From an uncultured bacterium (GTDB taxonomy: Bacteria; Bacillota; Clostridia; Lachnospirales; Lachnospiraceae): DNA of 64,000 bases. This document shows positions 1 to 64,000 of the stretch, in pieces. The notes beneath the pieces were generated by a model, which saw only the letters and a list, made by a program, of their open reading frames with translations, was not told the origin of the DNA and did no database searches. Positions within the stretch are counted from its first letter, which is position 1, and every line of letters starts with the position of its first letter. A program made the translations under genes and the position numbers. The DNA is taken from the NCBI GenBank assembly GCA_945949875.1, contig CAMFGH010000001.1:1-64000 (forward strand). The letters are read 5' to 3'.

Positions 1-198
1 GGTTTCCTGCTCTCTATTGGGATAGATTCTGAATTTATATGCCCTGTTCAATGCTATTTCCCCCGACAAAATACTTTGCTTTATAATATTTTATCATATT
101 TTGAAGGATAGAACAAATGTTCTTTTCTTGTTTTGAACAGATTTTTTGCAATTCATCTCACCACCTATAGAGGTGGGAGAATTCTTGCTTGTTTCGTG

Positions 199-1362
199 TT
201 AAAATAATTTCTTTTTCTTTCTTTTACCGGTTCCGCCACCATCCTGCTCTTTCTCGCCAGCGGCTCTGCTTACTGCATTTAAGCTGTCACCGGTCACTTC
301 GTCAAACTTACGAAGCAGTTCTTTGGCTTCTGCAGACAGTCTATCCGGTGTCTGGATCACTAAGGTGACATAGTGATCACCTCGAACATTCTTATTCCGC
401 AGGGTAGGTACACCCTTACCGTTCAAACGAACTCTGGTATCGGTCTGGGTGCCGGCTTTTACTTCATAGGCTACTTTACCATCTACCGTATCCACCAGCA
501 CTTCGCCGCCCAGTGCAGCAACTGCAAAGGAAATCGGTACTGTAGAATAGATATCATAATTCTGTCTCTGGAATATCGGATGACGTCCTACGATTACTTC
601 AATCAGAACATCCCCTCTTGGGCCACCGTTTGTACCCGGCTCACCAAAACCACTTTTACGGATGCTCTGGCCATTATCAATACCGGCCGGAATATCTACA
701 GCGAATTTCTTTCTCATTGGAACATATCCGCTTCCAGCACAATCAGGGCATTTTTCTTTAATCACCTTTCCTGCGCCACGACATTCAGGACATGTCTGGA
801 TGTTACGTACCGTTCCAAAGAAGGACTGGGATTCCATTACTACCTGGCCTTTACCGCCACATCTCTTACAGGTTTCCGGACTTGTTCCCGCCTTTGCTCC
901 GGTTCCATGACAAGATTTACATTCATCTTTTCCATTAATTTCAATTTCTCTTGTGCATCCAAAAACAGCTTCTTCAAAGGTAATACTAATGGATTTACGA
1001 ATATTGGCACCTTTCATAGGACCATTATTTGCTCTTCCAAAGCCTCTTCCGCCACCAAATATGTCACCAAAGCCAAAAGCACTAAAAATATCATTGAAAT
1101 CAAAATCCGAGAATCCGGCACCGCCAGCACCATCAAAGGCAGCATGACCATATTGGTCATACTGTCTTCTCTTTTCCGGATCGCTCAGTACCGCATATGC
1201 TTCAGAAGCTTCTTTAAACTTCTTTTCTGCTTCTGTATCTCCCGGATTTGCATCTGGGTGGTATTTTTTGGCAAGAACCCTGTATGCTTTTTTCAGTGCT
1301 GCATCATCGGCGTTTTTATCTACACCCAGCACTTCATAATAATCTCTTTTCTGCTCTGCCAT
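199..1362 (-). CDS. dnaJ: Chaperone DnaJ
   Basis: J-domain ([30 protein letters not shown]), G/F region and four CxxCxGxG zinc repeats; lies downstream of dnaK. Confidence 0.98.
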
Positions 1363-1386
1363 AGCTTTCCTTTCATTACTTCCTAA

Positions 1387-1447
1387 GATGGATGACGTTT
1401 ATACTACGTCATTTTATGATGGATGACGCTTATGTTACGCCTTTTAC
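1387..1447. repeat. Two tandem ~31-bp degenerate units (GATGGATGACG[T/C]TTAT..TACG[T/C]C) in the dnaK-dnaJ spacer
   Basis: Direct reading: gatggatgacgtttatactacgtcattttat / gatggatgacgcttatgttacgccttttac; each unit has internal dyad symmetry. Confidence 0.7.
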
Positions 1448-3339
1448 ACTTCACGGAAATCTCCATCAATAATATCATCTTCCGGCTGACCTGCACCTGC
1501 ATTCTGTGCACCTGCATTCTGTGCACCTGTAAATCCGCTCATGTCTGGACCTGCTCCCTGGCCGCCCTGAGCTGCCTGCATATTTTCATACATCTTTGTG
1601 AACAGTGCCTGCGCATCATTGGTCAGTTTTTCTTTTGCTGCTTTCAGTGCATCCAGATCGCTGTCAGACATTTCCTGATCTTTTGTTCTGTCCAGAATAT
1701 CTTTTACTGCTTTGATATCATCTTCTACAGTAGCTTTCTGGGAAGCATCAATCTTATCGCCTACTTCATTTAAAGCTTTTTCTGTCTGGAATACAAATGC
1801 ATCTGCATCGTTTCTTGCATCAATCGCTTCTTTTCTCTTCTTATCCTGTGCTTCGAATTCTGCAGCTTCTTTTACTGCCTTTTCGATATCTGCATCAGAC
1901 ATATTAGAGCCTGCTGTAATGGTAATATGCTGCTCTTTTCCTGTGCCCAGATCTTTTGCAGATACGTTTACGATACCGTTTGCATCGATATCGAAAGTAA
2001 CTTCGATCTGTGGAACACCTCTCATTGCCGGTGGGATACCATCCAGTCTGAACTGTCCAAGAGATTTATTATCTTTCGCAAACTGTCTTTCACCCTGTAA
2101 TACGTTGATATCTACTGCTGTCTGGTTATCTGCTGCAGTAGAGAATACCTGACTCTTCTTGGTAGGGATCGTTGTATTTCTTTCGATCAGTTTTGTAGCA
2201 ACACCACCCATGGTTTCAATAGACAGGGAAAGTGGAGTTACATCCAGAAGAAGGATATCGCCTGCACCTGCATCGCCGGCAAGTTTACCACCCTGGATAG
2301 AAGCACCGATTGCAACACATTCATCCGGGTTCAGGGATTTATTAGGCTCTTTGCCGGTTAACTGTCTTACTTTATCCTGTACAGCCGGAATACGTGTGGA
2401 ACCACCAACCAGCAGTACCTTGGACAGATCTGCATTGGTCAGACCGGCATCTTTCATAGCGTTCTGAACAGGAATAGCTGTTCTTTCTACTAAATCATGT
2501 GTAAGTTCATCAAATTTTGCTCTGGTCAGGTTCATGTCAAAGTGTTTTGGACCTTCTGCAGTAGCTGTGATGAATGGTAAGTTAATATTGGTTGTTGTAG
2601 CGGAAGATAATTCTTTCTTTGCTTTTTCTGCTGCTTCTTTTAATCTCTGAAGAGCCATCTTATCGGTAGAAAGATCTACACCTTCTGCTGCCTTGAATTC
2701 TCTGATCATGTAATCTGTAACAGCCTGGTCAAAGTCATCACCACCTAAGTGAGTATCACCGTTTGTGGAAAGAACTTCAATAACACCATCACCGATTTCG
2801 ATAATGGAAACATCAAATGTACCACCGCCTAAGTCGTATACCATGATCTTCTGTTCATTTTCATTATCAAGACCATATGCAAGAGCTGCTGCTGTAGGCT
2901 CGTTGATGATACGTTTTACATCAAGACCTGCGATCTTACCTGCATCCTTTGTAGCCTGACGCTGAGCATCGTTGAAATATGCAGGAACTGTGATAACAGC
3001 TTCTGTTACTTTTTCACCCAGATAGCTTTCTGCATCTGCTTTCAGTTTCTGAAGAATCATTGCGGAAATTTCCTGTGGAGAATATTTCTTGTCATCAATG
3101 GTTCTCTTCTTGTCTGTACCCATATCTCTTTTAATGGAGATAACTGTTTTTTCTGCATTGGTAACTGCCTGACGTTTTGCAGGTTCACCAACTAATCTTT
3201 CACCTGTTTTTGTAAACGCAACAACAGATGGTGTTGTTCTTGCGCCTTCTGTATTTGCGATAACAGTAGGTTTTCCACCTTCCATAACTGCTACACAACT
3301 GTTTGTTGTTCCTAAGTCGATACCAATAATCTTGCTCAT
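1444..3339 (-). CDS. dnaK: Chaperone DnaK (Hsp70)
   Basis: [22 protein letters not shown] start and full Hsp70 sequence; C-terminal [14 protein letters not shown] repeat. Confidence 0.99.
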
Positions 3340-3381
3340 AATGAAGCCTCCTATTTTAAAAAATCTTTATTAACGTGTCAC

Positions 3382-4143
3382 TTACGGTACCACAGCTACC
3401 ATGCTGTGTCTTACCACTGTATCCCGATACATGTAACCTTTCAGCATTTCCTGAACCACATATCCGGATTCATATTCTTCACTCTCCATCTGCATCACTG
3501 CATTATGGAAGTTAGGATCAAATTCTTTTCCAACCGCTTCAATGGGTGTTACACCCAGATTTTCAAGTTCTGTCTGAAGCTGTTTGTAGATCAGCTGCAT
3601 TCCTTCTGCAAAAGCATTTCCCTTTTCCTCTTCCGGAATGGTTGCCAAACCTCTTTCAAAATTATCTACAACAGGTAAAATCTTTTCAATCACACTTTTT
3701 GCACCTGTTTCAAACATGGCTGCTTTTTCTTTTTCGGAACGTTTCCGGAAGTTTTCAAATTCTGCCATCTGACGTTTTACCCGGTCTTCCAGGTCTGTTA
3801 CTTTTTCCTGCAGCGCTTCTACCTTTTTATCTTCTTTGGATTTTTTCTTAAATCCCTTTTTGGATTTGCCATCCTTATCGGCTTCCTCCGCATCTTCCGC
3901 TTCCGCTTTTTCTTCTGCTTTAGCCTCTTCTTCTGTTTCAGCCCCTTCATCTGCAGATTCGCAGGCCTCTTCCTGAATGGTTTCTTCTTTGCTTTCCTCT
4001 GCCGAGGTCTTTGTTTCTTCCGAAGTTCCTTCGGATACTTTCTCCACAGTTTCTTCGGATAGTGTTTCTTCCGAAACTGCTTCGCTGTTTTCCAACATTT
4101 CGTCTATCTCTGTATGATTCTGCTGTTCAGACACGCTCATCAC
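3382..4143 (-). CDS. grpE: Nucleotide exchange factor GrpE with a long acidic N-terminal extension
   Basis: GrpE core (RQMAEFENFRKRSEKEK...LPVVDNFERGL...GKEFDPNFHNAVMQ); operon position. Confidence 0.96.
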   Translation of the reverse strand: MMSVSEQQNHTEIDEMLENSEAVSEETLSEETVEKVSEGTSEETKTSAEESKEETIQEEACESADEGAETEEEAKAEEKAEAEDAEEADKDGKSKKGFKKKSKEDKKVEALQEKVTDLEDRVKRQMAEFENFRKRSEKEKAAMFETGAKSVIEKILPVVDNFERGLATIPEEEKGNAFAEGMQLIYKQLQTELENLGVTPIEAVGKEFDPNFHNAVMQMESEEYESGYVVQEMLKGYMYRDTVVRHSMVAVVP

Positions 4144-4148
4144 CCTTT

Positions 4149-5174
4149 CTATTCCTCATATAATTTATCCATCTGATGTTTCAGATTTTTCAGTGCATCC
4201 ACAACCTTTTCGTAGTCCATACGCTTTGGTCCGATAACACCTATAGTACCCTTCATTCCGGAACCCAATTCATAAGTGGCTGTTACCACGCTGCAGTCCT
4301 TCATGGTACTCATTGGCGTTTCTTCGCCGATGTAAACCTGAATTCCTGTATTCTTTTCATCGGACAGGGTTTCCTGTACCAGTTCCGTAAGCTGACGCTT
4401 TTCTTCAAAAGCGGAAATGATTTCGCTGGCTTTATTTCCATCCGATAATTCGGGATATTTGAAGATATTATTTGCTCCGCTTGTATAAATCTCCAGGTCT
4501 TCGTCTGCCCGGATAGCTTCTGCCACCGCATCAATTACATCACTGATGATCTGACTGTGAATGCCTGCCTTCTGCTTCATGTTTGCGATCATTCCCAGAT
4601 TGATCTCTCCGATGGAAAGACCATTTAAGCTGGTATTGAGTAGCATGTTCAGTTTCAGAAGCGTTTCATCATCCAAAGCCTCATCCACATGTAAGATGTT
4701 ATTGCGGATCATATTGCCTTCCACAACAATGACCGCCAGAAGCTGCTTTTCATCCACTCTGGAAAGCTGAATGAATTTTAGTTTATTATGATGGACAGCC
4801 GGAGCAGAAATCATGGTTGCATAATTTGTATTGTTTGCCAGCACCTTCGCAACCTGTTTCAGGAGATGATCCATTTTATCTTCTTTTTCAAGAAGCATCT
4901 CTTTCATCTCTTCTACTTCTTTCTCTTTCTCCCGCATCATATCATCCACATATAACCGATATCCTTTATCGGAAGGAATACGTCCTGCAGAAGTATGAGG
5001 CTGTAAAATGTAACCCATTTCTTCCAGATCAGCCATTTCATTACGGATGGTTGCTGAACTCAGGTTTAAATCCGTATATTTTGAAATCGTTCTGCTTCCC
5101 ACCGGTTCTCCGGTCTCCAGATAGGTACGGATAACTGCCTTGAGTATCTTCATTTTCCGTTCATCAAGTTCCAT
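4149..5174 (-). CDS. hrcA: Heat-inducible transcription repressor HrcA
   Basis: LDERKMKILKAVIRTYLETGEPVGSRTISKYTDLNLSSATIRNEMADLEEMGYI; first gene of the dnaK operon; downstream of CIRCE. Confidence 0.98.
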   Translation of the reverse strand: MELDERKMKILKAVIRTYLETGEPVGSRTISKYTDLNLSSATIRNEMADLEEMGYILQPHTSAGRIPSDKGYRLYVDDMMREKEKEVEEMKEMLLEKEDKMDHLLKQVAKVLANNTNYATMISAPAVHHNKLKFIQLSRVDEKQLLAVIVVEGNMIRNNILHVDEALDDETLLKLNMLLNTSLNGLSIGEINLGMIANMKQKAGIHSQIISDVIDAVAEAIRADEDLEIYTSGANNIFKYPELSDGNKASEIISAFEEKRQLTELVQETLSDEKNTGIQVYIGEETPMSTMKDCSVVTATYELGSGMKGTIGVIGPKRMDYEKVVDALKNLKHQMDKLYEE

Positions 5175-5225
5175 CTGTTATCCTCCCTTTCTTCCTCACC
5201 TTATTCCCGGTTAAAAATTTCTTTG

Positions 5226-5252
5226 TTAGCACTCAACTAAATGGAGTGCTAA
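5226..5252. promoter_or_regulatory. CIRCE operator (HrcA binding site)
   Basis: Perfect TTAGCACTC-N9-GAGTGCTAA, just upstream of hrcA. Confidence 0.98.
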
Positions 5253-5338
5253 CATCTTCATACATAAAATAGCACTTGCTTCTATTAATGTCAACAACAT
5301 GAAAAAAATTATTTATAAAAAAATTATAAAAAACAAAA

Positions 5339-5375
5339 CTGCCGCTTCCGAAATTTTCATTCGTGAAAGCGACAG
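5339..5375 (-). terminator. Intrinsic terminator-like hairpin downstream of the DUF6465-like gene
   Basis: Minus strand CTGTCGCTTTCACGAA-loop-TTCGGAAGCGGCAG followed by TTTTGTTTTTTA. Confidence 0.75.
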
Positions 5376-5406
5376 TCCTTTTTGTTTTTTATATATTCTG
5401 TTTTTC

Positions 5407-5907
5407 TTAGATAAAGAAGCTTCCTGTGAACTTACTGTTGATCACATAATAAGCCTTATGTTCTTCCGGTTTAACATACAGATCAACTGTCTTAAAATCA
5501 GCTTCTTTCTGATTCAGGTCGTATTTCCATACGTCCTTTGCAATAGCTACCAGTTCTTCTGTTGTATAGGACTTTCCTGCGAACTGAATGCTGATGCTTA
5601 CTTTTTCCTGTTCCTTTTCTACTGCTTTCTTAGCAGCTGCTTTTACAGTTTTTGTAGCTTTTTCTGTTTCTTTCTTTACAGTCTTTGCAGCTTTTGCTAC
5701 TTTTTTAGGAGCTTCCTTAACCACTTTTTCTGCTGCCTTTGGTGCTTCTTTTACTACCTTTTCTGCTGCTTTAGGAGCTTCTTTCACTACTTTCTCTGCT
5801 GCCTTTGGTGCTTCCTTTACTACATCCTTAACTGCATCTTTTACTGCTGCTGTTTTCGCAGCAACCTTCTTTGTTGCTTCTTTTGCTATTGTTTTCTTTG
5901 TTTCCAT
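5407..5907 (-). CDS. Lys/Ala-rich histone H1-like protein with C-terminal DUF6465-like domain
   Basis: METKKTIAKE start preceded by AAGGAGG; three KEAPKAAEKVV repeats followed by a globular C-terminus (VSISIQFAGKSYTTEELVAIAKDVW...LYVKPEEHKAYYVIN). Confidence 0.8.
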   Translation of the reverse strand: METKKTIAKEATKKVAAKTAAVKDAVKDVVKEAPKAAEKVVKEAPKAAEKVVKEAPKAAEKVVKEAPKKVAKAAKTVKKETEKATKTVKAAAKKAVEKEQEKVSISIQFAGKSYTTEELVAIAKDVWKYDLNQKEADFKTVDLYVKPEEHKAYYVINSKFTGSFFI

Positions 5908-6238
5908 AATAATCCTCCTTTTCACCCTGCAAGGGGCACAAAACTGAATATGTTAAACTACAAATCTGCTGTTCCATGATGTCATTGTGTATACTATAAG
6001 TCTATATTAGCTGATTTTTTCTGTCAAATCCTGGTCTCTCTGCCTTTTTTTCCTTTCAAAGTAATTTTTGTGTAGAACTCCTACACAAAACGGTTCGTGA
6101 GTCCATGTTTTCCACATTTCTTCCAACAAAGATTTATCCACCGCGTTTTTTTCAGCAAAAAGTTCTACCAGATTCACCTTTTCCGCAAAAAAATCAGCAC
6201 TTTTCCTATGTTCCTTATCTTCTCCCGCCTAAAACATA

Positions 6239-7066
6239 TTATACCAGTGCAAAATAAGCCAGAACAAGAATACCTAATACGATACGATACCATCCGAACA
6301 CTTTGAAATCATGCTTTTTAATATATCCCATCAGGAAACGGATCACAAGAATGGATACCAGAAAGGCCACAATCATGCCTACCAGCAGAATAGCCAGTTC
6401 CATCCCGGTAAACGCAAATCCAAATTTTACGATTTTCAGCAGACTGGCGCCGAACATCACCGGAATCGCAAGGAAAAAGGTAAATTCCGCAGCCACTGTT
6501 CTGGACACGCCGATCAGCAGTGCGCCAACGATTGTTGCTCCGGAACGGGAGGTGCCGGGGAAAATGGCTGCGATCAGCTGAAACACACCGATCAACGCTG
6601 CTGTCTGAAAGGTGATTTCCGAAAGCTTGTTGATCGAAGGTGTACTCTTTTTATTTCTGTTTTCAATGACAATAAATGCAATACCGAATACGATCAGGGC
6701 CAGTGCTACGCACCAGCTGTTATAAAACAGCGCATCCAGCTGATCATCAAACAGGACACCCACAATAGCTGCCGGCACGCAGGCCACCAGTATTTTAAAC
6801 CACATTTCCATAATATCCATTTTAATATAGAAGGTTCCGCTTTTTTTCTTTCTTCCAAAGGGCCAGATCTTTTCCCAGAAAAGAAGTACTACCGCTGCAA
6901 TGGCACCCAACTGTATCACCACAAGAAACAGATTCCAGAATTCTTTGGTGACATCCATTTTGACAAACTCTTCCAAAAGAATCATATGTCCGGTACTGCT
7001 GATAGGCAGCCATTCTGTAATCCCTTCCACCAAACCAAATAACATTGCTTTTAAAATATCTAACAT
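6239..7066 (-). CDS. uppP: Undecaprenyl-diphosphatase (BacA/UppP)
   Basis: MLDILKAMLFGLVEGITEWLPISSTGHMIL and FPGTSRSGATIVGALL motifs. Confidence 0.97.
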   Translation of the reverse strand: MLDILKAMLFGLVEGITEWLPISSTGHMILLEEFVKMDVTKEFWNLFLVVIQLGAIAAVVLLFWEKIWPFGRKKKSGTFYIKMDIMEMWFKILVACVPAAIVGVLFDDQLDALFYNSWCVALALIVFGIAFIVIENRNKKSTPSINKLSEITFQTAALIGVFQLIAAIFPGTSRSGATIVGALLIGVSRTVAAEFTFFLAIPVMFGASLLKIVKFGFAFTGMELAILLVGMIVAFLVSILVIRFLMGYIKKHDFKVFGWYRIVLGILVLAYFALV

Positions 7067-7104
7067 CCAAAAACTCCTTATTGACTTATTTTTATCTGAC
7101 TTGC

Positions 7105-8499
7105 CTATCCTATTTTTAAGAACAGTGTAAGTGCCAGAATTCCTGCCACTGCAAGCAGACTTCCTATTTTATATTTTCGCTCCTGCATATCCGCAATGAT
7201 ACGTGCCGATATCATAATCAAAATCACGGTTAAAAACATCGTTGTGCGATATCCGGAGGCATATACCGTGGGCGAAAATCCCACCATCAGTCTGGACAGT
7301 AATCCTGCCAACAGGGCAATGCCGCAAATCGCCATCTTACCGGTTTTTCCATACAAGCAATATAGTTCCCATACAAGAACCGCTAATAACACTGCAAAAA
7401 GGAATCCTTCCAGGAAAACCAGGCCCGATGTATGAGGACATAAATCATGCTTGGAAAGATACTCATTTCCCAACAGTTCATAATAGCCCCGGTAATTTCC
7501 AAAGATCTGGATCAGAAATGTTTCCCTAACCACCGGCCCTAGCAAGAAAAGCGCTGTACAGGTCATCCCTGCTATGATACCACCCACTTTTTTCTTCTGT
7601 TCCCAAAGGGCCATCATCAGCACCGTTGCAAAGGCAAGTAAAATCATCTGACTGTGAAGCCCTGCCACATAATAGCTCATGGTAGAGAGATATCCGATTG
7701 CCAGTTTATCTCCCAGCCCATAATCCAGATATTGCGGGAACCATGTCATCGTTTCTTCTAAGCTTCTATTGGCATTTCCCGGACATGTCATAACAAAGAC
7801 AATGGAAGCTATCAAAAGAACTAAAATCACCACAGCATATCCCGGCAAAGCTATTTTGCTTTCCTTTTGTATCCATTTCTTTCTATATATATATGCCACC
7901 ACAAACAATCCATAGAAGCCCAATAACAATGCAACTGTCTGCTCCATATTAGCCGAAAAAATGATGGCTGCTGTAAACGTTACATATTCCCAGGTCCGAA
8001 ATGTTTTCTCTTCCCAAAATCGTTTGATGGGAAGCAGGCCATACACGCCCAGGCAACATGGCCATAAATAGTTTAAAGAAGTTGCAATCCAGCCTGCAGA
8101 ACGCAGTATTTCCATTGGAATAAGCAGACACAGGAAGAAAAGCAGCCCCAATGACTTCCTATTCTTCTTCAGTCCACACAGTTCTGTCATGGCATAAATA
8201 CCAAGCAACATCACCAGGGAATCCAGCAGACGCCAGATCCAGAAGGAATGACTGGCAAGCAGCACCAGTGCCCCTTCAATCAAAAGCCTTGAAGTCCAAA
8301 GCTGATAGCGATACAGCAGAAAACCACCCAACGTGTAATCTGCTGACACCATAGCAAACCAGCTATCATCCTGCTGTCCTTCTTTTGCCACCAAGTGCAG
8401 GCCAAAAATCAACAGGAATAAAATGAGATAGGACAGGGAAGCAGATTCTCTGTCCTTTTCTTTTTTCATCATCGAAATGTTATCTGTTTGGATACTCAT
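7105..8499 (-). CDS. Polytopic membrane protein (DUF6056-like, possible GT-C type fold)
   Basis: Many TM segments; DSWFAMVSADYTLGGFLLYRYQLWTSRLLIEG resembles DUF6056 proteins. Confidence 0.6.
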   Translation of the reverse strand: MSIQTDNISMMKKEKDRESASLSYLILFLLIFGLHLVAKEGQQDDSWFAMVSADYTLGGFLLYRYQLWTSRLLIEGALVLLASHSFWIWRLLDSLVMLLGIYAMTELCGLKKNRKSLGLLFFLCLLIPMEILRSAGWIATSLNYLWPCCLGVYGLLPIKRFWEEKTFRTWEYVTFTAAIIFSANMEQTVALLLGFYGLFVVAYIYRKKWIQKESKIALPGYAVVILVLLIASIVFVMTCPGNANRSLEETMTWFPQYLDYGLGDKLAIGYLSTMSYYVAGLHSQMILLAFATVLMMALWEQKKKVGGIIAGMTCTALFLLGPVVRETFLIQIFGNYRGYYELLGNEYLSKHDLCPHTSGLVFLEGFLFAVLLAVLVWELYCLYGKTGKMAICGIALLAGLLSRLMVGFSPTVYASGYRTTMFLTVILIMISARIIADMQERKYKIGSLLAVAGILALTLFLKIG

Positions 8500-9673
8500 T
8501 CTCTACAAACCTCCGAAGAGCGGCCAGAGACCTTTCTACTTTTTCCGTATCAATACAATATGCCATACGGAAATACCCCGGGCATCCAAAGCTGTCACTG
8601 GGAACCAGGATCAGATCGTACTTAGTCGCTTTCTGGCAGAAGACCGTTGCATCCTCTTCCAGTGCCTTGGGGAAAATGTAAAAGGTTCCCCCTGGTTTTA
8701 CACAGGAAAATCCCAAGCGGATCAGTTCGTCATAAATCAGATTCATATTGGTTTCATAAACAGACAGATCAGAGGTTTTATCAATTACTTCCGCCACTGC
8801 CAGCTGCATCAGAGAAGACGGGCAGTTATGTCCGATTCCACGGGATATCTGTCCACACATATTGACCAGCAGCTCTGCATCCGGACAGTTCGGACAGACC
8901 GCCACATATCCGATACGTTCTCCCGGCAGAGAGAGTGATTTGGAGAAGGAATAACAGGTCAGTGTATTGGCATAATAAGCTGCCACATAAGGTGCTTCTA
9001 CACCGGCAAAAATGATTTCTCTGTAAGGTTCATCTGATATCAGATAAATCGTGTGCCCGTACTGTTTTGATTTTTCTTCCAGCGTCTCTGCCAGTTTCTG
9101 TATGGTAGCTTCTGAATATACAATACCGGATGGATTATTCGGTGTGTTGATCAGTACAGCTGCCACCTTTTCGGTAAGCATCTCTTCAAAGGCTTCAAAA
9201 TTGATCTGAAAATCTGTGGTATTGGCAGGTACTACTTTAAGCTTTGCTCCGGTCATATTTACGTAAGGTCCGTATTCCGGAAAATAGGGTGCAAAGGTAA
9301 GCACCTCGTCCCCCTCCTGGGCAACACAGCGGACTGCATGGGCGATGGCACCTGCAGCACCACTGGTCGGGAAAATATGCTCTGCTTTATAGGGAAGCCC
9401 GAATCTTTTTTCCAAAGATGTAGCTATTTTCGCTTTTACAGAAGGAATACCAAGGCTTGGGCTGTATCCATGAAGTTCCATTGGATTTTTTTCCTGCATC
9501 AGCTTTATCACCACATCTGTAAATTCCTGGGCAGTGGGAACAGAAGGATTTCCCAGACTATAATCAAATACGTTCTCGTATCCTATCTCTTTTCCTCTCT
9601 CTGTGGCAAATTCCGAAAGGGTACGAATAACTGATTTGGCACCTAACATGTTTTTGTACTTTTCTACAATCAT
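8480..9673 (-). CDS. Pyridoxal phosphate-dependent aminotransferase (class I/II)
   Basis: NPSVPTAQEFTD, NTPNNPSGIVYS, SDEPYREIIF, YSFSKSLSLPGERIGY; start chosen at MIVEKYKN after GGAGAT. Confidence 0.92.
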   Translation of the reverse strand: MIVEKYKNMLGAKSVIRTLSEFATERGKEIGYENVFDYSLGNPSVPTAQEFTDVVIKLMQEKNPMELHGYSPSLGIPSVKAKIATSLEKRFGLPYKAEHIFPTSGAAGAIAHAVRCVAQEGDEVLTFAPYFPEYGPYVNMTGAKLKVVPANTTDFQINFEAFEEMLTEKVAAVLINTPNNPSGIVYSEATIQKLAETLEEKSKQYGHTIYLISDEPYREIIFAGVEAPYVAAYYANTLTCYSFSKSLSLPGERIGYVAVCPNCPDAELLVNMCGQISRGIGHNCPSSLMQLAVAEVIDKTSDLSVYETNMNLIYDELIRLGFSCVKPGGTFYIFPKALEEDATVFCQKATKYDLILVPSDSFGCPGYFRMAYCIDTEKVERSLAALRRFVENEYPNR

Positions 9674-9794
9674 TTTATCTCCGTTTCTGAGCACCTGTTC
9701 TTTTCCTGCGAGTCCCTTTCCTGTGATTCTTTTTAAATTTTTCCTGTGACTTTCTCGCTAATAGTGCTCCTGTGATTTTCACACTGTAACTATT

Positions 9795-10472
9795 CTACTC
9801 TATTTTCTGCAAATTGCATAATACTATTTTGAAAAGTAGTATCTCTGCAAGCATGCCTGCCGGTATCGTCAGGTCATAAAAGTGGCTGATACTTTGCGGT
9901 ATATATGCTGCAATCAGCGGCATAAGCGTTCCGATTATCAAAAGCAGTCCTGTACTTTTCGGCATTCCTTTTTTCATCTGCTTGCCTATCAGAAATACGG
10001 AAAACAGAAGGCCCGCTGTCAGCAGTATTACTCCCAACCTGAAAATCCAGGAGTACTCCCCTTCTATATAATAAAAATACTGATTCTGGAGCATACTGTC
10101 ACGCTTACGAACCATTCTTCTAAGTGGCACAAAATATACAAAAGCTGCTTCGGATAAGGCAATGACCCATAAAAAACTCTGTGCAGTTTTTTTCCATTCT
10201 CCACACAGAAAGCCACAGGTCATGATCCAGAACAGAACCACCAGGATTTTGCCGATCCGGCAGATCATTTCCCCCATCTGCAGTCCTTCTAATGTAACTG
10301 CCTGCAAAAAAACGCCATATCCGCTTTGCATCAGGAAAAAGCCAATCATGGTTCCGATCAGAGATGCCCGGTATTTTTTATTCTTTAATGCTTCCGATTC
10401 GCATAATACGTATAAAAATCCCCCTGTCAGCAGGATACAGATGATCTGAAAAACCATGATATATTGATACAT
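9795..10472 (-). CDS. Seven-TM-like integral membrane protein of unknown function, resembling an N-terminal membrane sensor of histidine kinases without an output domain
   Basis: About 7 hydrophobic segments in 225 aa; no catalytic domain. Confidence 0.5.
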   Translation of the reverse strand: MYQYIMVFQIICILLTGGFLYVLCESEALKNKKYRASLIGTMIGFFLMQSGYGVFLQAVTLEGLQMGEMICRIGKILVVLFWIMTCGFLCGEWKKTAQSFLWVIALSEAAFVYFVPLRRMVRKRDSMLQNQYFYYIEGEYSWIFRLGVILLTAGLLFSVFLIGKQMKKGMPKSTGLLLIIGTLMPLIAAYIPQSISHFYDLTIPAGMLAEILLFKIVLCNLQKIE

Positions 10473-10529
10473 AACTCCCGGCTCCTTTCTTTTACAGATA
10501 TTCCGGATTTCCGGCGTAGCCCCGGATGC

Positions 10530-12470
10530 TTAATAATACGTAAAAATACTGTACAGCGCACAGATATTTGTTGCGATCACTAACCCCATCTGATATTTCA
10601 AGATCAGCTCACTCTTTGCCGGTACCCGTATTTTTTTCAGTCCCATGGCCAAAAGCGGCAGTAGCGGAATCAGATAACGTCCCTGAAATCCCTCGATCAT
10701 GGGGCTTTGGAGTGCTGTCCATTGTACATAAAGGGTCGTCAGTGTGATTCCAAACAGCAGAAAGAACAGGACAATGCTCCAGACTCTATGGCTGGTTTTC
10801 AGGAAGTTTTCTTCCTTTTCATCCAGTATGATCATTTCCATACCCAGAACGATCAGATACAACAGAACAAACAACAGGCTGGTGTATACGTTTAGTACAC
10901 ACATTTTGGCTCCCACCATGGTACCAAGCCAGTCCACCAGCTTATCTCCGCAGGTTCTGGTCACCACCAGCAGGTAAGATATCGGATGGGTCAAAATATA
11001 TTTCACCTGTGCCGGGCTGTCCACGCCTGCACGGAACTCTATCATATATCCAAATGCAATCAGCATCCAGCCCAGATTCAGCACGGTACTTCCCACGCAA
11101 AGTCCGATTTTATACCATTTTCCTTTTTTTCCTTCCCAGAGTTTCTCCGCCGGAATCAAAAGCACCATAAAACATAATGGCAGGTAGACCACCTTACAAA
11201 GTGCTACCAGCGCACAGCTGATTCCCAGAAGCAGCCGCTCCTTTTTCCCAGCCATTCCCTCATTCTTCATGATCTTTAAAATCTGGGCCAACAGGAAAAA
11301 TGCCGCCGCATTGATAAAAGCATCACTGGAAAGAGACACCATCTGCTGTAAATACATGGGCATACAGCATGCCAGCAGCAGAAACCGCTTTCCAAAAGGA
11401 ATCCATTTCACTGCATAATAACATAACAGGCCACATGCCAGGAAATTGAAAAAACGGGCAAGATAAAATACCATTACGGTTCGGCGGGTAAGCAGCCTTC
11501 CCACCAGGCAGCCCAGCGCCTGTGGTAGATAGCTTACCGGTGAATACAGTGCCTGTGTGGGATTGGAGTAAATGGATTTTGCTCTTGGCGCCATTTCCCA
11601 ATCCAGGTTATTCCGTATCATTTCATAATCGATACCCTTCAGGCTCACCATATCTTCCGGAATGAGCCCGGCAGGCAGGGTAGACAGCCCATCTCCCACA
11701 TAGCTTTTAGGAGTTAAAAGATCCCCCTGGGAAATCTCAAAGCTTCTATAATAATGTCCACTTTCATCCGGAACCTGAAGCATCGGAATCGCGATAAAAT
11801 ATCCGGTTCCAATGACTGCCAGAACCAGGAGCAGTACCTTCTCCGGTGCAAGCTTTGTAACAAATATACTGACCAGACAGAACAGAAGCAGAACTGCAAG
11901 CGCCATAAAAATATGCCGGTTCCCCAGTTTTGGGGTACAAAGCGTCATCTTCAGAACCTGATCCTCCTGTATCTTGTCATTGGCAGTAAAGGTTCCGAAA
12001 AGCTCTCCTCCCGGCTGATCCTTAAGGGAAGTACAGACACTGACATGCTTTTCGCTGTCTCCGGTCTCCACAACCATATCCAGAAGGTACGTCTCACCCG
12101 ACACCCCCGTCAGTTTTTCATCCAACAGGAAGATCTCCGGCATATCCGATTGAAATTCTTCGGTTCCCCGATCCCAGCTCTGAATAACCCTCTGATCCTT
12201 TTCATCGATCAGCTGAATGTGCACCTGATCTTTACATATGGTATCCCGGGTATAGAACTGCAGGGAAAAACCTAAAAGCTCGTCCTCTGCCGGTATCAGC
12301 TGCTGCTGATATGTTTTATGGGAATCGGTGGGAAACATTCCATCCAGACTCAGCAGCCGGGTCTGGTTATAACGCTGTGTCTCCAATCCCTTCATATAAT
12401 ATGCTGCAAAAATTACAAGTACAAAAACAAATATATAATATAACCATTTTGGTGCTTTCAAATTTTTCAT
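10530..12470 (-). CDS. DUF2142-family membrane protein
   Basis: Multi-TM protein with the IPMLQVPDESGHYYRSFEISQG motif and C-terminal QGRYLIPLLPLL. Confidence 0.8.
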   Translation of the reverse strand: MKNLKAPKWLYYIFVFVLVIFAAYYMKGLETQRYNQTRLLSLDGMFPTDSHKTYQQQLIPAEDELLGFSLQFYTRDTICKDQVHIQLIDEKDQRVIQSWDRGTEEFQSDMPEIFLLDEKLTGVSGETYLLDMVVETGDSEKHVSVCTSLKDQPGGELFGTFTANDKIQEDQVLKMTLCTPKLGNRHIFMALAVLLLFCLVSIFVTKLAPEKVLLLVLAVIGTGYFIAIPMLQVPDESGHYYRSFEISQGDLLTPKSYVGDGLSTLPAGLIPEDMVSLKGIDYEMIRNNLDWEMAPRAKSIYSNPTQALYSPVSYLPQALGCLVGRLLTRRTVMVFYLARFFNFLACGLLCYYAVKWIPFGKRFLLLACCMPMYLQQMVSLSSDAFINAAAFFLLAQILKIMKNEGMAGKKERLLLGISCALVALCKVVYLPLCFMVLLIPAEKLWEGKKGKWYKIGLCVGSTVLNLGWMLIAFGYMIEFRAGVDSPAQVKYILTHPISYLLVVTRTCGDKLVDWLGTMVGAKMCVLNVYTSLLFVLLYLIVLGMEMIILDEKEENFLKTSHRVWSIVLFFLLFGITLTTLYVQWTALQSPMIEGFQGRYLIPLLPLLAMGLKKIRVPAKSELILKYQMGLVIATNICALYSIFTYY

Positions 12471-12614
12471 GACTAACCTTTTCTACAAAAATTTCCCTTT
12501 TCTTTTCCTTTACATCATATCCTATTTATGATGCATTGTATATCAAAACCCATCGTTTTTTCCCGATGGATCACCTTCTTTTTTCCATTACCATACCTTT
12601 ACTTTCCGGTGCAA

Positions 12615-12655
12615 AACTTTACAAATTCCTTATTTTTCTTTATACTGAGACATTA
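12615..12655 (+). promoter_or_regulatory. Sigma-A-like promoter of the acyltransferase gene
   Basis: TTTACA-17-TATACT upstream of the ATG at 12675. Confidence 0.6.
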
Positions 12656-12674
12656 GAAGGGATTTGAAAAGAAT

Positions 12675-13433
12675 ATGTTACGTTTTTTTTATGTCATTAT
12701 CATAAATCTTTGGAGAGCCGTTTATTTCATTCCCATGATGAGGTATAAAGCGAACCGGCCGGCCAGATACTCTCTGGAAGAGAGATACGCACTGGGCAAA
12801 GAAGTTGTTCATCATATGCAGCGGACCGGAAAGATCCATACCAAAGCCTACGGGCAGGAAAATCTTCCGAAAAAAGGGGGATATGCACTTTTTGCCAACC
12901 ATCAGGGAAAATATGATGCCCTGGGTATCATCGATTCCCACGAAAAGCCTTTAAGCCTGGTTATGGATGAAGCCCGTTCCCACACGATCTTAGTTGCACA
13001 GTTTCTGGATCTGCTGGAAAGCAAACGTCTTGTTCTCGATGATGTCCGCCAGGGTCTTAAGATCATGAAAGAAATCACCCGTGAAATTGCGGAAGACGGA
13101 AAAAGATTTCTGATCTTTCCGGAAGGTGGCTACGAAAAAAATCACAATAAGGTTTGTACCTTTAAGGGTGGTTCCTTTAAATGTGCCATGAAAGCAAAGG
13201 CTCCCATCGTGCCGGTAGCTATCATCGATTCTTACAAAGCCTTTGAAGGAAATAGTTTAAAGCGCATTGATACCCAGGTACACTTTTTAAAGCCTCTGTT
13301 CTTTGAGGATTATAAACATATGAATTCACAGGATGTGGCCACTCTGGTTCAGGAAAGAATCCAGAAAACCATTCTGGACCATTTATCCGGAAAGGATTTA
13401 GCTCTTCTTCAAAGCCAGCTGGCAGAGGTATAA
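12675..13433 (+). CDS. 1-acyl-sn-glycerol-3-phosphate acyltransferase (PlsC-like)
   Basis: ALFANHQGKYDAL (HX4D), FPEGGYEK and PIVPVAIIDSY motifs. Confidence 0.9.
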   Translation: MLRFFYVIIINLWRAVYFIPMMRYKANRPARYSLEERYALGKEVVHHMQRTGKIHTKAYGQENLPKKGGYALFANHQGKYDALGIIDSHEKPLSLVMDEARSHTILVAQFLDLLESKRLVLDDVRQGLKIMKEITREIAEDGKRFLIFPEGGYEKNHNKVCTFKGGSFKCAMKAKAPIVPVAIIDSYKAFEGNSLKRIDTQVHFLKPLFFEDYKHMNSQDVATLVQERIQKTILDHLSGKDLALLQSQLAEV

Positions 13434-13469
13434 TATAATCTGCATGATAATATTTGGTACAAAATAAGG

Positions 13470-13520
13470 ATGCTTTTCCATCGGGTTAAGTTTGAACCCT
13501 GATAGAAGCATCCTTTTTAT
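13470..13520. terminator. Bidirectional intrinsic terminator between convergent genes
   Basis: AAGGATGCTT...AAGCATCCTTTTT hairpin. Confidence 0.8.
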
Positions 13521-13557
13521 TATCTTTTCACACCATATTATCTTATTATATTCGAAT

Positions 13558-14223
13558 CTATAAGACTTCATCCAGCACCTGATAAAGAAGTTCTATGGCT
13601 TCTGTTCCCAGTGTTTTATCTCTTCTTTCCAGCGCCTGGAAGATCATATTGTGGCAGATATTGATCTGCCTTTTCTCCTTTTCCTTTAAAGTCTCCAGTT
13701 TTTCACAGATCAGCGCATCACTATTTTCCGACACCGCCTGATTTATTTTATTTTCCAGAGAGCTTCCTCCCCATTGAAAAATAGAATGATGAAAGCTTTT
13801 AATTGCCTCCAGGGATTCCGGAATATAGAAGATATTCATCTGCTCCAGCAGCGCCTTCATTTGATCCAGATCGATTTCAATCTGACGGTCCATAATCTGC
13901 GAAAAGGCATCTTTCTCCATGATCGCTCTGATATGATTGGCCTCTTTTCTCGAAACCATACCCATCTGAATGTCCATGTGAAGTAATCTGGCATAGCCTT
14001 TTTCTGACATGCCGGTCAAAAAATTGCCGGAACCTCTTACACATTCTATGATTCCCATATCATCCAGAATGCAAAAGGCTTCTCTGACAGAAGCCCGGCT
14101 CACATGCAATGCACCTGCAATTTCTCTCTCCGTAGGCAGACGCTTCCCCACCGTTATGCTTCCGTTTTTTATTCCTTCTTCTATATAGGCAAGCACCTGT
14201 CTATAAACTTTGTTTTCTTCCAT
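13558..14223 (-). CDS. GntR/FadR-family transcriptional regulator
   Basis: N-terminal wHTH (ITVGKRLPTEREIAGALHVSRASVREAFCILDDMGIIECVRGSGNFL) and FCD-like helical domain. Confidence 0.9.
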   Translation of the reverse strand: MEENKVYRQVLAYIEEGIKNGSITVGKRLPTEREIAGALHVSRASVREAFCILDDMGIIECVRGSGNFLTGMSEKGYARLLHMDIQMGMVSRKEANHIRAIMEKDAFSQIMDRQIEIDLDQMKALLEQMNIFYIPESLEAIKSFHHSIFQWGGSSLENKINQAVSENSDALICEKLETLKEKEKRQINICHNMIFQALERRDKTLGTEAIELLYQVLDEVL

Positions 14224-16148
14224 TAGGTTCTCCCGGTATAAAGCTGATAGTATTTCCCTTTTTCTTCAAGGAGCTGCTTATGTGTCCCTCTTTCTATAAT
14301 ACTACCGTTTTCCAGTACCATAATGCAATCACTATTCTTTACTGTACTGAGACGATGGGCTATGACAAATGTGGTTCGTCCTTTCATCAGAGAGTCCATT
14401 CCCTGTTGTACCAGCATTTCTGTTCTGGTATCAATGCTGGAGGTTGCCTCATCCAGAATCAGTACAGGTGGGTCCGCCACTGCTGCTCTGGCAATGGCCA
14501 AGAGCTGTCTTTGTCCCTGGGAAAGATTCGCTCCATCTCCTGTCAGCATGGTCTCATATCCTTCCGGCAGTCTTGTGATAAATCCATGGGCATTGGCCAG
14601 CTTTGCTGCCGCAATACATTCCTCATCCGTGGCGTCCAGTTTTCCATACCGAATGTTTTCCATAACCGTTCCGGTAAATAAATGAGTATCCTGCAACACA
14701 ATTCCAAGAGATCTTCTGAGGTCTGCTTTTTTAATCTTATTGATATTGATTCCATCATAGCGGATTTTTCCATCCTGAATATCATAAAATCGATTGATCA
14801 GATTGGTAATGGTGGTCTTACCGGCGCCGGTACTTCCTACAAAAGCAATCTTCTGTCCCGGTGTAGCAAACATTTTCACATTGTGAAGTACAATCTTTTC
14901 ATCTGTATATCCAAAATCTACATCATCGAATACCACATCTCCGGTCAGCTCTGTATAGCTGACACTGCCATCTGCCTGATGGGGATGTTTCCAGGCCCAC
15001 ATTCCGGTTCGCTCTTTACACTCTATAATATTGCCATTCTCATCTTTTTTTGCATGGACCAGTGTAACATATCCTTCATCCACTTCCGGTTCTTCATCCA
15101 TCAGCTTGAACACACGGTCAGCGCCGGCAAGTGCCATAATCACCGAATTCAGCTGCTGACTCACCTGCGCTATGGGCATATTAAAGTTTTTGCTTAAGGT
15201 GAGAAAAGATACCAAAACACCAATGGTAATACCACCAAAGCCTTTGATGGCAAAAAGAGCTCCTATAATGGCACATATGACATAACTGATGTTTCCCATC
15301 TGTCCGGTAAGAGGCATTAAAATATTGGCAAATTTATTGGCATTATTTGCACTGTCCCTGAGCTGTTCATTCAGTTCTTTAAATCCCTGCAGACTTGCTT
15401 CTTCGTGACAGAACACCTTAACTACTTTCTGCCCACTCATCATTTCCTCGATATATCCGTTTACTGCACCCAAATCCTGCTGTTGTTTCATAAAATAGCT
15501 GCCGGACTTTTTGACCACTTTCCCTGATATGAGCAAAATTAATCCCACCATCAGAAGGGAAAGGACAGTCAGCGGAACGCTTAAGTATATCATACTGATA
15601 AGCACAGTTATCAGGGTAAATACACTGTTTAGAACCTGTGTCATACTGGTACCAATCATTTGACGGAGTGTATCCACATCATTGGTATATACTGACATAA
15701 TATCGCCATGAGCATGAGTATCAAAATATTTAATAGGCAAAGACTCCATGTGGGTAAATAACCTGACACGAATGTCATGCATGGTACCCTGGCTGACTCT
15801 TACCATAATCTGGCTTTGGACAAAAGAGCATAGTACCCCGAAAGCGTAAATTGCTGCCATACAGAAGAGCGCTGATTTCAGTGGTCCGAAATCCGGATTT
15901 TTCACTCCGATCAGGGGCGTAATATAATCATCTATGAGACTCTGAATAAACAGGGTCCCCAGCGAAGAGGCAACTGCTGCTCCGAGAATACATAAGATCA
16001 CAATAACCACAGCCACTCCATATCGTTTCATAATGATCGAGGCCAGTCTTTTAAAAATTTCTCTTTGATTTTCTATCTTCGGTCTTGGGCCCTGCATATT
16101 ATTGTGGGGGCCAGGACCTTTCACTACCCTTACCTTTTCAGAAGCCAT
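14223..16148 (-). CDS. ABC transporter permease/ATP-binding protein (exporter half-transporter)
   Basis: Walker A GSTGAGKTT, signature LSQGQRQ, Walker B VLILDEATSSID; start at MASEKVRVVKG after GGAGGTGG. Confidence 0.95.
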   Translation of the reverse strand: MASEKVRVVKGPGPHNNMQGPRPKIENQREIFKRLASIIMKRYGVAVVIVILCILGAAVASSLGTLFIQSLIDDYITPLIGVKNPDFGPLKSALFCMAAIYAFGVLCSFVQSQIMVRVSQGTMHDIRVRLFTHMESLPIKYFDTHAHGDIMSVYTNDVDTLRQMIGTSMTQVLNSVFTLITVLISMIYLSVPLTVLSLLMVGLILLISGKVVKKSGSYFMKQQQDLGAVNGYIEEMMSGQKVVKVFCHEEASLQGFKELNEQLRDSANNANKFANILMPLTGQMGNISYVICAIIGALFAIKGFGGITIGVLVSFLTLSKNFNMPIAQVSQQLNSVIMALAGADRVFKLMDEEPEVDEGYVTLVHAKKDENGNIIECKERTGMWAWKHPHQADGSVSYTELTGDVVFDDVDFGYTDEKIVLHNVKMFATPGQKIAFVGSTGAGKTTITNLINRFYDIQDGKIRYDGININKIKKADLRRSLGIVLQDTHLFTGTVMENIRYGKLDATDEECIAAAKLANAHGFITRLPEGYETMLTGDGANLSQGQRQLLAIARAAVADPPVLILDEATSSIDTRTEMLVQQGMDSLMKGRTTFVIAHRLSTVKNSDCIMVLENGSIIERGTHKQLLEEKGKYYQLYTGRT

Positions 16149-17898
16149 CCGTTCCACCTCCTTTTTGATCAAAGTCTCCTCCACCCTGCATCTGTCCTTC
16201 ATATACTTCCTGATAAATATGGTTATTTTGAAGCAGGTTTTCGTGCGTATCAAAACCACTTATTTTACCATTGTCGAGAACAATGATTCGATCTGCATCC
16301 TGCACACTGGAGATACGTTGCGAAATAATAAATTTGGTGGTACCCGGTATTTCTTCCCGGAATGCTTTTCGGATTTTTGCATCGGTAGCAGTGTCCACTG
16401 CAGAAGTGGAATCATCTAAGATCAAAATCTTCGGTTTTTTCAGAAGTGCTCTTGCTATACAGAGTCTTTGTTTTTGTCCACCGGATACATTGGTGCCTCC
16501 CTGTTCGATATAGGTCTCATATCCTTCCGGGAATCCTTTTATAAATTCATCTGCACAGGCCAGCTCACAGGCACGTCTGCACTCTTCTTCTGTGGCATCC
16601 GGATCCCCCCACCGCAGGTTTTCTAAAATCGTTCCGGAGAACAGGACATTTTTCTGAAGGACAACGGACACCTCATTTCGCAGTGTCTCCAGGTCATACC
16701 GACGGACATCCTTTCCACCTACTTTCACACAGCCTTCTGTAACATCATACAAACGGCTGATCAGGTTTACCAGGCTGGACTTTGAGGAACCTGTTCCACC
16801 GATAATTCCAATGGTTTCCCCTGCATTTATGTGCAGATTAATATCCTCTAATACCGCCTGGCCGGAGCCTTTCCGGTAAGCAAAACTTACATGTTCAAAA
16901 TCCACACTTCCATCCGGTACTTCAAAATCTGCATGTTCCGGACTTACCAGATCCGGTTTTTCATTGATGACTTCACTGATACGTCGTATGCTGGCCACAG
17001 ACATGGTGAGCATAACAAATATCATGGAAAGCATCATTAAGCTCATCAGAATATTCATAACATAAGAAAACAGGCTTGTAAGTTCACCGGTGGTCAGATC
17101 CCCTGCTGAGATCATACTCGCCGCGAACCAGGAAAGAGCAAGCATACATCCATAAACTGCTGCATTCATAACCGGCGCATTGATAGATACTATCCTTTCT
17201 GCACGTACAAACATTTTATAGATATTACCTGCTGCTTTTGTAAATTTGGTATTTTCATAATCCTCCCGGACAAAAGCTTTTACTACACGAATTGCTGATA
17301 CATTTTCCTGGACACTGGCATTTAAATCATCATATTTTTCAAAAACTGCCCGGAATCTTCCCATGGCAAGATAAATGATAATTCCCAAAATAATAACCAT
17401 GGCACCCACTGCAACAAGAAATATCATACTCAGCTTCGGACTGATTATCACGGTCATAATCATTGCAAAAATCAAAGTACATGGTGCACGAAAGCAGATC
17501 CGGATTACCATCTGATAAGCGTTCTGCAGGTTTGTCACATCGGTTGTCAGTCTGGTTACCAGACTTGCCGTACTGAACTTGTCGATATTAGAGAATGAAA
17601 ATTTCTGAATATTTGCATACATAGCCTCTCTGACATTACACGCCACTCCGGAAGATGCATAAGCAGCATATTTCCCGGCAAGTACACCAAACAAAAGACC
17701 CAGAACTGCCAGAATAACCATGCACCCACCATACAAAGCAATATTCTGAGCATTCTTCATCTGAATCCCCCGGTCTATCAGAAGCGCCATGGTCCTTGGA
17801 ATCAATATATCTACAACGACTTCCAGAACCATAAACATGGGGGTCAGAATGGACGCTCTTTTATACTGTTTTACCTGCGCCAGAATTGTTTTTATCAT
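16138..17898 (-). CDS. ABC transporter permease/ATP-binding protein (exporter half-transporter)
   Basis: Walker A GGTGSSKSS, signature VSGGQKQR, Walker B ILILDDSTSAVD; overlaps the next gene by about 11 nt. Confidence 0.95.
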   Translation of the reverse strand: MIKTILAQVKQYKRASILTPMFMVLEVVVDILIPRTMALLIDRGIQMKNAQNIALYGGCMVILAVLGLLFGVLAGKYAAYASSGVACNVREAMYANIQKFSFSNIDKFSTASLVTRLTTDVTNLQNAYQMVIRICFRAPCTLIFAMIMTVIISPKLSMIFLVAVGAMVIILGIIIYLAMGRFRAVFEKYDDLNASVQENVSAIRVVKAFVREDYENTKFTKAAGNIYKMFVRAERIVSINAPVMNAAVYGCMLALSWFAASMISAGDLTTGELTSLFSYVMNILMSLMMLSMIFVMLTMSVASIRRISEVINEKPDLVSPEHADFEVPDGSVDFEHVSFAYRKGSGQAVLEDINLHINAGETIGIIGGTGSSKSSLVNLISRLYDVTEGCVKVGGKDVRRYDLETLRNEVSVVLQKNVLFSGTILENLRWGDPDATEEECRRACELACADEFIKGFPEGYETYIEQGGTNVSGGQKQRLCIARALLKKPKILILDDSTSAVDTATDAKIRKAFREEIPGTTKFIISQRISSVQDADRIIVLDNGKISGFDTHENLLQNNHIYQEVYEGQMQGGGDFDQKGGGTDGF

Positions 17899-17911
17899 AC
17901 AAAACCTCCTA

Positions 17912-18355
17912 CTATTCCATCACTTCAAGCTGACTTCTTATTTTATGACTTAACCTGATAAATTGTTCTTTTTCCTGAGTTGTCAATGCATTCTGCATTT
18001 TCTTTTCGGTTTCATGAATCGCTTCACCGATTATCTGATGAAGCCTCTCCCCTTTTTCCGTTAGCCCCAGTTTCTTCAATCGGGCATCTGAAGGCACCTG
18101 CCTTCTGGTAATATATCCCTGTTCCTCCAGATATTTAACCATATTTGTGATAGTAGAACGATTCATGTGAAATACCTTTTCAATATCCTTTTGGTAAATA
18201 TCCCGCTCCCTATTATCATATATATAATGAATAATAAAGCTGTGCATCATGGTAATCTCGTCTATCCCTTTCTTTTTTACCATGACATTAATTCTTCTTT
18301 TCAAAAGGTTATCCATTCTTTTGATTTCAAACCCCACTGCTTCCATATCGTTCAT
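17912..18355 (-). CDS. MarR-family transcriptional regulator
   Basis: wHTH VFHMNRSTITNMVKYLEEQGYITRRQVPSDARLKKLGLTEKG. Confidence 0.93.
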   Translation of the reverse strand: MNDMEAVGFEIKRMDNLLKRRINVMVKKKGIDEITMMHSFIIHYIYDNRERDIYQKDIEKVFHMNRSTITNMVKYLEEQGYITRRQVPSDARLKKLGLTEKGERLHQIIGEAIHETEKKMQNALTTQEKEQFIRLSHKIRSQLEVME

Positions 18356-18447
18356 TCTTCCGCCCTCTGACAGTTCCTTTTTAGAATGTTCATTTTTGAA
18401 CTATTCAGTTATTATATTTTACATACATAACATCATCCGTCAATAAA

Positions 18448-18498
18448 AAAACTATGAAATCTTTGTGAACTATCATCCAAAAATTTCATAGTTTTTAA
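18448..18498 (-). terminator. Intrinsic terminator after the aminopeptidase-side operon
   Basis: AAAACTATGAAAT...ATTTCATAGTTTTTTTATTG on the minus strand. Confidence 0.75.
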
Positions 18499-18511
18499 TC
18501 AAGAAAGTCTT

Positions 18512-19837
18512 TTAGTTATAAAACACTTTCATAAGCTTCATCATATATCCAAAATCCTTTTCTCCTGCTGTCTCATATGCAGAATGCATCGCCAGCTGGG
18601 CATTTCCAATATCTGCCGCCGGAATGGACAAATGTCTGATAGCAATGTTCCCCAGGGTGCTTCCCCCTGTGATATCCGAATGATTGGAATAGGTCTGATA
18701 AGGAATCTGATTTCTTTCGCAAAGCTCTTTCACATAGGCAGCACTTGCTCCATCTGTGGTGTATCTCTGATTTGCCTGGAATTTCAGTACAACACCACCA
18801 TTTAGTACCGGTTTATTGGTGGGATCTGCTTTCTCCGGATGATTCGGATGTACTCCATGGGCATTATCTGCAGAAAGCATAAAGCTTCCGGCTAATTTTT
18901 GTCTGTAAATGCTTTCTGATAAGTTCATGCTCTCCTTTATCCGAATCAGTACATCAGCCAGAAATGTGGAATCTGCTCCCTGCATGGTACTGCTTCCCAC
19001 TTCCTCATTGTCAAAGACAGCCATCACTGGACAATACGCCCCGGAAGAACCTGCTCCGCACTCTCTTTCTTCCACTGCTTCCTTCTCTCCCTGTACCTCT
19101 GTCATCGCTCTCAGAGATGCATAAACACATTGCAGATCATCCAGACGGGGAGCAGCAATAAATTCCTCTTCTGCACCAAACGTCTTTGCCTTATCACGGT
19201 TATACAAAAACAGGTCCATGCTTATGATGTCATCCGGTTTGATTTCTTTTGCCATCTGTTTCTTTAATTCATCTGCTACGATTTGCTTCACATTCTGTTT
19301 GGAAAGTTCTTTAGAAAGAAGTGGACACATATCCTTTTGAACAGAATATTCCACCCCTTTATTCATATCCCGGTTCATATGAATAGCCAGATTGGGAATC
19401 AGTAGCAAATCTCTCTTTACATCCACAAATAGTTTCCGGATCTTCTGTCCGTCCCTCACAAACACTCTTCCGGCAACGGAAAGACATCTGTCCATCCACG
19501 TAGATAGTATCATTCCACCATACTTTTCCACATTCAGTTTCACATATCCTTCTGCCTTCATTTCCGGATTTTCTTTGATCTTGAAGGAAGGGGCATCGCA
19601 GTGGGATGCGATGATATGAAATCCTTTAAAATTCTTCTCCGGCATAACAAACGCTATGACCGAGGTGTCATTTCTCACCACATAATACTTTTTTCCCGAC
19701 TCCAGATTCCATTCATCCTGCTCCAAAAGCTCCCTGTATCCGCTTCTGTCCAATTCTTTTTTCACATTACAGATTGCCAGATAGGCGCAGGGACTGTTCT
19801 CGATGAATTGAAATAGTTTTTGTGTTTCCTCCCGCAT
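18512..19837 (-). CDS. M18 family aminopeptidase
   Basis: ASHCDAPSFKIKENP, DNEEVGS, SADNAHGVHPNHPEKADP, GGSTLGNI motifs. Confidence 0.95.
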   Translation of the reverse strand: MREETQKLFQFIENSPCAYLAICNVKKELDRSGYRELLEQDEWNLESGKKYYVVRNDTSVIAFVMPEKNFKGFHIIASHCDAPSFKIKENPEMKAEGYVKLNVEKYGGMILSTWMDRCLSVAGRVFVRDGQKIRKLFVDVKRDLLLIPNLAIHMNRDMNKGVEYSVQKDMCPLLSKELSKQNVKQIVADELKKQMAKEIKPDDIISMDLFLYNRDKAKTFGAEEEFIAAPRLDDLQCVYASLRAMTEVQGEKEAVEERECGAGSSGAYCPVMAVFDNEEVGSSTMQGADSTFLADVLIRIKESMNLSESIYRQKLAGSFMLSADNAHGVHPNHPEKADPTNKPVLNGGVVLKFQANQRYTTDGASAAYVKELCERNQIPYQTYSNHSDITGGSTLGNIAIRHLSIPAADIGNAQLAMHSAYETAGEKDFGYMMKLMKVFYN

Positions 19838-19854
19838 ACTATCAATATCCTTTC

Positions 19855-20853
19855 TTAGAAGGGCAGAAAAGCCGCTACAACGGGAATCGTAATAACAGCT
19901 AACAAAGTAGAAATAATGCTGCCCTTGGTACTTTCGATTTCATCTGCACCATATTCCTTTGCCATCATAACTACAATAGAACCCACCGGCATAGCCAGCA
20001 TCAGTAAAAAGACGCCTTTTGTAATAGCTTCCCACTGACTGACTCCCGGAATGACCCGTAAAAGAAGGGCCATTACAATCGGTACCACAAGCAGTTTTAT
20101 GGCAGCAAACAGGTAAAATTTTACGTCTATAAAAAATTCCCTTTTCCCGCCCTGGGCCAGCGAAGCACCAATGAGCATCATGGAAAAAGGCACCACAGAA
20201 TTACCCATATAACCAAAAAAGGTACAAACACTGTCTGGCAGCTGTATGCCTGCTGCGAAAATAACAATTGCCACCACACAGGCTACAATTCCCGGATTGA
20301 TCAGCTGCCTCCAAAAACCTGCTTTCTTTTCTGCCGGATGATGATCAGGTTCTTTCAAAGCGCCGGATGTATGGGTATTGTACTCTGCATCTCCATTTGC
20401 CGAAGAGGCAAGCAGTATGCCATAGGAATACAAAAGCGCATTATACCCCAGCGTATAAAAAGCAATCAGAATAATGGACTCTTGTCCATAAATGCTGGTG
20501 ATTACAGGAATCCCCATAAATCCAACATTGGAAAAAATAAACATTAGACGATATACATTCTCATGTTTTTTCTGAAATCTTAAGATCTTTACAATCGGTA
20601 AGCTAAGCAGAACAAGGATGGTGAAATACACAACCACCAAAATCAGGTTGTGCATTACCATCTGACCGTTTAACGTGTTATTTTTCCCCAATACCCCATT
20701 GATCAAAATGCAGGGATTCAAAATATTGATGACGATTTTGGAAAGTTTCCCATACGAATGGTCATCGATCCAATTCCCTCTATAGGCAAAAAATCCCACC
20801 ATAATCATCACCAGCAGCACAAGCATCTGCTGAATTACCACGAAAATGTTCAT
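19855..20853 (-). CDS. AEC-family transporter (auxin efflux carrier-like permease)
   Basis: GYNALLYSYGI, MLIGASLAQ and MLAMPVGSIVVMMAKEYGAD typical of AEC permeases. Confidence 0.9.
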   Translation of the reverse strand: MNIFVVIQQMLVLLVMIMVGFFAYRGNWIDDHSYGKLSKIVINILNPCILINGVLGKNNTLNGQMVMHNLILVVVYFTILVLLSLPIVKILRFQKKHENVYRLMFIFSNVGFMGIPVITSIYGQESIILIAFYTLGYNALLYSYGILLASSANGDAEYNTHTSGALKEPDHHPAEKKAGFWRQLINPGIVACVVAIVIFAAGIQLPDSVCTFFGYMGNSVVPFSMMLIGASLAQGGKREFFIDVKFYLFAAIKLLVVPIVMALLLRVIPGVSQWEAITKGVFLLMLAMPVGSIVVMMAKEYGADEIESTKGSIISTLLAVITIPVVAAFLPF

Positions 20854-20884
20854 CCATATCTCCCACTTATTTCATATCGTTTTT

Positions 20885-21892
20885 TTAATAATTCCCCTGG
20901 AAAATCTGTGCAATAGGGGAATCATCCGACAGGATGATGGTATTATCATCTCCACTCATACTTCCTTCCAAGGCATCCAGAGAACGGACAAAGGAATAGA
21001 AGTCGCTCTTTGCCGGATCAGAATAGGCATCTGATAAGATTCTCATATACTCCGCTTCCCCTTCTGCCACAGTTGCTTCTGCCTGGGCCTCTGCGTTGGA
21101 AATCATGATAGAAACTTCCTTATCGGTAGTATTCTCAATCATCTTTGCCTGTGACTGTCCTTCTGCAGTATACTGTGCTGCAATGTTTTCACGTTCAGAG
21201 ATCATACGGGTATATACTGCCTGTTTATTATCATCCGGAAGATCCAACTTCTTTACGTCTACGGTTACAATTTCGATGCCATACTGATTTTCAATATGAT
21301 TGATCTGGGTCATGATCTCCTCTGTCAGAGACTTGATTTCAACTACCACATTTTTCTCTTCCTGAAGATTCAGATCATTATTTACCACATCGCTCTCCTG
21401 TGGCTCTGTGATAGTCATTTTTCCATCACGACTGAGGATAACTGCATCCTGCGTCATATTAGAAATGGTGTTCTTGGTGGCATTATACACAATAGTATCA
21501 ATACGGCTTTCTGCATTTCCGATGGATCCACTCAGAGTCTGTGCAAATTTCAGTGGATCTATTACTTTCCAAAGCACATAACTATCTACAATCATGGTCT
21601 TTTTATCTGATGTAATAACATCAGATGCCGGAAGGTCATAAATCTGCATATCCTTCGGAACAACATCTATTGTTTCCACAAATGGAATTTTTACACTGAT
21701 ACCGGGCTCTGTTATGATACGCTGAACCCTGCCGAACTGTCTGATCAGTTTATATTCATTCTGTCTTGTTACAATACAGGTGTTGGCAAGACCAAAAAGG
21801 AGTATCACCACAAGAATAATAAGCAAGGATTTTCCCACTTTTTTCTTTTCCTTTTTTCCAATCGGAGATCCGTCTGAGTTAAAACGTTCCAT
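20885..21892 (-). CDS. hflC: HflC, SPFH/band 7 protein (protease modulator)
   Basis: Single TM plus SPFH domain (EYKLIRQFGRVQRIITEPGISVKIPFVETID; AEATVAEGEAEYMRILSDAY). Confidence 0.9.
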   Translation of the reverse strand: MERFNSDGSPIGKKEKKKVGKSLLIILVVILLFGLANTCIVTRQNEYKLIRQFGRVQRIITEPGISVKIPFVETIDVVPKDMQIYDLPASDVITSDKKTMIVDSYVLWKVIDPLKFAQTLSGSIGNAESRIDTIVYNATKNTISNMTQDAVILSRDGKMTITEPQESDVVNNDLNLQEEKNVVVEIKSLTEEIMTQINHIENQYGIEIVTVDVKKLDLPDDNKQAVYTRMISERENIAAQYTAEGQSQAKMIENTTDKEVSIMISNAEAQAEATVAEGEAEYMRILSDAYSDPAKSDFYSFVRSLDALEGSMSGDDNTIILSDDSPIAQIFQGNY

Positions 21893-22878
21893 TACTCTTC
21901 ACCCTCCTCTTCTACTTTTGTTTCTTTTGTTTCCTCTGAATTGAAACTATCCAGCGGAAGTAGTGTATTGACAGATCCGTCTGAGCTCTGAATCACTACT
22001 TTCGCTCCCGGAAGTACATTTTCCATGGTCTCATAGAACATTCTCTTCTTGGTCACTTCCGGATATTTTACATATTCCGCGTACATGGAATTGAATCTTG
22101 CCACCTGTCCGTTTGCTTCATTGATTCTTTCCTGTTTTTCTGCTTCTGCAGACTGCAGGATTTTATCCGCTTCTGCTTCTGCACCCGGAATCTGTTCATT
22201 CCGATATTTGTTTGCATTGTTCACTGCAGTTTCCTTCCCCTGCTTTGCTGTTTCTACTTCTTTAAAAGCAGCGCTGACTTCTTCCGTCGGGGGTTCTGCA
22301 TCCTGAATGGTAATATTTACCAGCTGAATACCAATATCATAGCTGTCCAGCTTATCCAGAATCATCTGCTTAATATTGGACTGAATCTCATTTTTTCCTG
22401 TGGTCAGCACACTGTCGACATTATAAGAACCGATGGTGGTTCTGATACAGTTCTGTGCCACATTTTTCAAAATAAGTTCCGGATCCTCAGAAGCATATAG
22501 TGCCTTTACCGGATCTGTCACTCTGTATTCTGCATAAAAATCTACATGAATAAAATTGTAATCCGAAGTAATCATCATGGAATCTGAAGTATCTCCCTCA
22601 GAAGTATATCCAATCTGAAAACCTTTAATGGTTGTATTTACTTTTTCCACCGTCTGCACGAAAGGAATTTTAAAATGCAGACCCGGTGTGGTTACCGCCT
22701 TTGGCGAACCAAAGGTACACACTACTGCCTGTTCCTCTTCCTGAATCGTATAAAAGGATCCTCCCACTACAGTAAGTACAATCACTGCAATGACAATAAA
22801 TTTAAAAAAGTTACCAATTCCTTTTACTGTTTTCCCCAAATCCACTTCCGGATTCTTTGGCTTTTTTTGAAACATCAT
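21892..22878 (-). CDS. hflK: HflK, SPFH/band 7 protein (FtsH modulator)
   Basis: EEEQAVVCTFGSPKAVTTPGLHFKIPFVQTVEKV, IGIQLVNITIQDAEPP; next to hflC. Confidence 0.9.
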   Translation of the reverse strand: MMFQKKPKNPEVDLGKTVKGIGNFFKFIVIAVIVLTVVGGSFYTIQEEEQAVVCTFGSPKAVTTPGLHFKIPFVQTVEKVNTTIKGFQIGYTSEGDTSDSMMITSDYNFIHVDFYAEYRVTDPVKALYASEDPELILKNVAQNCIRTTIGSYNVDSVLTTGKNEIQSNIKQMILDKLDSYDIGIQLVNITIQDAEPPTEEVSAAFKEVETAKQGKETAVNNANKYRNEQIPGAEAEADKILQSAEAEKQERINEANGQVARFNSMYAEYVKYPEVTKKRMFYETMENVLPGAKVVIQSSDGSVNTLLPLDSFNSEETKETKVEEEGEE

Positions 22879-23509
22879 TTTTCTTTTGCACCTCCATCAC
22901 TACTGCCATTTCATACTGCTCCGCATGGCGTTTTTCTACCAACTCTTTTTCATATCCAATCACTCCATGATTATGCCAGGGATCATTAAAATAGTAATGC
23001 TCTTCATCATACCCAACAAGCAGCATACAATGCTCATTTGATATCCATGTGAAAACTTCCCCTGAATCAAGCAGTTTCCATTCCGGTCCCACAATGGTTT
23101 CTTTCAGATCAATACTTGCCCAGAAAATCACGGGTACATTTCTATCAATATAGTCTTCTACTATACTCGTCATGGAAACTCCCGTCAAATCTTTTACCAT
23201 AACGCTTTCCGTTTCAGAATCCACAAAATCTCCGGTTGCTTTCTGAAGCACTTTCACAATAACCGGAGCATAGCATCCAAAAGAATCCGGATCATATGGG
23301 CTTCCGGCAAACTGTTTTCTTGGATCTGCTCCGTAAAGCTCTCCATTCCTTTTTTCAAATGCAACCTTTTCCAGATATTTTTCAACAAGCTCATCCACTG
23401 TGATATCAAATCCCCAGTACTGCAGACACATAACAGCAGACACACTTTCACAGCCTGTGGGCCACTTTTCAGTCTGATCAATGTATGGAACGGAAATTAT
23501 TTTTTTCAC
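22811..23509 (-). CDS. C39-family (papain-like) peptidase; probable GTG start
   Basis: YIDQTEKWPTGCESVSAVMCLQYWG (Cys motif), NEHCMLLVGYDEEHYYFNDPW (His/Asp); AAGGAG 8 nt before the GTG at 23509; 3' end overlaps hflK by 68 nt. Confidence 0.85.
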   Translation of the reverse strand: MKKIISVPYIDQTEKWPTGCESVSAVMCLQYWGFDITVDELVEKYLEKVAFEKRNGELYGADPRKQFAGSPYDPDSFGCYAPVIVKVLQKATGDFVDSETESVMVKDLTGVSMTSIVEDYIDRNVPVIFWASIDLKETIVGPEWKLLDSGEVFTWISNEHCMLLVGYDEEHYYFNDPWHNHGVIGYEKELVEKRHAEQYEMAVVMEVQKKNDVSKKAKESGSGFGENSKRNW

Positions 23510-23548
23510 AAAAATTTTCTCCTTTTTTATTATTTCCCTAAAACTGAT

Positions 23549-23574
23549 AAATGGACATGCAAGCATGTCCATTT
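23549..23574 (-). terminator. Perfect 12-bp hairpin between nhaC and the C39/hflK operon (leader hairpin or terminator)
   Basis: AAATGGACATGC-TT-GCATGTCCATTT on the minus strand. Confidence 0.55.
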
Positions 23575-23640
23575 ACAATAATACTTTATTTTTTCATTTT
23601 TTCAAATAGAAAATATATTTTTCACATTATTTTGAGCATT

Positions 23641-25146
23641 TTATGCTGTTTCCTTCTTATCGTAATATTTCTTAATGAGTAAGAGTACAACTACCAGAAG
23701 AAGGGCACTTAACAATAATGTGATCAGCCAGTTCTTTGTAATCGCTGCAATGATGTAACCTATTGCACAAATCACAGCTACTACCACCGCATACTGCATC
23801 TGTGTTTGAACGTGGTTGATATGGTTACTCTGTGCTCCCGATGAAGACATGATCGTTGTATCAGAAATAGGAGATACATGATCACCACAAACAGCACCTG
23901 CCAATACTGCAGAAACTGCAATCACCATCATCTTCTCATCAGATGATGCAAACATGGAAACTACAATTGGAACAAGAATCGCAAAGGTTCCCCATGATGT
24001 ACCGGTTGAGAATGCCAGGAATAATGCAATACCAAACATAATTGCAGGAACGAAGATACTTGCTGTAGCATTGGCCCCAACTGTACCATTGACGAATTCT
24101 GCAATACCCAGGTTATCACCCATACCCTTTAAAGTCCATGCAAAGGTCAGAATCAGGATTGCCGGAAGCATCAGTTTTGCTCCATCTACCAAAGATTCCA
24201 TGAATGCTTTAAATGTAACAACTTTTCTTGGAAGGTATAAAACTGCCATCACGATAACGGTTACAACTGTACCGAAAATTAAGCTTATGGTAGCATTACA
24301 GTTTGCAAAAGCATCAATGATATTGGTAGAGCCACCAAGGTATCCTGTATATATCATTCCAAATACTGCCGCAGCAATCAGAACCACTACCGGAAGAACC
24401 AAATCGATTACCTTTCCGTTTGGATTCACATCTTTCTCTGCTTCTTCCATTCCTTTGAACTCTTCCGCACCGGAAGTAAACAGATCACCTTTTTCTGCAT
24501 TCTCTTCATGCTTCTTCATGAGACCAAAGTCCAGATTCAGGCCAATGACCAGGAATACCATCAGCAGTGTAAGAAGAGCATACAGGTTAAACGGAATGGT
24601 ACTTAAGAACAGCTGAAATCCTGTTAATGAGCTGTCTTCCGGTACGTATGAGTTTACCGCTGCTGCCCAGCTGGAAATCGGTGCGATGATACATACCGGT
24701 GCAGCTGTTGCATCAATGATGTATGCCAGTTTTGCTCTGGATATTTTAAACTTATCTGTTACAGGTCTCATAACAGAGCCTACTGTTAAACAGTTAAAGT
24801 AATCATCCACGAAAATCAAAATACCAAGACCGGTTGTTGCTGCAAGGGCACTTTTCTTTGATTTAATTCTTTTCGTTGCCCAGTTTCCGTATGCTGCAGA
24901 TCCACCGGATTTCTGCATCAAAACGATAATCATACCAAGCAGTACGTCGAAAATAATAATATTCAGATCCATGCTGCCTGTCATGGTTGTAAATAATGTT
25001 TCAAAGGTTCCCCATGGCTGAAATCCTGCTGTAAACAAAGCGCCTAAAAGCACACCTACAAACAGGGAGCTGTATACCTCTTTGGTAATGAGCGCTAACA
25101 GAATCGCCACAACCGGGGGAACTAAAGACCACCATGTACCATACAT
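23641..25146 (-). CDS. Na+/H+ antiporter NhaC family protein
   Basis: 12-TM-like protein; FVDDYFNCLTVGSVMRPVTDKFKISRAKLAYIIDATAAPVCIIAPISSWAA and SPISDTTIMSSSGAQSNHINHVQTQ; start at MYGTWWSL after AGGAGGAG. Confidence 0.9.
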   Translation of the reverse strand: MYGTWWSLVPPVVAILLALITKEVYSSLFVGVLLGALFTAGFQPWGTFETLFTTMTGSMDLNIIIFDVLLGMIIVLMQKSGGSAAYGNWATKRIKSKKSALAATTGLGILIFVDDYFNCLTVGSVMRPVTDKFKISRAKLAYIIDATAAPVCIIAPISSWAAAVNSYVPEDSSLTGFQLFLSTIPFNLYALLTLLMVFLVIGLNLDFGLMKKHEENAEKGDLFTSGAEEFKGMEEAEKDVNPNGKVIDLVLPVVVLIAAAVFGMIYTGYLGGSTNIIDAFANCNATISLIFGTVVTVIVMAVLYLPRKVVTFKAFMESLVDGAKLMLPAILILTFAWTLKGMGDNLGIAEFVNGTVGANATASIFVPAIMFGIALFLAFSTGTSWGTFAILVPIVVSMFASSDEKMMVIAVSAVLAGAVCGDHVSPISDTTIMSSSGAQSNHINHVQTQMQYAVVVAVICAIGYIIAAITKNWLITLLLSALLLVVVLLLIKKYYDKKETA

Positions 25147-25180
25147 ATAAGACTCCTCCTTTGTTTTACAAATTATGTTT

Positions 25181-25209
25181 ATTTTACACGCTTTAGCGCG
25201 TAGATGCAA
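25181..25209 (-). promoter_or_regulatory. Sigma-A-like promoter of the nhaC-type gene
   Basis: Minus strand TTGCAT-17-TAAAAT with a dyad ACGCGC-TAAA-GCGTGT in the spacer. Confidence 0.55.
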
Positions 25210-25228
25210 TAAAGAGATAAAAGAAAAT

Positions 25229-25253
25229 ACAGTCCCTCCCGTTGAAAGACTGT
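25229..25253. terminator. Bidirectional terminator-like hairpin
   Basis: ACAGTC...GACTGT followed by TTTTTCTC (+) or ATTTTCTTTT (-). Confidence 0.6.
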
Positions 25254-25274
25254 TTTTCTCACAATATAAATAGA

Positions 25275-25360
25275 ATACGCAGGAAAATCCTCAGATGGTG
25301 GAAGCATCTGAGGATCATCTGCCATATAGGGTCACCCCTATATGACATTTCCTGCATATA
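25275..25360 (-). ncRNA. Putative structured RNA (three-way junction) in the amt 3' UTR / nhaC upstream region
   Basis: Minus strand: 12-bp closing stem ATATGCAGGAAA/TTTCCTGCGTAT, 9-bp hairpin CATATAGGG-GTGA-CCCTATATG, 11-bp hairpin ATCCTCAGATG-loop-CATCTGAGGAT. Confidence 0.45.
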
Positions 25361-25385
25361 CTAAACTAGGGAATTAGATGTAGCC

Positions 25386-27176
25386 TTATTCAACATCCTG
25401 CAGAGCATCGTAGTTTTCTTCTCCGGTACGGACTTTCACTACTTTCTCTACACCGTATACAAAGATCTTTCCGTCGCCGATATGGCCTGTATATAAAGCT
25501 TTCTTTGCTGCTTCAATCACAGATTCCACGGAAATCTTACTGATCACAACATCCACCTGAATCTTAGGAAGAAGTGTTGCATCCATCTCAACTCCACGAT
25601 AATATTCGCCGGCACCTTTCTGGATACCACAACCCATTACCTGTGTTACGGTCATACCGGTTACACCCAGGTCGTTCAGTGCCTTCTTCAGTACATCAAA
25701 TCTGGACAGTTTCACGATGATAGTAACTTTATGCATATTTGCGGTAAATACCGGTGCTCCTGTTTCTGTAACAGTACTTGTCTGAGCAACCACCGGAACT
25801 GCTGCATCGATTTTTGCTTCACCGGCTTTTGTATAATCGCTTTCTCCAAGATCTGTATTTTCATTTGCATATGTAATAGCAGAGGACATATCGGAAATAG
25901 CAAATCCCGCATATGCACTTGGAAGACCATGTTCTGTTGCATCCAGACCGACGATCTCTTCTTCCTCTGATACACGAAGGCCAAAGACAGCCTTAATGAT
26001 TAAGAATGTAATGGTAATGGTAACTGCTGTCCAGGCAGCAACACCCAAAAATCCAATAAACTGTAATCCTAATAATTCGAATCCACCACCGTAGAGCAGA
26101 CCAACCAGTTCTGTTCCGGAAGCATTTGCAATGCCATAACCAGGTGCTGTGTTCGTTGCAAAAAGACCAACTGCCAGAGTACCCCAGATACCGTTTAAGC
26201 AGTGCACTGCTACTGCACCAACCGGGTCATCTACGTGAATCACATTATCACAGAACCAAACACCAAATACTACAAGTACACCGGCAACTGCGCCGATTAC
26301 GATAGCACCAAAGCAGTCTGTTACATCACAAGGTGCTGTAATAGCTACCAGACCTGCAAGAGATGCATTCAAACACATGGAAACATCCGGTTTGCCATAT
26401 TTTACCCAGGTAAGGATCATACATACAACGGTTGCTACTGCAGGCGATACGGTTGTTGTCAGGAAAATAGAACCAAGCTGTTCCACAGAAGTAGCTGCTG
26501 CACCGTTAAAACCATACCAGCCAAGCCAAAGGATGAAGCATCCCAGACAGCCGATTGGGAGGTTATGGCCCGGGAATGCATTCACTTTGACGATATCCCC
26601 TTTTTCGTTTTTCACGAATTTACCAATACGAGGTCCCAGAATCGCTGCACCGATCAATGCAGAAATACCTCCGACCATATGGATTGCACAAGAACCTGCA
26701 AAATCATGGAAGCCCATCTGCGCGAGCCAGCCACCGCCCCAGATCCAATGTGCTTCAATTGGATAAATCAGAGCGGAAATCACTCCGGAATATACACAAT
26801 AGGATAAGAACTTTGTACGTTCTGCCATTGCTCCGGATACGATAGTTGCTGTTGTAGCACAAAATACTAAATTAAATACAAAATTTGACCAGTCAAAATT
26901 TGCATAGCTTGTAAATATATCAAATCCCGGTTTTCCGATCAGACCGATCATATCCTCGCCCAGTAATAAGCTGAAACCGATCAGGATAAATACTACAGTA
27001 CCGATACAGAAATCCATCAGATTCTTCATCAGGATATTTCCTGTATTTTTTGCTCTGGTAAAACCAGCTTCTACCATAGCAAATCCGGCCTGCATCCAGA
27101 ATACCAGTGCGGCACCGATCAGGAACCAAACACCAAAGACTTGACCACTTACTAATTCCCTTAATTCTTCTGTCAT
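25386..27176 (-). CDS. Ammonium transporter (Amt) with fused C-terminal P-II (GlnK/GlnB-like) domain
   Basis: Amt core (FWMQAGFAMVEAGFTRAKN, IHMVGG, HNLPIGCLGCFILWLGWYGFN) followed by P-II domain (MHKVTIIVKLSRFDVLKKALNDLGVTGMTVTQVMGCGIQKGAGEYYRGVEM...IGDGKIFVYGVEKVVKVRTGE). Confidence 0.95.
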   Translation of the reverse strand: MTEELRELVSGQVFGVWFLIGAALVFWMQAGFAMVEAGFTRAKNTGNILMKNLMDFCIGTVVFILIGFSLLLGEDMIGLIGKPGFDIFTSYANFDWSNFVFNLVFCATTATIVSGAMAERTKFLSYCVYSGVISALIYPIEAHWIWGGGWLAQMGFHDFAGSCAIHMVGGISALIGAAILGPRIGKFVKNEKGDIVKVNAFPGHNLPIGCLGCFILWLGWYGFNGAAATSVEQLGSIFLTTTVSPAVATVVCMILTWVKYGKPDVSMCLNASLAGLVAITAPCDVTDCFGAIVIGAVAGVLVVFGVWFCDNVIHVDDPVGAVAVHCLNGIWGTLAVGLFATNTAPGYGIANASGTELVGLLYGGGFELLGLQFIGFLGVAAWTAVTITITFLIIKAVFGLRVSEEEEIVGLDATEHGLPSAYAGFAISDMSSAITYANENTDLGESDYTKAGEAKIDAAVPVVAQTSTVTETGAPVFTANMHKVTIIVKLSRFDVLKKALNDLGVTGMTVTQVMGCGIQKGAGEYYRGVEMDATLLPKIQVDVVISKISVESVIEAAKKALYTGHIGDGKIFVYGVEKVVKVRTGEENYDALQDVE

Positions 27177-27329
27177 AACTTTTTCCTCCTTATGTTTTTT
27201 ATCCCCTATTTCAGGTACTCCTCACTGTTACGACTATCTCCTCTTTTCATCATAACTACCTAAAATAGAGGACCAACAGAGATTACTCCACATCTCTATC
27301 AAACATGCGTCATAGGACACAAAACAAAT

Positions 27330-27366
27330 AAAAAAAGCGCCACGAGGTTTCCCTCATAGCGCCTTT
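27330..27366 (-). terminator. Early intrinsic terminator (attenuator) in the amt leader
   Basis: Minus strand AAAGGCGCTATGAGG-GAAA-CCTCGTGGCGCTTTTTTT, starting about 10 nt after the predicted TSS. Confidence 0.75.
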
Positions 27367-27382
27367 GCTTTTGTTATCTGCT

Positions 27383-27411
27383 AATCTAACACCTTTGTTT
27401 TATCCTGTCAA
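27383..27411 (-). promoter_or_regulatory. Sigma-A promoter of the amt-P-II gene
   Basis: Minus strand TTGACA-17-TAGATT. Confidence 0.75.
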
Positions 27412-27481
27412 CACCGTATTTCATTTTTGATAAAAATCCTAAAAATTTTGACCTTTCAAAAAAAATCTTTGTTAAACTTTT

Positions 27482-28312
27482 CTAGTACCGCAGCAGATAT
27501 CTATCATACATGGTCTTCTCAATCTTCTGCTTTTCCACAAATTGAAAACCCAATTTCCTGCACAGATGCTCAGACGCAGTATTTTCTGCTTCCATCAAAA
27601 CCTGAATCTGTTCAAACCCCAGCTGATCTTTTCCATATTGTAATATTTCCCGGCACACTTCTTCTGCCAGTCCTTTTTTCTGCCAGGGAACAGCAATCAT
27701 ATAACCAAGCTCCGGATCTTCGAATCCTTCTCTCATGGATAATCCTGCTCTTCCTATTACTTCTCCGGTCTCCTTCAGGCATACCGTCCACATACCGAAT
27801 CCATAAAATGCATATACCTTGTCCCGATAGTCTCTGATATATTGTCTTTCTTCCTCCGGATCCTCAAATAAATCTTCCATATATTTTGTAATGGATCTTT
27901 CCTTATACATTTTATAGAAAGCTTCCAGGTCATCTACTGTGGTTTCACGGATAAAACATCTTTTTGTTTCACATATGCTCCAGGGCAGCCCATGATATCT
28001 CTGATAAACCTTTTCCAGATAGTCCTCCTCTGCATCCTGCCAGGCTATCACTGCATACCGTACTCCCGGATAATCCCGTCCATCTCTTAAAACGGCAACC
28101 ACTGCAGCCTTTTTTTCTATATAATAAGTACATACCTCCGGCATATCCGAAAGAACCAGGCCATTCCGAAGCAGGAATTCCTCTCCCCCACCCGTTTGTT
28201 CTTTATCCGCTTTTTCTTCTATATATAAATCAATCTGAGGCTGTGTTTTAAAATACTGCTCCGCCTGCAGCTGCTCTTTCTTATCTTCCAGTACAATTTT
28301 TAATGTGATCAT
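27482..28312 (-). CDS. GNAT-family N-acetyltransferase
   Basis: C-terminal acetyltransferase domain (RETTVDDLEAFYKMYKE...GEVIGRAGLSMREGFEDPELGYMIAVPWQKKGLAEEVCREIL...ENTASEHLCRKLGF). Confidence 0.88.
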   Translation of the reverse strand: MITLKIVLEDKKEQLQAEQYFKTQPQIDLYIEEKADKEQTGGGEEFLLRNGLVLSDMPEVCTYYIEKKAAVVAVLRDGRDYPGVRYAVIAWQDAEEDYLEKVYQRYHGLPWSICETKRCFIRETTVDDLEAFYKMYKERSITKYMEDLFEDPEEERQYIRDYRDKVYAFYGFGMWTVCLKETGEVIGRAGLSMREGFEDPELGYMIAVPWQKKGLAEEVCREILQYGKDQLGFEQIQVLMEAENTASEHLCRKLGFQFVEKQKIEKTMYDRYLLRY

Positions 28313-28495
28313 GTGATTCCTCCGGATTATTTCTACCAGCAATAAACAGAATTTTTTATCATTATAATAAAAAGAATATTTCTACCATAAAAATGAAAAG
28401 GGCATTTCTATGGAATATAGACTTATCTATTGAAATAAAATATGGAAATCGTTTAATATATTATAAGATATTATATATAGAAAGGGCAAAATATT

Positions 28496-29029
28496 ATGGC
28501 ACAAAATCCAATTGTTACATTTACCATGGCAGATGGCAGTGTGATCAAAGCTGAGCTTTATCCTGAAATCGCACCGGTTTCTGTTCAAAATTTTATTTCT
28601 TTAATTCAGAAGAATTTCTATGACGGTCTGATCTTCCATCGCGTTATCCGCGGTTTTATGATTCAGGGAGGTGACCCGGAAGGCACGGGAATGGGAGGTC
28701 CCGGCTACAGTATTCGCGGTGAATTCGCACAGAATGGTTATGAAAATGAATTGAAACACACAGAAGGTGTTCTTTCCATGGCGCGCTCCATGCATCCCAA
28801 TTCAGCAGGAAGCCAGTTCTTTATCATGCATAAGACATCGCCTCATCTGGATGGTGCATATGCAGCATTCGGAAAAGTGATCGAAGGTATGGACGTGGTA
28901 AACAAAATTGCTGAAACTCCAACCGATTATATGGACAGGCCCATGCAGGATCAGATCATGAAAACAGTTACGGTAGAAACCTTTGGCGAAACCTATCCGG
29001 AACCGGATAAAATTCACCAGGGCTTCTAG
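28496..29029 (+). CDS. Peptidyl-prolyl cis-trans isomerase, cyclophilin type
   Basis: NFYDGLIFHRVIRGFMIQGGDPEGTGMGGPGYSIRGEF...GSQFFIMHKTSPHLDGAYAAFGKVIEGMDVV. Confidence 0.97.
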   Translation: MAQNPIVTFTMADGSVIKAELYPEIAPVSVQNFISLIQKNFYDGLIFHRVIRGFMIQGGDPEGTGMGGPGYSIRGEFAQNGYENELKHTEGVLSMARSMHPNSAGSQFFIMHKTSPHLDGAYAAFGKVIEGMDVVNKIAETPTDYMDRPMQDQIMKTVTVETFGETYPEPDKIHQGF

Positions 29030-29200
29030 TCATGTTAACAATTTGTTCATATTCATTTAAAAAAAACTTCATTTCGATATCATTTTTTAGACAAAACTAA
29101 TGTATATACTACAGATATAAGATAACAACAGAGCATTCAAAGTTATCTGATGAATATGAATTTATCGTTTATCAAATATAAATAACTTTTTCATAATAAG

Positions 29201-29229
29201 TGCCAAGTAAAGCAATGCTTTACTTGGCA
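29201..29229. repeat. Perfect palindrome/hairpin TGCCAAGTAAAGC-AAT-GCTTTACTTGGCA
   Basis: 13-bp perfect arms with a 3-nt loop; possible terminator of ppiB or of a small RNA. Confidence 0.7.
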
Positions 29230-29325
29230 TCCTCCCTTTTATAGGGATTTTTTCTAAAAAAGCCCCTGTTTTCTCTCAGATTTCTTCTTTTTTTTACAAA
29301 ATTTTTATAATTTCCTATTCTGTTA

Positions 29326-29354
29326 TTGCCAACATCTTTTTCTCATGTTAGAAT
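29326..29354 (+). promoter_or_regulatory. Sigma-A-like promoter of the AGCS gene
   Basis: TTGCCA-17-TAGAAT about 210 nt upstream of the ATG. Confidence 0.6.
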
Positions 29355-29381
29355 TCCGAATAAATATTAAATCTTCACAAA

Positions 29382-29465
29382 GAGGTGAAAAGCAGAGGAG
29401 CTACTTTTCACCTGTATATGGTTGTAAAGCAGCAGATAATCTTTGGATTATCTGTTTTTTTATTT
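29382..29465 (+). promoter_or_regulatory. Putative attenuator leader of the AGCS symporter: 10-bp hairpin followed by a perfect terminator
   Basis: AGGTGAAAAG-CAGAGGAGCTA-CTTTTCACCT, then CAGATAATC-TTTG-GATTATCTG-TTTTTTT, then about 100 nt to the ATG. Confidence 0.6.
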
Positions 29466-29564
29466 TCATATACCTATTCTGTATTCAAAAACTTTTCTGT
29501 TTTGATTTATTTTGATATATGGAAGCCTTGTGAAGAATACATTTTTACAACGGAGGGATATATT

Positions 29565-31079
29565 ATGTTAGAAACAATTACTAACGTCAATGGCTTTATC
29601 AATGGTCTCGTTTGGGGCTGGCCGGCTCTGATCCTGCTTGGATTTGTTGGTGTCTTAATGACAATTCTTACAAAATTTTATCAGGTTGGACATTTTGGAC
29701 ATTGGATGAAAAACACATTAGGTGCCATCTTTAAAGATAAAGATGTAACCGGTCATACAAAAGACCGTTCCATTTCTCAGTTCCAGTCTCTGTGTACTGC
29801 TTTAGCTGCTACCGTTGGTACCGGTAATATCGTTGGTGTTGCAGGTGCTATCGCAACTGGTGGTCCCGGTGCTGTATTCTGGATGTGGCTCATCGCTTTC
29901 TTTGGAATGATGACCAACTATTCTGAAAACGTACTTGGTATTTTGTATCGTCGTAAAGATGCCAAAGGTGAATGGCATGGCGGTGCAATGTACTACTTAA
30001 GAGATGGTCTTGGTGCTAAGAAAGGCTGTAAAACAATCGGTCTTGTTCTGGCATGGCTGTTCTCCTTATTCTGCTTACTGGCTTCTTTCGGTATCGGTAA
30101 TATGAGTCAGGTTAACTCTATGGTATCCAATGTATACTCTGCATTTGGTATTCCTACTATTGCAACCGGTATTTTCCTGGTTATCGCTGTTGGTCTTGTT
30201 ATCTTAGGTGGTCTTAAGAGAGTTGCCAGCATTACAGAAAAACTGGTTCCTTTCATGGTTGTCCTGTACTTCATTGGAACAATTATCATCATCTGTCTCA
30301 ATATTACAAGCATTCCTGCTATTTTCGTTGCAATCTTCAAAGGCGCTTTCTCTGTAAAAGCTGTAGCAGGTGGTGGATTTGGTGCAGGTATCGCGCTGGC
30401 TATGAAAATGGGCTTCAAACGTGGGGTATTCTCCAACGAAGCCGGTCTTGGTTCTTCTGTAATGGTTCATTCCAGTTCTAACGTAAAAGAACCTATCCGC
30501 CAGGGTATGTGGGGTATCTTCGAAGTATTTGCTGATACTATTATCGTTTGTACTTTAACAGCTATTACTATTCTTGGTTCCGGTGCCATTGATTTAACTA
30601 CCGGCGAAGCAATTCCAAGTGTATTAGAAGAAATCGGTGGTTCTTCTGCCCTGATGAGCTATGCTTTCGGTAATGTATTTGGTGTTTTCGGCCGCGGCTT
30701 TATTGCTATCGCAATCCTGTTATTTGCTTACTCAACAGTACTTGGATGGAGTCATTACGGTGCAACAGCCTGTCGTTATCTCTTCGGTGAGAAACTGGGT
30801 GATGTTGCTGTATGGGTATACAGAGTCGTATTCGTACTTATTGTTTTAGCCGGTTCCCTTATGGAAGCTCAGCTCGCATGGGATATTTCCGATACCTTCA
30901 ACGGTTTGATGATGATCCCGAACTTGATCGGTGTTTTGGTTCTTTCTCCAATGGTTGCAAAATGTACTAAGAACTACGTAGACCGTCATATGAAGAACAA
31001 AGATGTTGAGCCTATGCTTTCTGTATGGGATGACATCCAGGCTGAACATGCTGCTGCTGTAAAAGAAGGCGCAGAATAA
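29565..31079 (+). CDS. AGCS-family sodium:alanine/glycine symporter
   Basis: LCTALAATVGTGNIVGVAGAIATGGPGAVFWMW, KRGVFSNEAGLGSS motifs; start at MLETITNV after GGAGGG. Confidence 0.95.
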   Translation: MLETITNVNGFINGLVWGWPALILLGFVGVLMTILTKFYQVGHFGHWMKNTLGAIFKDKDVTGHTKDRSISQFQSLCTALAATVGTGNIVGVAGAIATGGPGAVFWMWLIAFFGMMTNYSENVLGILYRRKDAKGEWHGGAMYYLRDGLGAKKGCKTIGLVLAWLFSLFCLLASFGIGNMSQVNSMVSNVYSAFGIPTIATGIFLVIAVGLVILGGLKRVASITEKLVPFMVVLYFIGTIIIICLNITSIPAIFVAIFKGAFSVKAVAGGGFGAGIALAMKMGFKRGVFSNEAGLGSSVMVHSSSNVKEPIRQGMWGIFEVFADTIIVCTLTAITILGSGAIDLTTGEAIPSVLEEIGGSSALMSYAFGNVFGVFGRGFIAIAILLFAYSTVLGWSHYGATACRYLFGEKLGDVAVWVYRVVFVLIVLAGSLMEAQLAWDISDTFNGLMMIPNLIGVLVLSPMVAKCTKNYVDRHMKNKDVEPMLSVWDDIQAEHAAAVKEGAE

Positions 31080-31099
31080 ACTTATACCGTACATACTTA

Positions 31100-31127
31100 A
31101 GGGGGCATACATTGCCCCCTTTCTTTA
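31100..31127 (+). terminator. Intrinsic terminator of the AGCS gene
   Basis: AAGGGGGCATACATTGCCCCCTTTCTTT. Confidence 0.85.
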
Positions 31128-31137
31128 TGCAAAAAGA

Positions 31138-31460
31138 ACTGTCTCTTTCACGAAGTACATTTTGTAAAGTGGCTTTTTTTGTAGATTTGCACGGAAAATC
31201 TGTAGGAAGTTTTTTCAGCCTGCAAAATATTATCCCAGAGGCTTCTTTATAGATAGTATGTTTTTCCACGGATGAACAGCGGGAGTGGTGTGTCACTTTT
31301 CATACAGACACTGAGGAAAAATATACTTAATCGAAAAGAAAGAAGCCTCTGGGATAAAAAATATTTTGCCGCTGATAAAAACTTCCTATAGATTCTCCGT
31401 GCAAAACAAATAAAAATAAGGCGGCCGCTTTACGAAATGTTCTTCGTGAAAGCGACAGCC
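31138..31460. repeat. Element A: ~323-bp long imperfect palindrome (nested inverted repeats) between convergent genes
   Basis: Left arm CTGTCTCTTTCACGAAGTACATTTTGTAAAGTGGC...TTGCACGGAAAATCTGTAGGAAGTTTTT...CCCAGAGGCTTCTTT is mirrored by AAAGAAGCCTCTGGG...AAAAACTTCCTATAGATTCTCCGTGCAA...GCCGCTTTACGAAATGTTCTTCGTGAAAGCGACAG. Confidence 0.9.
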
Positions 31461-31506
31461 CTTTTATGTTCTGTCTTAGCAATGCTGTCTTTTGTACGGA
31501 TTAAGT

Positions 31507-31764
31507 TTATTCCTGACCACTCAGGAATTTTTCAATGTTGGCAACTGCTTCTTCTTCATCTTTTCCGTCTGCAATCACCGTTACTTCTTCGCCACTGTCA
31601 AGGCCTAAGCTCATCATACCCATAATGCTCTTTGCGTTTACTTTTTTTCCTTCAGATTCAATGTAAACGCTGCTTTCATGCTGGCTGGCTACCTGCACCA
31701 AAACCGCAACAGGTCTTGCTTCAAGACCATTTTTCAACTGAATTTTCATAGATTTTTTTAACAT
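31507..31764 (-). CDS. HPr-family protein, Crh-like (active-site His replaced by Glu)
   Basis: MLKKSMKIQLKNGLEARPVAVLVQVASQ...GKKVNAKSIMGMMSLGL; GAGGAGG RBS; located directly after whiA, as crh is in Bacillus. Confidence 0.92.
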   Translation of the reverse strand: MLKKSMKIQLKNGLEARPVAVLVQVASQHESSVYIESEGKKVNAKSIMGMMSLGLDSGEEVTVIADGKDEEEAVANIEKFLSGQE

Positions 31765-31781
31765 AACATCCTCCTCTTTCA

Positions 31782-32660
31782 TTAAGCTCTGATTTGACAT
31801 GCAATCTCGCTCAACTTCCTAAGTCTATGATTAACACCAGATTTTCCAACCGGTGGATTTAGCAAATCCCCCAACTCCTGCAGTGTGGCCTCCGGATATT
31901 CCAGACGCAACTCTGCGATTTCACGAAGCCCCTGTGGTAGCTGGGCAAACCCGACTTCTTCCTGTATCAGCATGATATCCTGAATCTGTTTCGAAGCAGC
32001 GCTTACTGTCTTGGCAATATTAGCTGTTTCGCAGTTTACCTTCCGGTTTACCGAATTCCTCATTTCCTTTAAAATCCGGAAATTTTCGAAATTCATAAGA
32101 GATACATGAGCTCCCATGATATTCAGCAGATCACAAATTGCAGACCCGTCTTTCAGATACAAAACATGATATTTTTTGCGTTCCACAATCTTGGCTTCTA
32201 TTTCAAATTCATTGATCATTTGCTGCAAAAACAGCGCCTGCTCTTCCGTCTGACAGTCAAATTCCAGATGATAGCTTTTTTCCGGATCACTCATAGAACC
32301 CACGCATAAATACGCTGCTCTGAGAAATGCTCTTTTACAAATATGCTCTTTATATACATCCGGATTTCGCCAATCCATATCATGAAACGAGAATTTTTGA
32401 GGAATTACGAGTATTGTTTTTTGAATATCACTATTAATACTAATATTTTTTTTACATAATGTAAAGACCTTTTGTATGACAAACTCGTTGTCTGCGTTAA
32501 AACAAATTGTTGTTTTATCCTCTTCTTCCAGTATTTTCTCTCCGCAAAACATGAAAAAAGCTGCCAATTCTGCATAGGCACATGGCTTGCCACCATCAAA
32601 TATCTTTCGCAGTTCTTCCTTCACATCACTTGAAAATGACAACTCATTTCCCTCCTGCAT
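31782..32660 (-). CDS. whiA: DNA-binding protein WhiA
   Basis: SFSSDVKEELRKI start; C-terminal HTH LPQGLREIAELRLEYPEATLQELGDLLNPPVGKSGVNHRLRKL. Confidence 0.97.
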   Translation of the reverse strand: MQEGNELSFSSDVKEELRKIFDGGKPCAYAELAAFFMFCGEKILEEEDKTTICFNADNEFVIQKVFTLCKKNISINSDIQKTILVIPQKFSFHDMDWRNPDVYKEHICKRAFLRAAYLCVGSMSDPEKSYHLEFDCQTEEQALFLQQMINEFEIEAKIVERKKYHVLYLKDGSAICDLLNIMGAHVSLMNFENFRILKEMRNSVNRKVNCETANIAKTVSAASKQIQDIMLIQEEVGFAQLPQGLREIAELRLEYPEATLQELGDLLNPPVGKSGVNHRLRKLSEIACQIRA

Positions 32661-32695
32661 AGAAATGTTTTTCCATAAATGACAGCTCCCCGACT

Positions 32696-33556
32696 TTAAA
32701 GCCCCACATCTCTATGTGTCAATTTTATACTGTAATTTCCCTGATCTTTCAATCTTTCGTATAAGGCATTTGCCAGTGTTACACTTCTGTGTTTTCCTCC
32801 GGTACACCCAATCCCGATTACCAGCTGGTATTTTCCTTCTTTGATATAATTGGGAATCAGAAAAAGCATCATATCTGTAAGCTTGTCCATAAACTGATGA
32901 GCCTCCGGAAAGCCCATCACATAATCCTGTACTTCCTTATCATTTCCTGTATGATTTTTCAATTCATCAATATAAAAAGGATTTGGAAGGAATCGAACAT
33001 CAAATACCAGATCTGCATCCGCAGGGATGCCATTTTTAAATCCAAAGGAAACCACATTGATCATAAGACTATTATATTCCTCATTCCTTACAAAAATGCG
33101 GTCAATCTCCTCTTTTAACTCCCTGGTTAATAAATTCGACGTATCAATAACGTAATCGGCTCTCTTACGTATGGTTCGAAGGATTTCTTTTTCGATACGA
33201 ATTCCCTCTTCCACTCTTTTTCCATCCAGCGCCAGCGGATGCATTCGCCTGCTTTCCTTATATCTCTTAAGCAGTACTTTCTCACTGCAGTCCATAAAGA
33301 GAATCTCAAATACATAACCTTTCTTCCGAAGATTCTCCAAAGCATCTTCTACTTCACCGAATTTCTGATCCGATCGAATATCCAGTCCCAATGCCACCTT
33401 GGATACTTCTGCTCCCGGCATGGACACCAGCTCTACAAATTTATCCAGCAAAGATACCGGCAGATTATCCACACAATAAAATCCAACATCTTCCAATAAT
33501 TTGAGTGCAGTTCTTTTTCCTCCGCCGCTCATGCCGGTCACAACTACGAATCTCAT
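32696..33556 (-). CDS. rapZ: RNase adapter protein RapZ (YvcJ)
   Basis: VVTGMSGGGKRTALKLLEDVGFYCVDNLPVSLL; IGIGCTGGKHRSVTLANALYERL. Confidence 0.97.
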   Translation of the reverse strand: MRFVVVTGMSGGGKRTALKLLEDVGFYCVDNLPVSLLDKFVELVSMPGAEVSKVALGLDIRSDQKFGEVEDALENLRKKGYVFEILFMDCSEKVLLKRYKESRRMHPLALDGKRVEEGIRIEKEILRTIRKRADYVIDTSNLLTRELKEEIDRIFVRNEEYNSLMINVVSFGFKNGIPADADLVFDVRFLPNPFYIDELKNHTGNDKEVQDYVMGFPEAHQFMDKLTDMMLFLIPNYIKEGKYQLVIGIGCTGGKHRSVTLANALYERLKDQGNYSIKLTHRDVGL

Positions 33557-33557
33557 A

Positions 33558-34451
33558 TCAGAAATCTCCCAATCTGATTACTTCAGGCTCCAGATTCACC
33601 TGAAACTTCTCTGCTACCTTTTTCTGTACATACAACATCAACTGATGTATCTCAGAAGCTGTTGCATTACCCCTGTTGATCACGAATCCGCAATGCTTTT
33701 CCGACACCTGTGCATCTCCCACCCGGTATCCCCTGAGGCCTGCGTCCATGATCAGTTTCCCTGCATAGTACCCTTCCGGTCGTTTGAAAGTACTTCCTGC
33801 ACTGGGGAACTCCAAGGGCTGTTTTTCTCTTCTCTTTTCAGAAAGCTCACTTACCGTTTTCCGAATTTCTTCCTTATCTCCCGGTACTAATTCAAACCCA
33901 ATCTCCGTGGCAATCATATGATTCTTTTTCAGAATGCTGCTTCGGTAGGTAAACTGCGCCTGCTCATTACCCAGATAAACCGGATTTCCTTTTGCATCCA
34001 ATCCTTTGATGTAGGTTACCACCTGGCTCATTTCTCCGCCATAAGCGCCTGCATTCATCATCACACCGCCACCTACTGATCCGGGAATGCCGGAGGCAAA
34101 TTCCAGTCCCTTTAGCCCATGCTCCATAGCAGTATATGCCACCTTGGAAAGCATGGCACCGGCCTGGGCAGTGATTCTGCTGCCATCTACTGTGATCTGG
34201 TCAAATCCCGCACCCAGATGCAGGATGACGCCATCATAACCTTTGTCACTGACTAAAAGATTGCTGCCATTTCCAATCACAAAATAGGGTCTTTTTTCTT
34301 CCGAAAACAATTCCAGGATATGCTGCAATTCTTCTGATGTCTTTATATCCAAAAACAGAGCCGCCTTTCCGCCTACCCGGAAAGTAGTATGTTTATACAT
34401 AGGCTCATCTTCGTGAATCTGCTCTACAGGTAAAATATCCCTTAAATCCAT
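33558..34451 (-). CDS. murB: UDP-N-acetylmuramate dehydrogenase MurB
   Basis: VIGNGSNLLVSDKGYDGVI, ASGIPGSVGGGVMMNAGAYGGE, FPSAGSTFKRPEGYYAGKLI. Confidence 0.97.
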   Translation of the reverse strand: MDLRDILPVEQIHEDEPMYKHTTFRVGGKAALFLDIKTSEELQHILELFSEEKRPYFVIGNGSNLLVSDKGYDGVILHLGAGFDQITVDGSRITAQAGAMLSKVAYTAMEHGLKGLEFASGIPGSVGGGVMMNAGAYGGEMSQVVTYIKGLDAKGNPVYLGNEQAQFTYRSSILKKNHMIATEIGFELVPGDKEEIRKTVSELSEKRREKQPLEFPSAGSTFKRPEGYYAGKLIMDAGLRGYRVGDAQVSEKHCGFVINRGNATASEIHQLMLYVQKKVAEKFQVNLEPEVIRLGDF

Positions 34452-34494
34452 ATACTACAGATTCCCCTTCCCTGACTAAAATCTCTACACTTAC

Positions 34495-35445
34495 TTATTT
34501 ATCCAGTACCAGCTTCGCTGCACCATAAATACCGGCATCATTGCCCAGTGTGGCCAGAGCAAACTCTGTTTTTCTGCTTCCGTGGAATACATATTTTTCA
34601 TATGCCGGACGGATATACTCAAACAGAACTTCTCCTGCTTTGGAAACACCGCCACCGATAACAAACAGTTCCGGATTTAAAATAGAAGCAATGATGGCAA
34701 GACCTTTTCCCAGGATTTCGCCAAACTGCTGTGCAATCTGGATTGCCACCGCATCTCCTGCTTTTACTGCATCAAAAACGGATTTTGCACTGATTTCACT
34801 GCTTCGTAAAATCGTATCCTGTGTGGTAGACGCAAGAGTACGATTTGCCAGACGTACAATACCTGTAGCAGAACCATACTGCTCCAGACAGCCATGTTTT
34901 CCACAGCCACATGCATCCGGTTCATCATCCATAATATGTATGTGTCCGATCTCACCACCTGCACCGGTACATCCTGTCAAAAGTTTTCCGTCTACAATAA
35001 CACCGCCACCGATTCCGGTTCCCAGTGTGACAGCAACCAGAGAACGATATCCCTGTCCGCCGCCTTTCCACATCTCACCCAATGCTGCAACATTGGCATC
35101 ATTTCCTGCATATGCCGGAAGTCCGCAAAGCTGCGACAACGTTTCGGATATGTTAAAAACGCCCCATCCCAGGTTTACTGCTTTATATACCACACCATTT
35201 CCATCTACCGGTCCGGGAACGCCGATTCCCACACCGATAATATCTGCTTTATCCAGATTCTTCTGTGCGGCTTTTTCCAAAATACTTTCGGCTATATCCG
35301 GCAGTATTTTCTCACCATTGTTCTCTGTCCGGGTCGGAATCTCCCATTTATCCAAAGCTTCTCCATCGGCCTGGAACAATCCCAATTTTACAGTTGTTCC
35401 ACCTAAGTCTACTCCAAATACATATCTTCCCATTTTTGTCTCCAT
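34495..35445 (-). CDS. ROK-family glucokinase
   Basis: GVDLGGTTVKLGLF; GTGIGGGVIVDGKLLTGCTGAGGEIGHIHIMDDEPDACGCGKHGCLEQY. Confidence 0.95.
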   Translation of the reverse strand: METKMGRYVFGVDLGGTTVKLGLFQADGEALDKWEIPTRTENNGEKILPDIAESILEKAAQKNLDKADIIGVGIGVPGPVDGNGVVYKAVNLGWGVFNISETLSQLCGLPAYAGNDANVAALGEMWKGGGQGYRSLVAVTLGTGIGGGVIVDGKLLTGCTGAGGEIGHIHIMDDEPDACGCGKHGCLEQYGSATGIVRLANRTLASTTQDTILRSSEISAKSVFDAVKAGDAVAIQIAQQFGEILGKGLAIIASILNPELFVIGGGVSKAGEVLFEYIRPAYEKYVFHGSRKTEFALATLGNDAGIYGAAKLVLDK

Positions 35446-35483
35446 TTTATCTCTGTTTCATTTTCGTTTTCTTTCAGTATATT

Positions 35484-36440
35484 TTATTCTTCCTCTTCTC
35501 TTTTCTGTGCAAGATTTCTCTGTACACGGTTGTATAATTCCTGCGCGGCATTATAACCCATCTTTTTCTGTCTGTGATTAACTGCTGCAGCTTCACAGAT
35601 AATGGATAAGTTTCGACCCGGTCTGATCGGAATACTGTGACATACAATCTTATTCCCCAGATATTCTGTATATTCTTCCTGTAATCCCAGACGGTCATAT
35701 TCTTTATCTTTGTCCCACTCTTCCAGACGGATTACCAGGTCAATATTCTGTGTTTCTCTGACACAGGCAACACCGAAAAGTGTTTTTACATCGATGATAC
35801 CAATACCACGTAATTCAATAAAATGTTTTGTAATATCCGGTGCGGTACCGATTAAAGTATCTTCGCTTACTTTTCGAAGTTCTACCACATCATCGGTTAC
35901 CAGACGATGTCCACGTTTGATCAGTTCCAGTGCGGCTTCGGATTTACCAATGCCGCTTTCACCTGTGATAAGTACACCTTCACCATATACATCCACCAAT
36001 ACCCCATGAACAGAAATGCAGGGAGCCAGCTTTACATTAAGCCAGCGGATGATTTCCGCTTTAAAGGAAGAAGTTGCTTTCTGTGTTTTAAATACCGGAA
36101 CCCCTTTCTTTTCCGCTTCTGCCAGGAACAATTCATCCGGTTCCAGATTACGACAGAAAATGAATCCCGGGCAGTCCTCATGAATCAGCGCAGGGTAAAT
36201 TTCCTGTTTCCGCTCTTCTGTCATCTGCATCATATAACTGTATTCTACAAAACCCAAAATCTGCAAACGAGTAGATTCATAATGCTCCATATACCCGGCC
36301 AGCTGTAATGCGGGTCTGTTGATATCCGGCTGCATTACCTTGATGTGCTTAATATCAATATCCGGTGTAAGATTTTCCAATTTCATTTTATCTACTACTT
36401 TTGCTAAACCAATACTTGCCATACCTGTCTCCTTTTGCAA
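35484..36440 (-). CDS. hprK: HPr kinase/phosphorylase
   Basis: GVLITGESGIGKSEAALELIKRGHRLVTDDVVELR; ELRGIGIIDVKTLFGV; IPIRPGRNLSIICEAAAVNHRQKKMGYNAA. Confidence 0.97.
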   Translation of the reverse strand: MQKETGMASIGLAKVVDKMKLENLTPDIDIKHIKVMQPDINRPALQLAGYMEHYESTRLQILGFVEYSYMMQMTEERKQEIYPALIHEDCPGFIFCRNLEPDELFLAEAEKKGVPVFKTQKATSSFKAEIIRWLNVKLAPCISVHGVLVDVYGEGVLITGESGIGKSEAALELIKRGHRLVTDDVVELRKVSEDTLIGTAPDITKHFIELRGIGIIDVKTLFGVACVRETQNIDLVIRLEEWDKDKEYDRLGLQEEYTEYLGNKIVCHSIPIRPGRNLSIICEAAAVNHRQKKMGYNAAQELYNRVQRNLAQKREEEE

Positions 36441-36535
36441 CCTCTGCCTGTTTTTATGAAATATTCTGCTTATATTTAAGCCTGTTTTCAGAATACCCTA
36501 TTTATTCTAACATAACACAGAAAAAAATAACATAG

Positions 36536-38407
36536 TCATACCGTTTCATTATTATGAAAAAACCGGTAAATGCTTTCTGCAACCTGTTCCGGAATCTCAG
36601 GAATCTCTGCAAGGCGTGGAACAGGTGCCGCTTTGATTTCATCAATGGATTTAAAACTGCGCATAAGCGCTTTTCTTCTGGCTGCCCCGATTCCCGGTAT
36701 ATCATCCAGAACGGATTTCACCTGGCTCTTACTGCGCAGAGAACGATGATATTCAATCGCAAAACGATGGGCCTCATCCTGAATGCGGGTGATCAGTTTA
36801 AATCCTTCCGAACTGCGGTCGATGGGAATCTCTTCATTGTGGAAATACAGCCCCCTGGTTCTATGGTTATCGTCTTTCACCATTCCGCACACCGGAATCG
36901 AAAGCCCAAGTTCTTCCAGTACTTCCAGGGCGATATTTACCTGTCCTTTTCCACCATCCATCAAAAGCAGATCCGGGAATTTCGTAAATGATCCATAGGA
37001 GGTATCCATATCTTTTGCCTGCATCTCGTCCGCCTCTTCCATTCCATGCAGGAATCTCCGTGACAGCACCTCTCTCATGCAAGCATAATCATCCGGACCG
37101 GAAACTGTTTTAATCCGGAATTTTCTGTAATCACTTTTTTTGGCCTTGCCTTTTTCAAAAACCACCATGGAACCTACATTTTCAAAGCCGCTGATATTGG
37201 AGATATCAAAAGCTTCCATACGGACGATCTGCTCCATCCCCAATAGTGCAGCAATCTCTTTTACTGCACCGATCGTCCGGCCTTCTTCCCGTTTCATCTT
37301 CTCTTTGTCTTTGGAAAGGATCAGTGCGGCATTTTGTTCTGCCAGTTCCACCAGTTTCTCTTTGGTTCCTTTTTTAGGCACCCGGATATAAAGCCTGCTG
37401 CCCCGTTTGCTGCTAAGCCACTGTTCCAGCGTATCCTGTCCTTCTATCTCCTCCTGGATCATCAGTTCTTTCGGTAAAAATGGTGTTCCACTGTAAAACT
37501 GTTCGATAAAGTTCTGCAATACCTCACTTCTTTCCAGGCCTGACACATTTGTCATATAATAATGTTCCCTGCCGATCAACTTTCCGCCTCTCACGAAAAA
37601 CACCTGGACAACTGCATCTGTTTCGTCCATGGCCAGGGCTATCACATCCTTATCTTCTCCGTCACTGTCTGTGATTTTCTGTTTCTGGGAAACACTTTTT
37701 ACACTCTGATACAGATCCCGATACCGTATCGCATCTTCGAACTGAAGATTTTCGGATGCTTCCAGCATCTTCGCTTCCAGATCCTTTAAAAGCATTTTAT
37801 AATTTCCGTTTAGAAATTCCAGCGCCTGATCCACCTGATTGCGGTACTGTTCTTCCGAAATATACCCCTGACAGGGGGCACTGCACTGCCCGATATGATA
37901 ATTCAGACATGGTCTGTCCTGCCCGATGTCTCTGGGCAGAACTCTGTTGCAGGTTCGCAGTTTAAATAATTTATTTAAAAGCTCTATGGTATCCTTTACT
38001 GCTGCCGCACTGGTATAAGGTCCAAAGTAACGGGATTTGTCTTTTTTCATCTCTCTGGAAAACAAAATGCGGGGATATTTTTCTGCTACCGTCACTTTAA
38101 TAAATGGATAAGTCTTATCATCCTTCAACAAAGTATTGTATTTTGGACTGTTTTCTTTGATCAGGTTGTTTTCCAGAACCAAGGCCTCCAGCTCTGAATC
38201 GGTAACAATATATTCAAAGCGTGCAATCTGGGTAACCATTTTTTCAATCTGCGGTCCTCTTCCGTGGATTTTCCGGAAATAGGATCTCACCCGGTTATGT
38301 AAGTTGATGGCTTTTCCAACATACAATATGGTATCCTTATCGTCCCGCATAATATATACACCGGGTTTTCCCGGCAGTTTTTTCAGCTCTTCTTCAAAAT
38401 CAAACAT
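36536..38407 (-). CDS. uvrC: Excinuclease ABC subunit UvrC
   Basis: [36 protein letters not shown]-terminal HhH ([25 protein letters not shown]). Confidence 0.98.
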
Positions 38408-38462
38408 GAAATCCCCCTGTTATCATTTTATGAAAATACTCCGCAAGGTGCATATGCTAAAA

Positions 38463-38492
38463 AGGGACCGTTGTTTCTAACGGTCCCTATAC
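38463..38492 (-). terminator. Intrinsic terminator after ftsH
   Basis: Minus strand AGGGACCGTT-AGAAAC-AACGGTCCCTTTTTAG. Confidence 0.8.
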
Positions 38493-38499
38493 CTGCTGT

Positions 38500-41058
38500 T
38501 TATTCTTCTGCCCTGGAATCCTTTTCCTCTTCTTCCGACTCAGAAGGTGTTTCCTGGCCTTTTTCCTGAGCATCTTCCTGGCCTGTTTCCTGCTGCTCTT
38601 CCGATACTGTATCCACCTGTTCCGGGCTTTCCTGCTGCATATTACCCTGTATCCGGTTTTCCACCTCTGTATATGGGACAAAAGAGGAATCTGCCTGTTT
38701 CATGACTGCCTCTTTCGGTACACCGGAAAACCGGCCTACACTTCCCTGATATCTTCCATCCTGATAAGGATTACTCTGTGGAATCCACTGTCCTCCCACC
38801 TGCTGTGGCGACTGTTGATATGGTGCCTGCTGCTGTGGCATCTGCTGATACGGTGCCTGCTGCTGTGGCATCTGCTGATACGGTGCCTGCTGCTGTGGTG
38901 GCTGTTGCTGCGGCATCGGTTGCTGAGGTATCTGCTGTACCGGCTTCTCCTCCGGTTTCTCTTCCGGCTCAGGCAGTCCCTTTTCAGCACGATATATCTT
39001 CATAAACTCTTTTCCTGTAATCGTTTCTTTTTCAATCAGGAACTCAGCCAGCTTATCCATCAGGCTTCTGTTTTCTTTCAAAAGTCTCTTTGCTTCTTTA
39101 TAGCTGTCCTTTAAGATCTTCATGACTTCTGTATCGATGTCCGCTGCGGTTTCATCGCTGCAGTTCATAACAGTTCTGCCATCCAGATATTTGCTTTCCA
39201 CAGACTCTAATCCGATCAGGCCGAACTTTTTACTCATACCAAACTGGGTCACCATAGATCTGGCAATATTGGTTGCTTTTTCGATATCATTGGATGCGCC
39301 TGTTGTAACCGTATCAAAGACGATTTCTTCTGCAGCACGTCCGGCAAGCAAACCAACCAGCATATCACGAAGCTCTGCTTCTGTATTCAGAAACTTCTCT
39401 TCTTCCGGTACCTGCATCACATATCCCAGCGCACCCATGGTACGGGGTACAATGGTGATTTTCTGCACCGGTTCTGAATTTTTCTGTAATGCGGCTACCA
39501 AAGCATGGCCTACTTCATGATAAGAAACGATTCGGCGTTCCTCTTTGCTCATGATCCGGTCTTTCTTCTCTTTTCCTACCAGAACCTGTTCTACTGCATC
39601 AAACAGATCTTTCTGGCTGACACAGCGGCGTCCAAATTTCACTGCATTGATGGCTGCTTCATTGATCATATTTGCAAGATCAGAACCTACCGCACCGCTT
39701 GTTGCAAGTGCAATTTCATGCAGGTCAACGGTTTCATCCATCAAAACATCTTTTGCATGTACTTTGAGAATCTCTTCACGGCCTTTCAGATCCGGTTTAT
39801 CCACTATAATTCGTCTGTCAAATCGTCCCGGTCTTAAAAGTGCTTTATCCAGGATTTCCGGTCTGTTGGTTGCCGCAAGGATGATAATACCTTTTTTCCC
39901 GTCAAAACCATCCATTTCCGAAAGGAGCTGATTCAGGGTCTGCTCTCTTTCCTCATTTCCACCACCGTATTTTGAATCACGGCTACGTCCAATCGCGTCG
40001 ATTTCATCGATAAAAACAATACAAGGTGCATTCTTTTCTGCTTCCTTAAACAAGTCTCTTACTCTGGAAGCACCTACACCTACATAAAGCTCAATAAAAT
40101 CGGAACCGGCTAACGAGAAGAACGGAACACCGGCTTCTCCCGCTACCGCCTTAGCAAGTAAGGTCTTACCTGTTCCGGGAGGTCCTACCAGAAGAGCGCC
40201 CTTTGGAAGCTTTGCTCCGATCTGGGAATATTTTCCCGGATTATGCAGAAAGTCTACCACCTCTACCAGAGATTCTTTTGCTTCATCCTCACCTGCTACA
40301 TCCCGGAATGTAACACCGGTCTCCTTCTGGACATACACCTTGGCATTACTCTTTCCAACGCCCATGACTCCGCCGCCTTTTGACATCTTACGGAATAAAA
40401 AGCTAAGCAAAAACCACATGAGAGCAATAGGAAGCACAACTGTAACCAGTATGGAAATGATACTGTCAATCAGCGTCGTGGTCTGTCCTTTGATTTCTAC
40501 ATTATGCTCCAGAAGCCTTGCCGTCAGATCAGGGTCTTCAACCCGGATCGTATAATAGGTCTGTGTAGGCAGACCAAACATGGTATATAAGGTCTGCTGC
40601 GTGGCACTTTCAGCACCTTCTCCGCCTTCTCCCACATTTGGTTTTTCTGTTTTTAATTCAAAGCTAAGTCTGTCTGAACTTTCAATGACACTGGCTACTT
40701 TATCCGCTTCAACCAATTTCACAAATTCACTGTATGGTACCTCACTGTTACTTCCACTCATGGTATTTACAAAAAGGCTGATACAAAACAGGGAAATGAT
40801 GGCTGCCAACATCAGAAGAACAATGTTCTGCTTTTTAGGGTCCTGATTATTTCTTCCCGGATCTCCCTGCCCGTTTCCATTATTTCCATTACCATTGTTA
40901 TAACCATTCCCGTTATTATAACCGTTTCCGTTGTTATAACCGTTTCCATTATTATAGCTGTTGCTATTGTTATAATTGTTTCCGTTATCCATTTTATCGG
41001 TATGTTCTAAAAAAGAACCTGCTCCTTTCAATACAAATACATTTGCGTCATATTTCAT
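38500..41058 (-). CDS. ftsH: ATP-dependent zinc metalloprotease FtsH with low-complexity N- and C-terminal extensions (start may be the internal MDNGNNYNN Met)
   Basis: Walker [12 protein letters not shown] region, HEVGH zinc site; Asn/Gly/Tyr repeats at the N-terminus and Gln/Pro/Tyr repeats at the C-terminus. Confidence 0.97.
38815..38910. repeat. 30-bp tandem repeat in ftsH encoding ([10 protein letters not shown])n
   Basis: ggtgcctgctgctgtggcatctgctgatac repeated nearly identically. Confidence 0.9.
40878..40990. repeat. 18-bp-type tandem repeat in the ftsH 5' end encoding (GYNNGN)n
   Basis: Repeated ...ccgttattataaccgtttccgttgttataaccgtttcc...; peptide [23 protein letters not shown]. 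Confidence 0.9.
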
Positions 41059-41260
41059 TAGATTAGATTTTATCGAATTTACTTTTATAAATCAATATTA
41101 TAATCGTGAAATAATAGACACATGTATTAAAGATTTCTAAATTTTTTCACGAAAACATATAGATTTTTATATTTTATTCGTTGTATAATATTGAAATTAT
41201 ATTGAGGAGATAAACGAACCAAATTACAAAAACGATCGTCATTTTTTGGAGGAGAAAAAT

Positions 41261-42865
41261 ATGGCAGTAAAGTATGTGTTTGTGACCGGCGGCGTTGTAT
41301 CCGGTCTTGGAAAAGGAATTACAGCGGCGTCTCTGGGCAGACTGTTAAAAGCCCGCGGATATAAGGTGACCATGCAGAAATTCGATCCTTATATCAATAT
41401 CGATCCAGGCACCATGAACCCGATTCAGCATGGTGAAGTATTTGTAACCGATGATGGTACCGAAACCGATTTGGATCTGGGCCATTATGAAAGATTCATT
41501 GATGAAAGTCTTGGTAAAAACTCGAATGTAACGACTGGCAAAATCTATTGGTCCGTTTTACAGAAAGAACGTCGTGGAGACTATGGTGGAGGGACAGTTC
41601 AGGTTATCCCTCATATAACAAATGAAATTAAAAGTCGTTTTTATAGAAACTATACCGATGATGAAACCCGTATCGCAATTATCGAAGTGGGTGGAACTGT
41701 CGGCGATATCGAATCCCAGCCTTTCCTGGAAGCGATTCGACAGTTCCAGCATGAAGTAGGTTTCGAGAATGCCATACTGATTCATGTTACCCTGATTCCT
41801 TATCTGCGTGCCTCTCAGGAAATGAAAACCAAACCAACTCAGGCCAGCGTAAAAGAGCTTCAGGGAATGGGTATTAAGCCGGATATTATTGTATGCAGAA
41901 GCGAATATCCTCTGGATCAAGGTATCAAAGATAAAATTGCTTTGTTCTGTAATGTACCCCAAAGTCACGTACTTCAGAATCTGGATGTAGAATATTTATA
42001 TGAGGCGCCTCTTGCTATGGAAAAAGAGCGTCTTGCAAATGTTGCCTGCGAATGCTTAAATCTTCCCTGCCCGGAACCGGATCTGACAGACTGGATCTCT
42101 ATGGTAGAAGATCTACGCCATCCTACCTCGGATGTTACCGTTGCCTTGGTCGGAAAATATACTGCGCTCCATGATGCATATATCAGTGTGGTAGAAGCGC
42201 TAAAACATGGCGGAATCACAAACCATACCACGGTTCATATCAAATGGGTGGATTCTGAAACCGTTACCCCTGAGAATGTGGAAGAAATCCTTTCCGATGT
42301 ACAGGGCGTAATTGTACCCGGCGGTTTTGGCGACAGGGGCATTGACGGTATGATTCATTCTATTGAGTATGCCCGTACCAAAAAGATTCCATTCCTTGGA
42401 CTGTGTCTTGGCATGCAGCTTTCCATCGTTGAATTTGCACGTAACGTGGCAGGACTTCACGGTGCCCACAGTATTGAACTGGATCCTAATACACCTCATC
42501 CGGTTATCGCGTTATTACCGGATCAGCAGGGTGTAGAAGATATTGGTGGTACCTTAAGACTTGGTTCCTGTCCTTGTGTTCTTATGGACAATACAAAAGC
42601 CAGAGAATTGTATGGTACAGATTTGATCCACGAAAGACACAGACACCGTTATGAAGTAAATAACGATTACCGTGCTGCTCTTTCTTCCAAAGGTATGACA
42701 CTGTCCGGTTTATCCCCGGATGGACGAATTGTGGAAATGATAGAGATTCCGGATCATCCATTCTTTGTAGCCACCCAGGCTCATCCGGAATTGAAGTCAA
42801 GACCGAACAGACCTCATCCTTTATTCAGAGGATTTATTGCTGCCGCTCTACAGTATAAATATTGA
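41261..42865 (+). CDS. pyrG: CTP synthase
   Basis: [64 protein letters not shown]; GATase triad region GLCLGMQ; start after GGAGGAG. Confidence 0.99.
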
Positions 42866-42889
42866 AAACATGGGCGCTAAACGCATATG

Positions 42890-42942
42890 AAAAATGCCTC
42901 GGACTATTCCCTGTTGGAATAATGCCGGGGCATTTATTTTCA
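42890..42942. terminator. Intrinsic terminator after pyrG
   Basis: AATGCCTCGG...GCCGGGGCATTTATTTT. Confidence 0.75.
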
Positions 42943-42959
42943 CATCAATTATACACCTG

Positions 42960-44429
42960 TTATTTTATCTTGCTAAGCGCATATATCTCATCCAGAATTA
43001 CCTGTAATGCATTTTCAAATCCATCCACTAATTCCACATTCTTCTGACTTTCTTCATAGGTATTAACAGTACTTGCACTGATCTCCTGAGTCGATGCAGA
43101 TAACGTAGTGACATTTTCGGAAATGACTTTATTTGCACTTGTGAGCTGTTTAATTTTCTGATCTATTTCTTCCATATCTGAAATTACTTTCTCAACCATT
43201 TCTTTAATATGATTGAATTCCTTATTTGCAATTTCTGCCAAAGATGTTTGTTTTGCAGAAAGTTCAACACTTTCCTCAACTTTGTCCACCACGTGCTGGG
43301 AATCTTTTGTAAGTTCATCCAGAATGGTAGAAATCTTCTCTGTGGAATCCTTTGTCTGGTCTGCCAGATTACGGATTTCATCCGCTACCACAGCAAACCC
43401 ACGTCCGGCCTCTCCTGCCCTTGCAGCTTCAATGCTGGCATTTAAGGCAAGCAGGTTCGTCTGGCTTGAAATGCTTAAAATAATAGAAATAATATCCCGT
43501 ACTTCCTTTGTCATGCCCTGGAGTTTTTCCGCAGAATCTTTCATTTCCTTACCGGATACAATAGCTACCTCTACCTGATCCAGGAGCGTCCTCATGGCCC
43601 CTGTGCCACTACCGAGAGCATCCATTGTCTTACCGGAAAGATCAGACATTTCAGCTGTCATTTCACTGGTCTGGCTAATAATATCCGTAATATTCTGAGT
43701 CATTTCGTTCTGCTGCTGTATCGCTTCTGCAGTATCCGTTGTCCCATTGGAAATATCATTCATTGCAGAATTAATTGCCCCTGCAGATTCTTTGATATAC
43801 CGGATAGAATCTCTGCATTCACCGGTCTCGCTTTCTATTTTCTTTGCAACTGCCATGATCTGTTCAATCAACTGTGTCTGCTTTTCAGCCGCCTGAGTAA
43901 TTTCTTTCACAGAATCCTCCATAAAGCGATTCAAAATAATGATACCCATTAATGCTCCTACCGCAACAGATATGGAAATAATCACCTCGATCATAATAGA
44001 TTCTATAACCAGAGATATATCTGATGCCTGACTAATAGCAAGAATGACATGAAGAAAGTTGATGACAATAAAGCTTACACCGGCAATTCTGACCGACATT
44101 TTATCCAGTGAAATTACCAGAAGCGTAATAATGGGAATCATATACGGGTACGCGGTTGAGCTGGTTGTTGTCAGCATCATGACTGCATACACAATCGTAT
44201 AGATAACTGCAAGACTTCTATCAAAAAATACCGTAGTTCTCTTGCGAATGAAAATAAACACTGCCACAGCAAATCCAACAATCGTTACCAGCAATGGGAA
44301 AATGCTTTGCCATGGTGCAAGATCTGACATTGCAAACTGCGATAACAAACCGATTACTCCAAAAACTGTAATCAGTAGATACAGTGAAAACAATAGTTTA
44401 TTGGTTCTGCGTAAATGTTGCTCTTTCAT
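42960..44429 (-). CDS. Methyl-accepting chemotaxis protein with ~6-TM N-terminal sensor region
   Basis: [40 protein letters not shown]; multi-TM N-terminus; start at MKEQHLRR after AAGGAGGTG. Confidence 0.93.
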
Positions 44430-44478
44430 GAAAGAACACCTCCTTTGTATCTTTATGAAAAATTTTTTATATTTATTT

Positions 44479-45732
44479 TCATCCACACGTCTTTAAAATT
44501 TGATAAAGTTCTTCATACGTTTCCTTAATCTTTAAATACCTGCCAATGATATCTTCTTTCTCTTTCTCATAATTCTGAATGATCATATCATAATTGTCCA
44601 TCAGACAGGCAACTATCTCCTTATTAATCTTCCCTGCATCAGCATCCGACTGCAGTATCTTTTTTATGGTTTCCTTTTCAAATGCCTCCTTGTAGCTTCT
44701 CTTACTGTACAAAGCGCTCAGAATATCCGCTACAGCAACCAGCTGCTGTGCCAAAGTAAGGTCTTCCCGTTTGAGTCCTCTGGGATATCCACTGCCATCC
44801 AGTTTTTCATGATGTCTGACTGCTATCTGAACGATCGTGTCGTCTATAGTACCTTTTAAAATGCTTTCTGTTTTCTCCACATGAGATTTCATAATTTCCA
44901 TCTCTTCCGGTGACAAACCTCCTGATGACTCCAAAATCTCCAACGGTATATCTATTTTCCCCAGATCATGAAGCATTGCTCCATAGTGAATATCCCGAAT
45001 CTCACTTCTGGAAAAATTACTTAATTTAGCAAGCTGCTCTGCAAAGTACACTGTTGACATGGTATGGATAACGGTTACTTCGCTTCGGAAATCGATGATA
45101 TAGATCATCATTTCCAGATATTTACGCATATCTCTTTCCGAAAGAGAATGATCTCTCAGAAACCCATCCAATTCTTCTTTATAAGAACCATCCTTTAACT
45201 TATCCAGCAAATGCTCTTTGCTTTCCAGTGCCTGAAACTCCTGAAATGCTTTTCCGGAAAAAGTAATATCCCTGTTTACTTTAAAATAATTCGGACCCAA
45301 AAGTCCCATTCTCCGATGTTCCAGTTTATCTATTAAGTTCAGATATTCCAGTACTTTTTTATTGTCCGCACTCATTCGTAATGCCGGGAATCGGTTATAA
45401 TGCTGATGATGGTCACGTACAATATCCGCTTTATCTCCTAATGGCGTAAAGAACCGAATAAACAAATATCCATATAATGAATGCTCTACCGGATCGATAA
45501 TCTCCGCATTTCCCAAATCTTCTCTGGGAGATTCTCTGAATAATCCGATATCATGCAGAAGTCCTACTAAAATATAATCCAGCAGCTCCCGTTTGGTATA
45601 ACATTCCTTGGAATCCAATATCTTATACAAAAGATATCCTGTGATTTCACAATGCGTCATAACTTCTTTGTCAACAATACCTAATGTGCGGAAAATAATA
45701 TCCATTACGTCTTTACTTCTAATAATACTCAT
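44479..45732 (-). CDS. Dual HD-domain protein with C-terminal HD-GYP phosphodiesterase-type domain
   Basis: N-terminal LLHDIG HD motif; C-terminal [15 protein letters not shown]...[15 protein letters not shown]. Confidence 0.9.
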
Positions 45733-45843
45733 ATGATAAAGCGATTCTCCTGTTATTCTTTCCCCACACGACTATTTTCGTCAAAACAGAATCATCTGTC
45801 AACTCCAATCCAATAAAGATTCTGCAAAAATCTCCGGAATATA

Positions 45844-45884
45844 AAAAAGCTTCCAAACACTGCAGCATTTAGAAGCTTTTTTCT
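45844..45884. terminator. Intrinsic terminator
   Basis: AAAAAAGCTTC...GAAGCTTTTTT. Confidence 0.75.
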
Positions 45885-45934
45885 TATATTTAATGTATTT
45901 TCACTATGCATTTACTATATGCCTGTATTTTGAT

Positions 45935-46726
45935 CTACAGAAAAATATTCTGGTCTGTCTCTGTCATTTCATGCACTACTTTGGAAATGCTGTCCACCTT
46001 TTCGCCGATCATCTGATTCAGTTCCTTACTGTCCTTAGAAAGATTCTCCACTTCCTGAGCAACAACAGCAAATCCCCTCCCGGCTGATCCGGCACGTGCT
46101 GCTTCTATTCTGGCGTTCAATGATAAAATACCCTGTCTCTGCTGGATGCTGTTAAATTTATCTGTATAAACGCGAATATCCTTTACCATTGCTTCACATT
46201 GATTAACACCCTCTGTCAAACGGGCAATCATCTTTCCGTTATACTTTTCTGTATATTCCGTATTAATGTAATTGTTGAGAACCTGCCCCAAAAGTGTGGC
46301 TGATGCAACGATTGCCTCTTCTGTTCTTACATTGACTTTTTTAAGTGCCGCAATGTACTCATCTTCATTCACGCCGATTTCTCTGGCTACCCTACGGAAT
46401 TCTTCTTCGTCCGGAGCTTCCGGCAGAACCTGTCCACCAATAACCGCTCCCATCTTCTGACCTGCTACAACCAGATCAATACCAAAATCAATCAGTCCTG
46501 CATGGCAGTGATAAATTCCCTTACCTTCTCTGTCGCACTTTTCACAGCGGGCACATCCTTCTTTACTTCCTCTGGTCAGCTTGATACAAAAATCAGTAAA
46601 ATTATAGCACTCTGAAATGTACTCTCCGTCTGCACCGACTGCTACGGTTGCAAGTCCTGTAGCTTTTGCCCAGTTCGACATAATCTCTTCAAATTTTGTC
46701 ATATCTGCAAAATCCTGTATTCTCAT
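45935..46726 (-). CDS. Short soluble chemoreceptor-like protein: PocR ligand-binding domain plus truncated MCP signalling domain
   Basis: KLTRGSKEGCARCEKCDREGKGIYHCHAGLIDFGIDLVVAGQKMGAVIGGQVL (PocR-like) followed by [29 protein letters not shown]; no TM segment. Confidence 0.85.
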   Translation of the reverse strand: MRIQDFADMTKFEEIMSNWAKATGLATVAVGADGEYISECYNFTDFCIKLTRGSKEGCARCEKCDREGKGIYHCHAGLIDFGIDLVVAGQKMGAVIGGQVLPEAPDEEEFRRVAREIGVNEDEYIAALKKVNVRTEEAIVASATLLGQVLNNYINTEYTEKYNGKMIARLTEGVNQCEAMVKDIRVYTDKFNSIQQRQGILSLNARIEAARAGSAGRGFAVVAQEVENLSKDSKELNQMIGEKVDSISKVVHEMTETDQNIFL

Positions 46727-46763
46727 GACATATCCTCCAACGTATTCCTATTTTTAATAATTT

Positions 46764-48410
46764 TTATAGATACTTTTCTTGAAAAGCTTCCAATGTAATA
46801 GGTCTTGAAAAATAGAATCCCTGATAGCTATACACATCAAATCGTTTCGTAAAATCTATCATCTTTCGGTCTTCCATGCCTTCCAGACATACATGAACGT
46901 TCAAATCATTCGCACAATCCGTAACAGCACGCACAATCGATTGATTTGCTTTATTTCCTTCGATGTCTCTGACAAATGCCCTGTCAATCTTTAAAGTATC
47001 GACCGGAAGTTCACTCAGCAGATTCAATGATGAAAATCCTGTCCCAAAATCATCAATGGCAATCTTTATTCCTAAAGATTTCAAATAGGTGACTTCTCTG
47101 TTTAAATAGTTCTTCTCTAACTGTCTGCATCGTTCCGTCAACTCCAGGCATAGATTCTGAGCAGGAAATCCGGTTTCTTCCAAAATTTCCTTTACCGCAT
47201 CCCGGAAAGAAATGCGACACAGCTGCGTATACGCAATATTCACATTCAAAACAAAATCCGGATATTTCTCAACAAAAGGTTTCGCCTCTGTACATGCCCT
47301 CTTTAATATCCAGTTGCCCAGATCAAAAAACCTTGGATCATGCTCCAGCCATGGAATAAAAATCCCCGGCGGGACCTCTCCCATCTGTTCATTTCTCCAG
47401 CGTAGCAGTGCTTCCCCACCAATCATTTCTTCTTTTTCCGCGCTGAAAATAGGCTGATAACATAGGTAAAACCCTTTATAACCATCCAAGAGACTTTTTC
47501 TGAGAGCATCCATAAGCTCCAGATTCTTTTTATTATTAATCAGGCTGTCCTTATCAAATAATACCAGATCTCCATGATTCTCATGTTTGGACTGCTCAAA
47601 CGCATACCGACCACTGGACTGTACAGAATATTCATCAAATTCTCCGTTGGAATGAACTGCCCCACCGGATATGTATACCGCCACTCGTATGCCTTCCACA
47701 AAAATATTATGGCGCATCTCCCGGCGGATCTTTTCGTATAAGTCTTCTATTTCTTCCACAGTTTTGTTCTCAAAGCAGCATGCAAATCGAACTCCATCCA
47801 GACGGAAAATATATCCTTCTCTCCGTACCAGTGTATACAGTTTCGATGCAACTTCCCGAAGAACTTTATCACCAAAAGCATATCCATACACATCATTTAC
47901 TTCTGAAAAATTGTTCACACCCAGCACAAGAAGATACGAATCCTTCTTTTCTTCTTTTGCTTTTTTCATGTACCGCCAGAATTCATATATATTATATAAG
48001 TTTGTAGTCGCATCCACATTATCCATAATGCCATGGTTTTCAATAGTACCCAGAAAAAGATCTGCTTCGCCATCTTTTCCCTTTTGCACCTTCCCCTGAC
48101 AAGTGCATACTACATACTCTCCATCCCGGTTTCGGGCACGATAGTCCATAGAATGGGTATCTCGTTTACCCTCAAAGACGTTCTTAATATCTTCGATATA
48201 TTTTCCCCTGTCTTCCGGATGTATATGCTCTGCCCAGATCGTTCCTGCATCTTCCATATATTCTCCCGGAAGCCCAAAGTATTCCACTGCATTTTTTGAC
48301 CATCTGGATATTCCTGTCTTCATATTACAGACATAAAGATACCTACGTTTTGAGGTATCCGCAAAGCCTTCAAATATTCTGCTGTCTAAGCCACTGGTAT
48401 CAAGCCCCAT
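46764..48410 (-). CDS. PAS-GGDEF(degenerate)-EAL protein, probable c-di-GMP phosphodiesterase
   Basis: GGDEF motif position reads LDGVRF; EAL domain retains EALLRW, NVNIAYTQL, ELTERC, IAIDDFGTGFSSL, KIDRAFV, EGME. Confidence 0.9.
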   Translation of the reverse strand: MGLDTSGLDSRIFEGFADTSKRRYLYVCNMKTGISRWSKNAVEYFGLPGEYMEDAGTIWAEHIHPEDRGKYIEDIKNVFEGKRDTHSMDYRARNRDGEYVVCTCQGKVQKGKDGEADLFLGTIENHGIMDNVDATTNLYNIYEFWRYMKKAKEEKKDSYLLVLGVNNFSEVNDVYGYAFGDKVLREVASKLYTLVRREGYIFRLDGVRFACCFENKTVEEIEDLYEKIRREMRHNIFVEGIRVAVYISGGAVHSNGEFDEYSVQSSGRYAFEQSKHENHGDLVLFDKDSLINNKKNLELMDALRKSLLDGYKGFYLCYQPIFSAEKEEMIGGEALLRWRNEQMGEVPPGIFIPWLEHDPRFFDLGNWILKRACTEAKPFVEKYPDFVLNVNIAYTQLCRISFRDAVKEILEETGFPAQNLCLELTERCRQLEKNYLNREVTYLKSLGIKIAIDDFGTGFSSLNLLSELPVDTLKIDRAFVRDIEGNKANQSIVRAVTDCANDLNVHVCLEGMEDRKMIDFTKRFDVYSYQGFYFSRPITLEAFQEKYL

Positions 48411-48489
48411 TTTTATCTCCCTATAGAGGTAATTCATATAATCAGTCTATTTCTATTCTAACTCATTACAAAAAAATTGTAAACAAAAA

Positions 48490-48520
48490 TGCCGAAATAC
48501 AGTTGAATATTTCGACAATT
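48490..48520 (-). terminator. Intrinsic terminator after the Na/Pi gene
   Basis: Minus strand CGAAATA-loop-TATTTCGGCATTTTTGTTT. Confidence 0.6.
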
Positions 48521-48530
48521 TTCGTCATTT

Positions 48531-50150
48531 TTAATAATCCATTTTTAAAGTATCATTTGCGATATTCAAAGCGTGATCCCCAATCCTCTCAAAATCTGTT
48601 AACATCTCTGAAAACAGAATGCTCCCTTCTCCCGAACATGTCCCTGACTGCATTCGTGCATACATATTATCTCTAAACATGATTGTCATATCATCGATTT
48701 TTTGTTCCATACAAGCGATTTTTTCATGCCATATGATATAGTCTGTGGGCTTTTCCGACAATATTTCAAAAAGATCCATACATATTTGTTTCATCTGCAA
48801 CAGTTCATTATCAGCACTCTCCGAAAAAAAGACATTTTTGTCAGCTAATATTTTAAAATATCCCGCTATGTTAACTGCATGATCACTGATTCTTTCGATA
48901 TTACCGGTTATGGAAAATAATGAATTCAAAATGCGGCTTCCTGTTTTGGTAGTCTCGTAAGATACTGCTAATGTAATATACTTTGAAATTTCCTTGTTCA
49001 AATAGTCCACATATTCTTCCCGTTGTTCTACAGACGCAAGCTTTTCTTTATCTCTCTCCAGAACTGCATCAAATGCCTCCCCTACATTACTTTTTGCCAT
49101 ATCCATCATCCGCATAAGTTCTTTTTTAATCCCTTCCATGCAAATGACAGAGGCCCCCAGTTTTTCCGTATTGATATGTTTGATATCCAGCAAATATTTA
49201 ACGTGCATTCCCTCCCTTTCATTCGAACCCTTTTTATCTCTCAATATAAGCGTTGCTATTTTTCCCAGATATGTTCCAACCGGCAGCAGCAAAAGCGTCG
49301 TTACAACATTAAACATGGTATGCAGGTTTGCAATCTGTGCAGGCGCACTTCCCGGTGTCCAGCTTTCTATCAGCATAAGAATCGGAGTGGTAAGACATAA
49401 AATCGTAAATACGACCGTCCCGAATACATTGAACATAATATGTATCAGTGTGGTTCTCTTTGCATTTCTGCTGGTTCCCACAGAAGCCAGGAGTGCAGTA
49501 ATACAAGTACCGATATTTTGTCCAAACAATATAAAAGCTGCGCTTTTCAGGCCGATCGCGCCGCTCCCCGCAAGCGCCTGTAAGATGCCCACAGAAGCCG
49601 ACGAGGATTGTATAAGCGCAGTAAAGGTGGTTCCGGCGACAATCCCTAATAAGGGATTCTCAAACTTTGTAAGAATGCTTACAAAACCCTCTGAAGCGGC
49701 CAGCGGTTCCATGGCGAACCCCATCATATCCATGCCTATAAACAGTACCCCGAGCCCAGCCATAATCTCCCCGATGTATTTTACTTTTTCATTCTTTATA
49801 AATACAATTGCAGCCACTCCCAGGAATGCTATAAAAGGTGCAATTTCTCCTACATCCAGGGCAATTAACTGCCCTGTAATGGTTGTTCCTATGTTGGCAC
49901 CCATTATGATCCATATTGCCTGATTCAGTGTCATCATTCCCGAATTGACAAATCCAACTACCATCACCGTAGTGGCAGAAGAGGACTGGATGACTGCTGT
50001 GATTATGGCCCCCGCCAGCACTCCTATCAGTCTGTTAGAAGTCAGTTTCTCCAGAATCGTTTTCATCTTATTTCCGGCAGCAGATTCCAGACCGGTACTC
50101 ATCATTTGCATTCCATATAAAAATAACGCCAGACCACCCAGTAAATACAT
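48531..50150 (-). CDS. Na/Pi cotransporter family protein with C-terminal PhoU-like domain
   Basis: LFLYGMQMMSTGLESAAGNKMKTILEKLTSNRLIGVLAGAIITAVIQSSSATTVMVVGFVNSG; second QSSSA repeat; helical PhoU-like tail. Confidence 0.95.
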   Translation of the reverse strand: MYLLGGLALFLYGMQMMSTGLESAAGNKMKTILEKLTSNRLIGVLAGAIITAVIQSSSATTVMVVGFVNSGMMTLNQAIWIIMGANIGTTITGQLIALDVGEIAPFIAFLGVAAIVFIKNEKVKYIGEIMAGLGVLFIGMDMMGFAMEPLAASEGFVSILTKFENPLLGIVAGTTFTALIQSSSASVGILQALAGSGAIGLKSAAFILFGQNIGTCITALLASVGTSRNAKRTTLIHIMFNVFGTVVFTILCLTTPILMLIESWTPGSAPAQIANLHTMFNVVTTLLLLPVGTYLGKIATLILRDKKGSNEREGMHVKYLLDIKHINTEKLGASVICMEGIKKELMRMMDMAKSNVGEAFDAVLERDKEKLASVEQREEYVDYLNKEISKYITLAVSYETTKTGSRILNSLFSITGNIERISDHAVNIAGYFKILADKNVFFSESADNELLQMKQICMDLFEILSEKPTDYIIWHEKIACMEQKIDDMTIMFRDNMYARMQSGTCSGEGSILFSEMLTDFERIGDHALNIANDTLKMDY

Positions 50151-50162
50151 AACACTTCCTCC

Positions 50163-52784
50163 CTAAAATCTCTTTCCCAGTTGTTCCTTTATACCCCGAA
50201 CTATCTGAATAGAAAATGTAGGAATACATGCCAGTAGCACAATCCATCCCAGCTTAGCCACACTCAATGTTTCCACCATAAATAATCCATGCATAAATGG
50301 CACAAGCAAAACAAAAGCCAGCAGGAATGCACCTGTTCCAAAAGCTGCTATACTCCATTTATTGCTGGTTAACTTTATCCGGAAAAGAGAAAACTCACTT
50401 CGGCATGTAAATCCATGAAACAGCCTTGCTAAAGTCAGTGTTGCAAACGCCATGGTACTGGCCGTACCGGGCCCGGCTTCTGATCCGATGTAATATGCAG
50501 TCTGAGTAACCGCAGCGATGAACAGACCGTACCCCAGTAATCGTCCCAAAAATTCCTTTGTAAGCATTCCCTTATGAGGATCTCTGGGTTTATTCTTCAA
50601 AAGCAGCTTATCCGATGGCTCCATACCGATTGCCAAAGCCGGCAGGGAATCGGTGAGCAAATTTATGAACAGAAGATGCACCGGTTCAAACGGAGTATCA
50701 AGGGCCATAAACGAGCAAAACAGAACCACAAAAATAGCAGCCATATTTCCGGAAAGCAGAAATTGAATTGCATTCATGATATTTCGATAAACATTTCGGC
50801 CATTTAAAACCGCTTTGATGATCGTGGCAAAATTGTCATCGGCTAGGATCATTGCAGAAGCATCCTTGGAAACCTCGGTTCCTGATATTCCCATTGCCAC
50901 ACCGATATCTGCCTTCTTTAATGCCGGTGCATCATTCACCCCATCTCCTGTCATTGCAACGATATTCCCTTTTCTCTGCCATGCATTTACGATACGGATT
51001 TTATTTTCCGGTGACACTCTGGCATATACCGAGATTTTTTCGAGTACCCCGTCTAATTCTTCCTCCGACATTTTGTCCAGTTCCTGGCCGGTAACCGCCA
51101 TATCCTGATCCTGAAAAATACCAATCTGTTTTGCAATGGCAGTTGCAGTCACTTTATGGTCTCCGGTGATCATAACCGGTTTAATCCCTGCCTTTATAGC
51201 GTCTGACACAGCTTCCATAGACTCTTCTCTTGGTGGATCCATCATGGAAACTAAGCCTATAAAGGTATAACCATATTCCTTTTCCATCGATAAAGTATCT
51301 TCTTCTTTACACTCTTTATACGCAAATGCCAGCACACGTAAGCCATTTTCTGAAAAAGTCTGGTTCTGTTTTACTATTTTTTCCTTATCCTCTTCAGTAA
51401 TCTGCCTGACCCCTTCGCCGGTGGCTATCTTCTCAATTCTGTCCAATAAAACATCCACAGCACCTTTGGTAAATACAGTTGGAACTCCATGGATCCGGTA
51501 CTTTGTACTCATGAGTTTTCTATCAGAATCAAAGGGTATCTCCTCCATACGCGGCATCATGCTTCTGATGTCTTCTGTCGTTACTCCTGCTTCCATAAGA
51601 CCTGCTTTTTCTGCCATATTTAACAAACAGGTCTCTGTCGGATCGCCGATGTCTTTCCCATTACAGATCGAGGAATCATTATTTAAAACAGCACTGTACA
51701 GGAAATACCGGTGCAGACTGAATGTCAAATCCAGTTTCTCCGGCGGCATACAGTTATCATCTATATAAATTTCTTTTACTGTCATCCTGTTCTGTGTCAG
51801 CGTTCCTGTCTTATCTGAACAAATTACGGATACGCAGCCCAGGCTCTCGACCGCTTTTAAATCCTTGATGATCGCATTGTCTGCTGCCATCTTTCTTGTT
51901 CCCATTGCCTGTACGATGGTGACAATGGAGCCAAGGGCTTCCGGAATGGCAGCAACCGCTAAGGCAACCGCGAACATCAAAGAATCCAAAACCGGTTCCT
52001 GCTGCCGGATTCTGAGGCAGAATACCATTACACTGATGATCATAATGTCCATCGCCAGTTTCTTACTGAAATCATCCAGGCTCACCTGCAAAGGCGTTTT
52101 TTTCTCCTTGGTATCATTCATAAGCGCTGCAATTTTACCCATCTCGGTATTCATTCCTGTAGCAGTTACCAGTGCACTGGCTCTGCCATAGGTTACCAGG
52201 CTTCCGGAAAAGATCATATTGTGCCGATCTCCCAGAGCTGCTTCCTTTGTGATTTCTCCCTCTTTTTTATCAACATTCGTTGATTCCCCGGTTAATGCAC
52301 TTTCATTTACCTGCAGAGAATGGTTCTCAAGGATCCGTCCATCTGCAGCAATCAGGTCTCCGGCTTCCAGCAGCAGCACATCCCCGGGAACGATTTCCCT
52401 TGAAGGTACTTCTTTTTTTATTCCATCTCTTAAGACCTTTGCCTTGGGAGCAGATAATTCTTTTAAAGAATCCAGAGATTTTTCTGCCTTGACGTACTGA
52501 ACCGTTCCAAGAACCGCATTTAAAATAAGGACTGTAAAAATAACGATGATACTCTCTGCATTTCCCGACAGCATAGAAATAATTGCCGCCACAATGAGAA
52601 TCATAACCAGTAAATCTGCAAATTGCTCCAAAAATACTCTTAATACACTTTTTTTCCCTTTCTCTTCTAAGACATTCTCTCCGTATTTTTGTAATAAAGC
52701 CTTTGCTTCCTCTTCGGTATGTCCTAAAGGACTTCCATAGATTTCAAATAATTCCTGTTTCGTCTGTTGATAAACTTCTTTCAT
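50163..52784 (-). CDS. Calcium-transporting P-type ATPase (P2-type)
   Basis: DKTGTLTQNRMTVKEI phosphorylation motif, TGES, TGDGVNDAPALKKADIGVAMG; start at MKEVYQQTKQ. Confidence 0.95.
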   Translation of the reverse strand: MKEVYQQTKQELFEIYGSPLGHTEEEAKALLQKYGENVLEEKGKKSVLRVFLEQFADLLVMILIVAAIISMLSGNAESIIVIFTVLILNAVLGTVQYVKAEKSLDSLKELSAPKAKVLRDGIKKEVPSREIVPGDVLLLEAGDLIAADGRILENHSLQVNESALTGESTNVDKKEGEITKEAALGDRHNMIFSGSLVTYGRASALVTATGMNTEMGKIAALMNDTKEKKTPLQVSLDDFSKKLAMDIMIISVMVFCLRIRQQEPVLDSLMFAVALAVAAIPEALGSIVTIVQAMGTRKMAADNAIIKDLKAVESLGCVSVICSDKTGTLTQNRMTVKEIYIDDNCMPPEKLDLTFSLHRYFLYSAVLNNDSSICNGKDIGDPTETCLLNMAEKAGLMEAGVTTEDIRSMMPRMEEIPFDSDRKLMSTKYRIHGVPTVFTKGAVDVLLDRIEKIATGEGVRQITEEDKEKIVKQNQTFSENGLRVLAFAYKECKEEDTLSMEKEYGYTFIGLVSMMDPPREESMEAVSDAIKAGIKPVMITGDHKVTATAIAKQIGIFQDQDMAVTGQELDKMSEEELDGVLEKISVYARVSPENKIRIVNAWQRKGNIVAMTGDGVNDAPALKKADIGVAMGISGTEVSKDASAMILADDNFATIIKAVLNGRNVYRNIMNAIQFLLSGNMAAIFVVLFCSFMALDTPFEPVHLLFINLLTDSLPALAIGMEPSDKLLLKNKPRDPHKGMLTKEFLGRLLGYGLFIAAVTQTAYYIGSEAGPGTASTMAFATLTLARLFHGFTCRSEFSLFRIKLTSNKWSIAAFGTGAFLLAFVLLVPFMHGLFMVETLSVAKLGWIVLLACIPTFSIQIVRGIKEQLGKRF

Positions 52785-52819
52785 ACTTTTTCTCCTTTCC
52801 GAATTGTGTACAAAAGAAA

Positions 52820-52858
52820 AAGACCTTTTGTGCACAATAAATGTACACAAAAAGTCTT
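52820..52858 (-). terminator. Expression-platform terminator of the riboswitch
   Basis: Minus strand AAGACTTTTTGTGTACA-TTTAT-TGTGCACAAAAGGTCTTTTTC; its 5' arm overlaps the P1 3' strand. Confidence 0.8.
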
Positions 52859-52945
52859 GTTTAACAACTGTCACCTGGTCCCCGGTCTCAAAAGACGTCC
52901 TGACGAAAACCAGAACATGCATGGCATGCAACTACTCCCTTTTTG
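52848..52945 (-). ncRNA. yybP-ykoY family riboswitch (Mn2+-sensing) upstream of the P-type ATPase
   Basis: Minus strand CAAAAAGGGAGTAG...CGTCAGGACG...GAGACCGGGGACCAGGTGACA...CAAGACTTTTTG; closing P1 CAAAAAG/CTTTTTG; gene context fits the class. Confidence 0.75.
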
Positions 52946-52953
52946 CTGATATC

Positions 52954-52982
52954 AGTTTATCATATGCATTTTCAGGAGTCAA
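52954..52982 (-). promoter_or_regulatory. Sigma-A-like promoter of the riboswitch/P-type ATPase transcript
   Basis: Minus strand TTGACT-17-TAAACT. Confidence 0.65.
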
Positions 52983-53050
52983 CGATACTTAGGTCTTAAG
53001 TTTCCGCTGTTTTCTACAGAAAATTATATTTTTATAACATTCTTTATTAT

Positions 53051-54163
53051 ATGATTTTCCAAAGAAAACGCGTTGTGCTGAAAGGCGTACGTACGTTAGG
53101 ACAGTATTTGATCCTTGCAGTCTCACTAATTGGTTCCTGTATTTTAGCCAAACTGGTATATCAGAAAAAGCCGACTTCCACTCTGATCCGATACATTCTG
53201 GCTGTAGGATTTCTGGTGTTTTATTCGTATCTGATGTTTATCACATCTGTGAATCTGGCATTCTGTTATATCCTGGTGGCATATATTGTTTTGATTGTGT
53301 ATGTAGACATTAAATTTTCCGTTATGATCGGGGCATATGGTTTCCTGTTAAATATTGCTTTGATGGCAAAGCGTCTGATGACAACAGGGCTGACTGATGC
53401 ACACCACCCTGGATGTAGCCGACAGCATCATGAAAAATATTGAGGAAGCCATCGCAGAAACAAATGAACTGAAAAATGCCATCGGTGCTACGCAGCATTC
53501 TATGAAAGATATGACCGGTGGCGCAAATGATGCAGTGCAGGCCATCATGGAGCAGCAGCAAAGTACCAATGAAATCGATGATTATATCAAGGACGTATCC
53601 GTATCTACTGAGCAGATTGCCGGAGAGCTGATGAATGCGGAAAGTAATCTGGATGCCGGACAGGAAGTAATGAACGAGCTGCTTGAACAGGTAAAAGTAT
53701 CCGAATCTTCCGGCAATGTGGTTGCCAATGAAATGAGCGGCTTGAAGGAAAACGCCAGACTGATGCAGAATATCGTAGAACTGATCATCAATGTGGCAGA
53801 TCAGACTTCTCTTCTGGCACTGAATGCCAGCATCGAAGCAGCCAGAGCAGGAGAAACAGGAAGAGGTTTTGCAGTAGTAGCCAGCGAAATCTCAGGTTTG
53901 GCTGCCCAGACCAACAGTGCAACCGGGCGATTTCCAAACAGGCCGAGCAATTGCAGCAGGTAGTGCAGGCTGTGGAAAATGCCAACAAACAGGTAGTGGA
54001 AAATATCAGTAATGTGTCTGCTGTAACAGAAGAAGTAACTGCAAGTGCAAATGAAACTCTGAGTAACTGTAACCGGAATCTGAAAAGCATTGAAAGAGTA
54101 ACAGAAATTATGGATACCCTTGGTCAAGATGCCCAGAAATTACATCAGGCAGAAGCAATATAA
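53051..54163 (+). pseudogene. Decayed methyl-accepting chemotaxis protein (at least two frame disruptions)
   Basis: TM N-terminus (53051 frame), MCP signalling domain in another frame (53397..), continuation [22 protein letters not shown] in a third frame after ~53929. Confidence 0.85.
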
Positions 54164-54219
54164 TCTTCTCTGCCGATTTGTCTGTTGATCTTTATGTCGT
54201 ATACCTTTTCAATAAAAAT

Positions 54220-54270
54220 ACGCAGGCAGCCTCCCTTGTCCGGGTGGTTGTCTTCGTATTTTTTCATTCA
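54220..54270. terminator. Bidirectional intrinsic terminator
   Basis: AAAATACG-cAGgCAgCC...GGtTGtCTtCGTATTTTTTC hairpin. Confidence 0.7.
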
Positions 54271-54278
54271 TTTATTTC

Positions 54279-55787
54279 CTACGTTCTTTGCAATAAGATT
54301 ACAACTTCTACATGACTGCTGTGGCAGAACTGATCGCAGGCTCTCACCTTTTTCAGTTCATACCCTCCATCACATAAAATGCGTAAGTCTCTGGCCAACG
54401 TTGCGCTGTCGCAGCTCACATATACGACTTTCTTTGGTGCCATTTTCAAAATCGTATTCAGACACATCTCATCGCAGCCTTTTCGTGGCGGATCTACTAC
54501 GATCACATCTGCATAGACCCCATTTTTTTCGTATTCTGCAGGCAGCACCTCTTCCGCTTTTCCCACAAAAAATTCCGCATTCTCTATCTGATTTTCCCTG
54601 GCATTTTTTCGGGCATCCAGAATAGCCTGCTCTATGACTTCTACCCCATATACTTTTTTCGCCCGCTTTGCCAGAAACAGGGAAATCGTTCCGATTCCAC
54701 AATACAGATCCCAAACCGTTTCTTCTCCGGTAAGCCCCGCATAGGCAAGTGCAGTAGAATACAGCTTTTCTGTCTGTACCGGATTCACCTGATAGAAACT
54801 TCTGGCAGATATGGCATAGGTGACTTCGGTATCCGTTGGATAAAAATCATTTCCTCTTACTTCCAATAAGTGAATCGTATCCTTTATGGTATCTTCTCCC
54901 CAGATGAGTTCTGTTACGTCCCCCATGATCACATTGGTGTTTTCCCAATTATAATTAAGTGACACACTTGTCATTCCTGGTATTTTTTCCAATACCTCCG
55001 ATAGTTTTTCCCAGGCCGGAAGCCTGTTCATTTTCTCCTGTACCGGAAGCCCATTCTTTTTCTTCCGGGATGGAAGGCCGCTTTTCTCGCACAAGCCAAT
55101 CCCTTTTTTCTGTTCCGGCCTGGCATTTACCACCAGGCATACCATGATCTGTCCACTGGTAAATCCCTTACGAATCAGCACATGGCGAATCAGACCCTTT
55201 CCGGTTTTTTCATTATATGCTGTCACACCGTTCTCTCTCATATAAGAAAGAATGCTTTCCAATATTTCTTTATTTTCTGTGACTCCTAAAAGGCAGTCCG
55301 TATTGGCGATAATGGAATGAGTCCGGCCTGCATAAAACCCGGTAATCAGTTCTCCTTCTTTGGAATACCCCACCGGATACTGAGCTTTGTTCCGGTATCT
55401 CCATGGCTCCTCCATCCCGATAATGGGTTCCATGATCCGGTCCAGCAATCCCTCTTCAAATCCACCGATACGCATCAGGTTGTTCTTTACTTTCTGCTGT
55501 TTAAAGGCGAGCTGTTTTTCATAAGATAGAGCCTGTATCTGACAGCCTCCGCACTGTCTGTGAAAAGGACAGGGCGGATCGGTGCGGTCCGGAGACGGTT
55601 CCAGTATTTTTTCCAATCTGGCAAAAGCGTAATTCTTTTTCGCTTTTACTATTTTCACTTCCACCAAATCTCCCGGAACAGCATCCTTTACAAAAAGAGG
55701 AAAGCCATCGATTTTCCCGATGCCTTCCCCGTCTGCTCCGATATCTTCTATCTCAATTGTAACCATCTGATTTTTCTGATAACTCAT
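54279..55787 (-). CDS. 23S rRNA (uracil-5-)-methyltransferase, RumA/RlmD family with TRAM domain
   Basis: TRAM (VTIEIEDIGADGEGIGKIDGFPLFV), CPFHRQCGGCQIQALSYEKQL cluster, VWDLYCGIGTISLFLA, VVDPPRKGCDE, YVSCDSATLARD. Confidence 0.95.
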   Translation of the reverse strand: MSYQKNQMVTIEIEDIGADGEGIGKIDGFPLFVKDAVPGDLVEVKIVKAKKNYAFARLEKILEPSPDRTDPPCPFHRQCGGCQIQALSYEKQLAFKQQKVKNNLMRIGGFEEGLLDRIMEPIIGMEEPWRYRNKAQYPVGYSKEGELITGFYAGRTHSIIANTDCLLGVTENKEILESILSYMRENGVTAYNEKTGKGLIRHVLIRKGFTSGQIMVCLVVNARPEQKKGIGLCEKSGLPSRKKKNGLPVQEKMNRLPAWEKLSEVLEKIPGMTSVSLNYNWENTNVIMGDVTELIWGEDTIKDTIHLLEVRGNDFYPTDTEVTYAISARSFYQVNPVQTEKLYSTALAYAGLTGEETVWDLYCGIGTISLFLAKRAKKVYGVEVIEQAILDARKNARENQIENAEFFVGKAEEVLPAEYEKNGVYADVIVVDPPRKGCDEMCLNTILKMAPKKVVYVSCDSATLARDLRILCDGGYELKKVRACDQFCHSSHVEVVILLQRT

Positions 55788-55808
55788 GCCATTTTCCCCG
55801 TACACAAA

Positions 55809-56753
55809 TTATTCCATCTGAGTTGAAATAATATTGGATTCCAGCAAACGATTATATCCCAGCCAGCCTTTTTCTGTGGTTCCTTCCAGAATCTCTGTGA
55901 AGGTTTCCATCTTTGCATCGGTATTGTCTGCAAAATTAAGTGCCACTGCTTCCATAATCGCCGGCTTCTTGGGCGAGCCAAATTCCAGTTCTCCATGATG
56001 GGAAAGAATACAATGCTTTAATTCGTTTGCCAGTTTCAACGGGAATCCTTTTATCTGGTTAATCTTTTCCCCAACCATCTCTGAGCCCATAACGATATGT
56101 CCCAGAAAATTTCCCTCATCGGTATAATCATTTAACGGGAAAGCGGAAAGTTCCTTTACTTTCCCGATATCATGGCATAACGCGGCTGCAATCAGCAGGT
56201 CCTTATGTAATTTCGGATATCTGGTACAATAAAACTCACAGAGCTTTGTTACACTCAGCGTATGCTCTACCAGACCTCCGATGAATCCGTGATGAACGCT
56301 TTTTGCCGCTGAGGACATTTTAAATTTCTTCTGAAAATCAGCATCTTCCAGAAAGATCATTTCACAAAGTCTTTTCAAATAAGGATTTTCCATATTTTTA
56401 ATATAACCTGTGATTTCCCCAAACATTTCTTCCACATTATATCTGCTGACCGGCAGATAATTGGCCGGATCATATTCTCCCGGCTGGGCATAACGGGTTC
56501 TCTTGATGTTCACCTGAAGAGTTCCCTGAAAACTGGTCACATCCCCATATACTTCTACATAATCCATCGCTTCAAATTCTGCAATCCCGGCACTGTTGGG
56601 ATCCCAGATTTTTGCATCAATGGTTCCGGTTTTATCCTGTAAAATAACATTATCATATGCTTTTCCGTTCTTTGTAACTGCAGATGATTTCTGTTTACAA
56701 AGATAAATATCAAATACTCTGTCCCCGTCATGGTAATCTTTTATATATTTCAT
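55809..56753 (-). CDS. 3'-5' exoribonuclease YhaM-like (OB-fold plus HD domain)
   Basis: QDKTGTIDAKIWDPN (OB), VHHGFIGGLVEHTLSV, AALCHDIGKVKEL. Confidence 0.9.
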   Translation of the reverse strand: MKYIKDYHDGDRVFDIYLCKQKSSAVTKNGKAYDNVILQDKTGTIDAKIWDPNSAGIAEFEAMDYVEVYGDVTSFQGTLQVNIKRTRYAQPGEYDPANYLPVSRYNVEEMFGEITGYIKNMENPYLKRLCEMIFLEDADFQKKFKMSSAAKSVHHGFIGGLVEHTLSVTKLCEFYCTRYPKLHKDLLIAAALCHDIGKVKELSAFPLNDYTDEGNFLGHIVMGSEMVGEKINQIKGFPLKLANELKHCILSHHGELEFGSPKKPAIMEAVALNFADNTDAKMETFTEILEGTTEKGWLGYNRLLESNIISTQME

Positions 56754-56841
56754 ATGCTCAAATCCTCGTTTCTTTTTGATGTTCTAACTCTATATTCTGT
56801 AAGGCTGTTGCTGTCACGGATTTTCTATTGGAAATCTCCTG

Positions 56842-58329
56842 TTATGGTTGTTCCCCCACGATGACTTCCAGCTGCATCTCCTGATACTGATCCTGCCCCT
56901 GTCTTGCAATGGTAAGTGTCAGAACCTGATCTTTCTTTGTTTTATTCAAAAAACTTACCAGTTCTCCGAATGTTACCACCTCTGTATGATCTACTTTTAC
57001 GATAATATCACCGCTTTGTATCCCTGCTTTCATCGCCGGGGAATCAATCTCGATTCCGGTAATATAAGCTCCATATGGAATATCAAATTCGCTTCGGATA
57101 TCATTATTGATCTCTGCTCCATGTAGTCCCAGATAAGTCATGGAATCACCGTTTGACATTTTTTCAATGGTTTTCTTCAGTTCCGAAATACCGATTGCAC
57201 AAATCTGGTTAGTCACATTTTCTGAAACATATTTATCATATATGATTCCTACTACCTGGCCGGTCAGATTCACTAATACTCCGCTTCCGTTTTTGCTTCC
57301 CGCAATATCTGTGGTCATGATCTTATAGTTGGAATCCGTCAGACCAAGTGCTGTTCCCTCTGAAGTAACGGTCCCATAACATACCGAATTAGCAATTCCG
57401 ATGGGTGCACCTACTGCGATTACAGGTCTCCCCGTTAAAGGAGCTGCAAGGGAACTTCCCAGAGTAGCATAGGTGATGGTATTTAATGTACTATCTGACA
57501 GATTTAAAAATGGTACTGCCAGAATTCCGAATCCTGTCATTTTATCCATTTCCTTTATGGTCGCGTCCTTATTTGCCCCGTCACAAAAGGCCACAGAGAT
57601 GCTATCTGCATCCAGAAGTTTTTCACATTTCGCCAGGATCAGTAATTCTTTTCCATTATCCGCAACGATTACGCCGGAAGTGGTTCCTTCATTCTGTAAC
57701 GTATCATTGATCCAATTTGTATCTGAAGATACTGCAGTAACCGTTACCATGGACGTCTGGATTTCCTTTGTCAGAGCAGACATTTCTTCAAATAATCCAT
57801 AATAGCTTTCTATCGATAATGGCTTCTGGGCATCCTCCGGTATAGCCTCTGGTTCAGGTAGTGGCTGATCCCCCTGTAAAGAGCCATTTAGCTGCAGATT
57901 CTCTCCCTTTTGTCCGGAGATCTCCAATTCACTATCGTCGATTGCCATATCCTCCGGCAGAACCTCTTCCTCTTCTGTAGGAAATGTTACAACCTGGGGC
58001 TTCTCCTCCGGATATAACATTTTGCTGATCACCGGCTCCAACAGCAGGAATGTAATGCACGCAACAATACCAAAAACAACTGCCAGGGAAACGGTAATGA
58101 TGGTTCTACGCAGTAGTTTTTTTCTGTTAACAGGGCGTTCTTTCATCTTTTCCTGCATAAAGTGAATCGCATCAGACCGTTCCATATCCAGGTTTCCCTG
58201 CTCCTCCACCTGCTTTTTCCCTGTATTCTGCTTCATTTCCATATTCTGTTTTTTTTCTGTATTCCAATTCTTTTCTATATTCCGACCTTTTTCTATATTC
58301 TGCTTTTTTTCTTCCTGATCTGACATCAT
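56842..58329 (-). CDS. HtrA/DegP-like trypsin-fold protein with TM and PDZ domain; catalytic residues look degenerate
   Basis: Single TM after a repetitive charged N-terminus; trypsin-like region (PVIAVGAPIGIANSVCYGTVTSEGTALG...GSGVLVNLTGQVVGI) and PDZ (GAYITGIEIDSPAMKAGIQSGDIIVKVDHTEV). Confidence 0.85.
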   Translation of the reverse strand: MMSDQEEKKQNIEKGRNIEKNWNTEKKQNMEMKQNTGKKQVEEQGNLDMERSDAIHFMQEKMKERPVNRKKLLRRTIITVSLAVVFGIVACITFLLLEPVISKMLYPEEKPQVVTFPTEEEEVLPEDMAIDDSELEISGQKGENLQLNGSLQGDQPLPEPEAIPEDAQKPLSIESYYGLFEEMSALTKEIQTSMVTVTAVSSDTNWINDTLQNEGTTSGVIVADNGKELLILAKCEKLLDADSISVAFCDGANKDATIKEMDKMTGFGILAVPFLNLSDSTLNTITYATLGSSLAAPLTGRPVIAVGAPIGIANSVCYGTVTSEGTALGLTDSNYKIMTTDIAGSKNGSGVLVNLTGQVVGIIYDKYVSENVTNQICAIGISELKKTIEKMSNGDSMTYLGLHGAEINNDIRSEFDIPYGAYITGIEIDSPAMKAGIQSGDIIVKVDHTEVVTFGELVSFLNKTKKDQVLTLTIARQGQDQYQEMQLEVIVGEQP

Positions 58330-58488
58330 AATCCCCGTTTCCAGCTTTCTTTCTATAAAAATGATTTCGAAACCATTTTCATTCCTATTCAGTATAGTCG
58401 ATTCTAAAGATAGTTGTAAAGAATTTCGTTCAAATGCGCATCGGGATATGATAATATAAGAATAGTTTCCCGGAGGTAAATAAGAAAT

Positions 58489-60888
58489 ATGAACGACAAG
58501 AGTTTACGGGTTTTAGAATTCCCTAAAATTATAGAAATGCTGGCCGCACATGCCACATCCGATCCCGGTCGTGCCATGTGCCGGTCGCTTCGGCCTTCTG
58601 TAGTCCTTTCCACCATTGAACAGAGCCAGCTGGAAACAGAGCATGCTGTTAATCGCCTGCTCAAAAAAGGAAGTACCAATTTTGGAAATAACAAAGATCT
58701 GGGCATGAGCCTTCGCAGCCTGGAAATCGGCAGTGTATTATCCGCCGGTGAGCTTTTGAAGATTGCCCGGCTTTTGGAAAATACTGCACGGGTAAAAGCA
58801 TATGGAAGAAATGAAAGAACTGCAGAGGAAGAAGAATACGATTCTCTTGCAGTCTATTTTGATACTTTGGAGCCATGTACACCGATTTCTACAGAAATCC
58901 GCCGATGTATTCTTTCCGAAGAGGAGATCGCCGATGATGCCAGCCCGAATCTGAAAAGAATCCGTCGGGAAATTGCCGCCACCGGTGATAAAATCCACAG
59001 CCAACTTCTTTCCATGGTAAATGGCTCCTATCGTACCTACTTGCAGGACGCTGTAGTAACACAACGAAATAACCGTTACTGTATTCCGGTAAAATCAGAA
59101 TATAAAGCTCAGGTTCCCGGTATGGTTCATGACCAGTCCTCTACCGGCAGTACCTATTTCATTGAACCTGCTGCTGTAGTTTCTTTAAACAACAGATTAA
59201 AAGAACTGGGCTCAGAGGAAAAGGACGAAATCGAAGTGATTCTGGCCGGATTGAGTGCTCAGACCGGAGAAATGGTTCCTGCCATTTTGGAAAACTGTCG
59301 TATTATGACGTTATTGGATTTCATTTTTGCCAAGGCATCCCTGGCACTGGATATGAAAGCTTCCCGTCCGATTTTCCACGAAGAGCGTTCCATTCATATT
59401 CGGAAAGGGCGTCATCCGCTCATTGATAAACATAAAGTAGTTCCTATTGATATACAGCTTGGAAAAGATTTTGATCTGCTGGTCATAACCGGTCCTAATA
59501 CCGGTGGTAAGACGGTTTCTCTTAAGACCGTAGGACTGTTCACCCTGATGGGACAGGCCGGGTTGCAGATTCCGGCGCTGGACCGTTCCGAGTTATCTGT
59601 CTTTCGGGAAGTTTACGCAGACATTGGTGATGAGCAGAGTATTGAACAAAGCTTATCCACCTTTTCTTCTCATATGACAAATATCGTCCAGATCCTGAAA
59701 AGTGCCGATGAATATTCCCTTTGTCTGTTTGACGAACTGGGGGCCGGTACAGACCCTACAGAGGGCGCTGCCCTGGCTATCGCCATTCTGGATCATTTGC
59801 ATGGAAAAGGCATCCGCACTATGGCAACCACCCATTACAGCGAATTAAAAGTGTACGCACTTTCCACTCCTTTTGTGGAAAATGCCTGCTGTGAATTCGA
59901 TGTAGAAACTCTTCGTCCAACCTACCGTCTCCTGATCGGTATCCCGGGAAAGAGTAATGCCTTTGCCATTTCTTCCAAGCTTGGCCTGCCCGGTTTTATC
60001 ATAGATGCTGCAAAACAGCAGATCACAGAAGAAAAAGAGAACTTTGAAGATCTGATTTCGGATCTGGAAAAGAGCCGGCTCACCATCGAAAAAGAGGAAG
60101 CAGAGATCAGCTCTTATAAAAAAGAAATCGAGGCACTGAAAGAAAAGCTCACTTCCAAACAGGAAAAACTGGAGGCTTCCAAAGAACGGATTCTGCGAGA
60201 AGCCAATGAAGAAGCCCGTAACATTCTGCAGGAAGCAAAAACTGTGGCTGACCAGACCATTCGTGCTTTTCAGGCAGCCGGCCCGGGAGCATCCATGAAA
60301 GACTTAGAGCAGTCCCGCCAGAAGCTTCGTAAGAAGATTGATGAAAAGAATAACAAGATTTCCATTGGCGCAGCTGCAAAAAAACCTGCACCCTCTTCTA
60401 CCCTGAAGGCTACCGATTTAAAACTGGGTGACTCTGTGAAAATCCTGTCCATGGGACTGAAAGGCACTGTCAGCAGTCTTCCGGACCACAAAGGCAATCT
60501 GTTTGTACAATGTGGTATTATACGTACACAGACAAATATAAAGGATCTGATTCTTATTCAGGAAGAAACCATTACCGGTCCGGGTAATTTATCTTTCCAG
60601 AAGGGGCATTCCGGCAAGATCAAAATGTCAAAATCACTTTCTGTCTCTACGGAAATCAATCTGCTTGGCATGACTGTAGATGAAGCAATGGCCCAGCTGG
60701 ACAAATATCTGGATGATGCCTATCTTGCCCATCTGCCAAGTGTGCGTATCGTCCACGGGAAAGGCACCGGCGCACTTCGAAATGCAGTGCATAAATATCT
60801 GAAACGCATTAAATATGTGGAAAGCTTCCGTTTGGGAGAGTTTGGAGAAGGTGACGCAGGCGTTACCATTGCAGAATTTAAAAAATAG
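58489..60888 (+). CDS. mutS2: Endonuclease MutS2 (MutS-like ATPase with Smr domain)
   Basis: VITGPNTGGKTVSLKTVGLFTLMGQAGLQIPA; LFDELGAGTDPTEGAALA; Smr LPSVRIVHGKGTGALRNAVHKYL. Confidence 0.97.
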   Translation: MNDKSLRVLEFPKIIEMLAAHATSDPGRAMCRSLRPSVVLSTIEQSQLETEHAVNRLLKKGSTNFGNNKDLGMSLRSLEIGSVLSAGELLKIARLLENTARVKAYGRNERTAEEEEYDSLAVYFDTLEPCTPISTEIRRCILSEEEIADDASPNLKRIRREIAATGDKIHSQLLSMVNGSYRTYLQDAVVTQRNNRYCIPVKSEYKAQVPGMVHDQSSTGSTYFIEPAAVVSLNNRLKELGSEEKDEIEVILAGLSAQTGEMVPAILENCRIMTLLDFIFAKASLALDMKASRPIFHEERSIHIRKGRHPLIDKHKVVPIDIQLGKDFDLLVITGPNTGGKTVSLKTVGLFTLMGQAGLQIPALDRSELSVFREVYADIGDEQSIEQSLSTFSSHMTNIVQILKSADEYSLCLFDELGAGTDPTEGAALAIAILDHLHGKGIRTMATTHYSELKVYALSTPFVENACCEFDVETLRPTYRLLIGIPGKSNAFAISSKLGLPGFIIDAAKQQITEEKENFEDLISDLEKSRLTIEKEEAEISSYKKEIEALKEKLTSKQEKLEASKERILREANEEARNILQEAKTVADQTIRAFQAAGPGASMKDLEQSRQKLRKKIDEKNNKISIGAAAKKPAPSSTLKATDLKLGDSVKILSMGLKGTVSSLPDHKGNLFVQCGIIRTQTNIKDLILIQEETITGPGNLSFQKGHSGKIKMSKSLSVSTEINLLGMTVDEAMAQLDKYLDDAYLAHLPSVRIVHGKGTGALRNAVHKYLKRIKYVESFRLGEFGEGDAGVTIAEFKK

Positions 60889-60950
60889 CTTATGAATACG
60901 TTTTATCATTTGCTGCAGAAGCAGCTTCAGAGTAAAAATAGGAAAGGGGA

Positions 60951-61655
60951 ATGAAAATGGCTGTAAAACAGAAAATTTTAATTGTAGATGATGATAACAA
61001 TATTGCAGAGCTTATTTCTTTGTATCTGATCAAGGAATGCTTTGAAACCATGATTGTAAACGACGGAGAATCTGCTCTGGAAGCGGTGGAAACCTTTAAG
61101 CCCAACCTGATGCTTCTGGATCTGATGCTTCCGGGTATCGACGGTTATCAGGTTTGCCGGGAAGTCCGTGCAAAATCCTCTCTGCCTATTATCATGCTTT
61201 CTGCCAAGGGTGAAATCTTTGACAAGGTACTTGGTCTGGAAATGGGGGCCGATGACTATATGGAAAAACCGTTTGACTCCAAAGAACTGGTTGCCCGTGT
61301 AAAAGCTGTTCTGCGGCGCTATAAACCTTCCACTCAGGCCAATCCCCAGTCCGATATAAAATGTGTGGAATATCCGGACCTGATCATCAATCAGACCAAC
61401 TATTCTGTTATGTATATGGGGCATCCGGTAGAAATGCCTCCAAAGGAGCTGGAGCTTTTGTATTTCCTGGCATCCTCTCCCAATCATGTTTTTACCAGAG
61501 AACAGCTTCTTGATCAGATCTGGGGCTATGAATATATTGGCGATACCAGAACAGTAGATGTTCACATCAAACGTCTCCGGGAAAAAATCAGCGACCATGA
61601 AAGCTGGAAGATTTCTACTATTTGGGGTATCGGATACAAGTTTGAAGTAAAATAG
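60951..61655 (+). CDS. Response regulator, OmpR/PhoB type
   Basis: Receiver domain (LIVDDDNNIAEL, MLLDLMLPGIDGY, SAKGE) plus winged helix (ELLYFLASSPNHVFTREQLLDQIWGYEY.GDTRTVDVHIKRLR). Confidence 0.96.
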   Translation: MKMAVKQKILIVDDDNNIAELISLYLIKECFETMIVNDGESALEAVETFKPNLMLLDLMLPGIDGYQVCREVRAKSSLPIIMLSAKGEIFDKVLGLEMGADDYMEKPFDSKELVARVKAVLRRYKPSTQANPQSDIKCVEYPDLIINQTNYSVMYMGHPVEMPPKELELLYFLASSPNHVFTREQLLDQIWGYEYIGDTRTVDVHIKRLREKISDHESWKISTIWGIGYKFEVK

Positions 61656-61745
61656 AAACCGCCTAAAATGGAAAGAACTTTCCTTTCATAAAGTAGGAAA
61701 ACTTTTTAAAGTAAAAAACTTTCTCAAAACAAAAGGAACTTCTAT

Positions 61746-63164
61746 ATGAGAAAAACGCTATATCTGAAATTTATTGTTGCATATCTGATTTTCGGTTTTT
61801 TTGGATTTGTTGTAGTGGCAACCTTCGTTTCCAATATGACCCTGGATCACGTAAAGAAAGAAAGGTCGGAGGCCCTTTATAAGGAGGCAACCCAGATCGC
61901 CAATACCTACGCTATGGATCTGTATCGTAACCAGACTTCTCTGGATACAGTACAAAATCAGCTTGGGTCACTGGCTGCTTTTACCGATTCCATAATCTGG
62001 ATCATCAATCCATCCGGTCGTATGGTGCTTAACTCAGCCTCTGCCTTAAGTCCTGATCAGGAGATTATCATTGAAAACTTTGATCCCACGATCACCGGCG
62101 GTTCCTACTATACAATCGGTACTTTCTTTGATTCCTTTGATCATGAAGTAATGAGCGTTTTTGCTCCTATTACCTACAACTTCCGTGTACAGGGCTATGT
62201 TGTCCTGCACACCTCCATGGATTCCATCCGTGAGGAATCCAACAGCATTTTAAATATTTCCTATATCATGCTGATCATCCTCTTTGTTCTGTCCCTGATC
62301 ATTCTGATTTTCTTTACGGAGATTGTGTATATGCCCCTTCGTAAGATCACAGAAGCAACCGAACAGTACGCTTCCGGAAATATGCACTATGAGTTTTCGG
62401 TAGAAAGTGAAGATGAAATGGGCTATCTGGCAGCTTCTCTGAATTACATGGCCAGTGAAATTGCCCGTGCAGAAGATAACCAGAAAAAATTTGTAGCCAA
62501 TGTATCCCATGACTTCCGCTCTCCCCTTACTTCCATCCGGGGTTATCTGGAGGCTATGATCGATGGCACCATTCCTCCGGAAATGCATGAAAAATATTTG
62601 GGAATTGTGCTAAACGAAACGGATCGTCTGACCAAACTGACCAACTCTCTGCTTACTCTGAATAACCTGAATACCAAGGGAGTTATCTTAGAGAAATCCG
62701 TATTTGATTTAAACAAAGTGATTCGAAACACCGCAGCTTCCTTCGAAGGCACCTGCCGGAAGAAATCTATTTCTATTGAGCTGATTCTCACCGGCGAGGA
62801 AATGCCGGTACTTGCGGATCTGGAAAAAATCCAGCAGGTTCTATACAACCTGCTGGATAATGCCATAAAGTTCAGTCACCATGACTCTATCATCAAAATC
62901 GAAACAACTGAAAAGAAAAATAAGATTTTCGTTTCCGTGAAAGACAGCGGTATCGGTATTCCGAAAGAAGACTTAAAACTCATCTGGGACCGTTTTTACA
63001 AGTCCGATCTGTCTCGTGGAAAGGATAAAAAAGGAACCGGCCTTGGTCTTTCCATTACAAAAGAGATCATTCATGCTCACGAAGAGCATATTAACGTAAT
63101 CAGCACCGTAGGCGTAGGTACCGAATTCATCTTCTCCCTGCCGATTGTAGAGGATGAAGATTAA
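61746..63164 (+). CDS. Sensor histidine kinase (HAMP, HisKA, HATPase_c)
   Basis: FVANVSHDFRSPLTSIRGYLEAM, LLDNAIKFS, DSGIGIPKEDLKLIWDRFYKSD, GTGLGLSITKEII. Confidence 0.96.
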   Translation: MRKTLYLKFIVAYLIFGFFGFVVVATFVSNMTLDHVKKERSEALYKEATQIANTYAMDLYRNQTSLDTVQNQLGSLAAFTDSIIWIINPSGRMVLNSASALSPDQEIIIENFDPTITGGSYYTIGTFFDSFDHEVMSVFAPITYNFRVQGYVVLHTSMDSIREESNSILNISYIMLIILFVLSLIILIFFTEIVYMPLRKITEATEQYASGNMHYEFSVESEDEMGYLAASLNYMASEIARAEDNQKKFVANVSHDFRSPLTSIRGYLEAMIDGTIPPEMHEKYLGIVLNETDRLTKLTNSLLTLNNLNTKGVILEKSVFDLNKVIRNTAASFEGTCRKKSISIELILTGEEMPVLADLEKIQQVLYNLLDNAIKFSHHDSIIKIETTEKKNKIFVSVKDSGIGIPKEDLKLIWDRFYKSDLSRGKDKKGTGLGLSITKEIIHAHEEHINVISTVGVGTEFIFSLPIVEDED

Positions 63165-63165
63165 G

Positions 63166-63681
63166 AAAGGGAGTTCTCTTTAGCGAATGAGATTTTCTAA
63201 AGCGGAAGCGTGCCTTTTCAGGAGGGGCCGGGCTACAGGATGTTTTTTCTGCTCGCAAAATATATCCCAGGAGCTTCTTTCTGGATAGTATGTTTTTCCT
63301 CGGATGAACAACCGGGAGAACTTGTTCCTTTTTACACAGACACTGGGGAAAAAATCCTAAGATTGCTCACTGCAGAACACAAAATCGTGATAAAAGCCGG
63401 CATTTCAAACGCGACTAACGTCTTAAACGGGTGAAATGCCGGCTTACGTTTTGTTTATCTGCAGTGGCAATCTCTAGACGGATTTTTGCCAACAGTGTCT
63501 GATGCAAAAAGAACAAGTATCTCCCGGGTGTACAGCTTTGGAAAAATATACTTTATCGTAAAGAAAGAAGCTCCTGGGATAAAAATATTTTGCCGCAGAA
63601 AAAACATCCTGTAGCCCGGCCCCTCCTGAAAAGGCACGCTTCCGCTTCAGGAAATCTCATTCCATTAAAGAGAGCTCCCTT
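63166..63681. repeat. Element B: ~516-bp near-perfect giant palindrome between convergent genes, MITE/foldback-like
   Basis: Left arm AAGGGAGTTCTCTTTAGCGAATGAGATTTTCTAAAGCGGAAGCGTGCCTTTTCAGGAGGGGCCGGGCTACAGGATGTTTTTTCTGC matches the reverse complement of 63601-63681 with few differences; symmetry continues to the apex near 63420. Confidence 0.93.
63394..63445. terminator. Apical 14-bp perfect hairpin of element B
   Basis: AAGCCGGCATTTCA...TGAAATGCCGGCTT. Confidence 0.8.
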
Positions 63682-64000
63682 TCCAACGAAGACGATGCAA
63701 TTCCCCTTCCATCTGCATACTGGAGAAATGATTTTGTCTCAGGGCTTCATACAGTACGATTGCCACGGAATTGGATAAATTCAGGGATCTGATTTCCGGC
63801 AGCATTGGTATCCGGATACAATCTTCCTCGTGATCTACCAAAATTTCTTCCGGTATGCCGGCACTTTCTTTTCCAAACATAATGAAATCGTCCGGTCCAA
63901 AGGATACCTCTGCATAGCTTCGCTTTGCCTTCGTTGTTGCCAGCCAGACTTTGGCTCCCGGATGTTTTTCCATGAACTCCTGATAATTCATATAACGAGT
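63665..64000 (-). CDS. trmL: tRNA (cytidine(34)-2'-O)-methyltransferase TrmL-like (SpoU family), partial: 5' end beyond the window
   Basis: YQEFMEKHPGAKVWLATTKAKRSYAEV...MFGKESAGIPEEIL...RIPMLPEIRSLNLSNSVAIVLYEALRQ; expected N-terminal SpoU region is missing at the window edge. Confidence 0.88.
   Translation of the reverse strand, partial: TRYMNYQEFMEKHPGAKVWLATTKAKRSYAEVSFGPDDFIMFGKESAGIPEEILVDHEEDCIRIPMLPEIRSLNLSNSVAIVLYEALRQNHFSSMQMEGELHRLRWKGSSL

Follow-up and report, generated by a model that had tools for sequence, protein, structure and literature searches.

MITEs, ERIC and Correia/NEMIS elements are non-coding, multi-copy elements with inverted terminal parts, which lie next to genes. 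Another well-described group comprises the palindromic REP, BIME and REPIN repeats, which carry GTAG or CGTC tags and are linked to RAYTs (PMC3733652, PMC3116915). Template switching both creates and repairs stems (PMC8794818), and inversion of the spacer is one of its known products when it occurs between inverted repeats (PMC8604942). The locus described here is probably one member of family A, a set of dispersed non-coding repeats that form giant hairpins behind genes and whose arms are kept matching by DNA copying. It is best read as an oversized variant of the dispersed palindromic repeats.

The window, i.e. the whole stretch of 64,000 nucleotides that was analyzed, belongs to a gut-type bacterium of the Lachnospiraceae. 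Folding of positions 63150-63700 by RNAfold resulted in a single hairpin of -342.3 kcal/mol, while shuffled sequences yielded -144.9 kcal/mol (sd 5.9; z -33.5). The paired span extends from 63165 to 63683 (519 nt, 224 base pairs), which confirmed the giant palindrome reported in an earlier note and placed its ends, given there as 63166 and 63681, right within 2 bases. That it fills the whole gap between a histidine kinase gene and trmL was only partly true. The kinase gene (HAMP, HisKA, HATPase_c; 61746-63164, plus strand) indeed abuts the hairpin directly, since its stop codon ends at 63164, the base before the first paired one. The element is, however, not purely intergenic, as it takes in the end of trmL (SpoU methylase family; minus strand, 63665-64000 and beyond the window to approximately 64168). 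Read from the right, this gene stops at 63665 within the outer inverted repeat and overlaps the hairpin by 19 bases, so that the otherwise non-coding element supplies the codons for the final residues of its product, KGSSL.

From the outside to the inside, the 5′ arm consists of a copy-specific segment T5 (63165-63196, plus strand), which pairs with the outer 3′ arm and in other copies resembles a short terminator hairpin, and a likewise copy-specific segment X (63197-63242, plus strand), which perfectly matches its partner X′ (63605-63647, minus strand). The outer 3′ segment T3 (63648-63683, minus strand) includes the trmL stop codon. Between the arms lies a core (63243-63604, plus strand) common to other copies, with fixed asymmetric bulges and identities of 74-92% (mean 83%) among the full copies. 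Its inner 138 nt, the head (63348-63485, plus strand), on which covariance model R2 was built, is present in 10 intact copies in the own genome and also in another genus; it encloses an apical hairpin AAGCCGGCATTTCA...TGAAATGCCGGCTT (63394-63445, plus strand), which in copy C20 stands alone behind a gene. The outer 68-nt arms are 97% complementary and the whole arms 92% alike across 241 aligned positions. The asymmetric bulges of the 519-nt hairpin recur in further copies.

A search of the parent genome, a metagenome-type assembly of 2.76 Mb in 163 contigs (G000), revealed that the palindrome is not unique: 36 matching pieces were found at approximately 15-18 places, corresponding to about 15 dispersed copies. 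A second one (W31k, 31129-31469) resides in the window itself; it lacks the apical part and is flanked by putative genes for a sodium:alanine symporter-like and an HPr-like protein. Contigs C6/C22 and C117/C76 were recognized as pairs whose ends meet inside one split copy, because the unique X arms match. The copies differ in size in a nested manner. C20 comprises the apex alone, C42, C95, C26 and C7b the apex plus the inner stem, and W63k (the hairpin at 63165-63683), C13, C38, C7a, C105 and C94 are full-size copies, while the apex is deleted in W31k, C64 and C6b. C95 carries its inner part in the opposite orientation to its outer part. The core is 83% identical among the full copies, whereas X segments of different copies share only 52% identity (46% after shuffling). 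Each X nevertheless matches its own partner by 85% across the whole segment and, in most copies, perfectly or nearly so over 20-50 bp beside the core. The X segment of the hairpin at trmL was found nowhere else in 1.8 Mb of the own genome searched. In several copies, each T segment can form a local terminator-like hairpin. T belongs to the arms, since within one copy the loops of T5 and T3 are reverse complements of each other; the idea that T represents a large separate family was not borne out, as blast and a strict regex search for lone T hairpins turned up few. At another locus (L107, ~661-851; ~20661-20851 of contig C15), we observed a 191-nt hairpin with terminator-like outer segments, a long inner stem and an A7 loop, resembling a family A element devoid of the core.

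By a hand tally, every copy with clear neighbours is faced by at least one gene 3′ end. Approximately 8 of 14 copies are situated between convergent genes and none between divergent promoters, and the nearest stop codon is mostly 0-20 nt away. At the trmL/kinase junctions of L192, L193, L195 and L204 the element is absent and the two stop codons overlap or lie within about 20 bases of each other; the divergence of these empty junctions is too great to reveal a target-site duplication. The same junction is occupied by a giant hairpin of different sequence (family D) in Lachnospiraceae bacterium SIG338 (G002) and, in L251 and L267, by one of family F. Since hairpins of families A, D and F reside there, it looks like a hotspot for giant hairpins. 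A second family D copy of G002 lies near the HPr gene beside which W31k resides in the own genome. A possible role of the hairpins is that of bidirectional transcription terminators or of 3′-end RNase III sites. The terminator role is suggested by position only, as a simple terminator scan detected no intrinsic terminator within 63100-63750.

Outside the own genome, family A is rare. A blast search of 60 relatives yielded only matches of 28-31 nt, in G050 and G059. After a first covariance model (R1), whose RNAalifold structure was poor, had been replaced by model R2, a related head was identified in another genus (G118), and three species of that genus contained 60-80 matching places per genome. 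Altogether, heads were found in 2 of 397 genomes of the family by model R2 and, by blast, in relatives of the genus of G118. No match to the element was obtained in phage and plasmid collections, and the exact apical pattern was absent from genome-contig and viral-contig collections from which near records had been left out. No Rfam model matched the element; there were only below-threshold matches to models of long hairpins (miRNA, snoRNA). We did not find a description of the hairpin families in the open-access literature. In the three sister species, all comparable sites were occupied in each, a comparison biased by the choice of regions around copies. At these sites the copies thus appear stationary, and the recent mobility considered in the earlier note was not supported for the sister species examined.

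Besides family A, the own genome carries families B, C and F. Family B is a single 650-nt hairpin with 252 pairs (L112, ~15053-15701; contig C18), for which no relative was found in the DNA compared. To family C belong GGGGACGTTTCTTTTGTC... repeats, which precede a RAYT-like Y1 transposase gene (L189, C22:9469-9801; L114, L152, L167, L186, L092) and elsewhere make up the outer ends of hairpins of 340-440 nt. Family D, with five copies in G002 (L072-L076), follows the same plan as family A without any sequence match to it. The head of family F (CACGCTYTCGCTC...GCAGCGGTACTAAG...AAGTGCCGGCG), accompanied by copy-specific arms in L090, L153, L113, L144, L125, L188, L197, L251 and L267, is absent from Rfam, although 121 of the 299 Lachnospiraceae genomes sampled contain it; several of the copies examined combined the conserved head with long copy-specific arms, others contained little beyond the head. 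Arms duplicating coding sequence were sought in L376, with no such case, and in L383, where the indication was weak and was not counted. Two kinds of direct repeats were also encountered. Tandem 15-nt repeats (CTGCTGTGGCATCTG-like) at 38800-38949 of the window possibly encode a repetitive peptide, and repeats with TTACTGTA motifs in L096 (~12342-12632) and L113 (~3140-3390), common to L160, L168 and L169, do not constitute a giant hairpin.

Alignment of the 138-nt heads disclosed strong covariation, as sought in the earlier note: 18 of 54 pairs had changed on both sides, compared to 6.7 after shuffling and at most 4 after sliding. These data, together with the conserved asymmetric bulges of the head and the occurrence of multi-copy families of the same architecture in G002 and G118, could be read as the mark of a large structured non-coding RNA (or dsRNA) in which selection for the transcript preserves the pairs. 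If one transcribed strand were under selection, G-U mismatches should be favoured over A-C. Mismatches in the outer arms were G-U in 25 and A-C in 22 cases (p 0.77), and the one-sided changes between orthologous copies comprised 13 of each kind. Whole family A hairpins showed 77 G-U and 54 A-C mismatches, on a fold-derived alignment that itself favours G-U. Thus, pairing is not visibly kept through G-U intermediates, and nothing in the mismatches points to selection at the RNA level. The lack of an Rfam match and the persistence of apex-deleted (W31k, C64, C6b) and head-inverted copies also argue against a structured RNA. Of this proposal of the earlier note, the covarying pairs stood, while a selected RNA is decidedly unlikely.

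A different cause of the covariation is indicated by close relatives. Between orthologous copies of the sister species, the raw table contained 13 double Watson-Crick and 42 one-sided changes, or approximately 10 and 33 after removal of a duplicate comparison (about 43 changed pairs in all); the double-change counts are small and some pairs stem from the poorly aligned, partly inverted copies S1 and S6. By our estimate, far fewer than one double change would have arisen by independent mutation at these distances. In related families of other species, close relatives differed by concerted changes of several bases in both arms. In family F, one arm was replaced en bloc between L251 and L267, whose flanks are ~93.6% identical, and now matches the other arm. 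A 17-nt arm stretch is present on both sides (as reverse complement) in one of these genomes and on one side in the other, the direction of the change not being polarised. Inversion of the spacer between the arms was also found: the head is inverted between orthologous sites of two species (L356 vs L323), as is the inner part of C95 in the own genome. Double changes exceeding independent mutation without a G-U bias fit copying from arm to arm at the DNA level, and gene conversion between the arms, one of the explanations offered in the earlier note, is therefore well supported.

Two further explanations concern the way in which the element moved or assembled. An oversized REPIN transferred as single-stranded DNA by a Y1 transposase (RAYT or IS200/IS605) might be suspected, because a RAYT-like gene with repeats of its own on its flanks is present in the own genome and because that repeat family (C) builds hairpins of 340-440 nt too. 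No Y1 gene, however, lies beside any family A copy, and searches for Y1_Tnp drew no match in G118 (an estimated 100% complete, with 67 matching places), G002 or G430. Moreover, we noticed no resemblance in sequence between family A and family C. A RAYT mechanism is thus not supported for family A, and we regard it as quite improbable. Hairpin loops are the target of many bacterial elements, and a small core might have inserted into the loops of pre-existing, locus-specific palindromic terminators (T-X-X′-T′), which would then be the source of the variable outer arms. The runs of T and A bordering the core would agree with this course of events, and the hairpin of L107 has the appearance of such a terminator with an A7 loop and no core. 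L107 is, though, the single core-less case seen, and it would be unusual for every target to possess a near-perfect stem of 25-50 bp. At trmL/kinase, relatives are almost gapless, which argues against a prior palindrome there. Insertion into existing terminators is therefore unlikely. The chance that the palindrome is an assembly artefact (fold-back chimera) is practically negligible. Although the assembly is of the metagenome type in 163 contigs and some copies reside at contig ends, about 8% of positions differ between the arms, many copies occupy different loci, and orthologous copies recur at identical sites in species that were assembled separately. The element is real, repeated and no artefact, and there is no evidence that an RNA is under selection.

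According to the preferred reading, a dispersed hairpin repeat whose arms are matched by DNA copying, DNA synthesis would occasionally copy one arm from the other by template switching (quasipalindrome correction), so that the arms evolve in concert. Such copying could keep a very long palindrome near-perfect and, with no RNA being selected, produce covariation like that of an RNA; arm-to-arm exchange of this type may also flip the head. Within one genome, the copies resemble one another far more in the core than in the outer arms, a difference for which arm copying by itself does not account. Either the core spread recently and the arms were rebuilt locally, or the copies exchange cores by gene conversion. 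The head or core may once have spread as a non-autonomous element with the help of some enzyme, and insertion just behind stop codons would be tolerated because genes stay unbroken. The earlier suggestion of a foldback/MITE-like element is consistent with some 15 copies, the lack of coding capacity and relatives with an empty site, but neither a transposase beside the family A copies nor a target-site duplication or a recent insertion was detected. A bolder proposal, conceivable though doubtful, is that the palindromes build themselves: seeded by a conserved head, fold-back DNA synthesis would copy the adjacent host DNA to the opposite side, each insertion thereby growing locus-specific, near-perfect arms until the whole gap between two genes becomes one hairpin, and this would have happened in independent families across the Lachnospiraceae.

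Such long palindromes should be unstable in bacteria, yet stems of 100-220 pairs are retained by several families at numerous sites in each genome. These families offer a natural test bed for asking whether long hairpins can be both built and preserved by template switching. They also caution against taking strong covariation by itself as proof of a functional RNA. The head of family F, being so widespread and missing from Rfam, will recur in RNA-discovery screens.

Compared with known systems, family A resembles REP, BIME and REPIN repeats in being composed of dispersed, non-coding intergenic palindromes with hairpin potential, and its coexistence with the RAYT-linked family C recalls their setting. 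Unlike REP sequences (20-40 bp), it is more than 10 times longer, has no linked transposase and possesses locus-specific arms. Like intrinsic terminators between convergent genes, the copies lie behind stop codons, with terminator-hairpin-like outer T segments in several of them, but they are far longer than termination needs. With MITEs, ERIC and Correia/NEMIS elements, family A shares the non-coding, multi-copy and gene-adjacent nature. In MITEs, the conserved parts are the ends and a target duplication and a parent transposase are expected, whereas in family A neither of the latter was found, the middle is conserved and the ends vary, the outer arms being copy-specific in the own genome. 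Homogenisation of the arms, inversion of the spacer and multi-base compensatory changes, finally, are features shared with the correction of quasipalindromes by template switching (PMC8794818, PMC8604942, PMC7202029). This process has been described for short inverted repeats, whereas here it would act on stems of approximately 220 pairs in many dispersed copies.
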